DNA from: Prevotella sp.
GTDB lineage: Bacteria; Bacteroidota; Bacteroidia; Bacteroidales; Bacteroidaceae
NCBI GenBank assembly: GCA_017458005.1
Contig: JAFTGH010000029.1
Span: 1-64,000 of the forward strand
Direction of reading: 5' to 3'
Length of the DNA: 64,000 nt
A program made the translations under genes and the position numbers. Below are positions 1 through 64,000 of the stretch, in pieces. How positions within the stretch are numbered: the stretch's first letter is position 1; every line of letters starts with the position of its first letter. The notes under the pieces were generated by a model. The model had not been told where the DNA came from. It searched no databases and worked only from the letters and a program-made list of their open reading frames with translations.

Positions 1-2280
1 CGGCTCACTGGCAGAAGTCGCTGTGGTTGACAGGACTGGCTGCTTTGTCAACACCGCAGAGGTCTCGTTGTTCTTGAAGCCCTCATAGGTCGCCTCAAAA
101 GTAGGCAGAGTCTCACCCTGCTTGATGGTGTAGTCCTTCGCCGTGATCTTCAGCGGAGCCTTCTCGATGGTCAGCGTACCATTGACATAGGTGACGTTGT
201 AGTTCGTCACACTGCCCTTGCTGATAACGATAGGATAAGTACCAACGGGAGATGCAGATGTCGCCTCACAAGTGATAGAGGGAGTTCCCTCTAATGTGGC
301 ACCATCACTGGTGAACTCAAAGGCGGGAATCTCATCACCATACTTGATGGTATAACTCTTCGCCGTGATTGTAACAGGAGTGCCGTCATTTACAGTAAAA
401 GAACTCTGTATATCCGTTCCCGCATACTTGTCCTCTAATTCCTCGACACTGAACTTGATGTCCTTGACAGAAACGGAATAGTTTCCCAAAGGAACCTCTT
501 CCTTGGGCTTTAACTGCAGGTTCATGATCTTTCCTTCTCCAGCGGATATACCACTGCCATTCAGAAAATAGCAGAATACTCTAAGTGTATTCGTGTCAAT
601 CTGCCGTATCGTTACAGACATACCTTCAGCCCTCGACTCTAACGTATAGTTGTTGTCGAACGTCGTATAATACTGACCCGGATAGACCACATCAAACTGC
701 AAGCCTTTGACAATATCATAGTTGTCTAAAGAGAAATCTATTGACAGGTTTTCACTCTCGCTGATATCCTTTGTATATACACTCAGATAGTTAGGAGCGA
801 AACGGCTACCACTGACACTCACCTCCTTTACCCGCAGGTCAGGATCGTTATTGTAAATCTGCATGGTTGCCGTGAAAGCCTGCTGCACCGTACTGCCATA
901 GACGACGGTGATGTTTTCAGTGCCACCAACGGGAACTACCAATGGCAACGACTCCCTAATAGACAGATTGTCGTTATTGAACACCACACGGCTGACAGTC
1001 AGCAGTGCGGAGCCGTAGTTGCTGATGGCAAACTCCCTCTCGCAAGACTCAGTCACAGGCACTGCCCCGAAGTTGAGTTCGTCGGAGGTGCTGATCTGAG
1101 GACTGCTGATAGTCACCTGTCCGCCATAGACTGCGGACACCACATTCTCCACCTTATTATTAATAGTAGCAGAAAGCACGACTTTGGATGGGGTGAGTGT
1201 TGTGCCATAGCGTCCTGCCAGTCTCACCTTAAAGGATCCTATCTCACCGTCATTGCCTGTCAGTGGCTTGTCGCTACTGGAATAGGCGATGATACGTAAC
1301 ACATTACCAGTAAGTGAGACTGCACTCGCATGGTCCTGCTTACGACTTGACAATGCGAAACTGCCGTCCACATACTCCAACTGCTCAGGCAGTGCGAACT
1401 CCACCTGATAGCCGTTGATGTCATCCATGTTGTTCATCGTCATAGAGACGGTCACCTCCTCCTCGCTGACACCAGCCACGTCCTGCACATGCAGTTCGTT
1501 GACAGCAAAAGGCTGTGCCTTCAGGGTGATGGTATTCAGTTTCGACACGCTATTGCACACCACCTTCAACGACTTGTTGATGCTACCACGCTCCACAGGC
1601 TTATAGGTGATATTCAAGTCTTTTGACTCACCAGCACTTATAGTCAGCGGTAGAGTTGTCGTACTTGAGAACACGTTGACATCCGAGAACGTCAAGGCGG
1701 TAATTGTCAGGTCGGCATTTCCCACATTGGCTACTGTCACCGTCTTCTGGTAGGTGCTGCGGATGGGAACCTCCCCGAAGTCCACCTCCATCATACTGTA
1801 TTGTGCCTTGGCGCAGAAGGTTGTCACAGTACCGCCTTCCGTACTTCCTGACACTTTAGTCCCGTCAGTATTGGTTAGCATGATCTTCGTGGGAGCCAAC
1901 GTGACTGTCTCTGGCTGGTTGCCCAGTCTCAGTTTGAAACTGACCACCTCACCGCTGTTGCCTGTAATGGCAGCCATGGAGAGCGAGTAGACGAGCACGT
2001 TCAGCACGTCGTCTTTCACGCCTATTGTCAGGGAATGACCACCACAGCGGCTTCCCAGCAATCCAGACCCCTCCACCAGTGTTAAGTTCTCATCCAGCGG
2101 GATGCTCACCTGCAACGAGGATACCGCATCCGTATTCTCCAAGGAGATGCTGACTGTCACCTCCTCGTCAGGAGCACCTTGCGCTGATGATATCCTCACG
2201 ACATTGTCTGCCCTTGCCCCGATGCCAAAGCACAGCAGCAAGGACAAGACCAATGTCTTTCCATAGTTCCTTAATTTCAT
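1..2280 (-). CDS. Secreted cohesin-like/Hydin-like/MBG repeat protein (3' end outside window)
   Basis: An open reading frame of 760 codons starts at the ATG read from 2280 and runs off the left edge without a stop. Residues 1-24 form a Sec signal peptide ending ARA/D. Three similar all-beta domains follow at about 26-137, 260-372 and 496-612. They have the look of type I cohesins: a start of the type VTVSISLENTDAVSSLQVSI, a central L-x-V-x-x-G strand and a final G-E-x-x-SFK-x-R-L strand. They alternate with two ASPM/Hydin-like Ig domains (about 160-255 and 395-492). From 635 on there are MBG-type repeats (YTIKYGDEIPAF, YTIKQGETLPTF), the last one cut by the edge. The gene lies 10 bp downstream of a dockerin-bearing subtilase on the same strand, so it may be the docking partner of that enzyme. 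Cohesin assignment is by eye and moderately sure; secretion and operon membership are firm. Confidence 0.75.
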   Translation of the reverse strand, partial: MKLRNYGKTLVLSLLLCFGIGARADNVVRISSAQGAPDEEVTVSISLENTDAVSSLQVSIPLDENLTLVEGSGLLGSRCGGHSLTIGVKDDVLNVLVYSLSMAAITGNSGEVVSFKLRLGNQPETVTLAPTKIMLTNTDGTKVSGSTEGGTVTTFCAKAQYSMMEVDFGEVPIRSTYQKTVTVANVGNADLTITALTFSDVNVFSSTTTLPLTISAGESKDLNITYKPVERGSINKSLKVVCNSVSKLNTITLKAQPFAVNELHVQDVAGVSEEEVTVSMTMNNMDDINGYQVEFALPEQLEYVDGSFALSSRKQDHASAVSLTGNVLRIIAYSSSDKPLTGNDGEIGSFKVRLAGRYGTTLTPSKVVLSATINNKVENVVSAVYGGQVTISSPQISTSDELNFGAVPVTESCEREFAISNYGSALLTVSRVVFNNDNLSIRESLPLVVPVGGTENITVVYGSTVQQAFTATMQIYNNDPDLRVKEVSVSGSRFAPNYLSVYTKDISESENLSIDFSLDNYDIVKGLQFDVVYPGQYYTTFDNNYTLESRAEGMSVTIRQIDTNTLRVFCYFLNGSGISAGEGKIMNLQLKPKEEVPLGNYSVSVKDIKFSVEELEDKYAGTDIQSSFTVNDGTPVTITAKSYTIKYGDEIPAFEFTSDGATLEGTPSITCEATSASPVGTYPIVISKGSVTNYNVTYVNGTLTIEKAPLKITAKDYTIKQGETLPTFEATYEGFKNNETSAVLTKQPVLSTTATSASEP

Positions 2281-2290
2281 AGCATCCAAG

Positions 2291-5200
2291 TTATTTCACA
2301 ACCTTTACGCCATCCACGATATACAAGCCCCTCGGCAATTTCCGCAACTGGGTTTTATCGTCAGCCACACGGTATCCCTTCAGGTTGTACACACCCTTAA
2401 CGGTCTTTGCGTCCTTCGTAGTCTCTATGGCAGTCGTCTCGCCTGCTATCGCCTCGACATTATGACCTGTGGCATCGCTCAGGCGGATGGATGCGACCTC
2501 CGCATTGCCGATGTGCAACAACGCGTGCTTGCCGGCAGGGAGTGTCTTGCCGTTCATGTTATAGGCAAGGAAGAGATAGTCGTTTTCCGACAGCCATGCT
2601 GAGGTGTGCTCGAAACCGTTCAGGTTGTCGTCAACACTGATGGTCTGTCCATCCTCGGCGATCAACTGTACCTGTACACCTGCCAGTGCCACTGGAGAAT
2701 CGACATAAACCACGCCATCCTCAACCGTATATGTTGCCGTTGCCTCTATCAACAGACGTGCCTCGGCACCCGGATGCAATATCTTCTGGATGATACCCAC
2801 AACGTCAAGGATGTCTATATAAGTATCTGTATTCATATCGGCAGCCTCGAAGATAAATGGCTTCGGATCCATACCTGCGGCATAGTTCACGGTGGTGATA
2901 ACATCAGCCACGTCGATGTCACCAGAGCCGTTGGCGTCGCCCTGAGTTGATGTCAGCGGAGTCGCTGCCACCACATTAGACACGTCGTACTCCTGCAGGT
3001 CGGTTGACAATACCTTATACATATAATAATAGGTCTCGCCAGGTGTTACGTCGTAGTCGGCATACTCGGTCGTCTCAATGTCCACAATGTCCTGATTGAT
3101 GCGCAGGGTGTCCGCCTTGCCTTCCGCATCCACCGTATAGCGATAGATGTTGAAGCCCATTGTGTCATCGAAGTTATTGTTCTCGTTGTTCCATGTCAAG
3201 TTCACACGTCCCATGCCAGCCTCAGCGGCGAAACCAGTCGCCATAGAGCCTGCTGACTGCACTTGGATGTTAAAGTGTGTCTTCTCGTATGGAATCTCGA
3301 AGTACTCGTTATCCTCCGCGCCATAGACATAGATGCGATTCACACCGTCGCTCTTCGTCTTGCCATCGATAGTCTTGTAGGCGGTGTAGATAGTACCCTC
3401 CGCATTCCAACTACCATCTTCGGCGACAGCCTGTTGGGTATAGGGATCACGCACTCCAAATGAGATTTGCGGTGCCACGTTCTTATTCATTGGACGGTTG
3501 AAGTACACCTCAAACTTATGTTTACCTACGCCAAGCGGTGCCAAGTCCTCGTACTCATCCTGTGCGTCCTTGCCGTTGACCACGACTTTCCAGACAATAC
3601 CATGTGCCTCTGCATAGGGACGTGAAGGCATGTTGCTTAAATCTATCTGACCATATGTGCCTGGGGCATTACCTATTTCATAGATATAGGGACGTATGAT
3701 TTCTTCACGACCTGTACCTAAATACGAGGGAGTGTTCGATTTATCAATACCTGGTTTTGATGCATTATAAGCCAAACAGTAATATTTGCCATTGTTTCTT
3801 ACTATATAATTATTGAAGTAATTATTTCTATTCAATTGGCTATAATCAGGTAGGGTCCCTGAACCACTAGAATTATAGACTATATTTGAATATTGAAGAT
3901 TTTTAGATATTCCATCAAACCTTCCAGTACAGTCTTGGATAGTATTACGTAATCCGTCATATCCCGTAAAAACATAACCCGTAGATTCCTTAATAATACA
4001 ATCCTCCATATAAGGTATTACTGCTTCATAAGGGGACTCATATTCTTCTATTCTGCAATACGAGATTGTATCTCTTGGATTGTCGTAAGTTGCCCACCTA
4101 GGACAAGCAATCGAAATATATGCACCATTTGGTTTTTCGTCAGAATATTGTGTGGGATACTGGCTCCAATATGCCTCCCAATCACTTAGCATCTGCAACA
4201 CGGCTGGTGTCAGATAGTTCGGATCGGTCAGTAAATGCTGTTTGGTTGTCATATCGTATGAGAAATCTTCGATGTAATCTTCCAAAGAGAAAGACCGACT
4301 GGGATTATCTTCATAGTCATTATAATATACAACCTGAAGTTGAGACGTAAACTTGTTAGGTGTCGTCTCTGTGGGTAACAGTGTAAAAAGTGTCTGCGTA
4401 TCATTCGTATATAGAGCATCCTGACGATGATGTCCCCCAGTTGACTCATGCGACCTAATACCTGCCCATGCACCCTCTCCTGTATGGCGGGTAAAGACAA
4501 TTGGCTTTTCTGGTGTTCCGTTTGCTTTCAGTTTTCCAGAAGAAGAAATGCCCATACCTTCCATAAACTCAATACGGGTACCTGGCTCAATGGTCAGCGT
4601 AGCACCTTCCATGATAGCGAGATTCTCATTCACCAGATAGGTGTGATCGGCTGTTAATGTCCTATCCTCTGAGATAAGTCCGTTGATTTTCACCAGATTG
4701 GTTACTACGATGGTAAAGGGCCACTCAAAGGTCTGAGTAGACTCATCGCAAGTGGCAACAATCTTGAGTTTGATATGACGAGCATCTGCTACATTATTCG
4801 CCACCTTCAGCACTAACGGATTCCAACTGACACCCTTTCCATAAGCATCCAAATGCATACCAAAGTCAACCCATCCAGTCTGGATATCCACAGTTGTGGG
4901 GTCCTCGAACTCATCACCCATCTCCAACTTCAGTTTGATGTTACTTGCCTCACCAAAGGTGGTACGGATGACGGGATAGATGCTGACTAACTCACCTGCG
5001 TCTATCTCATGGTCATTGCTATAGTCTTCCTCTGTCTCGTCAGCCAAATCCTTACGGTTACGCATCTGCAAATTCAACATATCCAACTCAGCAGGACGAT
5101 TGGTAACACCAAACGCCTCAGCGATATTATTGGTATGCAACAAATCACCCCACAGTATCTCTTGCGTGTCGTACTGCTTGACCATCTTCAAGGCAGAGAT

Positions 5201-6541
5201 AGCACCTGCTACCAACGGGGATGCCATTGAAGTACCATTGAGTGTTTTGTAGTTACCACCAGGAATGGTACTTAGAATATTAACACCAGGAGCAGATAAC
5301 TCATAGTTAAAACCGTCTGGGTCTTGAAGAGTAGTGACAGACGAATAGGTGTTTCCATCCAAATCATGATTACTAAATCCTGCTAATGCGCCACTTTGTG
5401 TTGTTGCCTGTACTCCCAGTACAAAAGAATAACCTGCAGGAAAATGTACGCCATAATCACAATTCTCGTGACAAGGTGCTGGATGAATCCTTGCAAAATC
5501 ATTACCCGCAGCCGCAACAATCACTGCACTATGATATGCACGTTCCAACGCCTGACGGAGAGCACGGCTATTTGCATAAGTTCCTAAAGAAAGGTTTAGC
5601 ACAGTGGCACCGTTCTGTACAGCATAGTCGATACCCTTTACGATAGTAGCGACATCACCTGTACCGTCGCTCTGCATCACACTGACTGCCATAATCAATG
5701 CCTGTGGGTTGGCACCTACTATACCTATATTATTATTAGAGGCTGCAGCGATACCTGCCACATGGGTACCATGCATGTTATTATCACGGATGTTAGGGGT
5801 GTTGTTGATGAAGTCCCAACCATGAATATCACCTGCAAAACCATTGCCGTCGTTATCGTAGTTCGACTCACCTTCCGCCTCTGCTGTGTTTGTCCAGAGG
5901 TTATCTTTCAAATCGGGGTGCGTCAAGTCAACGCCTGTATCAAGGATGGCGATGACGGGACGGGCTGGATTGATAATCGGTTTGCTCCACAACTCCTTCA
6001 CCCCATAAGCGTCCAGATACCACTGCTGGGTATTGTAAGGATTGCCCGCATAACTGTCTGCGATATGCGCATCCATCAGGTATAGTTTATAGTTGGGTTC
6101 TGCAAACTCCACTTCGTCGAGCGCCTTCAGTTTCTCTACCAGTTGCAGGGTCTCTATCTGTTTCTCCTCACTCAGTGTCACCTTATAGAGTTGTGTCAGG
6201 TCACGCTCCACAATAGTAGCACCATTAAAGGCTTTGGCACGGCGAGCAGTGCCTTTCACTTTAGCATTGGGCAGCAGTTGCTCCATGTCTTTTGCACCAT
6301 ACTCCTTCAGAACAGCATCCAGACTACTGATACCAGAAGTCGTTTGTCCTGCAGCACGACGCACATTGGCTTGCTGCCCGTCTTTCAATTTGAAAAGAAC
6401 TTGTCCAGGCACAAAGTCATGTGCCTGTGGACGAGCCACCTTGTACACTTCATCCTCATTGTCATTCGAGACCTGAGAGAGTGCGGGCATTGCTCCTACT
6501 ACCAGCAGGGCTAATCCCAAAAAGTAACGTTTGTGTTTCAT
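2291..6541 (-). CDS. Secreted S8 subtilisin-family peptidase with C-terminal dockerin and sorting tail
   Basis: This 1416-residue exported serine protease has a signal peptide at 1-22 (ending ALSQ), a propeptide-like region to about 160, and a subtilase domain at about 175-450. The catalytic triad is visible: Asp201 (ILDTGVD), His257 (MHGTHVAG) and Ser438 (GTSMASP), with oxyanion Asn347 (AAAGN). A large beta-rich middle region follows, including a fibronectin III-like stretch before residue 1200. A dockerin type I pair lies at about 1201-1255, with two Ca-binding loops (DANGSGDID and DMNTDTYID). The last 35 residues (GVYNLKGYRV...RGLYIVDGVKVVK) resemble the C-terminal tail seen on many Prevotella surface proteins, possibly a type IX secretion signal. 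It is 15 bp downstream of a papain-like gene and 10 bp upstream of a cohesin-like gene, so the three probably form one operon. Substrate is unknown. Confidence 0.9.
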   Translation of the reverse strand: MKHKRYFLGLALLVVGAMPALSQVSNDNEDEVYKVARPQAHDFVPGQVLFKLKDGQQANVRRAAGQTTSGISSLDAVLKEYGAKDMEQLLPNAKVKGTARRAKAFNGATIVERDLTQLYKVTLSEEKQIETLQLVEKLKALDEVEFAEPNYKLYLMDAHIADSYAGNPYNTQQWYLDAYGVKELWSKPIINPARPVIAILDTGVDLTHPDLKDNLWTNTAEAEGESNYDNDGNGFAGDIHGWDFINNTPNIRDNNMHGTHVAGIAAASNNNIGIVGANPQALIMAVSVMQSDGTGDVATIVKGIDYAVQNGATVLNLSLGTYANSRALRQALERAYHSAVIVAAAGNDFARIHPAPCHENCDYGVHFPAGYSFVLGVQATTQSGALAGFSNHDLDGNTYSSVTTLQDPDGFNYELSAPGVNILSTIPGGNYKTLNGTSMASPLVAGAISALKMVKQYDTQEILWGDLLHTNNIAEAFGVTNRPAELDMLNLQMRNRKDLADETEEDYSNDHEIDAGELVSIYPVIRTTFGEASNIKLKLEMGDEFEDPTTVDIQTGWVDFGMHLDAYGKGVSWNPLVLKVANNVADARHIKLKIVATCDESTQTFEWPFTIVVTNLVKINGLISEDRTLTADHTYLVNENLAIMEGATLTIEPGTRIEFMEGMGISSSGKLKANGTPEKPIVFTRHTGEGAWAGIRSHESTGGHHRQDALYTNDTQTLFTLLPTETTPNKFTSQLQVVYYNDYEDNPSRSFSLEDYIEDFSYDMTTKQHLLTDPNYLTPAVLQMLSDWEAYWSQYPTQYSDEKPNGAYISIACPRWATYDNPRDTISYCRIEEYESPYEAVIPYMEDCIIKESTGYVFTGYDGLRNTIQDCTGRFDGISKNLQYSNIVYNSSGSGTLPDYSQLNRNNYFNNYIVRNNGKYYCLAYNASKPGIDKSNTPSYLGTGREEIIRPYIYEIGNAPGTYGQIDLSNMPSRPYAEAHGIVWKVVVNGKDAQDEYEDLAPLGVGKHKFEVYFNRPMNKNVAPQISFGVRDPYTQQAVAEDGSWNAEGTIYTAYKTIDGKTKSDGVNRIYVYGAEDNEYFEIPYEKTHFNIQVQSAGSMATGFAAEAGMGRVNLTWNNENNNFDDTMGFNIYRYTVDAEGKADTLRINQDIVDIETTEYADYDVTPGETYYYMYKVLSTDLQEYDVSNVVAATPLTSTQGDANGSGDIDVADVITTVNYAAGMDPKPFIFEAADMNTDTYIDILDVVGIIQKILHPGAEARLLIEATATYTVEDGVVYVDSPVALAGVQVQLIAEDGQTISVDDNLNGFEHTSAWLSENDYLFLAYNMNGKTLPAGKHALLHIGNAEVASIRLSDATGHNVEAIAGETTAIETTKDAKTVKGVYNLKGYRVADDKTQLRKLPRGLYIVDGVKVVK

Positions 6542-6556
6542 ATAATTAATTTATTA

Positions 6557-7210
6557 TTAGTTCAATGTAAACAATATATATTCGTAGATTTTACTTTGGA
6601 GATTAAAAACAAATCCATTATCGGGATCGACATTCACACAATACTGATTGGGATCTCTATAAAACACTCCATCATTATCCTTTCCCACTACAATTGTGTG
6701 CATACTATTTTCAATTTGATAAACAATAATAGCCAAGTTATGACCTGCTGCTTCCAAATGATCATTAATTTCATTAAAAGCACCTTCTAATGGATAAATA
6801 TCAGCTCTTGAGTCTAAAATCTGAAAATTATGCGGATACTCATCCTGTGTTTGGATATATCTGTTGAACTCACATAGATGCCGAGTTCCTCTTAAATTAC
6901 CGATAATTGTGCCACAATAATGATGAAGAATCTGAGAGATAAAACATTCAAAGTCATTGCGACCAGAATTCTCTTGCATATTTACAAACTTATTTTGGTA
7001 AATATCTCTGATATGGTGTAAGCATGCAGGATGTCTCTGTATAGAGTCTTGTATAAAACTATAATATGCCTTCAAGACATCATAGACCTCAATAGGAATA
7101 CCACGCATTTCTACATTTCTATAATATTCTAAAACAAACGCATAACTTGCCAACAAGCAAATATTATTACTCTGCTTAAAAGTTGATCTAAATAGAGTCC
7201 TATCAGCCAT
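6557..7210 (-). CDS. Putative papain-like (C39-like fold) cysteine peptidase
   Basis: This is a 217-residue protein without signal peptide or membrane segment. It carries a pattern typical of papain-fold enzymes: Gln13 and Cys18 in QSNNICLLAS (Q-x4-C), His171 in NSMHTIVVG, and Asp186 or Asn188 in FYRDPN. The rest is mostly helical. Order and spacing fit a C39-like or related clan CA domain, but I recognise no specific family. It is the first gene of the minus-strand unit leading into the dockerin subtilase 15 bp downstream, which suggests a role in the same process, for example processing or regulation. The start ATG at 7210 is the only one upstream of the Gln-Cys motif. Base composition is AT-rich compared with the neighbouring genes, which may mean recent acquisition. 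Confidence 0.6.
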   Translation of the reverse strand: MADRTLFRSTFKQSNNICLLASYAFVLEYYRNVEMRGIPIEVYDVLKAYYSFIQDSIQRHPACLHHIRDIYQNKFVNMQENSGRNDFECFISQILHHYCGTIIGNLRGTRHLCEFNRYIQTQDEYPHNFQILDSRADIYPLEGAFNEINDHLEAAGHNLAIIVYQIENSMHTIVVGKDNDGVFYRDPNQYCVNVDPDNGFVFNLQSKIYEYILFTLN

Positions 7211-7284
7211 ATTTCAAATCTCCTATGCATCTATTGGCTCCATTCGATGCTTATAATACGTATTCTCTGCATACACAACAGAAA

Positions 7285-7362
7285 GTGTGAGCCTACTTAG
7301 TCTATACTCTGCAAGTAGGCTCTGGACTGCCTTAGAAGTGAATATAGAAAAACGGCTCACAC
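7285..7362. repeat. Nested, mutually exclusive inverted repeats in the operon leader
   Basis: GAGCCTACTT (7289-7298) pairs perfectly with AAGTAGGCTC (7313-7322), a 10-bp stem with a 14-nt loop. GTGTGAGCC (7285-7293) pairs perfectly with GGCTCACAC (7354-7362). Both stems need the same GAGCC at 7289-7293, so only one can form at a time. A further copy, TGTGAGCCGTT at 7554-7564, is the inverse of 7351-7361. The region 7211-7530 is otherwise without a convincing gene; a 60-codon TTG-start frame inside it has no support. Confidence 0.55.
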
Positions 7363-7520
7363 CCCTGTATGATGATATACACACGGTATATACTATCAAA
7401 TACAAGGAGGAACGCTCGTCAATATTCCAACTTCTTTGGGTGAATTGTCCAGATTCACTTGCAAGGAATAAAACTAAACGCTTCCTATGTTATGTCTGCG
7501 ACGGATTTTCCGCCACGGTG

Positions 7521-7528
7521 CAAATATA
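7521..7528 (-). promoter_or_regulatory. -7 promoter box (TATATTTG) for the papain-like/subtilase/cohesin operon
   Basis: Read on the minus strand, the sequence is TATATTTG followed by CACC, a perfect Bacteroidota -7 box. It would give a leader of roughly 305 nt before the ATG at 7210. A second possible box (TAATTTTG, plus-strand 7572-7579) lies 44 nt further upstream. No well-spaced TTTG -33 box is seen for either. Confidence 0.5.
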
Positions 7529-7723
7529 AGAAAAATTTAGCACAAACGTTCATTGTGAGCCGTTATTTTTGCAAAATTACTTCTTTTTCGCCATTTAACC
7601 GCTTCTTATGGAGTTCTTTTTCATTGTAAAATCATTTTTTTCTATTCTCAACGGCGAAGATACTACATAAAAAAGAAACATGGAAGAAAAAGGGCGACCA
7701 TTTCCTCCATTTTGATAAAAAGG

Positions 7724-8914
7724 CTATTTGTTGGCTGCCTCAATAATCAATAGTTGGACATAGTTACGATATTCAGTAACTACAGTGTCCATCGAGAATT
7801 CGGGATGGGAACGGACAATCTGATCCAGACGTTGTTGCTCGCCAGCAAGAAATATGCGTGACTGTATCATCCACAAACTGTCATTTTGACGTGGATGTTC
7901 CACAGAACCCAATGTGGATTGAAATACGGGAAGCACTAATCTCTTGATATCTGAACGTAACTGCTCGATAGATTTCTGTTTAGCGTGACCAGAAGGAGTG
8001 TCTGAAACCTGGGGCTTTGTTGGTGCAAGCGGTGTCTCGATAACAGAAGTCTTTGTTATATGTGGAGTGTCTGCTTTTTCTGGCATCTTAACAGAAGGAA
8101 TGGTATCTGTTGCTACTGGCAGAATCTCTTCATGAGCGGTCTGCTGTTGCGGATAGAAGAGAAGGGCAATAGCAACAACAGGAATAGCCAATAGCAAGAG
8201 ATAGGGATACCATCGCCTATGAGATAGGTCGTGCTGCAAATCGTCTATAGACTGATATCGATCAGAGGGGTTACTTGCCGTACATCGTGCTATCACCTTA
8301 TTATATATATAAGCATGGGGGAGCATGGCAAGAATCTTGCCGATGGCATAGATGTCTGTGCGTTCGTCGACGACCTCTCCTCGTAATTGTTCTGGCGCCG
8401 CAAAGCCATTGGTATGTCCTTGGGTGTCCGAGAATGTATCTGTATAACAGCAACCAAAATCTACTAACTTAACATCATCATTAATGCGAGTCAACAGAAT
8501 ATTGTCTGGCTTTATATCCAGATGCAACACTTGATGGGCATGAAGATACCGCACCACATCCAACAACTGGGAGACAAACTTCTTTGTATTCTTGCGTGTG
8601 AAATATTGAGGACGATTTGTCAGGCAGTCCGTTAGTGTCTCACCATCCACATATTCTATCAGGATACCATCAGAGGACAAGGATATATAGCGGACAAGGT
8701 TAGGATGCTCTAAGCGATAGCCTGTCTCAAACTCTTTGTGGAATGCCTCTTGGAACAGGATGTCATTGGCATATTCCGCTTTCAATCGCTTCAGGAAATG
8801 CAGTTTGCCATACAACTTGACACGAAAGGTGTCGCAGGTGGCTCCATGACGCTCCAACAGTTCTGCTGCGTCATCATTGAACTGCTGGTTGTGAAACTCT
8901 GACGACTCCATCAT
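7724..8914 (-). CDS. Membrane-anchored Hanks-type Ser/Thr protein kinase
   Basis: A 396-residue protein phosphorylates proteins at the inner membrane. The kinase domain covers about 30-230: likely ATP-binding Lys42 (HFLKRLK), catalytic loop HLDIKPDN (131-138; Asp133, Lys135, Asn138), DFG at 152-154 and AAPEQL (172-177). The N-lobe lacks an obvious glycine-rich loop, so the domain is compact but has all catalytic residues. One membrane helix lies at about 236-255, followed by a 140-residue Pro/Thr-rich and then helical extracytoplasmic part. The gene overlaps the upstream partner gene by 4 bp (ATGA), so translation is coupled. Substrates may include that partner. The region 7530-7723 downstream is AT-rich and holds no gene I can see. 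Confidence 0.9.
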   Translation of the reverse strand: MMESSEFHNQQFNDDAAELLERHGATCDTFRVKLYGKLHFLKRLKAEYANDILFQEAFHKEFETGYRLEHPNLVRYISLSSDGILIEYVDGETLTDCLTNRPQYFTRKNTKKFVSQLLDVVRYLHAHQVLHLDIKPDNILLTRINDDVKLVDFGCCYTDTFSDTQGHTNGFAAPEQLRGEVVDERTDIYAIGKILAMLPHAYIYNKVIARCTASNPSDRYQSIDDLQHDLSHRRWYPYLLLLAIPVVAIALLFYPQQQTAHEEILPVATDTIPSVKMPEKADTPHITKTSVIETPLAPTKPQVSDTPSGHAKQKSIEQLRSDIKRLVLPVFQSTLGSVEHPRQNDSLWMIQSRIFLAGEQQRLDQIVRSHPEFSMDTVVTEYRNYVQLLIIEAANK

Positions 8915-9468
8915 ATGGAAAGAAGGGTTATTGAAGAGAGACCTTCCACAATACCTGCCGTATAGGAACCAAGTGCCTTACCATCACGCCATACTTGAGA
9001 TACCAACAGGGGGTGATGAAGGACGAATCCTTGTATCTCCACTTCATCACCTACGAATAGTTTGCTATTCTCGCTTTCTGTTACCTGATAGCGACAATTC
9101 TCCTTATACTCAAAAGTAACCTTCCTGTCTGGGAGATAGGTTATTTGAACACTGTCACCACTTTGTAGACTACTTGACTGAAGAACCTCAGCGGATTGAT
9201 TAAAGTCTGAGTTTCCATTATCCTCTACCCTCATCAATGCTTCCCAATGAGCATAACCTAAATAGCGGGCAATAGCATCAAGGGTAGTGACATGCGGAGT
9301 ACGTTCGTCTTGTGCGAAACCTAACAAGCGTTTGAGTGTAGTGGCACCAATATGAACCCCTATCTTGCTCTCAATATCATACGATAAATATTCACAATCG
9401 GAAGGTAGGCGCAAGTCGTTAGCCGACTTGTCCTTCAGCATCTGAATGATATGGAATGGCAAATGCAT
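8911..9468 (-). CDS. Kinase-partner protein: N-terminal helical DNA-binding-like domain plus beta domain
   Basis: This 185-residue protein has no signal peptide. Residues 1-75 are helical with a repressor-like layout (TTLKRLLGFAQDERTPHVTTLD then IARYLGYAHWEAL), as in Bacteroidota proteins that precede Ser/Thr kinases. Residues 100-185 are beta-rich with a small-barrel character (VQITYLPDRKVTFEYKEN). It is translationally coupled (4-bp overlap) to the kinase and has its own strong promoter. I infer it is a regulator or substrate of the kinase. I recognise no named family with certainty. Confidence 0.7.
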   Translation of the reverse strand: MHLPFHIIQMLKDKSANDLRLPSDCEYLSYDIESKIGVHIGATTLKRLLGFAQDERTPHVTTLDAIARYLGYAHWEALMRVEDNGNSDFNQSAEVLQSSSLQSGDSVQITYLPDRKVTFEYKENCRYQVTESENSKLFVGDEVEIQGFVLHHPLLVSQVWRDGKALGSYTAGIVEGLSSITLLSI

Positions 9469-9491
9469 AACTTAAACAATTATAGTTATGG

Positions 9492-9523
9492 CAAAGATAA
9501 ACATTTCTTCTGAAAGCCGCAAA
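9492..9523 (-). promoter_or_regulatory. Promoter of the kinase operon
   Basis: On the minus strand, TTTG (plus-strand 9520-9523) and TATCTTTG (9492-9499) are separated by exactly 20 nt, the best Bacteroidota spacing. The start codon of the partner gene is 23 nt downstream of the -7 box. Confidence 0.75.
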
Positions 9524-9616
9524 TGATTCCCAAAGAAATTAAGAGAAAGGGGGAAATATTTGGAAACATATAAAAATCTTCTTTTTACTGATAATCCGCA
9601 AAAAAGAATCAAAAAG

Positions 9617-9648
9617 TTTGCATTATTCGGGAAAAAGACTTATCTTTG
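9617..9648 (+). promoter_or_regulatory. Promoter of the abiF-associated RNA
   Basis: TTTG (9617-9620), 20 nt, then TATCTTTG (9641-9648). Transcription should start near 9652, about 100 nt before the AbiF start codon. Confidence 0.75.
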
Positions 9649-9651
9649 CAA

Positions 9652-9744
9652 CGAAAATCAGAAAGACAAAGGGCTGCTAGCCCGTCTTACGATAACAGTA
9701 CCCGCTGTGCATACCATCAGAACTGCCGGCGGGTCATTTTTTTT
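9652..9744 (+). ncRNA. Structured RNA upstream of abiF (candidate RNA antitoxin)
   Basis: The transcript between the promoter and the AbiF gene folds into two clear hairpins. The first pairs AAGAC (9663-9667) with GTCTT (9684-9688) and, after an AAA bulge, GGGCT (9671-9675) with AGCCC (9679-9683) around a GCT loop. The second pairs ACCCGC (9700-9705) with GCGGGT (9729-9734) and is followed by eight T residues. CAGT (9696-9699) could also pair with ACTG (9722-9725) in the loop of the second hairpin, a possible pseudoknot. A conserved abiF RNA motif preceding Abi_2 genes is known, and such RNAs have been described as antitoxins of AbiF. Here position, size and structure fit, but the family match was not computed. 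Confidence 0.7.
9700..9744 (+). terminator. Intrinsic terminator between the RNA and abiF
   Basis: The 6-bp GC-rich stem ACCCGC/GCGGGT is followed by CA and T8 (9737-9744), ending 5 nt before the AbiF ATG. It should release most transcripts as short RNA and let a minority read into the gene, the same arrangement as in type III toxin-antitoxin loci. Confidence 0.6.
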
Positions 9745-9749
9745 GAAAT

Positions 9750-10697
9750 ATGGCAAACAAGGCTTCAAGAACTATACAGGAGCAGATCGAACTGCTTGAG
9801 AATCGCGGGATGCTATTCCGTGACAAGGCTTTTGCAACGGAGTGCCTCAAGCGCATCAGTTACTTCCGATTGAAAGCCTATTGGTGGGACATGCAGAGCG
9901 ACCCCGTTAATCACGTCTTTACGGATGGAAGTTGTTTTGGGGATGTGATTGAGCGATATGAATTCGACAATGCCTTGCGAAAAATATTGTTCACAGCGAT
10001 TGACACCATAGAGATTGCTCTGCGTACAAAACTCATCTATCACATGTCACAGGCGCATGGTGGGCTTTGGTATATGGATGGTGCATTGTTCAACAATGCT
10101 AATCTGCACGCCAAACAACTACAGCATCTTCAGGTGGAATTTGCCGAAAGCGGCGAGGTGTTCGCCAAGGATTATAGGCGACAACACCCTAACCAGATTC
10201 AGAATGGATGGCAGAGTGACGAAGACCCTGATGCTTGGATTATCTTGGAAGTAGCGACATTGGGCGACTTGTCTAAACTCTACAAGAACATCGGGCACCA
10301 ACTGCCAGCGAAATCGAAGATTGCCAACGAGTTCGGATTGAGCATCCACAGCGACTTGGCCAGTTGGCTGGAGGCGATAGCATATTTGCGAAACATCGTT
10401 GCCCATCATTCCCGTCTGTGGAGTCGCAATATGGTTAAGCGCCCGTCAGAGCCACTAAATCCTCATAACATATGGCTGTCACATCAAATGTCAGACATGG
10501 AGGCAAAGCGCCCGTTCTATATAATCACCGCTATGCTTTATCTCTGTGATGCGGTTAATTCTCGCAACAGACTGAGGGCGGAGTTTTTCCAACTAATGAA
10601 GAAGTACAGCCATCTGCCTATCCAACGTATGGGTTTCTTTGCTGGCTGGGAACATGAGCCAATCTGGGCAATAGAGAGACCAGAAAACATGGTTTAG
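9750..10697 (+). CDS. abiF: AbiF/AbiD-like Abi_2 family HEPN protein (abortive infection)
   Basis: This 315-residue protein belongs to the Abi_2 family. Family features are visible: the opening block RISYFRLKAYWW (35-46), IEIALRTKLIYHMS (87-100) followed by GGLWY, and the C-terminal HEPN motif RNIVAHH at 214-220 (R-x4-H to His219, also His220), as in RNA-cutting HEPN domains. Arg92 and His98 in the first block form a second R-x5-H pair. It is cytoplasmic, with no membrane segment. The ATG at 9750 is 5 nt after the T tract of the RNA terminator, so there is little room for a ribosome site. Known relatives give phage resistance by growth arrest or RNA cleavage and are restrained by the upstream RNA. 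Family call is strong; activity here is inferred. Confidence 0.85.
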   Translation: MANKASRTIQEQIELLENRGMLFRDKAFATECLKRISYFRLKAYWWDMQSDPVNHVFTDGSCFGDVIERYEFDNALRKILFTAIDTIEIALRTKLIYHMSQAHGGLWYMDGALFNNANLHAKQLQHLQVEFAESGEVFAKDYRRQHPNQIQNGWQSDEDPDAWIILEVATLGDLSKLYKNIGHQLPAKSKIANEFGLSIHSDLASWLEAIAYLRNIVAHHSRLWSRNMVKRPSEPLNPHNIWLSHQMSDMEAKRPFYIITAMLYLCDAVNSRNRLRAEFFQLMKKYSHLPIQRMGFFAGWEHEPIWAIERPENMV

Positions 10698-10761
10698 AAA
10701 ACAATCGCCTCAATATTTGGTCGTCTGGGAAAAAGAAAAAAGGGAAATAAATGGATTTCAT

Positions 10762-10798
10762 AAAAAACTCTCGACCCCTTTGTTGAAGGGACCGAGAG
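10762..10798 (-). terminator. uxaC: Terminator of uronate isomerase
   Basis: On the minus strand, CTCTCGGTCCCTT and AAAGGGGTCGAGAG form a long stem (10768-10798) with a short loop, followed by T6 (10762-10767). It lies 29 bp after the stop codon and may also stop abiF transcripts. Confidence 0.8.
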
Positions 10799-10826
10799 AA
10801 TAAAAGGAATCTTATCTGAGTACAGA

Positions 10827-12233
10827 TTAATAGAACTTGAAATAACGGCGGGCGTTATTGTAGGAGATATCCTCCACCATCTTACCCAGCAACTCACGGT
10901 CGTCAGGCAGCAAGCCCTTCTCAACATCGTTACCCAGCATGTTGCAGAGGATGCGACGGAAATACTCATGACGTGGATAACTCAGGAACGAGCGGGAGTC
11001 AGTCAGCATACCTACGAAGCGGCTCAGCAAGCCCAGTACGGAGAGGGCGTTCATCTGACGCTCCATGCCGTCCTTCTGATCGTTGAACCACCAGCCAGAG
11101 CCAAACTGAATCTTGCCTGGCTCACCACCCTGGAAGTTGCCCAGCATAGTGGCAATCACCTCATTGGCACATGGGTTCAATGTATATAATATGGTACGCG
11201 TGAGTTTACCCTCCATGTTCAACTTATTGAGGAACTTAGACATCGCCTTGGCGGTATTGAACTCACCGATAGAGTCGAAACCAGTGTCAGGACCCAGTTG
11301 GTTGTACATCTTCGTATTGTTGTCACGGATAGCACCATAGTGGAACTGCTGTGTCCAGTCTGCATCAGCATCCATCTCAGCCATCACGGTCAGGAAGCAG
11401 TTCTTATACTGGCGTACCTCCATGTTAGAGAGTTGCTGTCCACGCATTGCCTTCTCGAAGATGGTCTCAATCTGTGAGTCGGTATACTCCTCGTCATAGA
11501 ACTCCTCAATACCGTGGTCGGAGAGTTTGCATCCCTGCTCCTGGAAGAAGTCATGACGCTTCTGAAGGGCATCTACCATGTCGGCGAACTTGGTGATGGT
11601 CACCCCACTCACCTGCTCCAACTGATGGACGTATGCGCCAAACTCGGGCTTCTCGATATTCATCGCCTTGTCAGGACGCCATGCGGGAATCATCAAAGGA
11701 TCGTCAGCAGCCTTGTGCTTGGCATACTCGATATGGTTGTGGAGGTCGTCAACGGGATCGTCGGTAGTACATACGCACTCCACATGATAATGCTTCATCA
11801 AGCCACGAGCGGAGAACTCAGGCTGCTTCAGTTTCTCGTTACACTCGTCGAAGATCTCACGAGCCGTCTTGGGCGAGAGCAGTTTCTCGATACCAAAGGC
11901 GGTCTTCAACTCCAGATGAGTCCAGTGATACAACGGGTTACGGAGTGTATAGGGAACAGTCTCTGCCCACTTCTCGAACTTCTCCCAGTCGGAGGTGTCC
12001 TTACCTGTGCAATACCTCTCATCAATACCATTGGTACGCATGGCACGCCACTTGTAATGGTCGCCACCCAGCCAGAGTTCTGTGATGCTCTTGAAGCGAT
12101 GGTCGTTAGCCACCATCTCTGGGATCAGGTGACAGTGGTAGTCGATGATAGGCATTTTAGCCGCATGATTGTGGAACAGGTCCTGTGCTACTTCGTTATC
12201 CAAAACGAAGTTCTTGTCGTTGAATTGTTTCAT
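10827..12233 (-). CDS. uxaC: Uronate (glucuronate/galacturonate) isomerase
   Basis: This 468-residue enzyme converts D-glucuronate to D-fructuronate and D-galacturonate to D-tagaturonate, the first cytoplasmic step of uronic acid use. Length and sequence fit UxaC throughout: the N-terminal metal-site HCH in IIDYHCHLIPEM, VNxx-free linker TGKDTSDWEKFEKWA, CVCTTDDPVDDL in the middle, LGPDTGFDSIG, and the C-terminal DSRSFLSYPRHEYFRR. It is monocistronic, with its own promoter and terminator, and divergent from the GH51 arabinofuranosidase, so both may respond to pectin or hemicellulose breakdown. No other uronate genes are in the window. Confidence 0.97.
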   Translation of the reverse strand: MKQFNDKNFVLDNEVAQDLFHNHAAKMPIIDYHCHLIPEMVANDHRFKSITELWLGGDHYKWRAMRTNGIDERYCTGKDTSDWEKFEKWAETVPYTLRNPLYHWTHLELKTAFGIEKLLSPKTAREIFDECNEKLKQPEFSARGLMKHYHVECVCTTDDPVDDLHNHIEYAKHKAADDPLMIPAWRPDKAMNIEKPEFGAYVHQLEQVSGVTITKFADMVDALQKRHDFFQEQGCKLSDHGIEEFYDEEYTDSQIETIFEKAMRGQQLSNMEVRQYKNCFLTVMAEMDADADWTQQFHYGAIRDNNTKMYNQLGPDTGFDSIGEFNTAKAMSKFLNKLNMEGKLTRTILYTLNPCANEVIATMLGNFQGGEPGKIQFGSGWWFNDQKDGMERQMNALSVLGLLSRFVGMLTDSRSFLSYPRHEYFRRILCNMLGNDVEKGLLPDDRELLGKMVEDISYNNARRYFKFY

Positions 12234-12278
12234 AGTTATTTTATTATTGTTTTAGTAATTGTTTTCACAAAATCTTTG

Positions 12279-12286
12279 CAAATATA
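12279..12286 (-). promoter_or_regulatory. uxaC: -7 box for uxaC
   Basis: TATATTTG on the minus strand, 45 nt before the uxaC start. No clear -33 box is seen at the expected distance. Confidence 0.55.
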
Positions 12287-12372
12287 GCGAATTATTTCCG
12301 CATAATAAAATATTCCTACTACTTTTGAAGAAAAATTAACGTAAACGATGACGGGCAGTATAAAAAAATGCG

Positions 12373-12380
12373 TACCTTTG
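12373..12380 (+). promoter_or_regulatory. -7 box for the GH51 gene
   Basis: CGTACCTTTGCA contains TACCTTTG, 42 nt before the ATG at 12423. This is the extended form CGTAnnTTTGCA seen at several promoters in the window. Confidence 0.6.
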
Positions 12381-12422
12381 CAAAAGAATGTGATATTCTA
12401 ATTAACATAAACATTTATACTA

Positions 12423-14405
12423 ATGAACAAAATGCTATTCTTAGGCGTTGCACTCTTTGCAGCCACCTTGGGCGCTAATGCCCAGAAAGCCATGACCGCC
12501 CCCGCTGGCGGCAAGGCTATCAGCGATGAGTTAATCGGTATTTTCTTTGAGGACATCAGCAGTGCCGCCGATGGCGGTCTTTATGCGGAACTGGTCCAGA
12601 ACGGATCGTTTGAGTACAGTCCCGTGGAGCGTGACGGCTGGGGACCTGGTACGGCATGGCGCATGGCACGTCCAGGACACTCCCTCGGATATATGCAACC
12701 CTCGATGGAGAATCCCATCCATCCCAACAACCCCACCTTCATGCGTCTTGTAGCAGAGCGTACAAAAGAGTATTATGACTATACGGGCTGGAGGGGCTTC
12801 GGTATCCAGAACGACGGTTTCGACGGAATCTCCGTCAAGGCTGGTGCGAAATACGATTTCTCCGCTTTCCTGCGCAACGTCAAAGGTGACGCCAAACAAG
12901 TGCGTGTCGTCCTTGCCGTTCCACAGGGATGGGGAAAAGACCCGAAACTACTTGCCGAGGCAACCATTACCGCCGATGCCGCCAACTGGAAGAAATACGA
13001 GGCGACACTGACTCCCACGGAGACTGCCACCAATGCCATCCTGCAAATCCTCGTGCTGACAACGGGTACGGTGGATATCGACGTGGTATCGCTGATGCCT
13101 CAGGACACCTATAAGGGACATGGACTCCGCAAGGACCTCGCACAGGCTCTTGCCGATCTACACCCGAAGTTTATGCGCTTCCCCGGCGGCTGCGTGGTTC
13201 ACGGTGGCGGTGACGGTTTCTGGAACACCTACCGATGGAAGACCACTGTAGGTCCTAAGGAGCAGCGTCGCCCACTGAAGAACACATGGGGCTACCACCA
13301 GAGCATGGGGCTGGGCTACTTCGAGTATTTCCAGTTCTGCGAGGACTTGAACATGGAGCCTGTACCCATCTTGCCCTGCGGTGTGAGTTGCCAAGGCACC
13401 AATGGCGGTTGGAACATGTGGCCCCAACAGGCACAGGACGTAGTGCCTATGTCGGAGATGGACGAGTGGGTACAGGATGCCCTCGATCTCATCGAATGGG
13501 CTAACGGTGACGTCAACACCAAATGGGGTCGTGTACGTGCCGAGGCTGGTCACCCTAAACCCTTCGGACTGAAGTATCTGGGTATCGGCAACGAGGAGAA
13601 GATATCACCTGAATTCTCAGAGCGTTTCAAGTATATGTATGAGAAGGTAAGGAAGGCGCATCCTGAAATCATCATCGTGGGTACGGCAGGTCCCGGTTCT
13701 CATCCTGGGAACCCTGACTACGAGGCAGGCTGGAAACTCGCCGACGAGTTGCAGATGCCGATTATCGACGAGCACTACTACGAGCCTAATAACTATTTCC
13801 AGGAGAGTCGCCAGTACGACAAATATCCTCGCGACCGTAAGACGAAGGTCTATCTCGGCGAGTATGCCGCCAAGGACAAGAAACTCATCGACGCCCTGTC
13901 GGAAGCACTCTACCTCCTGCATGTCGAGCGTAACGGTGACATCGTCTGCATGACTTCCTATGCCCCGCTCTTCGCCCGTAAGAACGCCACCAACTGGAAC
14001 CCCGACATGATCTACTTCGACAACGAGCGTCCGTTCCTCACCTGCAGTTACTATGTACAGCAGATGTTCGGACAGTCAAGCGGCAACTACTACTATGGCG
14101 ACTGCGTGAAGATCAAGGATGCCACCAACCTGCAGGAGCAGTCTGTCGTCCTGAATACGAAGACACGCCAGTTGTTCGTCAAAGTATGTAACGCCAGCAG
14201 TCAGAAGAAATACGCCGATGTCGACCTCTCTCGTTTCAAGGGTGTCAAGACTGCGGTGAAGACCACCCTGTCGGGGAAGCCTGACGACGAGAACAACTAC
14301 GAGACACAGCCTATCGCTCCTAAGACGGAGACGGTGTCGGTGAAGAGCAAGATGACGCTGGACATGGACCCCTACTCCTTCGTCATGCTGCAGATAAACC
14401 TATAA
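12423..14405 (+). CDS. Exported GH51 alpha-L-arabinofuranosidase
   Basis: A 660-residue glycosidase removes arabinofuranosyl side chains from arabinan or arabinoxylan. A signal peptide at 1-20 (ending ANA/Q) places it in the periplasm or at the surface. Residues 25-235 hold a CBM4-like beta domain (start ELVQNGSFE) within the family's N-terminal part. The (beta/alpha)8 domain has the GH51 acid/base Glu391 in GIGNEE and the likely nucleophile Glu480 in LGEYA, and MRFPGGC marks the barrel entry. The C-terminal 120 residues form the usual beta sandwich. The length fits bacterial GH51 enzymes of the plant-like type. Asparaginase follows after 15 bp, probably on the same transcript. Confidence 0.95.
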   Translation: MNKMLFLGVALFAATLGANAQKAMTAPAGGKAISDELIGIFFEDISSAADGGLYAELVQNGSFEYSPVERDGWGPGTAWRMARPGHSLGYMQPSMENPIHPNNPTFMRLVAERTKEYYDYTGWRGFGIQNDGFDGISVKAGAKYDFSAFLRNVKGDAKQVRVVLAVPQGWGKDPKLLAEATITADAANWKKYEATLTPTETATNAILQILVLTTGTVDIDVVSLMPQDTYKGHGLRKDLAQALADLHPKFMRFPGGCVVHGGGDGFWNTYRWKTTVGPKEQRRPLKNTWGYHQSMGLGYFEYFQFCEDLNMEPVPILPCGVSCQGTNGGWNMWPQQAQDVVPMSEMDEWVQDALDLIEWANGDVNTKWGRVRAEAGHPKPFGLKYLGIGNEEKISPEFSERFKYMYEKVRKAHPEIIIVGTAGPGSHPGNPDYEAGWKLADELQMPIIDEHYYEPNNYFQESRQYDKYPRDRKTKVYLGEYAAKDKKLIDALSEALYLLHVERNGDIVCMTSYAPLFARKNATNWNPDMIYFDNERPFLTCSYYVQQMFGQSSGNYYYGDCVKIKDATNLQEQSVVLNTKTRQLFVKVCNASSQKKYADVDLSRFKGVKTAVKTTLSGKPDDENNYETQPIAPKTETVSVKSKMTLDMDPYSFVMLQINL

Positions 14406-14420
14406 ACACTTATTTGTCAG

Positions 14421-15452
14421 ATGCAAGGCAGAGTACTATTGATCTACACGGGCGGCACAATCGGTATGAACCGTAACCCGCAGACAGGAGCCTTGGAGCC
14501 TTTCGACTTCGAGCACCTGCTGCATAACGTGCCGGAACTGAGACAGTTCGACCTCATCATCGACACCCATCAGTTCAACCCGCCCATCGACTCCAGCGAC
14601 ATGACTCCAGCGAGATGGACAGAACTGAGTCATATCATTGCCGACCATTACGACGACTACGACGGCTTCGTCGTCTTGCATGGCACAGACACGATGGCAT
14701 ATACCGCCTCCGCACTCTCCTACATGCTGGAGAACCTGACAAAACCTGTCATCTTTACGGGTTCGCAACTGCCTATCGGGCTGTTGCGAACCGATGGCAA
14801 GGAGAACCTCATCACCTCAATAGAGATTGCCGCCGCCAAAGATGAGCAGGGACACGCCCTCGTACCAGAGGTAGGCATCTACTTCAACGGTCACCTGCTC
14901 AGAGGCAATCGCACCACCAAACAGAGCGCCGAGGAGTTTAACGCCTTCGAGTCGTTCAACTACCCGCATCTGGTAGATGCTGGCGTGAACATCACCTATC
15001 ATACCGACCGTATGCTGAAGCCCGACTGGAGCAAACCCATGAAGCCGCATTTCCGTCTCGACAACAACGTGATTATCTTCTCGCTGTTTCCAGGTATCAG
15101 GGAAGACTTAGTGCGCCACATCATCGCCACTCCCAACCTGAAGAGTATCGTCATGCGTACCTTTGGTAGCGGAAACGCCCCCCAGCGTCCCTGGGTGATG
15201 CAGGCACTGAAGGAGGCGACACGTAACGGTAAGGTGGTCATCAATATCAGCCAGTGCATGCAGGGCATGGTGGAGATGGGGCGCTATGATACGGGCTATC
15301 AACTCCAAGAGGCTGGTGTCATCAGCGGCTATGACGCTACCGTAGAGAGCGCCGTCACCAAACTGATGTTCTTACAATCCCATTATAAAGACCCTGAACA
15401 GGTAAGACAACTGATGCGACAGAGTATCAGAGGAGAAATCACGGATAATTAA
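14421..15452 (+). CDS. ansA: Type I (cytoplasmic) L-asparaginase
   Basis: This 343-residue enzyme hydrolyses L-asparagine to aspartate and ammonia. The two catalytic blocks are present: YTGGTIGM at 9-16 and VLHGTDTMAYTASAL near residue 90, plus VVINISQCMQG later. It lacks a signal peptide, so it is the cytoplasmic AnsA type. The gene starts 15 bp after the GH51 gene and ends at a terminator, so both probably share one transcript although their reactions are unrelated. Confidence 0.95.
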   Translation: MQGRVLLIYTGGTIGMNRNPQTGALEPFDFEHLLHNVPELRQFDLIIDTHQFNPPIDSSDMTPARWTELSHIIADHYDDYDGFVVLHGTDTMAYTASALSYMLENLTKPVIFTGSQLPIGLLRTDGKENLITSIEIAAAKDEQGHALVPEVGIYFNGHLLRGNRTTKQSAEEFNAFESFNYPHLVDAGVNITYHTDRMLKPDWSKPMKPHFRLDNNVIIFSLFPGIREDLVRHIIATPNLKSIVMRTFGSGNAPQRPWVMQALKEATRNGKVVINISQCMQGMVEMGRYDTGYQLQEAGVISGYDATVESAVTKLMFLQSHYKDPEQVRQLMRQSIRGEITDN

Positions 15453-15456
15453 GAAT

Positions 15457-15489
15457 ACGGAACTATCAAAGGATGGTTCCGTTAATTTT
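15457..15489 (+). terminator. Terminator after ansA
   Basis: ACGGAAC (15457-15463) pairs with GTTCCGT (15476-15482), followed by TAATTTTAT. The T tract is short, so strength is uncertain. Confidence 0.5.
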
Positions 15490-15577
15490 ATCAGTATTTC
15501 AACTTTCGAGCGTTAATTTCAAACAGCCGTTAAGCAAGACGACGGAATTGTTAAATTGCGACAAAAAGAAACGACAA

Positions 15578-15611
15578 TTTGACAGTTTACCGATTTTTGC
15601 GTCTATATTTG
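15578..15611 (+). promoter_or_regulatory. Promoter of the HtrA gene
   Basis: TTTG (15578-15581) and TATATTTG (15604-15611) are spaced 22 nt. The ATG is 47 nt downstream. Confidence 0.6.
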
Positions 15612-15658
15612 CACTCGATTTCAATGAACTGAATATAAACATTTAACTGAATAGACAA

Positions 15659-17119
15659 ATGAAAAAGATTGTAAAGACTTTCATTCCAGCGATTTACTTG
15701 ATAGTAATCGCATTCTCAACGGCATCTTGCAACAAGACGCAGGCAGCACCTGCGGCTGCCGCACCAGGACAACCCGTAGACCTGACTTACGCAGCGGAGA
15801 AGTCGCTGCCCTCAGTCGTTTACATCAAATCAGTCATCAACTCCAAGACACAGACCGTGGAGTATAGTGATCCCTTCGAGGATTTCTTCTCTGATCCGTT
15901 TGGCGGTTTCTTCGGTCGTGGACAGGGTAACGGTAACAACGGAACACGCAAACGTCAGGTACAGACTCCAAAGCGTGCCGCAGCAGGTAGTGGTGTCATC
16001 ATCTCTGCCGACGGCTATATCGTCACCAACAACCATGTGGTGGATGGTGCTGACGAGTTGACTGTCACCCTCAACGAGAACTCCAAAGAGTATTCCGCCC
16101 GTATCATCGGTGCTGACAAGACGACGGACCTCGCCCTGATCAAGATTGACGCCAAGAACCTACCCGCTATCGTGATTGCTAACAGCGATGCGGTGAAAGT
16201 AGGTGAATGGGTGCTTGCCGTAGGTAATCCCCTCGGACTGAACAACACCGTGACAGCAGGTATCGTCAGTGCCAAGGCTCGTCAAATGGGTGAAGGTGTC
16301 GCCTCCATGATCCAAACCGATGCCGCCATCAACCAAGGTAACTCAGGTGGTGCGTTGGTAAACACCCGTGGTGAACTGATCGGTATCAATGCGATGATCT
16401 ATTCCCAGACAGGTTCTAACATCGGTTATGGTTTCGCCATTCCTACCGCTATTATGAATAAGGTGGTAGAGGACATCAAGAAATATGGTACCGTACAGCG
16501 TGCGATGATCGGTATCAAGGGATCGGATGTCAGCAACTATGTCGATGTGGAGAAAGAGAAGGGCAACGAGGTAGACCTCGGCACTATGGAGGGTATCTAT
16601 ATCGCTGAGGTCGTAGAGGATGGCGCTGCCGCCGCCGCAGGACTGCAGAAGGGCGATGTCCTTACGTCTATCGACGGACAGAAGGTGAAGAAGTTCGGTG
16701 AGTTGCAGGGTATCATGGCTCAGAAGCGTCCCGGCGACAAGGTGACTGTCACCTATCTCCGCAACAAGAAGGAGAAGACCGCTACCCTCACCCTCAAGAA
16801 TGAGCAGGGCACGACCAAGGTGGTGAAAAATGCCGACGTGGATATCTTGGGCATCGACGTACGTCCTATCACAGACTCTCAGAAGAAGCAACTGGAGATC
16901 AGTTATGGCCTTGAGGTCCTGAAAGTCAACGGTGGTAAGATGAAGGATGCTGGTGTTCCTAAGGGCTTCATCATCCAAGTGGTCAACGACCAGCCGATGC
17001 GCTCCTTCGATGACCTGCAACAGGCTGTCAAGGATGCCAAGGACCAGATGCTTGTCATCAAAGGACTCTATCCTACCGGCAAGCGCGGTGGTTTCGTAGT
17101 CTATCTGCAGAATGAGTAA
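15659..17119 (+). CDS. HtrA/DegQ (Do) family periplasmic serine protease-chaperone lipoprotein
   Basis: A 486-residue protease degrades or refolds damaged envelope proteins. The N-terminus has a lipobox-like end, STAS/Cys24, so it is probably lipidated. The trypsin-like domain has His126 (TNNHVVDG), Asp157 (TTDLALI) and Ser229 (NQGNSGGAL). A Gly/Asn-rich loop at 80-100 is the LA-loop region. Two PDZ domains follow, at about 265-365 and 385-480. Length and layout match bacterial DegP/DegQ. The gene is monocistronic, with a hairpin between it and rpoD that may stop read-through. Confidence 0.95.
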   Translation: MKKIVKTFIPAIYLIVIAFSTASCNKTQAAPAAAAPGQPVDLTYAAEKSLPSVVYIKSVINSKTQTVEYSDPFEDFFSDPFGGFFGRGQGNGNNGTRKRQVQTPKRAAAGSGVIISADGYIVTNNHVVDGADELTVTLNENSKEYSARIIGADKTTDLALIKIDAKNLPAIVIANSDAVKVGEWVLAVGNPLGLNNTVTAGIVSAKARQMGEGVASMIQTDAAINQGNSGGALVNTRGELIGINAMIYSQTGSNIGYGFAIPTAIMNKVVEDIKKYGTVQRAMIGIKGSDVSNYVDVEKEKGNEVDLGTMEGIYIAEVVEDGAAAAAGLQKGDVLTSIDGQKVKKFGELQGIMAQKRPGDKVTVTYLRNKKEKTATLTLKNEQGTTKVVKNADVDILGIDVRPITDSQKKQLEISYGLEVLKVNGGKMKDAGVPKGFIIQVVNDQPMRSFDDLQQAVKDAKDQMLVIKGLYPTGKRGGFVVYLQNE

Positions 17120-17139
17120 TAATTGACATTCTGTCCATA

Positions 17140-17187
17140 AAAAGTAAGGTATTCTTTTGGTAGTTCCAAAAAAATACCTTACTTTTG
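17140..17187 (+). promoter_or_regulatory. rpoD: rpoD promoter embedded in a 14-bp inverted repeat
   Basis: TTTG (17156-17159), 20 nt, TACTTTTG (17180-17187) form a perfect Bacteroidota promoter 27 nt before rpoD. AAAAGTAAGGTATT (17140-17153) is perfectly inverted at 17173-17186, so the -7 box sits in the right arm. A transcript from htrA would fold this into a hairpin ending in T4, a likely terminator. Confidence 0.7.
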
Positions 17188-17214
17188 CATCCGGCTTTAT
17201 CAAAAGACTACTAA

Positions 17215-18078
17215 ATGAGACAACTAAAAATCACAAAATCCATAACTAATCGAGAGAGCGAATCTCTTGATAAGTACTTACAGGAAATTGGAAAAGAGGA
17301 ACTACTCTCCACGGATGAGGAAGTAGAACTTGCCCAGCGCATTCGGAAAGGTGACCATAAGGCACTGGAACGGTTGACGAAGGCAAATCTCCGATTTGTT
17401 GTCTCTGTAGCAAAACAGTACCAGAACCAAGGGCTGTCCCTACCCGACCTCATCAATGAGGGAAACCTTGGACTCATCAAGGCTGCGGAGAAGTTTGACG
17501 AGACCCGTGGTTTCAAATTCATCTCGTATGCCGTATGGTGGATCCGCCAGAGCATCCTGCAGGCCATTGCCGAACAGAGCCGTATCGTCAGACTGCCCCT
17601 CAACCAAGTAGGTGCGGTGAATAAGATCAACCGTGAGGTCAACCGCTTCGAGCAGGAGCATGAGCGTCGCCCGTCGGCAGAGGAACTCTCAGAGAAGGTA
17701 GACCTACCCGAGGACAAGATAGACGATGCCTTGCATGTGAGCGGACATCACGTGTCTGTCGATGCCCCCTTCGTGGACGGTGAGGATAACAGTTTGTTAG
17801 ACGTACTGGTCAACGACGATGCCCCGATGGCTGACCGTCAGTTGGTGATGGAGTCTCTGAGGGCAGAGATCAAGAACGCCCTGCTGATGCTCAACGACCG
17901 TGAGCGTAAGGTCATTGAGGCTTTCTTCGGTATCGACCAGCCTGAGATGACACTGGAGGAGATTGGTACGAAATACGGACTGACCCGAGAGCGTGTCCGT
18001 CAGATTAAAGAGAAGGCTATCCGCCGCCTGCGTGGCAATACAAAGAACAAGATGTTAAAAGCATATTTAGGACAATGA
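17215..18078 (+). CDS. rpoD: Primary sigma factor RpoD (sigma-70/SigA, short Bacteroidota type)
   Basis: This 287-residue sigma factor recruits RNA polymerase to housekeeping promoters, in this phylum the TTTG/TAnnTTTG type seen across the window. Region 1.2 starts at [16 protein letters not shown]. Region 2 includes [36 protein letters not shown] and the -7-reading helix [10 protein letters not shown]. Region 3 follows at about 135-200. Region 4 ends in [20 protein letters not shown], the -33-reading helix-turn-helix. Region 1.1 is absent, as is normal for Bacteroidota. The stop overlaps the next gene by 4 bp. Confidence 0.97.
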
Positions 18079-18497
18079 AGATTTTAAAGTATATCCTTTT
18101 TACCCTGCTCTTGACAATGGTGCTTCCACAAGAGACACAGGCTAAGCGCGAGAAGGTGCCACAGATGTATATGTTTGGCTTCTCCGCATCCTTTCAGGAC
18201 TCTATCATCTATATGACCGACGTACAAGAGGTCGCCGATGTATGGTATGACTCCAAGACGAAATTCCTGTTGGGCAGACAGCACTATTCCTACCAGTTGA
18301 AGGAACACCTCACCAACAACAAGCAACAGCCCAACCGTGTCTGCGTCGTCATGTTTGCGCTGACCCGTAAGGAGGCTGAGAAGAAATTCATCAAACTACG
18401 TAAGGAATACACCGTCAAGGCAAAGGGGAAATATGATGTGAGATACCTGCCGACAACAGAGTTCAAGTTTGAAGCGGTAGATATGAGTGAGCAATAA
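18075..18497 (+). CDS. Small exported protein of unknown function, coupled to rpoD
   Basis: A 140-residue protein has a signal peptide at about 1-23 (cleavage after TQA). The mature part is a compact alpha/beta domain rich in Lys and Tyr ([35 protein letters not shown]). The second half reads like a mixed sheet with helices. I recognise no named family, though such a gene next to rpoD looks like a conserved Bacteroidales hypothetical. The ATG overlaps the rpoD stop (ATGA), so it is co-translated, and it is followed directly by a terminator. Confidence 0.75.
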
Positions 18498-18534
18498 AAG
18501 AGAGGAACCCGTCAAGGTTCCTCTCTTCTTTTTT
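18498..18534 (+). terminator. Bidirectional terminator between rpoD operon and aminotransferase
   Basis: A perfect 12-bp stem (18498-18509 with 18516-18527) with a 6-nt loop is followed by CTTTTTT. It directly abuts the stop codon of the convergent gene at 18533 and can serve both strands. Confidence 0.85.
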
Positions 18535-19843
18535 ATGCCTCGTGATTGGCTTTCCAGATTTTCATGCGCTCCTCTAATTGCGCATACTGATGGTCTTCTA
18601 TAAAAGAGGTACATACACGTAAGCCCTCCTGATGTGAGCCTGTCGTTATCAGACAGATAGCACTCACACCATAGTACATCAGTTCCTTGGCAAGTTGCCC
18701 ACTCGTCATTCCCTTGTAGCCTATTGTGAAATAGAAACCGTCGGCAACAGGCTCGTCAAGGTCTTTGTCGTAAACGATATGGAAACCATAACGGCAGAAG
18801 ATATCCTTCAACTTACGGGCACGCTCGCCATAGACACTCACCTCCTTGCGGAAATCATAGGTGCCGTCACTTGCCGCCTTCAGCATCGCTGCCAAGGCAA
18901 ACTGTGCGGAATGGCTCGTGCCAGAGGAAAGGGCATACAGCATACGGGTGGAGAACACCAATCCGAAAGGCAGTCCCTCATAACGTGCCGCAAGGTCAGG
19001 ATAGTGACGATGGAACAACTTATTGGAGATGCATGTCACACCAATACGCTCACCAGCATAACTGAACGCCTTCGAGCCACTGATAAGCAGGATATAATTA
19101 TCGGTATAACGCCCCACCGTCGGCTGGTAAGGCGGTTGGAAAGGCACACTCAAATCCTTACGGAAGTCCATGGCAAAATACGCAAGGTCCTCCATCACTA
19201 TCGTATCGTATCTCGTGGCGAGTTCACCGATGGTGCGTAACTCATCCTCATTCAGACATATCCAAGCGGGGTTATTCGGATTGGAATAGACGATCGCACA
19301 GATATTCCCGTTCTTCAGATAACTCTCCAACTTAGGTCCCAGTTTCTCACCACGGAAGTCATAGACATCAAAGGTCTCGTACTTCACTCCCTGTACTTGC
19401 AACTGCATCTTCTGTACAGGGAAACCCGGGTCGATAAAGAGCACGGTATCCTTCTGCTTGTCTGCCTGTGAACAGGTCAGAAATGACGCAAAAGTACCTT
19501 GCATCGAACCACTGACAGGAACACATCCCTCTGGAGCGACATCGAGTCCGATAAACGCTTTGATGAAACGGGATGCCTCCTGTTTCAATGAAGGAGCACC
19601 TTGGATATCGGGATAACTATGAGCGATACCGGCTTGTAATGCCTTGATCTGGGCATCGACACCCACCTGGGCGGCAGGCAGTCCTGGAATACCCATCTCC
19701 ATCTTGATAAACTCCACACCTGAAGCCTGCTCTGCTTTCGCAGCCACCTGCTTCACCTCGCGAATGGTAGCCTTGGCAAAGTCCTTGATGCCCAACTCGG
19801 CGACCAACTGGTCGATGATCTCTTTCTTGATTGGTGTCTCCAT
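18533..19843 (-). CDS. PLP-dependent class I/II aminotransferase
   Basis: A 436-residue fold-type I aminotransferase. The PLP lysine is Lys258 in ISGSKAFSYAGERIG. Asn187 in YSNPNNPAW and Asp219 in VMEDLAYF are the usual cofactor-contact residues. It is the last gene of an operon with indolepyruvate:ferredoxin oxidoreductase (1-bp overlap with iorB, TAATG). This context suggests it makes or uses aromatic 2-oxoacids such as indolepyruvate or phenylpyruvate, linking aromatic amino acids to aryl-acetyl-CoA or the reverse. Exact substrate cannot be read from the sequence. Confidence 0.9.
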   Translation of the reverse strand: METPIKKEIIDQLVAELGIKDFAKATIREVKQVAAKAEQASGVEFIKMEMGIPGLPAAQVGVDAQIKALQAGIAHSYPDIQGAPSLKQEASRFIKAFIGLDVAPEGCVPVSGSMQGTFASFLTCSQADKQKDTVLFIDPGFPVQKMQLQVQGVKYETFDVYDFRGEKLGPKLESYLKNGNICAIVYSNPNNPAWICLNEDELRTIGELATRYDTIVMEDLAYFAMDFRKDLSVPFQPPYQPTVGRYTDNYILLISGSKAFSYAGERIGVTCISNKLFHRHYPDLAARYEGLPFGLVFSTRMLYALSSGTSHSAQFALAAMLKAASDGTYDFRKEVSVYGERARKLKDIFCRYGFHIVYDKDLDEPVADGFYFTIGYKGMTSGQLAKELMYYGVSAICLITTGSHQEGLRVCTSFIEDHQYAQLEERMKIWKANHEA

Positions 19844-20415
19844 TATTTCTGAGCCTGTTTTCCTATGGCAAGTGCCTTGATATTCGCCTCGACGATAGCC
19901 TCACCTTTTCGACCAAACACACGACGGATAGCGTCCTCTAGTTTCTCATACTCAATACCCAGTGCTTTCTGAGCGGCACCCAACAGGATGACGTTCGCAG
20001 AACGGGGTACCCCATTATCTTTCGCAGCCTGCTCAATATCGAGCATAATGACATTCTTAAGTTCTGAAAGATCTGCTTTAATCTTCTCAATATCAGGATA
20101 ATTGGGAATATTCACGAAAGGAGTGCTTGACGTAATGATCCATCCCTCTTTTGAGAGGAAAGGCAGATAACGTAATGCCTCCATCGGCTCCATTGAGATA
20201 ATCACATCGGCACCACCTTTGGGTATCAGGTCACTGGCAATAGGGTCGCTGGAGATGCGAAGATTCGACTGCACATCACCTCCACGCTGTGACATACCAT
20301 GCACCTCTGCCTGTTTGATATACAGGTTCTCGTTCATAGCAGCCTCACCGATAATCGTTGCGATAGAGAGGATACCCTGTCCCCCTACTCCACATAATAT
20401 AATATCTGTCTTCAT
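19843..20415 (-). CDS. iorB: Indolepyruvate:ferredoxin oxidoreductase, beta subunit
   Basis: This 190-residue gamma-type domain of the 2-oxoacid:ferredoxin oxidoreductase family begins DIILCGVGGQGILSIATIIG and contains QAEVHGMSQRGGDVQS, both diagnostic of IorB. With IorA it oxidatively decarboxylates aryl pyruvates to aryl-acetyl-CoA. The frame is open further upstream, but the start at 20415 is chosen. It has a strong ribosome site (AGGAGG), overlaps the iorA stop by 4 bp (ATGA), and gives the normal family length. Confidence 0.95.
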   Translation of the reverse strand: MKTDIILCGVGGQGILSIATIIGEAAMNENLYIKQAEVHGMSQRGGDVQSNLRISSDPIASDLIPKGGADVIISMEPMEALRYLPFLSKEGWIITSSTPFVNIPNYPDIEKIKADLSELKNVIMLDIEQAAKDNGVPRSANVILLGAAQKALGIEYEKLEDAIRRVFGRKGEAIVEANIKALAIGKQAQK

Positions 20416-22022
20416 TTCTTTGCCTCCTGTGCTTTCTTTTGCTTTAAATGTCTCTGTAATGTCTGCATACACTCACGACGTGGGATGATGACACTGACTC
20501 CGTGATAGTTAATCTCCTCACGGATGGTCTTGGTGATCTCCTCCATGTTCTTAGGCAGAGGCACCACCACTTTCAGATGGTCGTCACTCAGTCCTAGACC
20601 ACGACAGATTGCCTCAAACTTATTCGTTCCTGCAGAGTCCTGTCCTCCCGTCATCGCCGTCGTCAGGTTGTCACTGATAATCACAGTGATATCGGCATTC
20701 TCGTTAATGGCATCCAACAGCCCCGTCATACCAGAGTGGGTAAACGTGGAATCACCAATGATTGCAACGGCAGGCCACTGACCAGCGTCTGAGGCTCCCT
20801 TCGCCATAGTGATAGAGGCTCCCATATCCACACAAGAGTGGATAGCCTTATAAGGAGGCAGGAAACCTAAGGTATAGCAACCGATATCTCCAAATACACG
20901 GGCATTGGGATAATCGAGCAACACCTGGTTCAACGCCGCATACACGTCACGGTGCCCACAACCTTGGCAGAGTGCGGGGGGACGTGGTGCCACATCCTCG
21001 CAAGGGGCATAGTTCTCACCAATCTCCATACCCAATGCCTTTTTTATCAGGTCGGGATTCAACTCACCCGTACGAGGCAGTTCACCTGTCAGACGACCTT
21101 TGATAACAGCATTGCCCGGCATCACGCCACGCACTTGGTCCTCGATAAACGGCTGACCCTCCTCGGCAACGAGCACGAACTCACAATCGTCAGTCAGACG
21201 ACGGATCAGTTTCTTGGGAATAGGATACTGCGAGATTTTCAATACTGGGAACGGACAGCCGTTGGGGAAGCACTCCATCAAGTAGTTATAAGCGATGCCA
21301 CTGGCTATCACTCCCAACTCACGGTCATCGGCATCAATATACGCATTATACTTGCTGTCTACCGACATCTGCTCCAATAAAGGCTGCTGTGCGGTCACAA
21401 TATCATTACGCTTACGAGCAAAGGCTGGCAGTAACACCCAACTCGAGGCCTGTGCATCGTAATTCAATTCATTTTGTTGACGTGGCACGTCAACACACTC
21501 GACTACGGCACGGGAATGCGCCATGCGGGTGGTGACACGCATCAGGATGGGCAGGTGTAACTGCTCCGACAGGTCGAAAGCCTCCTGAATCATGTCGTAT
21601 GCCTCCTGCTGACTACTAGGCTCCAACGTAGGCACCATAGCGAACTTACCATAGAAACGACTATCCTGCTCGTCTTGCGAGGAGTGCATCGAAGGGTCAT
21701 CAGCCACCAATACGACCAGTCCGCCATTCGTACCAGTCATACCAGAGTTGACAAATGGATCGGCACATACGTTCAACCCCACATGCTTCATACAAACCAA
21801 GGCACGCTTTCCCATGTACGACATACCCAGCGCTGCCTCCATCGCCGTCTTCTCGTTGGTAGACCAACGGCTATGTACGCCACGCTCTTTTGCCAATGGC
21901 GACATCTGGATATACTCTGTGATCTCTGTGGAGGGAGTTCCCGGATAGGCATAGACGCCACTCAGTCCTGCGTCCAAGGCACCCTGAGCAATCGCCTCAT
22001 CTCCCAATAATAGTTTCTTCAT
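20412..22022 (-). CDS. iorA: Indolepyruvate:ferredoxin oxidoreductase, alpha subunit (no ferredoxin domain)
   Basis: This 536-residue subunit binds thiamine diphosphate. It starts with the PFOR-type domain (AIAQGALDAGLSGVYAYPGT) and has the TPP region PALCQGCGHRDVYAALN and GDIGCYTLGFLPPY. Archaeal and many bacterial IorA proteins end in a two-cluster ferredoxin domain with eight cysteines. Here the protein stops after CMQTLQRHLKQKKAQ with no CxxCxxC motif, so electrons must leave through another protein. It is the first gene of the iorA-iorB-aminotransferase operon, with a strong promoter. Confidence 0.93.
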   Translation of the reverse strand: MKKLLLGDEAIAQGALDAGLSGVYAYPGTPSTEITEYIQMSPLAKERGVHSRWSTNEKTAMEAALGMSYMGKRALVCMKHVGLNVCADPFVNSGMTGTNGGLVVLVADDPSMHSSQDEQDSRFYGKFAMVPTLEPSSQQEAYDMIQEAFDLSEQLHLPILMRVTTRMAHSRAVVECVDVPRQQNELNYDAQASSWVLLPAFARKRNDIVTAQQPLLEQMSVDSKYNAYIDADDRELGVIASGIAYNYLMECFPNGCPFPVLKISQYPIPKKLIRRLTDDCEFVLVAEEGQPFIEDQVRGVMPGNAVIKGRLTGELPRTGELNPDLIKKALGMEIGENYAPCEDVAPRPPALCQGCGHRDVYAALNQVLLDYPNARVFGDIGCYTLGFLPPYKAIHSCVDMGASITMAKGASDAGQWPAVAIIGDSTFTHSGMTGLLDAINENADITVIISDNLTTAMTGGQDSAGTNKFEAICRGLGLSDDHLKVVVPLPKNMEEITKTIREEINYHGVSVIIPRRECMQTLQRHLKQKKAQEAKK

Positions 22023-22050
22023 ATCTCGTTAAGTTTAATTTTCTTGTTTG

Positions 22051-22082
22051 CAAAGGTAGTGCAAATCAGATGAAATACCAAA
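22051..22082 (-). promoter_or_regulatory. Promoter of the iorA operon
   Basis: On the minus strand, TTTG (plus 22079-22082), 20 nt, TACCTTTG (22051-22058). The iorA ATG is 28 nt downstream. Confidence 0.75.
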
Positions 22083-22121
22083 TTTATTTAAATAAAAAGA
22101 GTACATTTGAATTTAATTTCG

Positions 22122-22129
22122 TAACTTTG
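22122..22129 (+). promoter_or_regulatory. -7 box starting the glycan locus
   Basis: TTTCGTAACTTTGCA contains TAACTTTG, 23 nt before the fucosyltransferase-like gene. No well-spaced -33 box. Confidence 0.55.
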
Positions 22130-22152
22130 CAAAATAACAACAAAGCAAAAGG

Positions 22153-22989
22153 ATGAGAGTTATATGTGATGCCCCTGGACAGACCTGCAACAGGCTATGG
22201 ACCTACCTAGCCTCTGTAGCACAATGTATCGCAGAACGGAAGAAGATGGTGATTATCTTCTATGACTGGACGATAGAGGATTTCCCGCATCTGCTCCACG
22301 CCCCCTTTATCTACTACCCTCTTTATCATAAGTGGTTCCTAAACCTGCCAAAGGGATGGGGATGGTATAAACATCTGACATGGAAAGTGACACATAATAA
22401 GGTATGGGATGCTATCTTCAAGACACTGGGTTTCACCAAGGGATGGCAGACTCGTACCGACATCCGCTATCTTGCACAGACCATGCCGCAACTGCAACAG
22501 GTGTTCCGTCCTAAGGAAGAGATCATGCAGAAAGCAGAGGCAATGGTTGCTGACCTGCGGAAAGAGAGTGACCTCGTTGTCGGTGTACATATTCGTAGAG
22601 GAGACTATGCCACATGGAATGACGGACGTTTCTTCTATGAGTTAGAGGAGTACCGCCAGTTTATGCTACGCATCCAACAAGTCTACCCAGACAAGAAAGT
22701 TGGTTTCTTCATCAGCAGTAATGAGGACTTCTCCTTAGACATCTTCGAAGGTTGTGACTGCCGTCGTTTCGGGAAAGAGCCCTCTGGTGCCATTCTCGAC
22801 CTCTATACGCTGACACTCTGTGACCGTATCACGGGACCTGTCAGCAGTTATAGCCGATGGGCATCATTCATCGGAGAGGTACCCCTCTGTTTCCTAGAGA
22901 GCAAAGACCAGGTCTTCACTGATGAAAGTTTCTCTAAGATTGTCGACTTCTTCCACTTTGAGAACGGCAACGAAATATTTGACTGGTAA
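22153..22989 (+). CDS. GT11-like (alpha-1,2-fucosyltransferase-type) glycosyltransferase
   Basis: This 278-residue cytoplasmic enzyme has the hallmark of the GT11/GT37-type fold: VGVHIRRGDY with His146, Arg148-Arg149 and Asp151-Tyr152. The opening ICDAPGQTCNRLWTYL replaces the usual GGLGNQLF nucleotide-sugar region. It would add a sugar, probably fucose, to a surface glycan, but the divergent N-terminal motif makes donor assignment uncertain. It is the first gene of a plus-strand pair, with the GT4 gene starting 11 bp after its stop. Confidence 0.75.
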   Translation: MRVICDAPGQTCNRLWTYLASVAQCIAERKKMVIIFYDWTIEDFPHLLHAPFIYYPLYHKWFLNLPKGWGWYKHLTWKVTHNKVWDAIFKTLGFTKGWQTRTDIRYLAQTMPQLQQVFRPKEEIMQKAEAMVADLRKESDLVVGVHIRRGDYATWNDGRFFYELEEYRQFMLRIQQVYPDKKVGFFISSNEDFSLDIFEGCDCRRFGKEPSGAILDLYTLTLCDRITGPVSSYSRWASFIGEVPLCFLESKDQVFTDESFSKIVDFFHFENGNEIFDW

Positions 22990-23000
22990 TACCACTGCTC

Positions 23001-24194
23001 ATGAGAATCGCTATTTTGACATCTGGAATACTGCCTGTTCCTGCCACTAGAGGAGGAGCCGTAGAGAACCTTATCGATTTCTATCTGGAGTATAACAACC
23101 AACACCACCTGCACGACATCACAGTTTACAGTGTTGATGACGAGGAGGCGATGCGCCACCCAGCCCTGCAGTCTGCGGTCAACCACTACCATTTTATTGA
23201 TGTCAGGAGTTTTGGCGCAAAGATTCGTAAGAACTTCCGTCACCTGCTGAACAAGGATGAGTACTACCACTATACGATAGAATATTACTTTGAGGAGTCA
23301 CTCAAACAAATCATGGCACATGACTATGACATGGTGGTTATCGAGAACCGCCCTGGCTATGGACTGAAGATTCCCCAGAAATACAAGGCAAAGATAGTCT
23401 ATCATATCCATAATGACTTCCTCAACGCGCAAAGCAAGGATCCTCAGGAGGTCTACGACCGTGCCGACAGCATCATCACCGTCTCAGAATACATCAAATC
23501 AAGGGTGCTGACTATTGATGACTTAGATAAGAAATGTAAGACAGTGCTGAACGGTATCGACCTGAGGGCGTTCTCCGACTATCAACCCCAAGAGAGGGCA
23601 TCCTTCGGATTGGCAGAAGATGACTTCGTAATGGTTTTCTCTGGGCGTGTGATTGAAGAGAAAGGTATTCGCCAATTATTGCTTGCCATGCAGGAACTCA
23701 AAGAATATCCAGACATCAAACTCATGATTGTTGGAGGCTCTTTCTATGGCAACGAGATGGAAGAAAGTCCGTTTATCCAAGAGTTACGAACCTTGGCATC
23801 TTCGCTCAAAGACCGTATCATCTTCACAGGATATAAACCTTATCGTGAGATTCCCTCCCTGCTTGCCCTTGCCGACATTGCCGTCCTACCATCTATCTGG
23901 GATGAGCCGTTAGGACTGACCTGTATCGAGGCAATGGCGACGGGACTCCCCGTGATCACCACCAATAAGGGAGGTATTCCAGAGACTGTTACTCCTGACT
24001 GCGGACTGCTGTTGAATGTTACCAACACACTCCCCCACCAACTAGCAGAGAGCATCCTACAACTCCGCCAAGACCCACTTCTCCGTCAGCAGATGGGTGA
24101 GGCGGCAAAAAGCCGTTCCCTGCTGTTTAGCAAGGAACGCTATGCTAAAGAATTCTTTGAGGCTATCGCTTCTTTCTTGCCCGATAATCCCTGA
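23001..24194 (+). CDS. Glycosyltransferase family 4
   Basis: A 397-residue GT-B retaining glycosyltransferase. The acceptor lobe opens with a glycine-rich loop (VPATRGGAVENL). The donor lobe starts near residue 205 (VMVFSGRVIEEKGIRQLL) and carries the E-x7-E motif in EPLGLTCIEAMATGLPV followed by NKGGIPE. It acts at the inner face of the membrane in surface-glycan assembly. The last 32 bp overlap the convergent acyltransferase gene. Confidence 0.92.
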   Translation: MRIAILTSGILPVPATRGGAVENLIDFYLEYNNQHHLHDITVYSVDDEEAMRHPALQSAVNHYHFIDVRSFGAKIRKNFRHLLNKDEYYHYTIEYYFEESLKQIMAHDYDMVVIENRPGYGLKIPQKYKAKIVYHIHNDFLNAQSKDPQEVYDRADSIITVSEYIKSRVLTIDDLDKKCKTVLNGIDLRAFSDYQPQERASFGLAEDDFVMVFSGRVIEEKGIRQLLLAMQELKEYPDIKLMIVGGSFYGNEMEESPFIQELRTLASSLKDRIIFTGYKPYREIPSLLALADIAVLPSIWDEPLGLTCIEAMATGLPVITTNKGGIPETVTPDCGLLLNVTNTLPHQLAESILQLRQDPLLRQQMGEAAKSRSLLFSKERYAKEFFEAIASFLPDNP

Positions 24195-26016
24195 TAATCT
24201 CCGCTGTAAAGGTAGAGTCAAGTAAATCATAGCCTGCTAAGTTGAGGTGAAAATGATCATCGGTATAGATGTCACGCTTATCACGCCACCCCTCAGGATT
24301 CCATGAGGCTGCAGGGATATAGATGATACTGTCCATGAGATGGTGTGCTTCCAGAGAGTCTTTCAGTGCTAAACGATAGTCGGAAGTACCATATAAACCT
24401 GTCTTCAGGACACGCATTGCTATCCACGAGCGGAGTTGGTAGTACAGGGTATTCCCCTCATAATATTCGTCAACCTCCACATCAGGTATCTCCATTACCA
24501 CGGGACGGATGCCACTTGCCAATAGGGTTCGAATGATATGAAAGTAATTCGTCACATAATAGACTTTTCCACGACGCTGACGAGCATCATTAATACCTGC
24601 GGAAATCACACAATAGTCGGCGCCCTTCTCTATGAAAGGCTGAGAACAATTATTTAGGTCATACTCCGTAGCGAGCATCCGCTCGGCACTCATCTGCTCG
24701 TATATCTCACCACTCGTAGCACCGCCTTTCCCCTTTGCCGTCACTTTAACCTTACGATTTCCCATAACACGTTTCAGGTGCTCCTCAAAGGTAGAGTCAC
24801 GCCGCAGGGTCTCATGGAAATACACCCAACTGTCACCAATCATCACAACCCGTAGCGTATCATCATCATGCCTCTCCACCTCGTAAGGCACAAAAGGCTC
24901 AACTGGCTTATAGTAAGGTCGCCACAACCACGTGACCAGCAAGACGGCTCCCGTTAGTACCGCCGATACCATTAACAGTTTCCAGAAAACAGCACTGCTA
25001 CTCAGTCCCCTTACAAAATAGACTACAGGGATTGAGCATAACAAGATTGCCAACAACAAGTAGAGCACTGCTATCACGACAGGATTCCCGATGACCTCCA
25101 ACTGCTCTCGGATAAAGGGGGCTATCACTACAAAATAGAACAACTGGAAAATATAGATAGCATAAGAGTGCTCACCTAAGACACATATCACGTTCTCTAT
25201 TTTATTATTCGCCGGCAACCAATAGAAGAACTTACAAAGGAAATACACCATCAGATAGGCGATGTAGAAATAGCATATCCAATGAAATGATTTCCAATTC
25301 TCGGCATAGTAGAAAATAGGGTACAGACGGAAATCCTTCACCTCAAAAAAATACAAGGCGAGAAGACTGACCAGTGACAAGGATACCGTTAGGATATTCA
25401 ATGCAACTCCTCGCACCACCATCTGATAACCCAGATAGATGAGAAAGATATACCGGATGAAGAGCAAGCGGTATTGCCACTCGGGCAGATGTACCATATT
25501 ACATAACACCTCACCACCTATTGACAGCAACAGGAAAAGAGCGGCAAGCCAAAAACTCTTGAGACGGCGAAACAAAGGTGCCATCAGCGGCAACAGGAAG
25601 GCGAACTGAATATATACCCACGGATAATAGGAGCCAGGACCACCACCTCCCCAATAGACCAAATAAGTCAGGATAGAACGCCAAGATGCCATGGGATGCG
25701 CCAACATCATATAGACAAAGATGACAAGTTCCACGAGTACAAAAGGCCAGACGGCTCTTTTCCATATCCGCAACACATTCCACCTCTGTTTCTCAAAACC
25801 TCTCTTATAAGAATGGAAAACCTGTATCAACAAGAATAAGGGAACGGCGGGATAGCCCCATATATAGAAAAAAGAGTCCTGATGAAACTGAAGCGTCGTG
25901 GTATGATGAATCAAGACCAGCAAGATACAGATACCTTTCACGAAATCCAATGACAAATCGCGACCTATCTTGCTGAATTCTATCTTCGACTCGTATCTAT
26001 GTAAGCCCTCCGACAT
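24163..26016 (-). CDS. Acyltransferase-3 fused to SGNH hydrolase-like domain (O-acetyltransferase, OafA-like)
   Basis: This 617-residue protein has about ten membrane helices in the first 370 residues. The acyltransferase-3 signature LDFVKGICILLVLIHH puts the active His pair at 37-38. A C-terminal SGNH domain has block I GDS (Ser396), block III Asn476 in AGINDA and the catalytic Asp587-x-x-His590 in DDHFHLN. Such fusions O-acetylate cell-surface polysaccharides, moving acetyl groups across the membrane. The frame is open to 26073, but ATG 26016 is chosen because the promoter -7 box lies between, so the longer start cannot be transcribed. Confidence 0.92.
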   Translation of the reverse strand: MSEGLHRYESKIEFSKIGRDLSLDFVKGICILLVLIHHTTTLQFHQDSFFYIWGYPAVPLFLLIQVFHSYKRGFEKQRWNVLRIWKRAVWPFVLVELVIFVYMMLAHPMASWRSILTYLVYWGGGGPGSYYPWVYIQFAFLLPLMAPLFRRLKSFWLAALFLLLSIGGEVLCNMVHLPEWQYRLLFIRYIFLIYLGYQMVVRGVALNILTVSLSLVSLLALYFFEVKDFRLYPIFYYAENWKSFHWICYFYIAYLMVYFLCKFFYWLPANNKIENVICVLGEHSYAIYIFQLFYFVVIAPFIREQLEVIGNPVVIAVLYLLLAILLCSIPVVYFVRGLSSSAVFWKLLMVSAVLTGAVLLVTWLWRPYYKPVEPFVPYEVERHDDDTLRVVMIGDSWVYFHETLRRDSTFEEHLKRVMGNRKVKVTAKGKGGATSGEIYEQMSAERMLATEYDLNNCSQPFIEKGADYCVISAGINDARQRRGKVYYVTNYFHIIRTLLASGIRPVVMEIPDVEVDEYYEGNTLYYQLRSWIAMRVLKTGLYGTSDYRLALKDSLEAHHLMDSIIYIPAASWNPEGWRDKRDIYTDDHFHLNLAGYDLLDSTFTAEIIRDYRARKKR

Positions 26017-26042
26017 CCTTTGTCTATATGTAAAACTAAATA

Positions 26043-26074
26043 CAAAGATACACTTTTTTGTGTAAAAAGTCAAA
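26043..26074 (-). promoter_or_regulatory. Promoter of the acyltransferase-SGNH gene
   Basis: Minus-strand TTTG (plus 26071-26074), 20 nt, TATCTTTG (26043-26050). It lies back to back with the plus-strand promoter whose -33 box begins at 26079. Confidence 0.75.
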
Positions 26075-26078
26075 TTTT

Positions 26079-26110
26079 TTTGGTTTTTTGCTCACATAAT
26101 CGTACCTTTG
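26079..26110 (+). promoter_or_regulatory. Promoter of the UbiA-family gene, giving a near-leaderless mRNA
   Basis: TTTG (26079-26082), 20 nt, TACCTTTG (26103-26110). The first ATG (26118) is only 7 nt after the box, so the leader would be about 4 nt. An in-frame ATG at 26133 preceded by AAGGA (26121-26125) is an alternative start. Confidence 0.7.
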
Positions 26111-26117
26111 CCCTCAA

Positions 26118-26996
26118 ATGAAGGACGCTTTGATGCTTTTACGCCCCCTGCAATGGTTTAAGAACGCCTTTGTGTTCGCCCCATTGTTCTTCAGCAACAA
26201 CCTGCTGAACAGGGATTTGTTTATGCAAACACTATGGACCTTTTTTGCCTTTTGTTTTGTCTCCAGTAGCATCTATTGCTTCAATGACATCCATGACGTG
26301 GAGAGCGACCGTTTACACCCCAAGAAACGATTGCGCCCCATCGCCGCAGGAAAGGTGAGTATCTGGGAAGGATATTTTGTGATGATCCTATGCTTGATTG
26401 CATCCTTGTTAATCGTTACTTTATCTCATAGTGTCAACATGCCTATCCTCTATGCTATCCTGTTAGGCTACTGGGGAATGAATATTGCCTATTGCGTGAG
26501 ACTGAAACAATACGCCATCCTGGACGTCGCCATTATCGCCGTCGGTTTCGTGATGCGTGTGTTAATTGGCGGTTTCACCACAGATATCTTCGTGTCTGGC
26601 TGGCTTGCCTTAATGACCTTCCTGCTCGCCCTCTTCCTTGCCTTTGCCAAACGAAAGGATGACTATCGTATCTATGAACTGACAGGCGCGATGCCCCGTA
26701 AAAGCATCACAGGCTATAACGCCCAGTTTATCGACCTATCAGTGACTATCGTAGGAACCATCACGATGGTTTGCTATATCATCTATACGATGAACGAGGG
26801 AGTTATTGAACGATTTGGCTCTCCCTATATCTACTTAACCAATTTCTGGGTGCTCGCCGGATTGTTGCGTTATCTACAGAACATGTTAGTGTATCAGCGC
26901 AGTGGCAGTCCTACGAAGGTATTGGTGAAAGATCGTTTCATCCAATGTTGCATCGTAGGCTGGGTCGCCTCCTTCTTCGCCATCATTTATCTTTAA
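26118..26996 (+). CDS. UbiA-family prenyltransferase, like decaprenyl-phosphate phosphoribosyltransferase
   Basis: A 292-residue membrane protein with eight or nine helices. It matches the DPPR-synthase branch of UbiA rather than quinone or heme prenyltransferases: RPLQWFKNAFVFAPLF near the start, then NDIHDVESDRLHPKKR-LRPIAAG, the metal/pyrophosphate motif N-D-x-x-D-x-x-x-D. Known relatives transfer phosphoribose from PRPP to polyprenyl phosphate, leading to lipid-linked ribose or arabinose donors. Here it stands alone between acyltransferases, without phosphatase or epimerase partners. The start is 26118 by frame length or 26133 by ribosome site. Its end overlaps the convergent gene by 14 bp. 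Confidence 0.85.
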   Translation: MKDALMLLRPLQWFKNAFVFAPLFFSNNLLNRDLFMQTLWTFFAFCFVSSSIYCFNDIHDVESDRLHPKKRLRPIAAGKVSIWEGYFVMILCLIASLLIVTLSHSVNMPILYAILLGYWGMNIAYCVRLKQYAILDVAIIAVGFVMRVLIGGFTTDIFVSGWLALMTFLLALFLAFAKRKDDYRIYELTGAMPRKSITGYNAQFIDLSVTIVGTITMVCYIIYTMNEGVIERFGSPYIYLTNFWVLAGLLRYLQNMLVYQRSGSPTKVLVKDRFIQCCIVGWVASFFAIIYL

Positions 26997-28005
26997 CACC
27001 AAAAAGGTAATGCGCCAAGAACGGACTGAGGCGTAGGATATAACTTACCACCAGACAAACCAATACGACAATGAGGGCTTCAACTGTCACTACCAGAACT
27101 TCCAACCATGTGCTATGATAGGCAAGAAGCATCTGGTTATAGGACAACAAAGACTCTGGTAGGAAGAAAAAGTGAAGCAGGTATATGTCTAATGTCCGAG
27201 TCCCGACATATTGCAAGCAACGTCCAAGTAGATGCTCTTTGGTAAACCATGAGGAGAACTTACGAAAGAAGGTGAATACCATCACCATTCCGCAGATACC
27301 GCTCATGGCAAACCGGGTATAAGCAGACAGGAGAGCCTCATCACGCGGCAGTATCGCGATAAGGACAAAGATGGCAATGACTGGTATCATCACTATCAGA
27401 CGGTCTGTCAAACGCTGGAACTCATCAAAATACTTCTTCGTCACTGTACCTAGGAAGAAGAAGAGATAATAACGCCAGGTAACGAAACCGAGAAAGCCCA
27501 ACACATCACTTCCCCATCCTATTTGATGACTAAGAGAATGATAATTGATGTCATACCAGTAGGCAGCGACAGAGACGACAAGTGTCACCAGAAGCATCCA
27601 CTCGTCCTGATACTTACATCGCCTTAGCGCCAAGGTTGACAAGATGTATATGACAAAATAGAAAAAGAGGGCAAACGTAAACCAATAACCTCCCTTGAAG
27701 GCTCCTAACTGATGGAAGAAGTTTAACCGCTCATGCAAGGCAAGGAAGATAAAAGTTGGTACTATCTGAACCATGAACTTATTGCTGATCACTTCTTTAA
27801 CAGTTGTCTTATCCCATGTACGTCCGTACTTATAAAACAGCCAGCCACTGATAAAGAAGAAACATGGCATGCGCAACAAGAACAACACATCATTGAAGGC
27901 AATGAAATATGCCTTGAAACAGAACACACAGATATGTGAATATACTACGAGGAACATCGTCAATCCTCGCATCGCATCAATGTATTGTATACGCTCTTTT
28001 GTCAT
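26983..28005 (-). CDS. Acyltransferase-3 family membrane protein
   Basis: A 340-residue polytopic protein of about ten helices. It opens IQYIDAMRGLTMFLVVYSH, the acyltransferase-3 start with the conserved Arg and the usual active His at the end of helix 1 (YSH). It is expected to acylate a surface sugar. The frame stays open to 28350, but ATG 28005 is chosen: the -7 box (plus 28015-28022) lies just upstream and the family start is here. The leader would be only about 6 nt. Confidence 0.9.
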   Translation of the reverse strand: MTKERIQYIDAMRGLTMFLVVYSHICVFCFKAYFIAFNDVLFLLRMPCFFFISGWLFYKYGRTWDKTTVKEVISNKFMVQIVPTFIFLALHERLNFFHQLGAFKGGYWFTFALFFYFVIYILSTLALRRCKYQDEWMLLVTLVVSVAAYWYDINYHSLSHQIGWGSDVLGFLGFVTWRYYLFFFLGTVTKKYFDEFQRLTDRLIVMIPVIAIFVLIAILPRDEALLSAYTRFAMSGICGMVMVFTFFRKFSSWFTKEHLLGRCLQYVGTRTLDIYLLHFFFLPESLLSYNQMLLAYHSTWLEVLVVTVEALIVVLVCLVVSYILRLSPFLAHYLFGVKDK

Positions 28006-28012
28006 ATTTACC

Positions 28013-28054
28013 TGCAAAGGTACGAAATATTTCGGAATATTTCGTACCTTTGCA
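28013..28054. promoter_or_regulatory. Palindromic divergent promoter (19-bp perfect arms)
   Basis: The arm at 28013-28031 (TGCAAAGGTACGAAATATT) is perfectly inverted at 28036-28054 around TCGG. Each arm carries TACCTTTG reading outward (minus: plus 28015-28022; plus: 28045-28052). There is no room for separate -33 boxes. The two start codons lie at 28005 (minus) and 28057 (plus). Confidence 0.8.
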
Positions 28055-28056
28055 CC

Positions 28057-29070
28057 ATGAATGAGAGAATCAATTGGATGGATTGGTCGAAGTTCCTTGC
28101 CGTGGCACTGACTATTCCATGTCATATCCCGCAGACACGGGGTGATCAGCCTGTGACTTATTTTGAAGTCTTTCTCCTTGCCTGTCTGATGTTCAACTCT
28201 GGCTATCTGAAAAAGAAACGTACAGACTGGAAAGACAATCTGAGGAGATACTGGCATTTCCTCATCATTCCTTATCTTATCTATAACATTCTGTTCTATC
28301 CGTTCTGGTTTGCCAGATTCTATATCATTCACGGTTTTCTGCCCACTCATCCGTCTGTGGCGCTCAAGCCCATCGTCGGTATGTTCCTGCTTCAGGCAAA
28401 TACCTGTATCTCTTGTGAGTTAAACCCTGTTACCTGGTTCATTGCCGCCCTACTTATCGCCCATCTTTTGCTAGACTTCAGTTTCCACCTTAAATTCGGG
28501 CAACTCTTCATGGTTGTTCTATGTATTCTGGGAATTACCCTTTATGTCATCAGCAAATACAATCATTTCACGGCGCAGTATGTGCTTATTGGTATTTCCA
28601 AGTCTTTGGTATTCTATTATATGGGATATTTGTGCAGACAACACGAGGTCTTCAAGAAGTGTGACCTGAGGAGAGATACCACATGGTTTGTCATTACTTT
28701 CATACTCAGCATCGTACTCTTTAACTACCATGCCAACGAGACGTATTTCCCCTTGCACATGCTGTCATATTTCCCTGCCGTACTGTTCGGACTGCTCGCC
28801 TTTATCTTTTTCTGTAAGATGTTGAATGGTTTCCGTTCTGATATTATCGTCAACTACTCCAATGGCACGATGGTATTCATCGGACTGCACTGGATGATGG
28901 TGGGATTCATCCGTTACGGTATTCTCAAGCCCATCTTCCATGTATCGGGAGACTATGTCTACACACCGTTGGAGGCGTATAGTTTAGGATTGGTGGTCGT
29001 TATCCTACTCTATCCAATTATCCTGTTCTTCCAGGCAAAGATGCCTTGGATGTTAGGAAAGCGAAGATAA
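28057..29070 (+). CDS. Acyltransferase-3 family membrane protein
   Basis: A 337-residue polytopic protein. It begins MNERINWMDWSKF-LAVALTIPCH, the acyltransferase-3 opening with a His at the end of helix 1, and has about ten helices. It resembles fucose/polysaccharide O-acetyltransferases and is only distantly similar to its divergent neighbour. ATG 28057 is chosen because it is 4 nt after the -7 box, so any upstream start would lie inside or before the promoter; the mRNA is then practically leaderless. Its end overlaps the convergent GT4 gene by 18 bp. Confidence 0.88.
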   Translation: MNERINWMDWSKFLAVALTIPCHIPQTRGDQPVTYFEVFLLACLMFNSGYLKKKRTDWKDNLRRYWHFLIIPYLIYNILFYPFWFARFYIIHGFLPTHPSVALKPIVGMFLLQANTCISCELNPVTWFIAALLIAHLLLDFSFHLKFGQLFMVVLCILGITLYVISKYNHFTAQYVLIGISKSLVFYYMGYLCRQHEVFKKCDLRRDTTWFVITFILSIVLFNYHANETYFPLHMLSYFPAVLFGLLAFIFFCKMLNGFRSDIIVNYSNGTMVFIGLHWMMVGFIRYGILKPIFHVSGDYVYTPLEAYSLGLVVVILLYPIILFFQAKMPWMLGKRR

Positions 29071-30165
29071 CTGCTCGAAAAGTTTTTTCCACATCGGCAT
29101 AATCTTATCTGCGGCAAAACGCTGGGAGGAGATAATTGCCTTCATACCCATCTGTTGGCGCAGGTCTACACTCTCCATCAACTGACACAAACTATCAACA
29201 AACTTCTGTTTATCCCTATTAGGAATCAGAAAACCATCCTCACGCTCCGTCAGAATTGTCGCAGGACCATAAGGACTGTCAAACGTAACGACTGGCAAGC
29301 CACAACTCATACCCTCAGGAAGTACTAAGCCGAAAGGCTCATAGAGCGAGGTGAGCACCAAAATACTGCTACTCCTGTACACATCAAAGATATGGCGTGT
29401 CGGAGGGTGCACCTCGATATTTGCATTCAGAGCATCTGCCTCTTGTTTATAGTGCTCCCAGAGCATTCCCTCTCCGTAGAGGTCTAACTGCCAGTCAGGG
29501 AACAGTGGGTGTATCATCTGCCAGATACCAAACAGTTCGCCGATACTTTTTTGTTCCTCGAATCGTCCAACGAAAAGAACACGCTTTGCCGTACAGTCAC
29601 TATACAGATTCTTCTCATTCAGTTTCACCACATTAGGAATCACATGCACCTGTTTGCTGACACGGCACCAATTCTCGGCATCACCATTAGTGAGAGTGAC
29701 AACCGCCTCTGCCTTCCCTATCCAGTAATTATTATACCTATTACGTATACGGTGTAAGAACGTGTCAGGATGGGAGAAATTGATATGCGACTCCACGACG
29801 AGCGGGATATCACCTTTGATTCCCAGCAATGGTCTCACAAACTGGGAAGTAGTACATACTATGACATCTGGTTGGATCTCTCCTAATAGTTTTCGCAGTC
29901 TGTCATGATACAATCGGGAGAGTCTGCCGTATTCCTTATACCTGCGCCATCCCCTATACCGATAACGGGTATAGAAACGGATATCCAAGTCTTTGAAATG
30001 GATCCGCTCATCAAGATCATAGGGAATAGCATGCTGTCCTTGGTCGGAGGTAATCGTATAGACCTCGTAACCATAATGACGAACCAAATAGTTCATCTTA
30101 TCAACTAGGATACGCTCAATACCACCCCAGACAGCCAATGCTGGATATAAATAGACTATTTTCAT
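29053..30165 (-). CDS. Glycosyltransferase family 4
   Basis: A 370-residue GT-B enzyme. The N-terminal lobe starts IVYLYPALAVWGGIERILVD. The donor lobe has RVLFVGRFEEQKSIGELF and the E-x7-E region EPFGLVLPEGMSCGLPV, then FDSPYGP. This end pattern is typical of galactosyl/glucosyl-type GT4 enzymes in surface glycan loci. Its start overlaps the upstream GT2 gene by 4 bp (ATGA), so the two are co-translated. Confidence 0.92.
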   Translation of the reverse strand: MKIVYLYPALAVWGGIERILVDKMNYLVRHYGYEVYTITSDQGQHAIPYDLDERIHFKDLDIRFYTRYRYRGWRRYKEYGRLSRLYHDRLRKLLGEIQPDVIVCTTSQFVRPLLGIKGDIPLVVESHINFSHPDTFLHRIRNRYNNYWIGKAEAVVTLTNGDAENWCRVSKQVHVIPNVVKLNEKNLYSDCTAKRVLFVGRFEEQKSIGELFGIWQMIHPLFPDWQLDLYGEGMLWEHYKQEADALNANIEVHPPTRHIFDVYRSSSILVLTSLYEPFGLVLPEGMSCGLPVVTFDSPYGPATILTEREDGFLIPNRDKQKFVDSLCQLMESVDLRQQMGMKAIISSQRFAADKIMPMWKKLFEQLSSLS

Positions 30166-31013
30166 TTGTTCTTCACCAGATTATCCTCCGCATCCTCATA
30201 ATGGTCTACCTTGCGGAAGATACGGGTGATACCTTTTAGTTGAATCCTCACATGATGGACGAAACTCTGCCATAACGACTCATTCCCTATTGTCCCATAA
30301 CCTGTAATGGCTCGACAACGACGATCACGCACAAATACTATCTTGCCATATTTCTTAAGATTCAATGCCATAGAGCCGTCCTCGCCACGGATGATATCCA
30401 CCCGATAAGGTTCCTTGCGACCATAGTCCGCATTATAGGCGAACACCAAGCCACGGACAGAGAGTTCGGGCCGTTTGAAATGCTGTATCCACAGGAATAG
30501 GTCACGAGCCATCTCAAACATTCTCAAACCAAAAGCAGAATGATTGGCATCCGGAAAATATGTCCAGGTTGCAGAGGCACATGACACACCAGGTTTCATC
30601 AGATGCTCCAGCATCACCTCATAATACTGAGGCGGATAGAGGGTATCACTGTCCACATCGAAATAGTACTTTCCTTTAGCATGCTGCAAGCCACAACGAC
30701 GGGCATAGCCACAGGAATGCTCATACTCTGTATAATAAGGTATTCCCGACTTCTCGTATATCTCCGCCGTACGGTCCTTGGAGTCGTTATCCACGCCGAT
30801 AATCTCCACGGGATACTTACACTGTATCTCACTGATCGCCCACAAACAAGCCTGCAGATGTGTCTCCTCATTATAGCCGATAATGACGATAGAGGCTAAT
30901 GGCTCTGGGCTCTGCAACTTCGCCAGTCGCTCACGAGTCCCGTCAATCACCTCCTGAGGCACCTCACTAAAAGGCTTCCCATAAATCATCATGTATTTGT
31001 CATACCAAGCCAT
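30162..31013 (-). CDS. Glycosyltransferase family 2
   Basis: A 283-residue GT-A enzyme without membrane helices. It has ASIVIIGYNEETHLQACLWA, the nucleotide-binding GVDNDSKDRT block, and the DxD-type FDVDSDTLYPPQYY. The C-terminal half (FGLRMFEMARDLFLWI) is specific to a subset of GT2 proteins. It is translationally coupled to the following GT4 gene and has its own promoter. Confidence 0.88.
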   Translation of the reverse strand: MAWYDKYMMIYGKPFSEVPQEVIDGTRERLAKLQSPEPLASIVIIGYNEETHLQACLWAISEIQCKYPVEIIGVDNDSKDRTAEIYEKSGIPYYTEYEHSCGYARRCGLQHAKGKYYFDVDSDTLYPPQYYEVMLEHLMKPGVSCASATWTYFPDANHSAFGLRMFEMARDLFLWIQHFKRPELSVRGLVFAYNADYGRKEPYRVDIIRGEDGSMALNLKKYGKIVFVRDRRCRAITGYGTIGNESLWQSFVHHVRIQLKGITRIFRKVDHYEDAEDNLVKNK

Positions 31014-31041
31014 CTCAGTAACCTTATACCATTTGTCTTTG

Positions 31042-31072
31042 CAAATATAGTCATTTATTCTGAATAGACAAA
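31042..31072 (-). promoter_or_regulatory. Promoter of the GT2-GT4 pair
   Basis: Minus-strand TTTG (plus 31069-31072), 19 nt, TATATTTG (31042-31049); the ATG is 28 nt downstream. Confidence 0.7.
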
Positions 31073-31100
31073 ATAAATCTTGGATAATATCACAAGAGAA

Positions 31101-32141
31101 TTATATCAGTCCTTTCCGCTTTCCTACTATCCGCATCAAGAGAACAGAAAGTGAAGGAGGCAGAATTCCAAACAGATGAAGGAAGAGGTTAGGGATAAGA
31201 GCCTGCTTGAACCGCATCACCTCTGACACCCCCAATGGAGAGCGCATGATATCCCGTAACTCCTCCTTTGTATAGGCTGGATGTATTTTCTTCTCCTCAT
31301 GTAGGATAGTGCATGCGATATAGAATTCCGTCAGCATGACCTTATAGGTACGCAGGGGAAGATATGACTCATTCTTTATACGTTCTGTACTCCATTTGAG
31401 TCTATTGATTAAGTCAACCGTCTGCTGTATCTCCTCCTTACGTATCACCGTCCGTTTCTGAAAATGTGACAAAGAGCCGCCACGACAATAATACTGATAA
31501 GTGACATCCGGCAGCAGCACCACACGGGTGACATAGGTCGGAAAGTCAATCGATACCGCAAAATCCTCCCAGTAATTGACAGGTTGGAAACGTACCTCAT
31601 TTTTGCGCAGCACCTCCACCAACATCAAAATATTCCAAACAGGAGCCTGGATATTATCATATTTAAGATAAGCAAAGTTTGCAAACTCGTCCTCATCCAG
31701 CAATTTCAAGAACGGATAACAATATGAGGTAGATTTTGTCTTTCCGCTATCACTTACCTCAATCCGCTCATAAGAGGCATAGACAAATTCCGCATCAGAC
31801 TCCTTGGCAGCGCGAACCATCAGTTCTATGGTGTAAGGTGAGATCGTGTCATCAGCATCCATGAAATACAAATACCTACCATGTGCCTCGTCAATCAGTC
31901 GATTACGCGCATTGCCAATACCCATATTCTGGGGTTGGCGCACTATACGGATATCCTTACCACGAGGGTGCGAATGCTGGAGTTCACGAATAATATCTAT
32001 CGACTGGTCGTAGCCACAATCATCACATATGAGGAATTCTATATCAGAGAATGTCTGTTCCAACACAGAGTCCATCGTCTCACGAATGTGTTTCTCTGCA
32101 TTATAGACTGGTATTGCTATGGTTACTTCATACGAATTCAT
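31101..32141 (-). CDS. Glycosyltransferase family 2
   Basis: A 346-residue GT-A enzyme with the classic order: VTIAIPVYNAEKHI, LICDDCGYDQS, ARNRLIDEAHGRYLYFMDADD (DxD). It is a clear paralogue of the GT2 at 33376-34398 along most of its length, including the C-terminal EIxRDIMxxPLxV-type block. It starts 4 bp after the stop of the upstream GT4 gene, so they form one transcript. Confidence 0.92.
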   Translation of the reverse strand: MNSYEVTIAIPVYNAEKHIRETMDSVLEQTFSDIEFLICDDCGYDQSIDIIRELQHSHPRGKDIRIVRQPQNMGIGNARNRLIDEAHGRYLYFMDADDTISPYTIELMVRAAKESDAEFVYASYERIEVSDSGKTKSTSYCYPFLKLLDEDEFANFAYLKYDNIQAPVWNILMLVEVLRKNEVRFQPVNYWEDFAVSIDFPTYVTRVVLLPDVTYQYYCRGGSLSHFQKRTVIRKEEIQQTVDLINRLKWSTERIKNESYLPLRTYKVMLTEFYIACTILHEEKKIHPAYTKEELRDIMRSPLGVSEVMRFKQALIPNLFLHLFGILPPSLSVLLMRIVGKRKGLI

Positions 32142-32145
32142 ATCC

Positions 32146-33306
32146 TCATGATTTCACAGTATTATGATAAAAAAACGCATCAACCACCTTTTCCATCTGG
32201 ATCTTCCATTGGAGATCCTCCACAGTTTGGCGGATATCCTCTGGTCTCATGTCAAAACCATTTAAAAAGTCGAGAATGCGTTGGATATCAATGGGCGACT
32301 CATCAGCAGGTGCCTTAATCACATACGGCTGATGGTCAAAATCACTATCTTGCTCACTATATATAAAAGGTATACCACGGGTGGCATACTCCCGATTCTT
32401 CAATGTCTTAATCACGGTGATACCACTGCGATGTCGACCTAACGAACCAATGGCAAACTGACACCTGTTGAAGACCTCTGTCAACTGCTCACCAAACAAA
32501 GTGCCATGGAAGATAATCTTATCTTGTATCTGATATTTCTCGATAATAGGCGTGAAATACTCCTTCATCTGATGAGGATGCACACCACCCACAATATGGA
32601 AATAGACATCTGGCTGTTGGCTATCGGCTAATGACCTATGGCTCATGAATTCCCCAATCCCTGCCACTACCCTATCGAAAGCATGCCATGGATGAACCTC
32701 TGCGACACCGATAAGATGTAATTGGCTGTTGGCTATTGGCTGCTGGCAGTGATGGAGAGGAATACTGTCGAAATCTACTCCATTACTGATATTGATGGTA
32801 CGCTGCCCGAAAATCTCCTTCGCATCAGAAAAAGTAACCACTGCGTCCATCTGCTGATAAAGACTATTGCGGAACAACTGATCCATCTTTAGTCCCATTC
32901 GCATCTTCCACTCGAAATTGCGGAACTCCTGATCATACGGATAGGTAGGAATCTCGGTCACCGCATGAATACCTGCCTTGCGAAGTCGCTTGAAGAAACG
33001 GATAAGCCAAGGATTGGCATTCTGGAAGCAACGGGCATATACCAGTTCTATCTGATGCTCTTTACAGTAGTCATAGATACTATCATAACCGATGCGCTGA
33101 CGGATTGCAGCAACCATACCACTTCCATAATCCTTGATGACCTGACCATTGACATATCTACACCGATGTCCTTCTGGCGAGAAATCATAATAGCACAAAT
33201 GCACATCATGCCCATTCTCGCGAAGTCCTTTCACCTGATAGTGAATCTTCTTCGAGATACCGCTATGCTCTGAGAATCCATGATATACAAGAAAGAGTAT
33301 TCGCAT
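32146..33306 (-). CDS. Glycosyltransferase family 4-like protein carrying translated TTGGCT repeats
   Basis: A 386-residue GT-B type protein opening ILFLVYHGFSEHSGISKKIH. The donor lobe begins HLIGVAEVHPWHAFDRVV and has IIFHGTLFGEQLTEVFNRC and RSGITVIKTLKNREYATRGIP in place of the common E-x7-E motif. Two stretches, QQPIANSQL and LADSQQPD, are encoded by the short repeat TTGGCTG/TTGGCTA (plus 32722-32749 and 32611-32630), which looks inserted into loops. It is first in an operon with the GT2 gene 4 bp downstream. Confidence 0.85.
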   Translation of the reverse strand: MRILFLVYHGFSEHSGISKKIHYQVKGLRENGHDVHLCYYDFSPEGHRCRYVNGQVIKDYGSGMVAAIRQRIGYDSIYDYCKEHQIELVYARCFQNANPWLIRFFKRLRKAGIHAVTEIPTYPYDQEFRNFEWKMRMGLKMDQLFRNSLYQQMDAVVTFSDAKEIFGQRTINISNGVDFDSIPLHHCQQPIANSQLHLIGVAEVHPWHAFDRVVAGIGEFMSHRSLADSQQPDVYFHIVGGVHPHQMKEYFTPIIEKYQIQDKIIFHGTLFGEQLTEVFNRCQFAIGSLGRHRSGITVIKTLKNREYATRGIPFIYSEQDSDFDHQPYVIKAPADESPIDIQRILDFLNGFDMRPEDIRQTVEDLQWKIQMEKVVDAFFYHNTVKS

Positions 33307-33325
33307 CTTTAGTAGTAATTTACTG

Positions 33326-33333
33326 CAAAGTTA
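33326..33333 (-). promoter_or_regulatory. -7 box for the GT4-GT2 pair
   Basis: Minus-strand TAACTTTG 19 nt upstream of the ATG at 33306; no clear -33 box. Confidence 0.5.
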
Positions 33334-33375
33334 CAATATTTTATACAAAAAACATTCGTTTCTTTCAATTATTTT

Positions 33376-34398
33376 CTATTTTAGCCGCATTGCCGTCCGC
33401 ATCAACATCACACAAAGACGTGGTGGTAACTTCCCCAGAAGCCAGTAGAAGAGATTCTTTCCTCTGGAATCGCTATCACCAAGAATCTGCAGCAACTTCA
33501 TGGGATGCCACATGATGTCACGTATCTCTCTGTTCGTATAGGGTGGCTCAGCCTGACCTGGGCGCGACAAGATAGCGCGGGCGAAGTTATAGTCATACAT
33601 CATGAGCATGGCACAACGCCGGGCAAACCATGGGCGTCGCCTCAACCCCTGCCGTCTTTTCTTATCATCAATTGCTTTCAGGGCAAGATCCATCTGCTTT
33701 CGTGACAGTTTCTTATCTTTTCTCTTGCCAAGAAAGACATCCTCCTCAATATAGTATTCATAGGTGATGTCGGGCAACAGGACAACCCTTGACACGTACG
33801 TGGGCAGATCGACAGTAAATGTATAATCCTCCCCATAGCCATGACCTACCTCTGCCACCCTAAGATGATTACGACGTAGGATATCGACCAGAATCAAGTA
33901 GTTCCAGTTTTGCACCTGCATCCTTTCATGATAGGCATACCAAGCGTATTCATCACAGGTGGTGAACACCTTATAAGGATTCATATAGATGGCTGCTCCA
34001 GTCTCACCGTCACACAGATAAGAGTGCCGCCTACTACCATATACTAAATCTGCCTTGTGCTGCTCTGCTGCTCCATGAAGTAGTTCGATAGACTCTTTGT
34101 GAATGGTATCATCAGCATCCAAGAAGAAGAGGAAGCGTCCTTTTGCCTCGTCAATCAGTCTGTTACGCGCTGCCCCGATGCCCATATTATGAGGCTGGTG
34201 AACAATGCGTATGTCTTTTCCTCGGGGGTGACTTTGCTGATACTCCTTGATAATATCAATGGAGCCATCTGTCCCACAGTCGTCGCACAATAGAAACTCA
34301 ATACTCTCAAAGGTTTGATTCAAGGCAGACTCCAAGGTCACCCTGATGCGGTCCTTTACGTTATAGACCGGAATGCCAATAGTTACTTCGTAGTTCAT
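33376..34398 (-). CDS. Glycosyltransferase family 2
   Basis: A 340-residue GT-A enzyme with VTIGIPVYNVKDRIR, LLCDDCGTDGS and ARNRLIDEAKGRFLFFLDADD (DxD). It is paralogous to the GT2 at 31101-32141 and closest to the GT2 fragment just upstream at 34429-34551. It lies at the end of the epimerase-GT4-GT2 unit, 143 bp after the GT4 stop; no separate promoter is seen in the gap. Confidence 0.92.
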   Translation of the reverse strand: MNYEVTIGIPVYNVKDRIRVTLESALNQTFESIEFLLCDDCGTDGSIDIIKEYQQSHPRGKDIRIVHQPHNMGIGAARNRLIDEAKGRFLFFLDADDTIHKESIELLHGAAEQHKADLVYGSRRHSYLCDGETGAAIYMNPYKVFTTCDEYAWYAYHERMQVQNWNYLILVDILRRNHLRVAEVGHGYGEDYTFTVDLPTYVSRVVLLPDITYEYYIEEDVFLGKRKDKKLSRKQMDLALKAIDDKKRRQGLRRRPWFARRCAMLMMYDYNFARAILSRPGQAEPPYTNREIRDIMWHPMKLLQILGDSDSRGKNLFYWLLGKLPPRLCVMLMRTAMRLK

Positions 34399-34428
34399 AT
34401 AGTTTTGTGTTTTAAGTTTTTTCTGTTG

Positions 34429-34551
34429 TCAAAAAACCGCATGAGACATTTTGGCTGCCTTGTTCAGGCTAGGAGATGGCGTTTCAGTTTTCACCTCATC
34501 GCCACCCAATGAATAGAAATAGCGTCCCTTAGCCTCAGTCATCATGCGGTT
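34429..34551 (-). pseudogene. Remnant of a family 2 glycosyltransferase gene
   Basis: On the minus strand, a 40-codon frame reads NRMMTEAKGRYFYSLGGDEV and continues to a TGA at 34429. The first part matches NRLIDEAKGRFLFFLDADD of the adjacent GT2 gene at nine or more positions. The rest of the domain is missing. It could be translated as a 38-residue peptide from the ATG overlapping the GT4 stop (GCATGATG), but a decayed GT2 copy is the simpler reading. Confidence 0.6.
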
Positions 34552-35699
34552 ATCTTTTTAAATATCTCATTCAGCCATTGCTCCGCAACACGCTCAATCT
34601 GAAAGCGTTGCACATTAGCCAATGCTGCTTTTGCCATCTGCTGGCGCATGTCTGCATCGTTGATTAAGGCAACAAGTCCTTGAGCCAAGGATATCCAGTC
34701 GCCATTGGCTGCCAGCAAACCGTCCTCCCCGTCATGGATGATCGAACGAGGTCCCCACGGACAGTCAAAGGCGACGACTGGCAAGCCGCATGCCATCGCC
34801 TCGATGATGACCATGCCAAAGCCCTCGAAACGGGAACTTAAAACGAAGATGCTGCTATTGCAATACTCCCGTTCTACATCATCGGTACGTCCATGAAGTT
34901 GACATCTTGTCTTATCAATACCAAGACTGTCTATCTGATGTTCGTATAGTGTCCTGTCCCCATCGCCATAGACATCCAGTCGCCACTCATCACAGTAGTT
35001 CTCCACTTCCGCCCAGGCTCGCAGCAACAAGTCGATACCTTTCTCATGGGAATAGCGGGCAATGGCAACTACTCGTTTCTCTGTCAAGGGGCTGACCTTA
35101 GCAGGCACAAAGGGCAAGGGATCGGGTATTGTCACCACATGGTCCAGTTCCGTCCACGCCTCACGGTCTTTGTCTGTCAGGACGACCAAAGTGTCCAACT
35201 TCCGTAGATGCTTCACCAGGTTATGCGACCACACCTTTGAGAACATCCGTTTAAGCCAATGGGCACCCTCCGCATCGAAGTTACGATAGTTCGCGCGATT
35301 GATATGTATCTCCCCAATCTTCCTGCTTCCGTCTTTAATCTCATTGATGAAGTTTATCTCGCGACGCAGCAAACTAATGGTGATATCAGGACGGAGGCGC
35401 ATCAGTTCCTTGGTTAGAAGTCTCTTGAACTGTCGCTGCTTTCTCAGATATACTATGACTTTCCTCGCAAAGCCGCAGGTCCATAGTTCCTCGAAATTAA
35501 TATCCAAGTTAATAACCTTGATCTTCTCCGACAAGGGATAGAACAAAGGCTTGTCTTTCCCCTCCGTCAGGATAATCGTGATATCATAGCCATAATGCTC
35601 TGCGAAATAATTCGCCTTGAGTGTCAAGACACGCTCCACCCCACCAGCCATATACAACGCCGGTGTCACATAGACAATTTTCAGGGGGGTCGTATCCAT
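34542..35699 (-). CDS. Glycosyltransferase family 4
   Basis: A 385-residue GT-B enzyme starting near KIVYVTPALYMAGGVERVLT. The donor lobe has RVVAIARYSHEKGIDLLLRA and the E-x7-E motif in RFEGFGMVIIEAMACGLPV, then FDCPWGP. It is similar to the GT4 at 29053-30165. The frame extends to 35735, but ATG 35699 is preferred: it lies 8 bp after the epimerase stop and matches the family start, while the longer form would overlap the epimerase by 28 bp. Confidence 0.92.
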   Translation of the reverse strand: MDTTPLKIVYVTPALYMAGGVERVLTLKANYFAEHYGYDITIILTEGKDKPLFYPLSEKIKVINLDINFEELWTCGFARKVIVYLRKQRQFKRLLTKELMRLRPDITISLLRREINFINEIKDGSRKIGEIHINRANYRNFDAEGAHWLKRMFSKVWSHNLVKHLRKLDTLVVLTDKDREAWTELDHVVTIPDPLPFVPAKVSPLTEKRVVAIARYSHEKGIDLLLRAWAEVENYCDEWRLDVYGDGDRTLYEHQIDSLGIDKTRCQLHGRTDDVEREYCNSSIFVLSSRFEGFGMVIIEAMACGLPVVAFDCPWGPRSIIHDGEDGLLAANGDWISLAQGLVALINDADMRQQMAKAALANVQRFQIERVAEQWLNEIFKKITA

Positions 35700-35707
35700 G
35701 GTAATGC

Positions 35708-36790
35708 TTATTTCTGATAGAATGCTGCATACCACTCGGCGAAGGCACGAAGTCCGTTACGGAGGGAGGTAGATGGCTTATAGCCATAGTCACGTTCCAA
35801 GGCACTGGTATCTGCATAGGTCACGGGCACATCACCAGGCTGCATGGGTACTAATTTCTTATGCGCCTCAAAATCATAATCGGCAGGCAGCACTTTAGCC
35901 CGTATCAACTCCTGTTGCAGGATATCCACGAAGGTCAACAGGTTCTCAGGTTGGTTGTTTCCAATGTTATAGACAGCATAGGGCGGAACAGGTAAGCCAT
36001 CATCCCCTACCTTCTTCTCCGGAGCACCTTGCATGATACGCACCACACCTTCCACGATATCATCTACATAGGTGAAGTCTCGCTTACAGTTGCCGAAGTT
36101 GAAGATCTGGATGGTATCACCCTTCACGAGTTTATTGGTGAAACCGAAGTATGCCATGTCAGGACGACCAGCAGGACCGTATACTGTGAAGAAACGCAGT
36201 CCTGTGCTTGGAATGTTATACAACTTAGAATAGGCATGTGCCATCAACTCATTACTCTTCTTCGTGGCGGCATAGAGGGACACGGGATTGTCCACCTTGT
36301 CGTCCGTAGAATACGGAATCTTCTTGTTGGAGCCATAGACCGATGAGGAACTGGCATACACCAGATGCTCAACACCTGTCCCGCCCTCGTCGTACGAGTG
36401 ACGACAGGCTTCCAGAATGTTATAGAAACCTATCAGGTTCGACTGGATATAGGCATCAGGATTGGTGATGGAATAGCGTACGCCAGCCTGTGCCGCCAAG
36501 TTGACTACCACCTGTGGTTGGTACTTCTCAAAGATTCCGTCAATGGTCGCCTTGTCAGCGATATCTCCTTTGACAAACTCCCACTGATTATCATTCAGCC
36601 CATTCAATCCATTCAGCCCATCAAGTCTGAAGTCTTTCAATGACACATCATAATAGTCATTCATATTATCGATACCGATAATTGTGGCATCTTTCACATC
36701 CTGAAACAGGCGTTTCACCAGATTACTGCCAATGAAGCCAGCAGCACCTGTGACTAGGATAGACTTTCCGTTTAACTCTACTTTTTGCAT
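35708..36790 (-). CDS. NAD-dependent sugar epimerase (UDP-glucuronate 4-epimerase type)
   Basis: A 360-residue extended SDR enzyme. The Rossmann motif is VTGAAGFIGSNL, the active site is Ser in ASSSSVYG plus Tyr-x3-Lys in SLYAATKKSNE, and the block FFTVYGPAGRPDMAYFGFT is characteristic of UDP-GlcA 4-epimerases, which make UDP-galacturonate for surface glycans. A 9-bp repeat at 36592-36618 adds GLNGLNGLN to a surface loop. The frame is open to 37237, but ATG 36790 gives the family length and follows the -7 box. It is the first gene of the epimerase-GT4-GT2 unit. Confidence 0.88.
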   Translation of the reverse strand: MQKVELNGKSILVTGAAGFIGSNLVKRLFQDVKDATIIGIDNMNDYYDVSLKDFRLDGLNGLNGLNDNQWEFVKGDIADKATIDGIFEKYQPQVVVNLAAQAGVRYSITNPDAYIQSNLIGFYNILEACRHSYDEGGTGVEHLVYASSSSVYGSNKKIPYSTDDKVDNPVSLYAATKKSNELMAHAYSKLYNIPSTGLRFFTVYGPAGRPDMAYFGFTNKLVKGDTIQIFNFGNCKRDFTYVDDIVEGVVRIMQGAPEKKVGDDGLPVPPYAVYNIGNNQPENLLTFVDILQQELIRAKVLPADYDFEAHKKLVPMQPGDVPVTYADTSALERDYGYKPSTSLRNGLRAFAEWYAAFYQK

Positions 36791-36812
36791 AATCAAAGAA
36801 ACTTTATAAATG

Positions 36813-36820
36813 CAAATATA
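36813..36820 (-). promoter_or_regulatory. -7 box of the epimerase operon
   Basis: Minus-strand TATATTTG, 22 nt before the epimerase ATG, with a CTTG element 20 nt upstream (plus 36841-36844). Confidence 0.6.
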
Positions 36821-36829
36821 CAACAAATA

Positions 36830-36861
36830 TTTGGAACTATCAAGTTTTTTTCGTACTTTTG
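36830..36861 (+). promoter_or_regulatory. Promoter of the GT4-acetyltransferase-GT4 operon
   Basis: TTTG (36830-36833), 20 nt, TACTTTTG (36854-36861) in the extended context TTTCGTACTTTTG. The ATG at 36869 is 7 nt after the box, so the leader is about 4 nt. Confidence 0.75.
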
Positions 36862-36868
36862 TGACAAA

Positions 36869-38020
36869 ATGAAGAGAATCTGTTTTTTGGTAGACTCCAT
36901 CTTCTCTTTCGGAGGAGTGCAACGGGTAACGGCTGTCATTGCCATGGCATTGGCTGAGGATGATGACGTGACCATTGTCACGCTCGACGATCATTCGGCA
37001 AAAGACACGTCCCTGTACGGACTGCAAGAAGCAGACATCCACTACCGCTTTTTCCGCTACCCATCCACAGGACGGTGGAAGAACCTGTGCTGCAAGGCAT
37101 ATAGTGCGCTCTATCGGAAAATACTGCCCCAGACGAGACTCACCTCCGACTGGTATGCCCATAGTTCGTTTCCCTCTGAGAAGCGTGACGCACTCGCTAA
37201 GGAACTGGAAGGATACGACACCATTATCGGGGTACATGCCCCCTTGGCTGTCCGCCTTGCCTCCTGTAAGTCATTGTTAGGAGATGCCCGACTCATCGGA
37301 TGGGTTCATAACTCCTATGAGGCACTGTTCGGGGAGAAATCGCTGTATATCGGTCCAGAACTACGAAAGCATTATGAGTTCCAACTGGCGAAACTGCATC
37401 ATACGGTGGTGCTCTGCCAATACGATGCCCGCCAGTATCATTTCCCCACACAGGTCATCTACAACCCGCTAACCTTATCACCTGGCGCTTTATCCACTGG
37501 CACCTCCAAGAAGTTTCTTGCCGTGGGACGCTTCTCCCGTCAGCACAAAGGCTTCGACCTGCTGATTGACGCTTTCCGTCTCTTTGCCCAAAAGGATTCC
37601 GAATGGACCCTCGACATCGTAGGAGAAGGTGTGGAGGAGACGCTCTACCGCAAGATGATAGCAGACTACGGACTACAGGAGCGCATCACGATCCATCCTT
37701 TTACCAACCATATCCAAGACTATTATACCGACGCACAAGTCTATGTGCTGAGTTCCCGCTGGGAAGGTTTCGGACTGGTCTTGGTAGAGGCGATGGCTCA
37801 CGGACTACCCGTTGTCTCGTCTGACCTGCCCACCAGTCAGGAGATCATGGGGGACTTCGGATTGTACTTCAAGAATGGGAACATAGAGGAACTCGCCCTG
37901 CGACTGGAAGAGGCGACGCGGATTGACTGGCAACAGAAGTCAAAGGAGGCTATAGACATCGCCAAGCGATTCAATATAGATACCATTATTAAACAATGGA
38001 AAACAATCATCAATGAATAA
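36869..38020 (+). CDS. Glycosyltransferase family 4
   Basis: A 383-residue GT-B enzyme opening ICFLVDSIFSFGGVQRVTAV. The donor lobe has KFLAVGRFSRQHKGFDLLID and the E-x7-E motif in RWEGFGLVLVEAMAHGLPV. The frame is open upstream to 36785, but that would start before the promoter, so ATG 36869 is chosen. It overlaps the next gene by 8 bp. It is first in a three-gene plus-strand operon divergent from the epimerase operon. Confidence 0.92.
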   Translation: MKRICFLVDSIFSFGGVQRVTAVIAMALAEDDDVTIVTLDDHSAKDTSLYGLQEADIHYRFFRYPSTGRWKNLCCKAYSALYRKILPQTRLTSDWYAHSSFPSEKRDALAKELEGYDTIIGVHAPLAVRLASCKSLLGDARLIGWVHNSYEALFGEKSLYIGPELRKHYEFQLAKLHHTVVLCQYDARQYHFPTQVIYNPLTLSPGALSTGTSKKFLAVGRFSRQHKGFDLLIDAFRLFAQKDSEWTLDIVGEGVEETLYRKMIADYGLQERITIHPFTNHIQDYYTDAQVYVLSSRWEGFGLVLVEAMAHGLPVVSSDLPTSQEIMGDFGLYFKNGNIEELALRLEEATRIDWQQKSKEAIDIAKRFNIDTIIKQWKTIINE

Positions 38021-38618
38021 AGAAGAAATCAGAACGCAAATGAAATCGAGTCCACGATTGAAGCATTGGCTGGACTCTCTGATCATGAATCAGCGGGATG
38101 CCCGACCACGATGGTATATCCGTATGCTTGCCCCATTCTACCAACACAGGGGACGAGGCTCCAAGATCTACCATAGCGTGAGGATGGACACGCCGCCCTA
38201 TCGGCAATTCTCACTGGGCAAGCGAAGCGTGATAGAGTCGTATTGCTGCATCAATAATGCCGTAGGCGATGTGGTGATTGGCGACCACACCCGTGTCGGC
38301 ATCCACTGCACGGTGATCGGTCCTGTGAAGATAGGCAGTCATGTGAACCTCGCCCAAGGCATTACCGTCACTGCGCTGAATCATAATTTCAAGGACACTA
38401 CCCTACGGATTGACGAGCAAGGGATATCCACGAAACCTGTTGTCATCGGTGATGACGTATGGATTGGCGCCAATGCTGTCATCTTGCCAGGAGTGACCAT
38501 AGGCAGACATGCCGTCGTCGCCGCTGGAGCCGTCGTCACCAAGGACGTGCCCGATAACTGTATCGTGGGGGGAGTTCCTGCCCATATTATAAAAGACCTT
38601 AATCCACAGACGGTATGA
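38013..38618 (+). CDS. Left-handed beta-helix (hexapeptide) O-acetyltransferase
   Basis: A 201-residue acyltransferase of the maltose/colanic acid acetyltransferase type. Hexapeptide repeats run from about 85 to 195 (VVIGDHTRVGIHCTVIGPVKIG, VVIGDDVWIGANAVILPGVT). The likely catalytic His is in TALNHNF, before the loop. It ends with the usual GGVPAHIIKDL. It transfers acetyl from acetyl-CoA to a sugar of the glycan built by the flanking GT4 enzymes, which it overlaps on both sides (8 and 4 bp). Confidence 0.9.
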   Translation: MNKEEIRTQMKSSPRLKHWLDSLIMNQRDARPRWYIRMLAPFYQHRGRGSKIYHSVRMDTPPYRQFSLGKRSVIESYCCINNAVGDVVIGDHTRVGIHCTVIGPVKIGSHVNLAQGITVTALNHNFKDTTLRIDEQGISTKPVVIGDDVWIGANAVILPGVTIGRHAVVAAGAVVTKDVPDNCIVGGVPAHIIKDLNPQTV

Positions 38619-39751
38619 GAATAGGTATTGAAGCCCAACGCATCTTTCGCACCAACAAGCATGGCATGGACTATGTGGTGCTGCAAGAGATACGGGAGAT
38701 CCAGCAGATGGACAAGGAGAACGAGTATTATGTGTTTGTCAAACCAGGTGAAGACCGTTGTGTGGAGAGTACCGACAACGTACATGTCGTAGAGATCGAT
38801 TGTCCCTCCTATCCGCTTTGGGAGCAATGGGCACTACCCCGTGCGGCAAAGAAGGCGAAGGTGGACATCCTCCACTGCACTAGCAATACCGCCCCTATCT
38901 GGTGTGACATTCCACTCGTGCTGACCCTCCATGACATCATTTTCCTGGAACCACGCGACAAGCAGAACAAGTCACTCTATCAGAACATGGGATGGCTCTA
39001 TCGCCGACTGGATGTGCCTCGCATCTTAGACAAGTGTCGTCGCATCATCACCGTCTCTGACTTCGAGAAAGAGAATATCATCGCCAAACTGGACATCCCC
39101 CGTGAGCGGATGGCGATGATCTATAACGGCTATAACGACTGGTTCCGCCCCATTGACAAGTGTGAACTGCCCCCAATCATCAACCAGCGACTGACAGCCA
39201 ATGACTATTTCTTCTTCCTTGGCAATACCGATCCGAAGAAGAACACGGAGCGCACCCTGATAGCCTACTCGAAATACCTGAGACAGTCTGCTGTCAAGCG
39301 TAAACTGCTGATGGCTGACCTCGACCATGACTACCTCAACGGCATCATCTCCCGCAATGGCATAGAAAACATCCGTGAACAGATTGTCATGCCAGGGTAT
39401 ATCGTCAACAGCGACCTGCCGTCTATCTACAACAACGCCTTCGCGTTCCTCTATACCTCCCTGCGTGAGAGTTTCGGCATTCCACTCCTGGAGGGTATGG
39501 CATGCGGAACACCCGTCATCACCAGCAACACCTCATCCATGCCAGAGATAGGTGGTCCTGACGCTATCCTCATCAACCCGGAGAGCAGCGATGAGATAGC
39601 GGCGATGATGCTAAGACTGGAGACTGACGAGGCTTTCTACCAACGGCAAAAAGCGATAGGACTAGAACGGGCGAAACTGTTCTCATGGAAGAAGACGGCA
39701 GAGAACCTGCTACAACTGTACCATGAGGTATACCAAGAACTAAGCGAATAA
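38615..39751 (+). CDS. Glycosyltransferase family 4
   Basis: A 378-residue GT-B enzyme of the mannosyl-type group: IGIEAQRIFRTNKHGMDYV at the start, DILHCTSNTAP, FFFLGNTDPKKNTERTL opening the donor lobe and the E-x7-E motif in RESFGIPLLEGMACGTPV followed by NTSSMPEIGG. It is the last gene of the operon; its stop overlaps the convergent small gene by 12 bp. Confidence 0.92.
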   Translation: MRIGIEAQRIFRTNKHGMDYVVLQEIREIQQMDKENEYYVFVKPGEDRCVESTDNVHVVEIDCPSYPLWEQWALPRAAKKAKVDILHCTSNTAPIWCDIPLVLTLHDIIFLEPRDKQNKSLYQNMGWLYRRLDVPRILDKCRRIITVSDFEKENIIAKLDIPRERMAMIYNGYNDWFRPIDKCELPPIINQRLTANDYFFFLGNTDPKKNTERTLIAYSKYLRQSAVKRKLLMADLDHDYLNGIISRNGIENIREQIVMPGYIVNSDLPSIYNNAFAFLYTSLRESFGIPLLEGMACGTPVITSNTSSMPEIGGPDAILINPESSDEIAAMMLRLETDEAFYQRQKAIGLERAKLFSWKKTAENLLQLYHEVYQELSE

Positions 39752-40078
39752 ATCAAGGGAGAGATCCTGCTGGGGCTTCTCCACTTCTTTCTCCTCTATC
39801 TGCTCGTCACGAAACTGGAGCATCATCTGACGGGCATCGGCGGAGCCTTCCGTATTCAGACGATAATAGCCACGACGACCAGTAGACTCTATCAGCGACT
39901 GGGACGACTTACTATTGCGCAGCAGGAACTGTTGCACGTACCCACGGATATCCTCATAATCGGGCTGCGTGAAGAAGGTACAGTTCATGTTGTAAACATG
40001 CTTGGCAATCGCCTGCACGCTTACACCACCTTCTCCCGCATCGGTGAGCACCTTCAATATCTGTTGGTCGTATCCCAA
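39740..40078 (-). CDS. Small winged-helix-like protein of unknown function
   Basis: A 112-residue cytoplasmic protein. Residues 1-75 look like a winged helix (QQILKVLTDAGEGGVSVQAIAKHVYN, then a wing RRGYYRLN), and the C-terminus is acidic (EEKEVEKPQQDLSLDLFA). It resembles conserved Bacteroidales hypotheticals. The end overlaps the convergent GT4 gene by 12 bp. No promoter with a clear TAnnTTTG box is seen just upstream. Confidence 0.65.
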   Translation of the reverse strand: MGYDQQILKVLTDAGEGGVSVQAIAKHVYNMNCTFFTQPDYEDIRGYVQQFLLRNSKSSQSLIESTGRRGYYRLNTEGSADARQMMLQFRDEQIEEKEVEKPQQDLSLDLFA

Positions 40079-40106
40079 ACTATGAACTCTTAACTATGAA
40101 CTAAAA

Positions 40107-40138
40107 AAAGACCGGTATGCCTTAACGCTTACCGGCCC
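40107..40138 (-). terminator. Terminator of the histone-H1-like gene
   Basis: GACCGGTA and TACCGGCC flank GCC/TTAACGC on the plus strand, forming a stem of at least six pairs (CCGGTA/TACCGG). On the minus strand it is followed by a run of T residues; the A7 at plus 40101-40107 supports use in this direction. Confidence 0.7.
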
Positions 40139-40160
40139 TTTTATGCTTCGTTTGATTTGA

Positions 40161-40472
40161 TTAAGCAAGTGTAATCTTCTCGTCAGCAGCAGCGAGTTTG
40201 CCCTCTTTGAAGAGCCATCCCAGACCCAGCAGAGTCTCCTCCTCACTGATCTTTGCTGCCTTTGCAATCTCCTTAACGGTCAAAGCCTTACCAGCAGCAG
40301 CGAGTGCCTGATAAACATCACCAGCCTTGAAACCAGCGTTCTCAGCGTTAACAACTGCGACCTTCTTCTCTGCAGCCTTCTTAGGAGCAGCGGCTTTCTT
40401 TACGGTTGCCTTCTTTGGCTCTGCAGCCTTAACAGGAGCAGCGGCCTTCTTTGTAGTTTTCTTTTCTGCCAT
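40161..40472 (-). CDS. Histone H1-like Lys/Ala-rich protein with C-terminal winged helix
   Basis: A 103-residue basic protein. Residues 1-42 are a low-complexity KKAAAPKKAAEKK tail like bacterial histone H1 analogues. Residues 45-103 form a small winged helix (GDVYQALAAAGKALTVKEIAKAAK, LLGLGWLFKEGKL). Such Bacteroidota proteins probably bind DNA as abundant nucleoid proteins; the function here is inferred. It is monocistronic, with its own -7 box (TACCTTTG, plus 40537-40544) and terminator. Confidence 0.8.
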   Translation of the reverse strand: MAEKKTTKKAAAPVKAAEPKKATVKKAAAPKKAAEKKVAVVNAENAGFKAGDVYQALAAAGKALTVKEIAKAAKISEEETLLGLGWLFKEGKLAAADEKITLA

Positions 40473-40615
40473 AATTCTTTTAAATTAATACGCTATTGAA
40501 TGTTCTTTATTAAGAATATTTTCTTTTTTCTGGGTGCAAAGGTAGAAATTATTTACAACCGTTGTTTCCGTGCACAGCGTATTTTTTATGTTTTTTTAAT
40601 TATTCTTGACTTAGG

Positions 40616-42370
40616 TCAAGCGAGATGAACCTCTAACTGCAACTCTTCCAGTTGTTTAGCATCCAACTCACCTGGTGCGTCGAGCATCACGTCACGACCC
40701 GAATTGTTCTTCGGGAAGGCGATGCAGTCGCGGATAGAATCCAACCCTGCCATCAGGCTCACGAAGCGATCGAGACCAAAGGCGAGTCCAGCGTGAGGGG
40801 GCGCGCCATACTTAAAGGCGTTGATGAGGAAGCCAAACTGTGCCATGGCACGCTCTGGGGTGAAGCCCAGGATCTGGAACATCTTCTCCTGCAACTTACC
40901 GTCATGGATACGCAGGGAGCCGCCACCGACCTCCACGCCATTACATACAAAGTCATAGGCAACGGCACGTACCTTCTCTGGTGCGGTGTCGAGCAAGGGG
41001 ATATCATCGGGGTTAGGCAGGGTGAACGGATGGTGGGTAGCCATCAGGCGCTGCTCCTCGTCGCTCCACTCGAACAAGGGGAAGTCGACAATCCAGAGGC
41101 ACACGAACTTATCCTTGTCACGCAGTCCGAGACGGTCGCCCATCTCCAAGCGCAGCGTACAGAGTTGTGTGCGGGTTTTGTTCGCCTTGTCGCCACTGAG
41201 TATCAGTACGAGGTCACCATCCTTGGCACCAGTCTTCTCCTTCAGTTTCGTCCACACCTCTGGGGTATAGAACTTATCAATAGAGGTCTTCACCGTACCA
41301 TCGGCGTTGAACTTCACATAGACCAGCCCCTTGGCTCCTACCTGCGGACGCTTTACGAAGTCAGTCAACTGGTCGAGTTGCTTGCGGGTATAGTCCGCAC
41401 AACCTGGTACCACGATACCTCCGATATACTCCGCCTCGTTGAAGACAGGGAACTCACCCGTACCTTTCAGCACGTCCATCAGTTCCACGAACTCCATACC
41501 GAATCGCAGGTCGGGCTTGTCAGAGCCGAAGCGACACATCGCCTCCTGCCATGTCATGCGCTGCAACTTAGGCAACTCTACCCCACGCACCTCTTTGAAG
41601 AGATGACGGGCAAGGTCCTCAAAGATATTCAGCACGTCCTCTTGGTCGGCAAACGACATCTCACAGTCAATCTGTGTGAACTCCGGCTGACGGTCAGCAC
41701 GCAGGTCCTCGTCACGGAAACACTTGGCGATCTGGAAATAACGGTCGAAGCCAGACACCATCAGCAACTGCTTCAGCGTCTGCGGACTCTGGGGCAGTGC
41801 GTAGAACTGTCCTGGGTTCATACGAGAGGGAACCACAAAGTCTCGTGCGCCCTCTGGCGTGGAGCCAATCAGAATAGGTGTCTCCACCTCGATAAAGTTC
41901 AGGTTGTCGAGGAAGTTACGAATGAGGATCGTCATACGATGGCGCAACTCCAAGTTCTTACGGACACAGTTACGGCGCAAGTCGAGATAACGGTATTTCA
42001 TGCGGATATCGTCACCGCCGTCGGTATTGTCCTCTATCGTGAAGGGAGGTGTCAGACTCTCGCTCAGCACATTCAGTTCCTGGGCGATGATCTCAATCTC
42101 TCCCGTAGGGATATTCTTGTTCTTACTCTCACGCTCGTTGACGGTACCCTTCACCTGAATACACCACTCACGTCCCAGGCGGTTAGCCTGTTCACAGAGT
42201 GCGGCATCCTTCGACTCGTCAAAAACCAACTGTGTGATTCCATAGCGGTCGCGCAGGTCAACAAAGGTCATACCTCCCATCTTACGTGTCTTCTGTACCC
42301 ATCCGGCAAGTGTCACCACCTGTACGGCATCTGTGAGTCTCAACTCACCACAAGTCTTTGTCCTATACAT
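40616..42370 (-). CDS. aspS: Aspartyl-tRNA synthetase
   Basis: A 584-residue class IIb synthetase charges tRNA-Asp. The N-terminal OB fold contains [20 protein letters not shown], motif 2 reads [20 protein letters not shown], the bacterial GAD insert follows, and motif 3 is [15 protein letters not shown]. The frame opens at 42439, but ATG 42370 gives the conserved start [11 protein letters not shown] and lies downstream of the promoter. The length matches the bacterial type. Confidence 0.98.
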
Positions 42371-42398
42371 ATTATATAATATATTTCGTTTGGGAGTG

Positions 42399-42429
42399 CA
42401 AAGGTACAAATAAGTGAGTAAAGAACAAA
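42399..42429 (-). promoter_or_regulatory. aspS: Promoter of aspS
   Basis: Minus-strand TTTG (plus 42426-42429), 19 nt, TACCTTTG (42399-42406), 28 nt before the ATG. Confidence 0.7.
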
Positions 42430-42507
42430 ATAAATCCATTTATTTTTTCTTTCGAACGTGAGTACCTTCGACCAAAGGTCAAAGATAAATAAAAAATTGG
42501 CAAAAAC

Positions 42508-42538
42508 ATTGTATTTTCAAAAAAATATCGTATTTTTG
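42508..42538 (+). promoter_or_regulatory. Promoter of the 58-residue gene
   Basis: ATTG (42508-42511), 19 nt, TATTTTTG (42531-42538) in the context TCGTATTTTTGCA, 26 nt before the ATG. Confidence 0.55.
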
Positions 42539-42564
42539 CATCGAAAAATAAAAGTAGACTAATT

Positions 42565-42741
42565 ATGGCATTAGCAATCAAAGCAATTCCAACGCTATAC
42601 GGTGACGAGGCGCGTCGTTTCCGCGAGATGGCAGACGAAACAGAGCGCAAGTTTGATTTGCGCCCGAAGCGAGATATCACAAAAGACCCTCGCTATAAAG
42701 CGATGCGCACTATTCTTGATAGGTCGAACATCAACTTCTAA
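42565..42741 (+). CDS. Small 58-residue protein, possible antitoxin
   Basis: ATG 42565 to TAA 42741 encodes MALAIKAIPTLYGDEARRFR followed by a helical, strongly charged part ending LDRSNINF. The well-placed promoter, clean start and codon use support a real gene. The layout (short beta start with IPTL-x-G-x-x-A-x-R-F, then helix) resembles small antitoxins paired with acetyltransferase or nuclease toxins in Bacteroidota, but I cannot confirm a family. The toxin position is occupied only by a 26-codon fragment. Confidence 0.6.
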   Translation: MALAIKAIPTLYGDEARRFREMADETERKFDLRPKRDITKDPRYKAMRTILDRSNINF

Positions 42742-42750
42742 CAATAACGA

Positions 42751-42831
42751 ATGGCGTTTCTCGAAGAAAACTGTGTTCTTGATATCTTGACAGATGACAT
42801 TCTTGCTGAGTGTCATTCTTTTTTCCTTTAA
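42751..42831 (+). pseudogene. Short fragment after the 58-residue gene, possible toxin remnant
   Basis: A 26-codon frame reads ENCVLDILTDDILAECHSFF and then stops. The segment LTDDILAECHSF recalls the N-terminus of some Bacteroidota GNAT proteins, which continue FxCGNxDLD. Nothing more of such a domain follows. An imperfect hairpin (ATGACA/TGTCAT, 42795-42816) and a T-rich tract overlap its end and could simply be the terminator of the 58-residue gene. Confidence 0.3.
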
Positions 42832-42866
42832 AATCACAAGTAGTACTTTTGATTTTCAATCAAATT

Positions 42867-42923
42867 CGAGTGCAAAAATAACACAAATTATCAAATGTTG
42901 CAAGTATTTGGGGAAGATTTTGT
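42867..42923. repeat. 57-bp direct repeat, copy A
   Basis: It matches 43696-43752 at about 47 of 57 positions. The core TTGCAAGTATTTGGGGAAGA is identical in both. The copies flank the 43-residue and 165-residue genes; copy B contains their promoter, copy A has a degenerate -7 box. Confidence 0.75.
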
Positions 42924-42948
42924 TTTAAAAATACCAGATAACACAACA

Positions 42949-42976
42949 AAGCCATCAACTCTGAGAGTGATGGCTT
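42949..42976 (-). terminator. Terminator of the 165-residue gene
   Basis: AAGCCATCA (42949-42957) pairs with TGATGGCTT (42968-42976), a 9-bp stem with a 10-nt loop, about 57 bp after the stop. The T tract beyond it is weak (TTGTTGTG). Confidence 0.55.
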
Positions 42977-43032
42977 GTAAATTTGAGGCTCGAAACGACT
43001 TATGAGAGTTCAGAGATACAGCCTTTTTATGA

Positions 43033-43530
43033 TTATTTTGGCTTTTGCTTAAAAAAGCCGACAAAATTGTCAAAATCACTGATAATCCTATTGAGATCTG
43101 GGTTCTCTCGTTGTACAATGACTGCGGCAAAGTTAGAAATACCTTCTGCTATTATCTCTGATACTTTTATAAAGTAATGGTCACTATGTTCATATTCACT
43201 AAACCAGCGAAGAAATAGACGGTCACGCATTGCCTGCCGATTATCTCCTGTCTCACATTGATAAAGGAGGATTTCTGGATTAGAGGCAAAAAACTCTTCA
43301 ATAATACCGAAAACGGTCTCACGAAGTTGTTTGTCGCTAGGTGATGACTTTTGATTCTCATTAAGAATACCAAATTCATAGGCACCATCCTCCCATATTG
43401 TCTGGTCAGGCGTAAAAACAATACGGTATAATACACCAAAGTCTGTTTTAAAGCCATAGGTTTCCTCGTTTACCTGCCATACAGAATAAGGAACTCGCAC
43501 ATTTAAGCGATTTAGATCTATAGGGTTCAT
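43033..43530 (-). CDS. 165-residue protein, probably DUF6169 family
   Basis: A cytoplasmic alpha/beta protein: N-terminal beta strands (ETYGFKTDFGVLYRIVFTPD), then ETVFGIIEEFFASNPEILLYQC and RQAMRDRLFLRWFSEY. This pattern matches what I recall of the Bacteroidota family DUF6169, whose function is unknown. It follows a 43-residue gene after 18 bp, and both sit between the copies of a 57-bp direct repeat in an AT-rich patch, which suggests a transferable accessory unit. Confidence 0.7.
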   Translation of the reverse strand: MNPIDLNRLNVRVPYSVWQVNEETYGFKTDFGVLYRIVFTPDQTIWEDGAYEFGILNENQKSSPSDKQLRETVFGIIEEFFASNPEILLYQCETGDNRQAMRDRLFLRWFSEYEHSDHYFIKVSEIIAEGISNFAAVIVQRENPDLNRIISDFDNFVGFFKQKPK

Positions 43531-43548
43531 AGTTGAATAAATCTTTTT

Positions 43549-43680
43549 TTACAAAGCCTGATGTCTGAGCATGTTAAACTCATGCTCAGTCTTTTCAATC
43601 CACTCCTTCTTACGCTCCATCATCTTACGGAACGCAACCAGTGCTTCATTTCTGCTCTTATATTTTATTGCTTTATACAT
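43549..43680 (-). CDS. 43-residue basic helical protein upstream of the DUF6169-like gene
   Basis: ATG 43680 to TAA 43549 encodes MYKAIKYKSRNEALVAFRKM then a Lys/Glu-rich helix ending HEFNMLRHQAL. It has a good promoter (TATCTTTG, 21 nt upstream) and an 18-bp gap to the next gene. It is too short for most gene callers. Function unknown; co-expression with the 165-residue protein suggests a partner pair. Confidence 0.6.
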   Translation of the reverse strand: MYKAIKYKSRNEALVAFRKMMERKKEWIEKTEHEFNMLRHQAL

Positions 43681-43695
43681 TTAAACTAATATTTA

Positions 43696-43752
43696 CGAGT
43701 GCAAAGATAGGGAAAATTCTCGAATATTGCAAGTATTTGGGGAAGAATTTGT
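43696..43752. repeat. 57-bp direct repeat, copy B, with the promoter of the small operon
   Basis: Second copy of the repeat at 42867-42923. On the minus strand it provides TATCTTTG (plus 43702-43709) and a CTTG element 20 nt upstream (43730-43733). Confidence 0.75.
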
Positions 43753-43847
43753 ATCTGGCACCATCAAAACATGAATGGTCACATCACTTTGGATGGTGCT
43801 AAGCGATGAGAAGGAACGGGGGAAGCGAGTGAAAGAAGCATCCGATT

Positions 43848-43959
43848 CGGTTGTCGACTCCAGTCGACACGGTTGCTGACTCCAGTCAACCGATTGTTTG
43901 ACTCTAAGTCAACCGATCGTTCGACTCCATGTCAACCGATTGTTTGACTCCATGTCAAC
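43848..43959. repeat. Five tandem 21-23-bp units, each a small palindrome
   Basis: Units begin at 43848, 43870, 43891, 43914 and 43937. The consensus is CGATTGTTTGACTCCATGTCAAC. Each unit contains an inverted core: GTCGACTCCAGTCGAC in unit 1 and TTGACTCTAAGTCAA in unit 3 are perfect, the others imperfect. There is no gene in 43760-44045; the array lies just beyond the OmpA-gene terminator. Confidence 0.85.
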
Positions 43960-43965
43960 CAGTAA

Positions 43966-44000
43966 AAAGAAACCTCCGCAAAAGTGACTTCTGCGGAGGT
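43966..44000 (-). terminator. Terminator of the OmpA-family gene
   Basis: ACCTCCGCA (43972-43980) pairs with TGCGGAGGT (43992-44000). On the minus strand it is followed by TTCTTTTTAC. It is 45 bp after the stop. Confidence 0.85.
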
Positions 44001-44045
44001 AATGTATGATTTCCTTTATTTATCTCACTAAAAGAGATGGGATTA

Positions 44046-45314
44046 TCACTTCTTTACGAATACGACACGACGGTTCTGTGCACGTCCTGCGTCTGTTTTG
44101 TTGTCAGCAACTGGCTCATGGGAGCCCTTACCTACCGCACGGAGATTGAATCCATCAACGCCTAAGCCTTCCAGAGCCTTGACGATAGCCTCAGCACGCT
44201 GCTGTGACAAAGGATCGTTAATCTTGTCAGAGCCTTGGTTGTCAGTATGTCCCTGTACCTCGAAGCGAGCCGTCGGGTTCTTCTTCATATAGTCGGCGAC
44301 CTTCATGATCTCAATCATCGACTCCTGTTTCAGCGTTGCCTTGCCAGTGTCGAAGAGAATATTGTTAGTGACAAACTTACCTGTCTCCTGGATTGCCTTC
44401 TCGACAGCGGAAACATCTTGTGCATTGCGATCGTAGAGCGCAACAGCACCCTTGGCAATCACCACATTGCGGATGAAGGTCAGGTTCTCGTAATCGAAAG
44501 GTACCTGGAAGCACATCCATGTGGGCTGGTTGACACGTGGTAGGTTCACTACGCGCTTGTCGTTGAAATAAACTTTCAAGGCACGCTTGTTAAACGACAG
44601 TGCCACATGGTTCCATCCCTTCTTGAAGGAGTAGTCAAACCCACCTTCCTTGTTTCCGTTGAACAAATAACTTTGTTCTTTGGTATCACAGACACCATGT
44701 TTCAGGACGAATGCTGTCAGGTCACCGCTATCATATCCCTCGCCTGGGAACTCAGAACGCTCTTTGGTAACGGCAAGAATCAACTTGATGTCGTTCAAGC
44801 CAACATTGTCCTTGCTATTCCAATAGTAGAAATCATATTCAATGGTGAATTCCTCTGGCAGATAGGCACCTTTCTCCTTGATGAGTGGCTGTATTTGAGC
44901 ATTGTCGGTCAAGTTAATGGCTTTCACCCCACCCAGTGTCTTGGTCTCTACAGTACCTTGGAAAAGATCCCACTTAGAAGGGAATTCGCCAACAGTCTCA
45001 CCATTGAAATCGTCTTGGAAAAGGATCACCTCACCACGCTTGAAGTCACTCGATGTGACAGCACTTGGATTGTCATCGCCTACTTCTGCATCATCTCCTT
45101 TCGACTTCTTCCCATTCTTGCCCTTCACAGCGTCAGAGGCTTCGTCCTCGGCTTTGTCGAGTCCCTTCTCCATTGCTCGGTCGATGGCATTGTCGACTCT
45201 GCTTTCCACCTTGTACTTGAGTCTGTCCTTTGCTCTGTTCAACCAGTTCTGCGCATTGGCAGAAGTTGCGATGGCAAAAGCCACAACCAGCATCAATAAT
45301 AATCTTTTCATCAT
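44046..45314 (-). CDS. OmpA-family outer membrane protein with LamG-like middle domain
   Basis: A 422-residue exported protein. Signal peptide at about 1-22 (LLLMLVVAFAIATSANA). A charged helical stretch (about 25-75) leads to a concanavalin/LamG-like domain (about 90-280; VILFQDDFNGETVGEFPSKW, FKKGWNHVALSFN). The C-terminal OmpA domain binds peptidoglycan (ILFDTGKATL, FEVQGHTDNQGSDKIND, SQQRAEAIV). It anchors the outer membrane to the wall and may bind glycans. The frame opens at 45359, but ATG 45314 starts the signal peptide (MMKRLLL; the next ATG is also possible). Confidence 0.9.
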   Translation of the reverse strand: MMKRLLLMLVVAFAIATSANAQNWLNRAKDRLKYKVESRVDNAIDRAMEKGLDKAEDEASDAVKGKNGKKSKGDDAEVGDDNPSAVTSSDFKRGEVILFQDDFNGETVGEFPSKWDLFQGTVETKTLGGVKAINLTDNAQIQPLIKEKGAYLPEEFTIEYDFYYWNSKDNVGLNDIKLILAVTKERSEFPGEGYDSGDLTAFVLKHGVCDTKEQSYLFNGNKEGGFDYSFKKGWNHVALSFNKRALKVYFNDKRVVNLPRVNQPTWMCFQVPFDYENLTFIRNVVIAKGAVALYDRNAQDVSAVEKAIQETGKFVTNNILFDTGKATLKQESMIEIMKVADYMKKNPTARFEVQGHTDNQGSDKINDPLSQQRAEAIVKALEGLGVDGFNLRAVGKGSHEPVADNKTDAGRAQNRRVVFVKK

Positions 45315-45356
45315 AATAAAGTTATTTAATGTTATTTTAAGTTTTATTGTTGGGGA

Positions 45357-45388
45357 CAAAGATACAACTTATCCTTGATTTAAGCAAC
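45357..45388 (-). promoter_or_regulatory. Promoter of the OmpA-family gene
   Basis: Minus-strand GTTG (plus 45385-45388), 20 nt, TATCTTTG (45357-45364), 42 nt before the ATG. Confidence 0.65.
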
Positions 45389-45451
45389 ATAATAAGTATT
45401 AAAATTGTTAAAAAACGAATGCTATATGCTAATAGTATCAGAAAAATGCTA

Positions 45452-45459
45452 TACATTTG
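45452..45459 (+). promoter_or_regulatory. -7 box of the DUF1573 gene
   Basis: TACATTTG followed by CATCG, 32 nt before the ATG at 45492. Confidence 0.5.
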
Positions 45460-45491
45460 CATCGTTTTACGTACTAAAAATTGACTAAAAG

Positions 45492-45881
45492 ATGAAAAAG
45501 ATACTCGTAATGACCCTGATGCTGGTATGTGGCATGACAGCCGTTATGGCACAGAAGCCCGCACAGATCAAGTTTGACAAGACCGTTCATAACTTCGGCA
45601 CTTTCTCTGAGAAGGAGCCTAAGGTGACTTGCACCTTCACCTATACGAACATTGGCGAACAGCCCCTGGTCATCAATCAGGCTGTGGCAAGTTGCGGATG
45701 CACTGTCCCTGAGTACACGAAGACTCCCGTGCAGCCAGGTGAGCAGGGCGAGATCAAGGTGACTTACAATGGTACTGGTAAGTTTCCTGGTCATTTCAAG
45801 AAGTCAATCACTATCCGCACCAATGGTGCTGTCGAGATGACTCGCCTCTATATCGAGGGCGACATGACGGAGGCGAAGTAA
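45492..45881 (+). CDS. DUF1573 exported protein
   Basis: A 129-residue protein with signal peptide (about 1-20, ending VMA/Q) and one DUF1573 immunoglobulin-like domain: DFGT-type strand HNFGTFSEKEPKVTCTFTYT, then the family hallmark ASCGCTVPEY and PVQPGEQGEIKVTYN. The function of the family is unknown; it is abundant in Bacteroidota envelopes. Repeat DNA begins right at the stop codon. Confidence 0.93.
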   Translation: MKKILVMTLMLVCGMTAVMAQKPAQIKFDKTVHNFGTFSEKEPKVTCTFTYTNIGEQPLVINQAVASCGCTVPEYTKTPVQPGEQGEIKVTYNGTGKFPGHFKKSITIRTNGAVEMTRLYIEGDMTEAK

Positions 45882-46034
45882 AGGTAAAAAGGTAAGAAGG
45901 TAAAAAAGTAAAAAGGTAAAACATTACCCCAACATAAAAGGCTACTCATCATTAACTGATGCGCAGCCTTTTTACTTTTTTACCTTCTTACCTTTTTACC
46001 TTTTATTTTTTACCTTCTTACCTTTTTACCTTTT
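45881..46034. repeat. Inverted pair of AAGGTAAA arrays between convergent genes
   Basis: 45881-45921 is a run of AAGGTAAAAAGGTAAGAAGG-type units; 45968-46034 is the same repeat in reverse (TTACCTTTTTACC). Between them AAAGGCT/AGCCTTT (45939-45970) forms a hairpin. The whole can fold into a long stem and probably terminates both DUF1573 and DUF3078 transcripts. Confidence 0.8.
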
Positions 46035-47199
46035 AAAAGGTGTAACTGAGTCCCAAGGAACTATACTCCATGAACTGCCAGTAGCCATTGTCGCTATCCC
46101 TCGTGGCGGCATCGTCGAAGCGAGGATAGAGGAACAGGTTTGCAGAGATATACTTGGTGACTTTGAACTCTATCTGGTTCTCCCACTCCACCAACGCACG
46201 TTTATAGGAGGTATAGGCATAGAGGCGGCTCTTCCACGACACCTGGTCGACAATCTGCCATTTGACATCGCCTGTGAACTGCGCACCAAACTCGTGCTTG
46301 GTATGCTTTCCCTCCATGCCATTCCGATCGAAGAGGGTGGTACGTCCCACATAGCGAAGGTTATAGGCGAGAGGCAGGAAGTTGAGCGTACCAGTCAGTT
46401 TCCCATCCAGCGCATTGAGTTTATACTCCATACCAATACCGATATTCAGGTCGAAGGGTGAGAAGAAATCGGAGTACACAAACTCGTCGTTCGCCTTCAA
46501 GCCCTTGGCAAACTGCGTATAGGCAAGCAACTGCAGACTGTAGTACCACTTATTGGATGCCTGAACGCCCAGTTTGCTGGTCAGACGCAGAATGTCGTTA
46601 TTGGTCTTGAACTTATGGACGGAGTCGGTACGGGAGGTCTGGAAGCCCAGTTTCATCTCCAGTTTATTCTCGAAAGTGAACTTATCCTTGTCGTTATAGT
46701 TGAGTTCCAGTGTGACAGCACCCACGGCAGAGTAGTTGCTCTCGCCACCCTTATGCCAGTTGCTGGTCACATAGTTCTGCAAGAACTGCAGGAAGCCGTC
46801 GCCCTTGAACTTCCAGAAGTTGGGCTTGGTGACCACGATACCCACAGGCAGTGCCTCTGGCTCATCAGGAGCGGGAAGCGTCTGGTCGACCAGTTCCACA
46901 TCCTGCTTCACCTCCTGGTTGACATCCTCACGGACGGAGCCCGTCTTCTGCAACTGGCTCTCCGTGTTCTGCACCAAGTCAGGACGGTTGAGGTAGATAT
47001 GCATCAACGCCTCGTCGACGGCATCCGTCACCTCATCGCCCATCGTAGGGTTGAGCGACAACGACTTATTGGCACCAGAGTGATAGAACGTGGTAGGTGC
47101 AAACAAACGGTAATAACGACCATCGGGCTTTGTCTGGGCACTCGTCTCCTGCACTACCAAGAGGGCAAAGAGGGGCAATAGGAACTTTCTATATTTCAT
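46033..47199 (-). CDS. DUF3078 outer membrane protein
   Basis: A 388-residue exported protein with signal peptide (1-21, ending SAQ). The C-terminal two thirds are a beta barrel with the DUF3078 pattern NYVTSNWHKGGESNYSAVGA and TFENKLEMKLGFQ, ending in an aromatic residue (SSLGLSYTF), as expected of barrel proteins. The N-terminal part is helical and probably periplasmic. Role unknown. The stop codon lies inside a TTACCTTTT repeat run. Confidence 0.88.
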   Translation of the reverse strand: MKYRKFLLPLFALLVVQETSAQTKPDGRYYRLFAPTTFYHSGANKSLSLNPTMGDEVTDAVDEALMHIYLNRPDLVQNTESQLQKTGSVREDVNQEVKQDVELVDQTLPAPDEPEALPVGIVVTKPNFWKFKGDGFLQFLQNYVTSNWHKGGESNYSAVGAVTLELNYNDKDKFTFENKLEMKLGFQTSRTDSVHKFKTNNDILRLTSKLGVQASNKWYYSLQLLAYTQFAKGLKANDEFVYSDFFSPFDLNIGIGMEYKLNALDGKLTGTLNFLPLAYNLRYVGRTTLFDRNGMEGKHTKHEFGAQFTGDVKWQIVDQVSWKSRLYAYTSYKRALVEWENQIEFKVTKYISANLFLYPRFDDAATRDSDNGYWQFMEYSSLGLSYTF

Positions 47200-47216
47200 C
47201 TTCTTATCGATTTTGT

Positions 47217-47282
47217 GTGCAAAGATACGAAATAATTCTTAATGTATCATGAATATTTCGATAATATTTTGTACCTTTGCAC
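47217..47282. promoter_or_regulatory. Divergent promoter with imperfect inverted arms (DUF3078 / yidC)
   Basis: 47217-47237 is inverted at 47262-47282 with about 17 of 21 matches. Minus-strand TATCTTTG (plus 47220-47227) serves DUF3078, 20 nt away. Plus-strand TACCTTTG (47272-47279) serves yidC, 43 nt away. Confidence 0.65.
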
Positions 47283-47322
47283 CTCGTATGCGAATTAGAA
47301 ACTATATTAATAAGGTATAATT

Positions 47323-49203
47323 ATGAATAGAGATACGATTATCGGTTTTGTCCTTATCGCCGTGGTACTGATAGGATTCAGTTGGTATAACAGTCCATCG
47401 CAGGAGGACATAGAAGCCGCACGACTGCAAGACTCCATTGCCGCAGTGGCACAGGATAACGCAAAGAAAGCCGCCCAGCAGGAGGCTGCCGCCCAACAGG
47501 CAAAGGCAGACTCAGCGAAGGCTGACACCACAGCACTCTTCTTCAGTGCCCAGAAAGGGACTTCCCAGAAGGTCATCCTGAAGAACCAGAAACTGGAACT
47601 GACGCTCGACACAAAGGGTGGCATCATCAAGAAAGCGAGAATACTCGATTACAAAGACCTTAACGACGAGAAAGACCTGACGCTCTTCGACGAGCAGGAC
47701 CAGAACCTGAACTTTATGCTGGCTGGCAAGCAGGACAACATCGTCACTGCCGACCTCTATTTCACTCCCTCTGAGCAGACTGACTCCACCGTGACGATGA
47801 CAGCGACAGCAGGGAATGGCGGTCAGATCATCTTGAGATACAACCTCGGCAAGGACTACCTGTTGGGCTTCTCCTTGCAGGCAAAAGGTCTTGCCAACAC
47901 CTTCGCTCCCTCGTACAAGGAGATGGAGATAGAATGGAACGACCATTGTCGCCAGCATGAGAAAGGCTTCTCTTTTGAGAACCGCTATACCTCTATCTTC
48001 TATAAGGAGGCAAAGGGAAGCACCGACAACCTGACGGAGGCTTCCGACAAGAACGAGGTCATCGAGGAGGAACTCGACTGGGTAGCCTTCCGCAACCAGT
48101 TCTTCAGTGTCGCCCTCATCTCGAAGGAAAACTTCGCCAAGAACGCCGACCTGACGAGCACCCTCGAGGAGAAAGGCTCTGGCTATCTGAAGCAGTTTGG
48201 CGCCAAACTCAAGACCGCCTTCGATCCCACAGGACAGAAGCCCTCGGAGTTTGAGATGTATATTGGTCCCAACAACTTCCGACTGATTCAGGAGGTGGAG
48301 GAGCAAAGCACCTTCGGCAAGGACCTCGACCTGGAGCAACTCGTCAACCTCGGCTGGTGGCTGTTCCGACTGATCAACCGCTGGTTTACCCTCTATGTCT
48401 TCGACTGGCTCGCCAGTTTCGGATTCAGCATGGGTATCGTCCTCATCCTCATCACCATCCTCTTGAAGGCTATCACCTTCCCCATGGTGAAGAAGAGTTA
48501 TATGTCATCGGCGAAGATGCGTGTGCTCAAGCCCAAACTGGAGGAGGCCACCAAGCAGTATGACAAGCCAGAGGACCAGATGAAGAAACAACAGGAGATG
48601 ATGTCGCTCTACTCCAAATATGGGGTGAGCCCGATGGGCGGCTGTCTGCCCATGCTTATCCAGATGCCTATCTGGATCGCCATGTTCTGGTTTGTGCCCA
48701 ATGCCATCCAGTTGCGTGGTGAGTCCTTCCTGTGGATGGCAGACCTCAGCACCTACGACCCCATCGTGGAGTGGTCGACGAACATCTGGGGCATTGGCGA
48801 CCACCTGTCGCTGACCTGTATCCTATTCTGTGCCGCCCAGTTGATCTACACATGGATCAGCATGCGCCAGCAGAAAGACCAGATGATTGGCGCGCAGGCT
48901 GAGCAGATGAAGGTGATGCAGTGGATGATGTACATCATGCCGCTGATGTTCTTCTTTATCTTCAACGACTACTCGTCAGGTCTGAACTTCTACTATTTCA
49001 TCTCCCTGTTCTTCTCCGCAGCCATCATGTGGACCCTCCGCAAGACGACCAACGACGAGAAACTGCTTGCCATTCTGGAGGCGAAGTATCAGGAGAACAA
49101 GAACAACCCCAAGAAGCAGGGTGGTCTTGCCGCCCGTCTGGAGGCATTGCAGAAGCAGCAGGCTGAGTTGGAGCGTCAGCGTAAGAATGGATATAGGAAG
49201 TAG
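47323..49203 (+). CDS. yidC: Membrane protein insertase YidC
   Basis: A 626-residue inner membrane insertase and foldase. The first helix (IIGFVLIAVVLIGFSWYNS) is followed by a periplasmic beta domain at about 75-350. The conserved Oxa1 core has helices from about 370 (FDWLASFGFSMGIVLILITI, MGGCLPMLIQMPIWIAMFWF, IMPLMFFFIFNDYSSGLNFY). The C-terminal tail is basic and coiled (EALQKQQAELERQRKN). Length and layout are those of Gram-negative YidC. Confidence 0.97.
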   Translation: MNRDTIIGFVLIAVVLIGFSWYNSPSQEDIEAARLQDSIAAVAQDNAKKAAQQEAAAQQAKADSAKADTTALFFSAQKGTSQKVILKNQKLELTLDTKGGIIKKARILDYKDLNDEKDLTLFDEQDQNLNFMLAGKQDNIVTADLYFTPSEQTDSTVTMTATAGNGGQIILRYNLGKDYLLGFSLQAKGLANTFAPSYKEMEIEWNDHCRQHEKGFSFENRYTSIFYKEAKGSTDNLTEASDKNEVIEEELDWVAFRNQFFSVALISKENFAKNADLTSTLEEKGSGYLKQFGAKLKTAFDPTGQKPSEFEMYIGPNNFRLIQEVEEQSTFGKDLDLEQLVNLGWWLFRLINRWFTLYVFDWLASFGFSMGIVLILITILLKAITFPMVKKSYMSSAKMRVLKPKLEEATKQYDKPEDQMKKQQEMMSLYSKYGVSPMGGCLPMLIQMPIWIAMFWFVPNAIQLRGESFLWMADLSTYDPIVEWSTNIWGIGDHLSLTCILFCAAQLIYTWISMRQQKDQMIGAQAEQMKVMQWMMYIMPLMFFFIFNDYSSGLNFYYFISLFFSAAIMWTLRKTTNDEKLLAILEAKYQENKNNPKKQGGLAARLEALQKQQAELERQRKNGYRK

Positions 49204-49235
49204 GAGTTAAGGAGTTAAGATTATAAGAAGTTAAG
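49201..49235. repeat. Short GAGTTAAG repeat between yidC and DUF1846
   Basis: The gap holds TAGGAGTTAAGGAGTTAAGA and then AGAAGTTAAGA, a third short-repeat type similar in style to the AAGGTAAA arrays. Confidence 0.6.
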
Positions 49236-49237
49236 AT

Positions 49238-50704
49238 ATGATGAAGATAGGATTCGATAACGACAAATACCTCAAGATACAGTCGGAGCACATCAAGGAG
49301 CGTATCGCACAGTTTGACGGAAAACTGTATCTGGAACTGGGTGGCAAACTATTCGACGACCACCATGCGAGCCGTGTACTGCCTGGTTTCAAGCCAGACT
49401 CCAAACTCCGCATGTTCAGTAAGATCAGTGACAGCATCGAGATTGTCATTGTCATCAGTGCGGAGGATATCGAGAAGAACAAGGTACGTGCCGACCTCGG
49501 CATCACCTACGACGAGGATGTGCTGCGCCTCCGTGATGAGTTCATGAACAGAGGCTTTATGGTAGGCTCTGTCGTCATCACCCACTATAACGGACAGCAT
49601 GCCGCCGACCTGTTCCGCCATCGCTTGGAGCGACTGGGCATCAAGTCGTATGTACACTATCTGATAGACGGCTATCCCCATAGTGTCAAACTGATTGCCT
49701 CGGATGAGGGATTCGGCAAGAACGACTACGTGGAGACCTCTCGTGAGTTGGTCATCGTGACTGCCCCAGGTCCTGGCTCTGGCAAGATGGCTGTCTGTCT
49801 CTCCCAACTGTATAACGAGAACAAGCGTGGCATCCGTGCCGGCTATGCCAAGTTCGAGACCTTCCCCGTGTGGAACCTCCCACTGAAGCATCCTGTCAAT
49901 ATCGCCTATGAGGCTGCTACTGCCGACCTCAACGATGTGAACATGATCGACCCGTTCCATCTGGAGGCATACGGTAGTACCGCCATCAACTACAACCGTG
50001 ACATTGAGATATTCCCTGTGCTCAACGCCCTCTTTGAGGGTATCTACGGGGAGAACCCCTATAAGTCGCCTACGGACATGGGTGTCAACATGGTGGGCTT
50101 CTGTATCAGTGATGACGAGGTGTGCTGCAACGCCAGTCGTGACGAGATCATCCGTCGCTACTACGACGCCACCAACAAACTCGCTGATGGCGCCGATAAC
50201 GAGAATGAGGTCAACAAGATCCTGATGCTCTTCAACCAGGCGAAGATAACGACGGCATATCGCCGTGTCACCGTTGCCGCTGCCGCCAAGCAGGAACTGT
50301 CGGGACTCACCGCCGCCGCCATCGAACTGCATGACGGAACACTGATAACGGCAAAGACATCTCCCCTACTCGGCTGCTGCGCGGCACTCCTGCTGAATGC
50401 CACCAAGCATCTCGCAGGCATCGAGCATGAGGCGAAACTCATCCCGCAGAGCATGATAGAGCCTATTCAGAAAACCAAGATAGAATACCTGGGCGGTAAG
50501 AACCCCCGCCTGCATACCGATGAGGTTCTGGTGGCACTCAGTGTGCTGTCGAAGGACGACGAGCAATGCCGTCGCGCCTTGGAGCAGTTGCCTAACCTGC
50601 GCGACTGTCAGGTACACTCTACCGTCATGCTCTCTGAGGTAGACCGCAAGATATTCAAGAAACTCGGTTGCGGACTGACCTGCGATCCTGTTAGGAAAAA
50701 GTAA
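49238..50704 (+). CDS. DUF1846 protein
   Basis: A 488-residue cytoplasmic protein of the DUF1846 family, recognised along its length: IGFDNDKYLKIQSEHIKERI at the start, LYLELGGKLFDDHHASRVLPGF, and GPGSGKMAVCLSQLYNENKRG in the middle. It has a P-loop-like GPGSGK and several Asp-rich loops. Members are enzymes of uncertain reaction. It lies in the plus-strand series from yidC to the MFS gene, with repeat DNA on both sides. Confidence 0.93.
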   Translation: MMKIGFDNDKYLKIQSEHIKERIAQFDGKLYLELGGKLFDDHHASRVLPGFKPDSKLRMFSKISDSIEIVIVISAEDIEKNKVRADLGITYDEDVLRLRDEFMNRGFMVGSVVITHYNGQHAADLFRHRLERLGIKSYVHYLIDGYPHSVKLIASDEGFGKNDYVETSRELVIVTAPGPGSGKMAVCLSQLYNENKRGIRAGYAKFETFPVWNLPLKHPVNIAYEAATADLNDVNMIDPFHLEAYGSTAINYNRDIEIFPVLNALFEGIYGENPYKSPTDMGVNMVGFCISDDEVCCNASRDEIIRRYYDATNKLADGADNENEVNKILMLFNQAKITTAYRRVTVAAAAKQELSGLTAAAIELHDGTLITAKTSPLLGCCAALLLNATKHLAGIEHEAKLIPQSMIEPIQKTKIEYLGGKNPRLHTDEVLVALSVLSKDDEQCRRALEQLPNLRDCQVHSTVMLSEVDRKIFKKLGCGLTCDPVRKK

Positions 50705-50780
50705 AAAGGTAAAAAAGTAAAAAAGTAAAAAGGTAAAAAAGTAAAAAGGTAAAAAGGTAAAAAGGTAAAAAAAGTAAAAG
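50694..50780. repeat. AAGGTAAA/AAAGTAAA array
   Basis: About ten units of AAAAAGGTA or AAAAAAGTA fill the gap between DUF1846 and the S9 peptidase gene. The first unit encodes the last residues of DUF1846. Confidence 0.85.
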
Positions 50781-50791
50781 AAAACTGAGAA

Positions 50792-53020
50792 ATGAAGAAT
50801 ACAATGACAAACAGTATGGTAAAAGGTTTGGTAAATTGGGTTTTACCTTTTTACCTCTTTACCTTTTTACCTTTAAATATCAATGCAGACGAAGTGATAG
50901 GAAAGAGTAACATCAAACTGGAGAGCCGCATGATGACTCCTGAGGCACTATGGGCAATGGGGCGCATCGGTACGGTGGAGGTTTCACCTGACGGCAAACA
51001 GATAGCCTATCAGGTAGGCTACTATAGCGTGAAGGCGAACAAGAGCCGACAGGTCATCTGCGTCATGGATGCGGATGGCAAGAACAACCGCCAGTTATCT
51101 GTCAGCAGCAAGAGCGAGACTGACCCTACCTGGTTGGATGCCAACACGATCGCCTACCTCTCAGGTGGTGAAATATGGGCGATGAAGAGCGACGGCACGG
51201 AACGCCGCCAACTCAGTAAGACGGACGGCAAGGTGGAGGGCTTTAAGTTCTCACCCGACCGCACGAAGGTCATCCTGATTGAGAGCATTCCTTTCCATGA
51301 GATTATCAAGGAGAACCCAGATGACCTGCCCAAGGCTACTGGTCGTCGTGTCACCGACTTGATGTACCGCCATTGGGACCACTATGTGGAGAGCATCCAG
51401 CATCCGTTCCTCTGTTCCGTAAGCGGATATGCTATAGCCACAGAACAAACGGACATCCTCGATGGGGAGCCCTACGAGTGCCCGATGGAGCCGTTTGGCG
51501 GTATTGAGCAACTTGCCTGGAGCCCTGACTCCAAGACCATCGCCTATACTTGTCGTAAGAAGACAGGATTGGAGTATTCCATCTCCACCGACTCAGACAT
51601 CTATCTATATAATATAGGTACGCGCAAAACGACAAACCTCTGTAAGCCCGCTGATTACAAGGCTCCTGTCAATGATCCTACCCGTACATTGAAGATACAA
51701 CCTGTCAATGCGCCAGAGAATCTGAAGAACAACGTGGGCTATGACCAAAACCCGCAGTTCTCGCCCGATGGCAAGTATATCGCTTGGCAGTCGATGGAGC
51801 GTGACGGCTATGAGGCTGACCTCAACCGCCTGTGCATCTATGAGATGGCAACGGGCACGAAGTGCTATGTTGACTGGAAGAGTGATGTCGAGGCTTTCTG
51901 CTGGGGCTATGGCAAGGAGCATCTTCTCTACTTCCTCAGCGTATGGCACGGCTGTAACAATATGTACGCCGTCACCAAAGACCTGAAGACAATACAACTC
52001 ACGGAGTCATGGGGTGACTGGACCAGTCTGCAACTTGCCAATGACGGTAAGCATATCATCGCCACCCGTCAGAGTCTCTCCGCACCTACAGATATCTATA
52101 GGGTAACACCTATGGCAGTACAGGACCAGCCTTTGGACGGCACACCAGGCGTTCGTCATATCATAGAGAGCCTTATTGAGCAAATCTCCTTCGAGAACAA
52201 GCATATCCTCGACCAACTGACCTTCGGTAAAGTACAGCAGCGTTGGGTGGATACCAGTGATGGTAAGAAGATGCTGGTATGGATCATGCTGCCCGCCAAC
52301 TATGAGGAAGGCAAGAAATACCCCACCCTGCTCTTCTGCGAGGGTGGTCCCCAGAGTCCTGTCAGCCAGTTCTGGAGTTACCGCTGGAACTTCCAGATGA
52401 TGGCGGCAAACGGTTATGTGGTCATCGCTCCTAACCGTCATGGACTGCCTGGTTTCGGACAGGAATGGAAAGAGGAGATCAGTGGCGACTGGTCGGGACA
52501 GTGTATGAGTGACTATCTCGCCGCCATCGATGACGCTGCCGAGAACCTGCCTTTTGTGGACAAAGACCGCCTTGGTGCCGTTGGTGCCTCGTTTGGTGGT
52601 TTCAGTGTCTACTATCTCGCTGGCATCCACGAGAAGCGTTTCAAGGCATTCATTGCCCATGACGGCGCTTTCAATCTTGCCGCCATGTACTTAGAGACGG
52701 AGGAGAACTGGTTCTCCAACTGGGAGTATGACGAGGCATACTGGCACCGTCCACAGATGCCGAACGCCAAGAAGACCTACCATGACTCTCCCCATAAGAT
52801 GGTGGAGAAATGGGACACGCCTATCCTCTGCATCCATGGGGAGAAGGACTACCGCATCAACTACACCCAGGGCATGGCAGCATTTAACGCTGCACGTATG
52901 AAAGGAATTCCTGCGGAGTTGCTTATCTTCCCAGACGAGAACCACTGGGTATTGAAGCCCCAGAACGGAATCCTGTGGCAGCGCACCTTCTTCGGATGGC
53001 TCGACCGCTGGCTGAAGTAA
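50792..53020 (+). CDS. Exported S9 family (prolyl oligopeptidase-like) peptidase
   Basis: A 742-residue periplasmic peptidase. The signal peptide core VLPFYLFTFLPLN is encoded by the TTTTACC repeat. A beta-propeller of WD40-like strands (VEVSPDGKQIAYQ, FSPDGKYIAWQSM) covers about 50-480. The alpha/beta hydrolase domain has Ser600 (VGASFGGF), Asp686 (HGEKDYRI) and His718 (DENHWVL). It cuts short peptides, and an MFS carrier gene follows, so peptide use is likely. AAGGTAAA arrays flank the gene. Confidence 0.93.
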   Translation: MKNTMTNSMVKGLVNWVLPFYLFTFLPLNINADEVIGKSNIKLESRMMTPEALWAMGRIGTVEVSPDGKQIAYQVGYYSVKANKSRQVICVMDADGKNNRQLSVSSKSETDPTWLDANTIAYLSGGEIWAMKSDGTERRQLSKTDGKVEGFKFSPDRTKVILIESIPFHEIIKENPDDLPKATGRRVTDLMYRHWDHYVESIQHPFLCSVSGYAIATEQTDILDGEPYECPMEPFGGIEQLAWSPDSKTIAYTCRKKTGLEYSISTDSDIYLYNIGTRKTTNLCKPADYKAPVNDPTRTLKIQPVNAPENLKNNVGYDQNPQFSPDGKYIAWQSMERDGYEADLNRLCIYEMATGTKCYVDWKSDVEAFCWGYGKEHLLYFLSVWHGCNNMYAVTKDLKTIQLTESWGDWTSLQLANDGKHIIATRQSLSAPTDIYRVTPMAVQDQPLDGTPGVRHIIESLIEQISFENKHILDQLTFGKVQQRWVDTSDGKKMLVWIMLPANYEEGKKYPTLLFCEGGPQSPVSQFWSYRWNFQMMAANGYVVIAPNRHGLPGFGQEWKEEISGDWSGQCMSDYLAAIDDAAENLPFVDKDRLGAVGASFGGFSVYYLAGIHEKRFKAFIAHDGAFNLAAMYLETEENWFSNWEYDEAYWHRPQMPNAKKTYHDSPHKMVEKWDTPILCIHGEKDYRINYTQGMAAFNAARMKGIPAELLIFPDENHWVLKPQNGILWQRTFFGWLDRWLK
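50818..50875. repeat. AAGGTAAA/TTTTACC repeat inside the S9 signal peptide
   Basis: The coding sequence first contains forward-type GTAAAAGGTTTGGTAAATT and then the reverse repeat TTTTACCTTTTTACCTCTTT and TACC (50841-50872), translated as the hydrophobic core of the signal peptide. Confidence 0.8.
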
Positions 53021-53091
53021 AGGTAAAAAGGTAAAAAGGTAAAAAAGTAAAAAGGTAAAAAAGTAAAAAAGTAAAAAGGTAAAAGAATAAA
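53018..53091. repeat. AAGGTAAA array between peptidase and MFS genes
   Basis: About eight units of AAAAAGGTA/AAAAAAGTA start in the stop codon of the peptidase gene and reach to within 5 bp of the MFS start. Confidence 0.85.
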
Positions 53092-53095
53092 AGAT

Positions 53096-54715
53096 ATGAC
53101 ACAAGTTATTCAAAAAACGCTGCGCGACAGTGCGGCAATGCGATGGACTGCATTACTGCTGCTTGCCCTCGCCATGTTCTGTTCATACATTTTCATGGAC
53201 ATCCTCTCGCCTATCAAGGACCTGATGCAGGAGACCCGTGGTTGGGACTCCACCGCCTTCGGCACCATGCAGGGCTCTGAGGTGTTCCTGAACGTATTCG
53301 TCTTCTTCCTCATCTTCGCAGGTATCATCCTCGACAAGATGGGCGTGCGCTTCACCGCCGTACTCTCCGCCGCTGTGATGCTGGTGGGTGCCTGTGTGAA
53401 GTGGTATGCTGTCAGTGAAGGTTTCATCGGCAGTGGACTGGAGACATGGTTTACCAACAACCTCAACTACATCCCTGTCTTTGACGAGTTAGGGGTATCA
53501 CCGTTCTATCAGGGCATGCCCGCCTCCGCTAAGTTTGCCGCCTGTGGCTTTATGATCTTCGGCTGTGGCTGTGAGATGGCTGGTATCACCGTTAGCCGTG
53601 GTATCGTGAAATGGTTCAAGGGACGTGAGATGGCACTTGCCATGGGTTCTGAGATGGCACTGGCACGTCTGGGTGTCGCCACCTGTATGATCTTCTCACC
53701 CTTCTTCGCTAAGTTAGGCGGTGAGGTCAGTGTCAGCCGCAGTGTTGCCTTCGGTGTTGTCCTGATGTGTATCGCCCTGATCATGACGATTGTCTATTTC
53801 TTCATGGATAAGAAACTCGACAGCCAGACTGGTGAGGCAGAGGAGAAGGACGATCCCTTCAAGATCAGTGATATCGGTAAGATCCTTAGCGACAGCGGTT
53901 TCTGGCTTGTGGCTCTGTTGTGCGTACTCTACTACTCCGCCATCTTCCCCTTCCAGAAGTATGCTGTGAACATGTTGCAGTGTAACCTGACACTGACAGA
54001 ACCAAGCACAGACTCTTTCTGGGCAAGTCCCTCTGTCACGATAGTACAGTATGTCATCATGCTGTTGGTGGCTGCCGCAGGCTTTGCCTCCAACTTCCAG
54101 AAGAAGGCGAACATGAAATACACGCTGTTAGGTATCTCCATCCTTGCCCTTATCACCTATTGCTATATGGGTTTTATGCGCCAGACGGCAGAGAGTATCT
54201 TCGCTGTATTCCCCCTGCTTGCCGTGCTCATCACCCCTATCTTGGGTAACTATCTCGACAACCACGGCAAGGCGGTGTCTATGTTGATATTGGGTTCCTT
54301 GCTGCTCATCGGCTGCCACCTGACCTTCGCCTTCATCCTGCCTTTGTTCAAGGGCAGTGCTGTCGGTGGAGTCATCGTAGCCTACGCCACGATCCTGGTA
54401 CTGGGTGCCTCCTTCTCTTTGGTACCTGCCTCGCTATGGCCCAGCGTACCCAAACTCGTGGATGCCAAGGTGATTGGCTCAGCCTATGCCCTGATCTTCT
54501 GGATTCAGAACATCGGCTTGTGGCTGTTCCCACTGCTGATCGGTAAGGTCCTTGACGCCACCAACCCCGAGGGAGCCAGTGCCACCGAGTTGGACTATAC
54601 CGCTCCCCTTGTGATGCTCGCCTGCCTAGGTGTCGCCGCCCTCATCCTCGGCTTCATTCTGAAGGCAGTCGACAAGAAGAAGGGTATCGGACTTGAGGAG
54701 CCGAATATCAAATAA
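53096..54715 (+). CDS. MFS transporter
   Basis: A 539-residue inner membrane carrier with 12 or more helices. The N-terminal half holds FCSYIFMDILSPIKDLM and FAGIILDKMGVRFT (motif A-like loop 2-3, D-K-M-G-x-R). A long cytoplasmic loop at about 240-255 (GEAEEKDDPFKI) separates the halves. Substrate is not readable; the upstream S9 peptidase suggests small peptides or amino acids, and the layout recalls MFSD1-type carriers. Its stop is 2 bp from the convergent gene; the likely terminator lies inside that gene. Confidence 0.88.
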   Translation: MTQVIQKTLRDSAAMRWTALLLLALAMFCSYIFMDILSPIKDLMQETRGWDSTAFGTMQGSEVFLNVFVFFLIFAGIILDKMGVRFTAVLSAAVMLVGACVKWYAVSEGFIGSGLETWFTNNLNYIPVFDELGVSPFYQGMPASAKFAACGFMIFGCGCEMAGITVSRGIVKWFKGREMALAMGSEMALARLGVATCMIFSPFFAKLGGEVSVSRSVAFGVVLMCIALIMTIVYFFMDKKLDSQTGEAEEKDDPFKISDIGKILSDSGFWLVALLCVLYYSAIFPFQKYAVNMLQCNLTLTEPSTDSFWASPSVTIVQYVIMLLVAAAGFASNFQKKANMKYTLLGISILALITYCYMGFMRQTAESIFAVFPLLAVLITPILGNYLDNHGKAVSMLILGSLLLIGCHLTFAFILPLFKGSAVGGVIVAYATILVLGASFSLVPASLWPSVPKLVDAKVIGSAYALIFWIQNIGLWLFPLLIGKVLDATNPEGASATELDYTAPLVMLACLGVAALILGFILKAVDKKKGIGLEEPNIK

Positions 54716-54717
54716 GA

Positions 54718-55635
54718 CTAGAACTGAAAGTGCACGACAAGGGGAAGATGATCGCTGAACCCTTGTTGATAGCGCATACCGTTATAAGTGCGGAGGGGCT
54801 TGAACCCTCCGTATTTTTTATCCTCCTCTAAAAGGAAAGGGCTGTCGTTGATGTATACCTGCTGGACACGGTCAAGCAGCAGGGGACACACAAAGACATG
54901 GTCAATACTCCCCCACTCGCCTTGATAGCGGTAGGTCGCCTTGGCACCGTGAGAGCCTCTCGCATGGCAGGTGACGTTCTGCAAACCATGAGCGGACAGG
55001 TATCGCAAGGCAGGAGCCTCAGCGTCATCGTTGAAGTCACCTGCCACGATGACCTTTGCACTGGAAGGCAGTTGGCGGATGGATTGCACCAGACGGTCAG
55101 CAACCAACTGGCGGTTGGGACGAGTCGCCTTCTCTCCTCCATAGCGACTGGGGGCATGGACGACGAAGACATGCAGGGTATCGCCTGTGATATACTCCCC
55201 CTGCACATAGAGGATGTCACGGGTGGGGCGCATCCCCTCCAAAGGGGTGATACCTAACGTCTCATAACAGATAGGACGAAACATAAAAGGCTGATAGAGC
55301 AAGGCGACATCAATGCCACGCTCATCAGGCGACTCCGTCATCAGATACTGATAGCCAGCATGGCGCAACAGGGATCTCCTCGTCAGGTCGATGAGGACGG
55401 AGTCGTTCTCGACCTCCACCAAGGCGACAAGGTCGGGCACCCCTTCCTCCTGACAAGACAGGATCTCCTGTCCGATATTGTTCACCTTACGCCAATAGCG
55501 TGAGGGAGTCCAATGACGCACTGAAGCAGGCAACCATTCGGTGTCCTGCTTCAGGGTATCGTGGCGACAATCAAAGAGATTCTCGCAATTCAGTTCTACT
55601 AAGGTGAATAATGACGCTAACAGGAGATTTAGCAT
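54718..55635 (-). CDS. Endonuclease/exonuclease/phosphatase family protein, exported
   Basis: A 305-residue phosphodiesterase-fold protein with a short hydrophobic start (LNLLLASLFTLVELNCENLF). Metal and catalytic blocks are visible: LVEVEND, FVVHAPSRYGGE, VIVAGDFNDDAEAP and the final SDHLPLVVHF. It may act as a nuclease or sugar/lipid phosphatase in the periplasm. ATG 55635 is chosen: it overlaps the POT gene stop by 7 bp, whereas the longer frame (to 55737) runs 109 bp into that gene. Confidence 0.88.
   Translation of the reverse strand: MLNLLLASLFTLVELNCENLFDCRHDTLKQDTEWLPASVRHWTPSRYWRKVNNIGQEILSCQEEGVPDLVALVEVENDSVLIDLTRRSLLRHAGYQYLMTESPDERGIDVALLYQPFMFRPICYETLGITPLEGMRPTRDILYVQGEYITGDTLHVFVVHAPSRYGGEKATRPNRQLVADRLVQSIRQLPSSAKVIVAGDFNDDAEAPALRYLSAHGLQNVTCHARGSHGAKATYRYQGEWGSIDHVFVCPLLLDRVQQVYINDSPFLLEEDKKYGGFKPLRTYNGMRYQQGFSDHLPLVVHFQF
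54791..54820 (+). terminator. Terminator of the MFS gene, located inside the convergent coding sequence
   Basis: CGGAGGG (54791-54797) pairs with CCCTCCG (54805-54811), followed by TATTTTTTA. The stem lies about 75 bp past the MFS stop, within the coding sequence of the phosphodiesterase gene. Confidence 0.7.
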
Positions 55636-57158
55636 ACCTTCTCCAGACGCTTCATCATGATAAACATGAAGATGGCGGCAATGAGGCAGACGGCGAGGAA
55701 CACACTCCAGCAGAGCCAGAGGGGAACGGCACCCCACAACAGACCACCTACTACCACGAGTTGGTTACCAATTGCCGTGGCAACGAACCAGCCACCCATC
55801 ATCATACCCTTGTACTTGGGAGGAGCCACCTTCGACACGAAGGAGATACCCATAGGCGACAGCAGCAACTCACCAAAGGTCAGAATGAGGTATACAGAGA
55901 TCAACAGATTAGGTGTCACGTCAGCCACATGCATGGCAACAGGATTGCCGTCGGCACCTATCTCCGTCTGTGGCATCGGCAGTCCTAAAGAGCCAAACGC
56001 CATCAAGGCATAGGCGATAGCAGCGACGATCATACCGTAGGCTATCTTACGAGGAGCAGAAGGCTCTTTTCCCTTTGCCGCCAAAGCGCCAAAGATTGCC
56101 ATAGATACAGGTGTCAAAGCCACCACATAGAACGGATTGAACTGCTGGAAGATAGGCGCGGAGATAGCGACCGTTGTGGCTTGTCCGTACTGCCAGCAGA
56201 GGTATGCCACAGCAAGAACGACAACGGCTACCGAGATCAGGCGTGCTTTGGTCGTCTTCGACTGGAAGACAGAGAACAAGGCATAGACAATGAAGATGAC
56301 GGCAACCAGGTTCCACACATCGAAGCACATCGACTGCAGACCAGAGGCGGAGTTGGCGGTGAACTCATCTGCGAAATACGTCAGCGAGAGTCCGTTCTGA
56401 TGGAATGCCATCCAGAAGAAGATGACAACGGCGAAGACGAGACACAGGGCGACAATGCGCTGTTTGGTCTCTTCCCTGCTCAGTTCCTCTACAGCCGTCT
56501 CAGCAGCCTGAGCCGTTTTCTTCGTACCTCCCTCCGTATGACGGAAGGTAGAGCGGAAGATATAATAGATAGCGATAGACAGAATCAATGACGCACAGGC
56601 AACCGCAAACGAGAAGTGGTAGGCGTCATTGCTGGAGTAGCCCAGAGAGGTCTCCGCATACTCCTTGATCTTGATGGCGGCAGTAGGAGCAAACAAGGCA
56701 CCGATGTTGATCGCCATGTAGAAGATGGAGAAACCTGCGTCACGCTTGTCCTTATACTGCGGATCGTTATAGAGGTCGCCCACCATCACCTGCAGGTTGC
56801 CTTTGAAGAGTCCTGTGCCAAATCCGATCAGCAACAAAGCGGCAAGCATCACTACCAGGGCGAAGGTGTCGCCTCCCAGAGGGACACTCAGCAACAGGTA
56901 GCCTGCGAACATGATGATGATACCCGTGGTGACCATACGCCCAAAGCCGAACTTGTCGGCAAGCATGCCGCCAAACAGCGGGAAGAAATACACAAACATG
57001 AGGAAAGCACTGTAGATGGTACCAGCCAAGGCGGGTGACAATCCGTAGTTTGCCCTCAGAAACAATGCAAACACAGCAAGCATCGTGTAATAGCCGAAGC
57101 GCTCTCCCGTATTGGCGAGAGCCAACGCAAATAATCCTTTCGGTTGTCCTTCAAACAT
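55629..57158 (-). CDS. POT family proton-dependent oligopeptide transporter
   Basis: A 509-residue inner membrane symporter for di- and tripeptides. The start ANTGERFGYYTMLAVFALFL corresponds to the POT motif E-R-F-x-Y-Y, and GFGTGLFKGNLQVMVGDLY to the second POT signature. About 14 helices are present. It lies 5 bp after the PorT-like gene and overlaps the phosphodiesterase gene, so it is the third gene of a four-gene operon. Confidence 0.95.
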   Translation of the reverse strand: MFEGQPKGLFALALANTGERFGYYTMLAVFALFLRANYGLSPALAGTIYSAFLMFVYFFPLFGGMLADKFGFGRMVTTGIIIMFAGYLLLSVPLGGDTFALVVMLAALLLIGFGTGLFKGNLQVMVGDLYNDPQYKDKRDAGFSIFYMAINIGALFAPTAAIKIKEYAETSLGYSSNDAYHFSFAVACASLILSIAIYYIFRSTFRHTEGGTKKTAQAAETAVEELSREETKQRIVALCLVFAVVIFFWMAFHQNGLSLTYFADEFTANSASGLQSMCFDVWNLVAVIFIVYALFSVFQSKTTKARLISVAVVVLAVAYLCWQYGQATTVAISAPIFQQFNPFYVVALTPVSMAIFGALAAKGKEPSAPRKIAYGMIVAAIAYALMAFGSLGLPMPQTEIGADGNPVAMHVADVTPNLLISVYLILTFGELLLSPMGISFVSKVAPPKYKGMMMGGWFVATAIGNQLVVVGGLLWGAVPLWLCWSVFLAVCLIAAIFMFIMMKRLEKVC

Positions 57159-57163
57159 AGTAT

Positions 57164-57916
57164 TTATTTTATTTTATCGTTTTTAGTCTTCACTATATCA
57201 AAGAGGTAGGTCGCCTTGATGACAATCTGTCCGAAATTGGACTTAGCGAAATAGTCACTTTTCGTGTTGCCATAGATATTCCCTAACCCATAGTAATAAC
57301 GTCCCTCCAATAGGAAGTGTCCAACTTTCGGCATCGAGAACTCAATACCAGCACCCCCGGTAATACCATACTCGAACTTCTTCTCGACAGGCATCGACTC
57401 CTGTGCTACGATAGTGGAACTACGTGTCTCGGTTGGCTCCTTCCCCTCTACAAGATTCGTACTCGTCGACTCACTCATAAAGACACCGAACTGCGGACCT
57501 ATCTGGAAGAAGCCTTGTAGTCCACGGCGCTCCCTACCCCAACCCAGACGGGCTAACAAAGGAATTTGCAGGTAGGTCATCTTACGTTCATAATGCAGGG
57601 CATTGGCATCACCCTCATAATACAGGGGTTGACTTTGCAGACCCTCTATCTTCTCCCTCCATCCCACTTGTGCGATATTCACTTCCGCCACGATGGCACA
57701 GATGCTCTTGAAATATTTCTCACAAGTATAGCGGAAGGTGATACCAGCCGTCATGCCACCTAACATGCTCTGAGGCACATCAGGAGTGAAGCCTACATTA
57801 CTTAATACATAGCCACCATTCACACCTACGGCAAAGTCGGTGCGATATTCACCCACCTGTGCCTTCGAGATGAAAGGTAAAAAGGCAAAAAGGTAAAAAA
57901 GTAATAGTTTCCTCAT
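57164..57916 (-). CDS. PorT-like outer membrane beta-barrel protein
   Basis: A 250-residue barrel protein. The signal peptide core LLLFYLFAFLPFIS is written by the AAGGTAAA repeat read in reverse (plus 57872-57905). The mature part has eight or more amphipathic strands (FAVGVNGGYVLSNVGF, YLQIPLLARLGWG, GFFQIGPQFGVFMS, GITGGAGIEFSM), typical of the outer-membrane-beta-barrel/PorT family. It is 2 bp after the LysM gene. In Bacteroidota such pairs are common, but the role is unknown. Confidence 0.88.
   Translation of the reverse strand: MRKLLLFYLFAFLPFISKAQVGEYRTDFAVGVNGGYVLSNVGFTPDVPQSMLGGMTAGITFRYTCEKYFKSICAIVAEVNIAQVGWREKIEGLQSQPLYYEGDANALHYERKMTYLQIPLLARLGWGRERRGLQGFFQIGPQFGVFMSESTSTNLVEGKEPTETRSSTIVAQESMPVEKKFEYGITGGAGIEFSMPKVGHFLLEGRYYYGLGNIYGNTKSDYFAKSNFGQIVIKATYLFDIVKTKNDKIK
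57872..57905. repeat. AAGGTAAA repeat inside the PorT-like signal peptide
   Basis: GAAAGGTAAAAAGGCAAAAAGG and further AAAAAAGTAA units on the plus strand are translated from the minus strand as the hydrophobic core of a signal peptide. Confidence 0.8.
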
Positions 57917-57918
57917 CG

Positions 57919-59304
57919 TTAAAAATAGATCGTTTCTGTATGACGTGCTGGCAGGTAATGGACGAAGAGCATACTCTTATTCTTCAAGCCACCATTGCCG
58001 ATTCGCTCGAAGTGAAGAGGTGTCTGGATGGGGGTATATCCAACCATTCCTGCTCCACCCGTAAAGTCCTTTCCATACATGTGGAGCCCTTTCAACAGGA
58101 AGAGGGCATGGTCATAACCTGTGATGGCGAAACGTGGTAGCGCATTCATCATGTCAGCATGGAAGTTCCATCGGTACTTGAGCATGATACGCTCCGTCTG
58201 CGGAGACTGCAGGTTGGTATAAAAAGGTGCGGGGATATAGGTGTCGAACTTATAGAAGTTCTCCAGTTGATGACGTGTATAGAGCATCCAGTCCGTATAG
58301 CCGAAGACACTGATCTGCAACTCGGGATGCGACAGGCGCAAGCCATTCAGTTTTGCCATGGCGGCATTGAGTTCCTTGGAACGTCCTGTGTTCAGAATCA
58401 CCATATTACGCTTGGTGGGACTGAAAGACTTGAAGAACGCTGCCTCACTGGAGTTCAGGTTAGTGATCTTATACTCGATACTCTTCGCTTCCAGTCTGCG
58501 ACGAAGCCCGAAGGTGAAGATTCCCTTCTGACTGGTGGTATCATTGCAATCGATAAACACGGGATGGGTGTCACTGAACCGATCCATGAAATGCCCGATA
58601 ATCGTCTCGTTCTGTTCTGTCTGTGGCTGATAGACCTGCATCAGATGGCGATTGACCAGTATCTCATGACTATTGATAGAGAATGGAATAAAAACACGGA
58701 TATCATTCTCCGTAGCGAAATCAGCGAGTGGTTTCACCATCTTGGAGTAAAGCGGACCAATGATCACATCACACTCAGCGGCTTTCGGATCGTCAAGGAA
58801 TGTCTGGATATCAGTGTCCTCTGCCACATTCCATGCACGGATGTCAGTAGAGATACCATTGGCACGCAGACTGTCGCATGCCATCAGGAAACCCCGATAA
58901 TACTCCAGCATGCGCTTGCCGTCACCATTCACTTTATGAAGTGGCAACATGACACCAACACGAATCTCACGCTGACGGACATCAGTCTTCTCCCTCTTGG
59001 CTGGGGCTGTCGGCTGTTGGCTATTGGCTGTCGGCTGATCAACTTCAGGTGCCTGGGGCTGATTGGCTGACCAAGGAATATTGATAAAGTCGCCCTTCTT
59101 CAACTCGTACCCCGGATTGTTCATCTCCGGGTTGGCTGCGATGAGTTCCTGAATCGTAATCCCATACATTCGTGAGATGCCGAAGATAGTCTCTTTGCGC
59201 TTCACTTGGTGCTTCTCACGAAACTGAGGCTGTTGCGCAAAGGCTGTCTCCACGGTAAAAGCCAAACAGGCTAGCATCAGAAAATATCTAATAATAGACT
59301 TCAT
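57919..59304 (-). CDS. LysM protein with periplasmic binding-protein-like domain
   Basis: A 461-residue exported protein: signal peptide (1-23, ending AFA/Q), one LysM domain at about 32-76 (KRKETIFGISRMYGITIQEL, ending GDFINIPW), a Pro/Gln/Ala linker (79-105), then a type 1 periplasmic binding-protein fold (IRVGVMLPLHKVNGDG, CDVIIGPLYSKMVKPLADF). LysM ties it to peptidoglycan. The linker PTANSQQPTA is encoded by the TTGGCTG/TTGGCTA repeat (plus 58998-59039). It is the first gene of the operon with PorT-like, POT and phosphodiesterase genes. Confidence 0.9.
   Translation of the reverse strand: MKSIIRYFLMLACLAFTVETAFAQQPQFREKHQVKRKETIFGISRMYGITIQELIAANPEMNNPGYELKKGDFINIPWSANQPQAPEVDQPTANSQQPTAPAKREKTDVRQREIRVGVMLPLHKVNGDGKRMLEYYRGFLMACDSLRANGISTDIRAWNVAEDTDIQTFLDDPKAAECDVIIGPLYSKMVKPLADFATENDIRVFIPFSINSHEILVNRHLMQVYQPQTEQNETIIGHFMDRFSDTHPVFIDCNDTTSQKGIFTFGLRRRLEAKSIEYKITNLNSSEAAFFKSFSPTKRNMVILNTGRSKELNAAMAKLNGLRLSHPELQISVFGYTDWMLYTRHQLENFYKFDTYIPAPFYTNLQSPQTERIMLKYRWNFHADMMNALPRFAITGYDHALFLLKGLHMYGKDFTGGAGMVGYTPIQTPLHFERIGNGGLKNKSMLFVHYLPARHTETIYF
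58998..59039. repeat. TTGGCTG/TTGGCTA repeat inside the LysM protein gene
   Basis: Plus-strand units GGCTGTCGGCTGTTGGCTAT and TGGCTGTCGGCTG code for the linker on the minus strand. The same repeat occurs at 32611-32630 and 32722-32749 in a GT4 gene. Confidence 0.75.
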
Positions 59305-59330
59305 AATTTCTGTTTTTTAGTCATTTCTGG

Positions 59331-59383
59331 TGCAAAATTACGAAAATTCTTTTGTTCTGCACTCGAATTTTCGTAATTTTGCA
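59331..59383. promoter_or_regulatory. Palindromic divergent promoter (19-bp perfect arms)
   Basis: The arm 59331-59349 (TGCAAAATTACGAAAATTC) is perfectly inverted at 59365-59383 around a 15-nt spacer. Each arm carries TAATTTTG reading outward (minus: plus 59333-59340; plus: 59374-59381). The plus promoter has a TTTG at 59351-59354, 19 nt upstream. It serves the LysM operon and the CHU_C-uvrA pair. Confidence 0.8.
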
Positions 59384-59397
59384 GAAATATTCTGCTT

Positions 59398-59829
59398 ATG
59401 AAAACATTTTTATATATATTCCTGTTTCTTTTTGCCATTGTGGCAATGCCTACAATCGCCCATCCCGATGATGATGACGACGAGACGGAAGAGGCAGTCG
59501 ACAGCACGACGATTCAGAAAAGCATCTTGCTGATGCCTAACGCCTTCTCGCCTAACGGTGATGGTGTCAATGATATCTATAGACCCAAGCAATACCAGAA
59601 TATCGTGGAGTTTAAGGCTATGATCTTCAACCGCTGGGGACAGTGTCTTTATTCCTGGACGGATATTGAAGGGAGTTGGGACGGCACCTATAAAGGCAAA
59701 CCCGTCAAAGACGGTGTCTATTTCGTCAGGGTCAAGGCAAAAGGCGGTGACGGTCAGGAATTTGATATCAAGAAAGATGTCAACCTGCTTCGTAAGTTTA
59801 ATGAGGTGACAGGAGCCAATGAGCAGTGA
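59398..59829 (+). CDS. Small exported protein consisting of a CHU_C (gliding-motility C-terminal type) domain
   Basis: A 143-residue protein: signal peptide (about 1-20), an acidic stretch (DDDDDETEEAVD), then a domain matching the C-terminal module of type IX secreted, type B sorted proteins: MPNAFSPNGDGVNDIYRPKQ, FNRWGQCLYSW, WDGTYKGKPVKDGVYFVRV. Normally this sits at the end of large surface proteins; here it stands alone. It overlaps the uvrA start by 11 bp, so the two are co-transcribed. Confidence 0.85.
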   Translation: MKTFLYIFLFLFAIVAMPTIAHPDDDDDETEEAVDSTTIQKSILLMPNAFSPNGDGVNDIYRPKQYQNIVEFKAMIFNRWGQCLYSWTDIEGSWDGTYKGKPVKDGVYFVRVKAKGGDGQEFDIKKDVNLLRKFNEVTGANEQ

Positions 59830-62644
59830 ACAGAAAATCAATGTCTGGGGGGCAAGAGTCCATAATCTAAAGAACATAGATGTGGAGATTCCTCGTCAGT
59901 CACTGACCGTCATCACCGGTCTCAGTGGCTCAGGCAAGTCGTCTCTTGCTTTCGACACCATCTTTGCGGAGGGGCAACGCCGTTATATCGAGACCTTCTC
60001 CGCCTATGCCCGTAATTTCCTGGGAGGCATGGAGCGTCCTGATGTGGATAAGATCACGGGACTCTCCCCTGTTATCAGTATCGAGCAGAAGACGACGAAC
60101 AAGAACCCGCGCTCCACGGTAGGTACCACGACAGAGGTCTACGACTATATGCGCCTGCTCTTTGCCCGTGCCGGAAAGGCTTATAGTTACATGACTGGTG
60201 AGCCGATGGTGAAATATACGGAGGAGAAAGTCATTGACATGGTCATGCACGACTATGCTGGCAAGAAGATTCTCATCCTCGCCCCTGTTGTGAGAAGTCG
60301 TAAGGGTCATTACCGTGAACTCTTCGAGAGCATGCGCCGCAAGGGTTATCTCCATGTCCGTGTGGACGGAGAGGTACAGGAGATTACCCGTGGCATGAAA
60401 GTCGACCGCTATAAGAACCACGACATCGAGGTGGTCATCGACCGCCTTGCCGTGAAGGACACGATTGACGACCGTCTGAAGAAGAGCATCCAGATCGCCA
60501 TGAAACAAGGTGAGGGACTGCTGATGATTATGGATCATGAGACGGGAGCCGTGAAGCATTTCTCCAAACGACTGATGTGTCCTACCACAGGTATCTCCTA
60601 TAGTGACCCTGCCCCCAACACGTTCTCGTTTAACTCTCCACAGGGAGCCTGTCCTCGTTGTAAGGGACTGGGCTATATCAATGAGATCGACCTGGCGAAA
60701 GTCATTCCCAACCGTAAACTGAGCATCCACGATGGTGCCATCGTTCCTTTAGGGAAGTACAAGAACCAGATGATTTTCTGGCAGATAGACGCTATCCTCA
60801 AGAAATATGAGTGCGACATCAAGACCCGTGTGGAGGACATCCCCGAGGAGGCATTGAACGAGATTCTGTATGGCTCTTTGGAGACCATCCGCATCGATAA
60901 GGAACTGGTACACACGTCGAGTGACTATTTTGTGAGTTTCGACGGTATCGTGAAATACCTGCGTAACGTGATGGAGAACGATGAGAGCACGAGCGGACAG
61001 AAATGGGCTGACCAGTTTCTGGCGGAGTGCGAGTGTCCAGAATGTCATGGGCAACGACTTCATCGCGAGGCGCTCTCCTACAAGATTGCCGACAAGAACA
61101 TCTCGGAACTTGCCAATATGGACCTGACGGAACTGCGCCAGTGGATCGATGAGGTGGAGCAGCATATGGACCATCAGCAACAGCAAATCGCCGCCGAGAT
61201 ACTGAAGGAGATACGTACTCGCCTTGATTTCCTGTTGGAGGTAGGTCTTGATTACCTTGCCCTCAACCGCCAGTCGGCATCGCTCTCTGGCGGTGAGAGT
61301 CAGCGCATCCGCCTCGCCACACAGATTGGCTCGCAACTCGTCAACGTCCTGTATATCCTCGACGAGCCCAGTATCGGACTGCACCAGCGGGATAACGACC
61401 GCCTTATCAAGTCGCTCAAAGAACTGCGCGACCTCGGCAATACCGTCATCGTCGTGGAGCACGACCGTGACATGATGCTCAATGCCGACTATATCGTGGA
61501 CATCGGTCCGAAGGCAGGACGCAAAGGTGGCGAGGTCGTCTTCCAAGGTACCATCGATGAGATGATGAAGACTGACACTATCACGGCACAGTATCTGAGT
61601 GGTCAGCGGAATATCGACATACCGACAACACGCCGTGAGGGCAACGGAAAGAGCCTCTGGCTACATGGCTGTCGTGGCAATAACCTGAAGAATATCGACG
61701 TGGAGTTCCCGTTAGGGAAACTCATCCTGGTAACAGGTGTCAGCGGATCGGGTAAGTCGACCCTCATCAACGAGACCCTCTACCCCATCCTCTCCAAGCA
61801 TTTCTACCGCTCTTTGCAGCACCCCATGCCCTACGACAGCATCGAGGGACTGGAATATATAGATAAGGTGGTGAATGTCGACCAGAGTCCTATCGGTCGC
61901 ACCCCACGCTCTAACCCTGCGACATACACAGGTGTTTTCTCGGATATCCGTTCACTGTTCGTGAATCTCCCAGAGGCACAGATCAGAGGCTACAAGCCAG
62001 GACGCTTCTCCTTCAACGTGAAAGGCGGGCGATGCGAGACCTGTGGCGGTAATGGCTATAAGACGATCGAGATGAATTTCCTGCCCGACATACAGGTACC
62101 CTGTGAGGAGTGTCATGGCAAACGCTATAACCGTGAGACCCTGGAGGTGCGCTTCAAGGGCAAGTCGATTGCCGATGTGTTGGATATGACCATCAATCAG
62201 GCGGTGGAGTTCTTCGAGAACGTACCTGAAATCCTGCGTAAGATCAAGACGATACAGGAAGTGGGATTGGGATATATCAAACTCGGACAACCCTCCACGA
62301 CACTCAGCGGCGGTGAGAGCCAACGTGTCAAACTAGCCACCGAACTATCGAAGAAAGACACGGGGAAAACGCTTTATATCCTCGACGAGCCTACCACAGG
62401 ACTTCATTTCGAGGACATCCGCATCCTCATGGGAGTACTCCAGAAGTTGGTAGACCGTGGCAATACCGTCATTGTCATCGAGCATAACCTTGATGTCATC
62501 AAACTTGCCGACTATATCATCGACATGGGACCTGAGGGAGGACGTAATGGTGGCACAATCCTGTCAACAGGTACTCCAGAGCAGGTAGCGAAGAGCAAGA
62601 AAGGCTTTACTCCAAGATTCCTAAAAGAAGAACTTAAAAAATAA
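59819..62644 (+). CDS. uvrA: Excinuclease ABC subunit A
   Basis: A 941-residue ABC ATPase of nucleotide excision repair. Two ATPase modules are visible: Walker A GLSGSGKSSLAFDT near the start and GVSGSGKSTLINET near 645; signatures LSGGESQRIRLA and LSGGESQRVKLA; Walker B regions LYILDEP. Zinc fingers are C-x2-C-x-n types (CPRCKGLG; CETCGGNGYK with CEECHGKR). With UvrB it finds bulky DNA lesions. The normal family length is about 940. Confidence 0.98.
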   Translation: MSSEQKINVWGARVHNLKNIDVEIPRQSLTVITGLSGSGKSSLAFDTIFAEGQRRYIETFSAYARNFLGGMERPDVDKITGLSPVISIEQKTTNKNPRSTVGTTTEVYDYMRLLFARAGKAYSYMTGEPMVKYTEEKVIDMVMHDYAGKKILILAPVVRSRKGHYRELFESMRRKGYLHVRVDGEVQEITRGMKVDRYKNHDIEVVIDRLAVKDTIDDRLKKSIQIAMKQGEGLLMIMDHETGAVKHFSKRLMCPTTGISYSDPAPNTFSFNSPQGACPRCKGLGYINEIDLAKVIPNRKLSIHDGAIVPLGKYKNQMIFWQIDAILKKYECDIKTRVEDIPEEALNEILYGSLETIRIDKELVHTSSDYFVSFDGIVKYLRNVMENDESTSGQKWADQFLAECECPECHGQRLHREALSYKIADKNISELANMDLTELRQWIDEVEQHMDHQQQQIAAEILKEIRTRLDFLLEVGLDYLALNRQSASLSGGESQRIRLATQIGSQLVNVLYILDEPSIGLHQRDNDRLIKSLKELRDLGNTVIVVEHDRDMMLNADYIVDIGPKAGRKGGEVVFQGTIDEMMKTDTITAQYLSGQRNIDIPTTRREGNGKSLWLHGCRGNNLKNIDVEFPLGKLILVTGVSGSGKSTLINETLYPILSKHFYRSLQHPMPYDSIEGLEYIDKVVNVDQSPIGRTPRSNPATYTGVFSDIRSLFVNLPEAQIRGYKPGRFSFNVKGGRCETCGGNGYKTIEMNFLPDIQVPCEECHGKRYNRETLEVRFKGKSIADVLDMTINQAVEFFENVPEILRKIKTIQEVGLGYIKLGQPSTTLSGGESQRVKLATELSKKDTGKTLYILDEPTTGLHFEDIRILMGVLQKLVDRGNTVIVIEHNLDVIKLADYIIDMGPEGGRNGGTILSTGTPEQVAKSKKGFTPRFLKEELKK

Positions 62645-62650
62645 AACAAA

Positions 62651-64000
62651 ATGAGAAGATTACTATTATTATCACTATTGGCACTCACGACAATGTCTGT
62701 GAAAGCGCAAAACCCTTACCTTCCTTTGTGGGAACACCTGCCCGATGGCGAACCCCGTGTTTTTGAAGACCCTGACCAACCTGGCAAGTATCGCGCCTAT
62801 ATCATCGGCTCCCACGATACCCACTACAAAGAATACTGCGGTAACGATATCCGTATGTGGTCAGCACCTGTCGAGGACCTGAGCCAGTGGCGCGATGAGG
62901 GTCCGATATTCAGTTGGTATGTCGATGGACGGTGGGACACGATGTTTGCACCCGATCTGGTGGAAGTCAAAGACAAGACGACAGGTAAGAAGACCTACTA
63001 CCTCTATCCCCACTCTCGTGGATGGCAGCGTGTCCCCATGGTATGTAAGGGAGAGCGTCCCAATGGTCCTTTCACCCCCATCAACCTGACGGAGGATGGC
63101 AGGAAGTGCCTACCCGGCTCTTTGATCGATTTTGACCCCTCTGTCTTTATAGAGACTATCACGAACAAGAAAGACCCTGACTACGAGAAAGGCTTTCGTG
63201 CTTATGTCTTCTATGGTTTCCAGCACTCCACAGCCTGTGAGTTGGACCAGAACACCATGTACTCGATGCGTCCAGGCACCCAACTTCACGACTATTTCAT
63301 CCCTGCCAGTGCCCGCTATGGTGTTGTCAGAGATCCTGAGGGCACCCAATACCCCTCCCTATATAAAGGACAAAAACCTGGCGACTTCAACTTCTTTGAG
63401 GCATCCTCTATCCGTCAGGTAGGTAACAAATACGTGATGGTGTTCTCCGGCTATAGCGGTCCTGACTACGGACTCGGCTCCACCAACTCCGCCCTACGCT
63501 ATGCCTATGGCGACTCCCCGTTGGGTCCCTGGCGTTCTGGCGGTGTCCTTGTTGACTCCCGTGGTGTCGTTCCCAACGAGGACGGCTCACAACTCACCAC
63601 AACGAACGCAGCCCATAACACCCATGGTTCCTTGCAGGAGATCAACGGACAATGGTATGTGTTCTACCATCGTCCTCCCCGTGGCTTCGGCTATGCGCGT
63701 CAGGCGATGGTTGCTCCTGTGAAGATCACATGGGACAAGAAGAAAGTGGCTGATGGAGGTACCGTACGCATTGTTGCCTACGACCCTTATTCTAAAGACA
63801 ATGAATGGACGGCAAAGGCTTCTAATGGCATGGAGTATACTGGTGCCGAGGTGACCTCCGAGGGCTTTCAGATTTTCGGACTGCCTCCCTATCAATACTA
63901 CTCCGCAGGTATCGCCTGCTATATGACGGGCAATGACTGGATGCTGGACAATCACGACGTATGGGACAACCACATGGACCTGAAGGGTATCACTGACAAA
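62651..64000 (+). CDS. Exported GH43-family glycoside hydrolase (3' end outside window)
   Basis: ATG 62651, 6 bp after the uvrA stop, opens a frame that runs off the right edge after 450 codons. Signal peptide 1-19 (ending VKA/Q). The five-bladed-propeller GH43 pattern is visible with likely base Asp40 (VFEDPD), pKa modulator Asp162 (IDFDPSVF) and acid Glu250 (NFFEASSIR), plus MFAPDL at 99-103 and HNTHGSL later. GH43 enzymes remove arabinose or xylose from hemicellulose or pectin, which fits the GH51 and UxaC genes elsewhere in the window. Subfamily cannot be told; a C-terminal CBM may follow. Confidence 0.88.
   Translation, partial: MRRLLLLSLLALTTMSVKAQNPYLPLWEHLPDGEPRVFEDPDQPGKYRAYIIGSHDTHYKEYCGNDIRMWSAPVEDLSQWRDEGPIFSWYVDGRWDTMFAPDLVEVKDKTTGKKTYYLYPHSRGWQRVPMVCKGERPNGPFTPINLTEDGRKCLPGSLIDFDPSVFIETITNKKDPDYEKGFRAYVFYGFQHSTACELDQNTMYSMRPGTQLHDYFIPASARYGVVRDPEGTQYPSLYKGQKPGDFNFFEASSIRQVGNKYVMVFSGYSGPDYGLGSTNSALRYAYGDSPLGPWRSGGVLVDSRGVVPNEDGSQLTTTNAAHNTHGSLQEINGQWYVFYHRPPRGFGYARQAMVAPVKITWDKKKVADGGTVRIVAYDPYSKDNEWTAKASNGMEYTGAEVTSEGFQIFGLPPYQYYSAGIACYMTGNDWMLDNHDVWDNHMDLKGITDK

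What the first reader, a model, noticed from the sequence alone, without database searches (positions are those of the whole stretch)
9617..10697. AbiF HEPN protein with its own promoter, structured RNA and leaky terminator
The sequence shows a perfect promoter, a roughly 93-nt RNA of two GC-rich hairpins, a T8 terminator ending 5 nt before the start codon, and an Abi_2 protein with RNxxxHH and a second R-x5-H pair. Known: a conserved abiF RNA precedes Abi_2 genes, and AbiF-RNA pairs act as toxin-antitoxin defence and have been proposed as relatives of the ancestors of Cas13. Inference: this is a compact RNA-restrained, RNA-cleaving defence unit in which terminator leakiness sets the toxin to RNA ratio.
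Basis: partly seen in the sequence, partly recalled or inferred. Interest (0 to 1): 0.8.

Follow-up and report, generated by a model that had tools for sequence, protein, structure and literature searches.

The report
AbiF toxin with divergent RNA antitoxin
This is a small, mobile gene-plus-RNA unit in a Prevotella-like bacterium, probably an RNA-cutting defence toxin held in check by a short RNA made just upstream of it; the RNA looks like a sister form of the known abiF RNA that the standard RNA library does not recognise.

Summary
A Bacteroidota-type promoter (9617-9648) precedes a predicted two-hairpin RNA (about 9653-9744), a T8 tract and a 315-aa Abi_2/AbiD-F HEPN protein (9750-10697) whose R214/H219 align with R210/H215 of PDB 8vz6 (PbAbiF). 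The unit is of a known kind: AbiF plus RNA antitoxin. The RNA is the new part. Rfam's abiF model (RF03085) does not find it, even at E<=10, though it also misses many bulged relatives. Of 83 loci of this protein clade with upstream sequence (window included), 82 carry the same hairpin core (40 distinct sequences, compensatory changes). It lacks the 7-8-nt 3' bulge of the other AbiF RNAs examined; a review places the RNase-inhibiting nucleotides of PbAbiF's RNA in a bulge. Among rows of clear form, the two RNA forms are separated by one change on the protein tree. The module moves as a unit: window and nearest relative match only over 9600-10734. The 'leaky terminator' idea is weakened: 75 of 82 have a T-tract, but the two closest relatives lack one. 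Near-identical hairpins also sit 3' of other defence genes (AlbA_2, AbiE), unexplained. Toxicity, RNA binding and phage defence are inferred from homologues, not tested.

The parts
9617..9648 (+). Bacteroidota-type promoter: TTTG (9617-9620), 20-nt spacer, TATCTTTG (9641-9648)
   Evidence: (TAnnTTTG in 72 of 82 loci, 3.0 expected)
9653..9744 (+). predicted small RNA (start inferred from promoter, end from T-tract)
   Evidence: ends not measured
9663..9688 (+). 5' hairpin (hairpin 1), variable in sequence; absent in short-leader relatives
   Evidence: 51 distinct leaders, all z<0, mean -1.38, window -3.25; no consensus by RNAalifold; one search lists 10 short leaders
9695..9736 (+). conserved core: ACAG + hairpin 2 (stem 9700-9711 with 9724-9734, 12-nt loop, single bulged U, no 3' bulge)
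   Evidence: 59.5 bits with own model, which was built on it; 82 of 83 loci
9737..9744 (+). T8 tract after the hairpin: intrinsic-terminator-like
   Evidence: absent in L071 and L072
9750..10697 (+). AbiF-type (Abi_2 / AbiD-F) HEPN protein, 315 aa; R214, H219, H220
9600..10734 (+). extent of nucleotide homology to nearest relative L071 (promoter-RNA-gene module with unrelated flanks)

Best explanation
A self-contained, horizontally moving AbiF module. One promoter makes a short RNA of about 90 nt. Its conserved hairpin (1) binds the AbiF homodimer and holds its HEPN RNase inactive, as reported for PbAbiF and C. difficile AbiF. The same hairpin (2) with its T-tract ends most transcripts before the gene, so RNA exceeds mRNA. 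Lying 15 nt before the start codon, it (3) probably also lets bound AbiF block translation of its own read-through mRNA. When the balance is upset (phage infection, loss of the module), free AbiF cuts RNA and arrests growth. Shown here: anatomy, conservation, covariation, catalytic residues, module mobility, and a clade-specific RNA form without the 3' bulge. Inferred from homologues: toxicity, RNA-protein binding, termination. Inferred by me: translational self-repression, and that this clade's RNA blocks the active site in another way than through the bulge.
For: Pfam Abi_2 E 6e-50. 8vz6 E 2e-39 over residues 10-306, R214/H219 aligned with R210/H215; R210A+H215A is reported inactive (PMC12373285 Discussion). 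Core RNA in 82 of 83 loci; 96.1% of cells paired, 29 cells with both-sided change, 3 pairs, 0 of 500 shuffles as high on the covariation score; same helix predicted without guidance. T-run >=5 in 75 of 82 tails against 43 of 979 control windows. Start codon within 24 nt of the core in 79 of 81. Module boundaries 9600-10734 with other flanks in L071/L072. RNA form: one change between 65 bulge-less and 54 bulged rows on the protein tree.
Against: No transcript, toxicity or binding data for this locus. Rfam abiF not matched. The bulge said to inhibit PbAbiF's RNase is missing, so the known inhibition cannot simply be copied over. Seven of 82 tails have T-runs under 5, the two nearest relatives among them. 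One of 83 loci (L140) has no such RNA, and hairpins exist without AbiF. Counted against the bulged and the unclear rows together, the bulge-less form needs 4 changes on the tree.
Confidence: 0.75

Rival explanations
1. The RNA is only a cis-acting attenuator (riboswitch-like leader) that keeps abiF off; it does not act on the protein in trans.
For: Hairpin plus T-tract directly before the gene in most relatives (75 of 82).
Against: The 12-nt loop and the ACAG 5' flank are conserved beyond what a terminator needs (18 invariant columns of 42; the core was located by patterns that fix some letters, but these left out only L135 and L140). L071/L072 keep the core (L071 identical) but lack the T-tract. 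RCd22 and PbAbiFr bind AbiF (papers).
Confidence: 0.12
2. The RNA is a guide or activating cofactor, Cas13-like, directing AbiF to target RNA.
For: AbiD/F is the proposed source of Cas13 HEPN domains (PMC12165695, passages).
Against: No variable, unpaired spacer-like stretch is seen in the core: its unpaired parts are largely the conserved parts, and hairpin 1 varies but stays foldable.
Confidence: 0.04
3. The hairpin is primarily a DNA feature (mobile-element end or recombination hot spot) that also serves as terminator.
For: Near-identical cores 3' of AlbA_2, AbiEii and abiF genes; similarity stops at or within a few nt of the RNA end in the pairs L168/L169, L172/L176, L172/L174 and L177/L182. 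Junctions inside or just after the RNA in L011, L171, L180.
Against: Promoter, loop and stem are kept together with abiF in most loci (core in 82 of 83; TAnnTTTG in 72 of 82). L168/L175 and L167/L170 also share sequence beyond the RNA. No repeats at the module ends in the window. No empty site resolved.
Confidence: 0.07

Closest known systems
PbAbiF-AbiFr (Prevotellaceae bacterium, PDB 8vz6; Zilberzwige-Tal et al. 2025, not read, known through PMC12373285 and PMC12737573)
   Same: Homologous protein over almost its whole length (E 2e-39), same RN-x3-H residues, RNA hairpin just upstream of the gene.
   Different: About 31% identity. RNA of close PbAbiF relatives is the RF03085 form with a 7-8-nt 3' bulge (L154: 58.5 bits); the window's RNA has none and has an added 5' hairpin.
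AbiFCd-RCd22 of C. difficile prophage phi027 (PMC12373285)
   Same: AbiF toxin with own promoter, upstream RNA of about 100 nt, terminator before the gene.
   Different: RCd22 carries two abiF motifs plus a terminator hairpin. Here there is one motif, which is itself the terminator-like hairpin, and hairpin 1 shows no abiF loop. The phiC2 homologue is 25% identical to this protein.
abiF RNA, Rfam RF03085
   Same: Place before abi_2 genes, inner GC/GC stem with 11-12-nt loop, CCCGC-type outer stem. Loops of a bulged form (GCUUCCCGUAAGAACAGC) and of this form (GCAUCCCGUAAGAACUGC) differ by a compensatory closing pair (read).
   Different: No 3' bulge; not matched by the model (but the model also misses several bulged relatives).
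Type III toxin-antitoxin systems (ToxIN, CptIN, TenpIN)
   Same: RNA antitoxin transcribed upstream of the toxin with a terminator between (PMC12373285 Discussion).
   Different: Another toxin fold (HEPN; recalled), and no array of repeated RNA units in the window.

Membership tests
[quoted passage not shown]
   170.5 bits against cut-off 25.6; PADLOC AbiD 217 bits
[quoted passage not shown]
   R214, N215, H219 identical in 160 of 160 rows, some of them duplicates
[quoted passage not shown]
abiF RNA RF03085 | covariance-model match | tested here: not met
   none at gathering in the window, none to RF03085 at E<=10 in 9480-9900; 9 of 9 other loci of this clade none at E<=5, while L154 and L049 give 58 bits; the bulged loci L032 and L043 also gave none
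abiF RNA RF03085 | asymmetric internal loop with a 3' bulge of 6-8 nt | tested here: not met
   0 of 95 rows typed to this clade have a bulge of 6 or more: 2 (L140, L031) fit another hairpin, 85 have 0-1 nt, 8 have 2-4 nt; 23 of 27, 7 of 8 and 24 of 27 in the other groups have 7-8 (rows include duplicates, 45 distinct hairpins)
abiF RNA RF03085 | lies directly upstream of an abi_2 gene | tested here: met
RNA-antitoxin (type III-like) toxin-antitoxin system | RNA gene and toxin under one promoter with a terminator between | tested here: inconclusive
   sequence fits and T-runs of 5 or more follow the core in 75 of 82 loci, but transcription was not tested and the two nearest relatives lack the T-run
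RNA-antitoxin (type III-like) toxin-antitoxin system | repeated antitoxin units | tested here: not met
   only a 14-nt two-copy family outside the RNA in 9400-10900; one core match in the window at E<=1
RNA-antitoxin (type III-like) toxin-antitoxin system | RNA neutralises the toxin by binding | not testable with these tools
   needs experiment
Anti-phage defence system | protects against phage | not testable with these tools
   needs experiment

The most novel reading that the evidence does not exclude
In this Bacteroidota clade the AbiF antitoxin RNA has lost the inhibitory bulge and silences the HEPN site by another contact (the conserved ACAG strand or 12-nt loop). The same bulge-less hairpin also spreads on its own as a solitary antitoxin or element end attached to other defence genes, so that it disarms incoming AbiF modules or marks cargo ends.
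Probability: 0.25. Interest if true: 0.72.

Novelty: new variant of a known kind. Interest (0 to 1): 0.48.

Why it matters
AbiF with its RNA is the proposed root of Cas13. A sister clade with a simpler hairpin, and with members that lack even the 5' hairpin, gives a natural experiment on which part of the RNA restrains a HEPN RNase. It also gives an RNA model that finds systems Rfam misses, and an unexplained set of antitoxin-like hairpins at the 3' side of other defence genes.

Tried and rejected
Rfam at gathering and at permissive E-values: no abiF match (one search shows one match to another family, AniS, E 8.7, far below its cut-off). Rfam is a blunt test here: of 20 family loci scanned at gathering it found 3, none of the 11 loci of this clade but also only 3 of the 9 others. 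Sigma-70 promoter scan: nothing on the + strand, so the promoter call rests on the Bacteroidota consensus and its recurrence. The scan's terminator rule (loop 3-8) cannot see a 12-nt loop. First extraction of upstream regions and the print took loci on the minus strand in the wrong orientation; redone. Patterns for the core found 60 of 84 loci, then 61, and after widening 82; L135 has no upstream sequence and L140 no such RNA. L146 (very long leader) was left out of the long alignment (52 of 53 listed sequences). MAFFT did not align hairpin 1, and RNAalifold found no consensus for it, so its support rests on single-sequence folds of related sequences. An 8-12-aa protein insert (window about 144-157) was considered as replacing the RNA bulge; not supported, because 13 of 95 clade rows lack the insert and those of them that I looked at (L002, L097, L102) have no 3' bulge of the known kind either. 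Tree: quick method; I dropped L001-L009 as copies, kept every third of L105-L133, and set L140, L031 and L011 to unclear by hand. Viral contigs: 3 relatives by alignment query (L151 has the contig length and leader of the bacterial contig L092), none by the single protein. Plasmids: 40 records at E<=1e-30, best 50.6%. Phages: 44 records at E<=1e-8, all under 60%. Hairpin exact pattern in viral contigs: 0; a 57-base hairpin stretch in plasmids: no match. Empty-site test at the L167 flank: besides G020 only one of 44 genomes keeps the flank, too diverged to read the junction. Guide-RNA idea: no variable unpaired stretch seen in the core. Paper PMC8040213: passages only, the term Abi does not occur. 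Searches for this RNA form in print; no listed title describes it, but the Cell 2025 paper was not among the listed papers, and I did not look up or read it or the paper that defined RF03085.

Full report
What is there. The stretch 9617-10697 holds, in order, a Bacteroidota-type promoter, a predicted RNA of about 92 nt with two hairpins, a T8 tract and an open frame of 315 aa that starts 5 nt after the tract. The frame is Abi_2 (PF07751, E 6e-50), PADLOC AbiD, and matches one solved structure, 8vz6 chain A, 'Abi family protein', E 2e-39. That 8vz6 is PbAbiF with its RNA is stated in a figure legend of PMC12737573 (passage). The alignment puts R214 and H219 on its residues 210 and 215, the pair whose alanine mutant is reported inactive (PMC12373285 Discussion).

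The RNA is conserved. Its fold is better than 197 of 200 shuffles (z -2.64). The genome-contig scan kept the best 80 of 158 confirmed loci. With 3 viral-contig loci and the window that makes 84 loci, some of them copies of one another. One has no upstream sequence (L135) and one has no such RNA (L140), so the core was found in 82 of 83. The 82 cores are 40 distinct sequences. On their alignment the 11-pair helix has 96.1% of cells paired, 29 cells changed on both sides in 3 pairs, and a covariation score that no shuffle of 500 reached; slid versions pair 23.5 to 43.3%. RNAalifold, unguided, drew the same helix on 52 longer sequences from the same loci. These sequences are related, and the counts are of sequences, not events. 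Hairpin 1 differs strongly in sequence between relatives and has no alignable consensus, but each of the 51 distinct leaders tested folds better than the mean of its shuffles (all z below 0, mean -1.38, 11 below -2). Ten relatives with very short leaders have no room for it, so it is not the essential part.

It is not RF03085 by test. Rfam's abiF model gave nothing in the window at gathering or at E<=10 in the leader. At E<=5 it gave nothing in nine other loci of this clade, but 58 bits for L154 and L049, relatives of PbAbiF; two bulged loci of other groups (L032, L043) were missed as well. At gathering it found 3 of 20 family loci, all of bulged form: none of 11 of this clade, but only 3 of 9 others. 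So the Rfam model is narrow, and a miss alone does not set this form apart; the structure does. A mechanical hairpin fit gives a 3' bulge of 7-8 nt in 24 of 27 PbAbiF-type loci and in 23 of 27 and 7 of 8 of two further groups. Of 95 rows whose best protein match is the window protein (duplicates included, 45 distinct hairpins), 2 (L140, L031) fit some other hairpin, 85 have 0-1 nt, 8 have 2-4 nt and none has 6 or more. Homology to abiF RNA is still likely: the same place, the same inner stem and loop, a compensatory change of the loop-closing pair between the forms, and an in-between sequence in a Chryseobacterium plasmid (L186). Of three relatives outside the phylum (Rhizobium L187, cyanobacteria L188 and L189), two give sub-threshold RF03085 matches and none matches the new model at E<=1. 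On a quick tree of 134 proteins, the 65 rows with the bulge-less form and the 54 with the bulge are separated by one change. That count leaves out 11 rows labelled unclear (8 because the fit failed, 3 set by hand) and 4 in no group; against bulged and unclear rows together the bulge-less form needs 4 changes, and long branches are flagged by the program.

Why the bulge matters. A review states that C32 and U38 in a single-stranded bulge of PbAbiFr inhibit the RNase (PMC12737573, passage and legend). In the RNAs of PbAbiF's 88%-identical relatives a C and a U six bases apart lie in the 3' bulge if the numbering starts three bases before AGAACCC. That offset is my inference. If right, the window's RNA has no counterpart, and its restraint of AbiF must use other contacts. 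This is the sharpest difference from the known system, and it is testable.

Terminator. T-runs of five or more follow the core in 75 of 82 loci, against 43 of 979 control windows upstream, so the hairpin is usually terminator-like. Of the seven exceptions, two are the closest relatives, L071 (94% protein identity) and L072 (86%), with TTTCATG instead of T8, while L071's core is identical to the window's. RNA 9649-9736 matches L071 at 85 of 88 positions and the gene at 836 of 947 aligned positions; for L072 the figures are 74 of 89 and 740 of 945. So the core is kept where the tract is not. Leakiness may set the ratio in the window, but it is unlikely to be the general rule. The start codon lies within 24 nt of the core in 79 of 81 loci, which suggests that bound AbiF could also block its own translation (inference).

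Mobility. Nucleotide similarity to L071 runs from 9600 to 10734 only, and to L072 from 9645 to 10674 (first 20 kb of the window compared). Flanks are unrelated: a predicted potassium transporter beside L071 and a patatin-like gene beside L072 (both recognised from recall). No repeats mark the ends. The unit therefore moves as promoter-RNA-gene by an unknown route. An AbiF relative of any type at E<=0.001 occurs in 124 of 301 genomes of the family group. The bulge-less core occurs in 34 of 301 at E<=0.01, weak matches included, and in 3 of 395 across the phylum at E<=1e-4.

Orphan cores. Of 43 core matches, I fetched 20 stretches. Six lie 15-129 nt after an AlbA_2/HATPase_c_4 gene (L164, L168, L176 by Pfam; L169, L172, L174 by similarity to these). 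Two lie after AbiEii (L178 by Pfam; L165 by similarity of its 3' end). Two lie after abiF: L177, whose abiF also has its own 5' RNA, and L182, whose abiF lacks its first residues and has no 5' RNA. Two are one identical locus in two genomes (L167, L170). One follows an abiF fragment (L181). Four are RNAs with a truncated or missing abiF (L166, L171, L173, L180). Three have no recognised partner (L175, L179, L183; the last a weak match). The 3' cases are nearly identical in the core; of the 13 named first (six, two, two, two, one), only L165 and L178 have a TAnnTTTG within 110 nt. Similarity stops at or close to the RNA end in several pairs, but L168/L175 and L167/L170 share the sequence beyond it. 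They may be element ends, terminators or solitary antitoxins; I could not decide.

Literature. PMC12373285: abstract and the sections on identification, ncRNA, RNA mutants, structure and Discussion read. PMC12165695, PMC12737573, PMC8040213 and PMC12669027: passages only. The Cell 2025 paper and the paper defining RF03085: not read. I found no description of the bulge-less form in the listings, which cover open-licence papers only.

Verdict. An AbiF-RNA toxin-antitoxin or defence module, ordinary in kind, with a clade-specific antitoxin RNA that the public model misses. New variant of a known kind.

Noticed in passing
L164, L165, L167-L170, L172, L174, L176-L178, L181, L182 (RNA-sense, about 42 nt each): Near-identical bulge-less abiF-like hairpins sit 3' of AlbA_2/HATPase_c_4, AbiEii and abiF genes, most without an abiF 5' unit beside them; in several pairs similarity stops at the RNA end. 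Element end, terminator or solitary antitoxin is unresolved.
   Followed up: partly
L168, L169, L170, L177, L178 upstream of the cargo: A shared ORF (488 aa where complete, L170 and L177) ending in ...AIG(R/K)YEQAQKR(G/R)NS(L/M)KL precedes the defence cargo. The L170 copy has no Pfam or NCBIfam match; it looks like a mobilisation protein (recalled resemblance only).
   Followed up: partly
window 7724-9468, minus strand: Two overlapping genes next to the module: an unknown 185-aa protein and a 396-aa protein with a Ser/Thr kinase domain (PF00069 E 2.5e-28). The PADLOC PD-T4-6 matches cover only the kinase part.
   Followed up: no
L011 about 1453-1477; L171; L180: Junctions lie inside or just after the RNA: L011 has lost the 5' half of the hairpin to a neighbouring sequence and keeps abiF; L171 and L180 keep the RNA and have lost most or all of abiF.
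   Followed up: partly
L186 2844-3524 after the AbiF gene: A second annotated Abi family gene follows the bulge-less AbiF unit on a Chryseobacterium plasmid.
   Followed up: no
L071 2990-3015: Instead of the T8 tract, L071 has TTTCATGAAATATGGCTAA, which creates a four-codon out-of-frame upstream ORF over the abiF start (read by eye).
   Followed up: no
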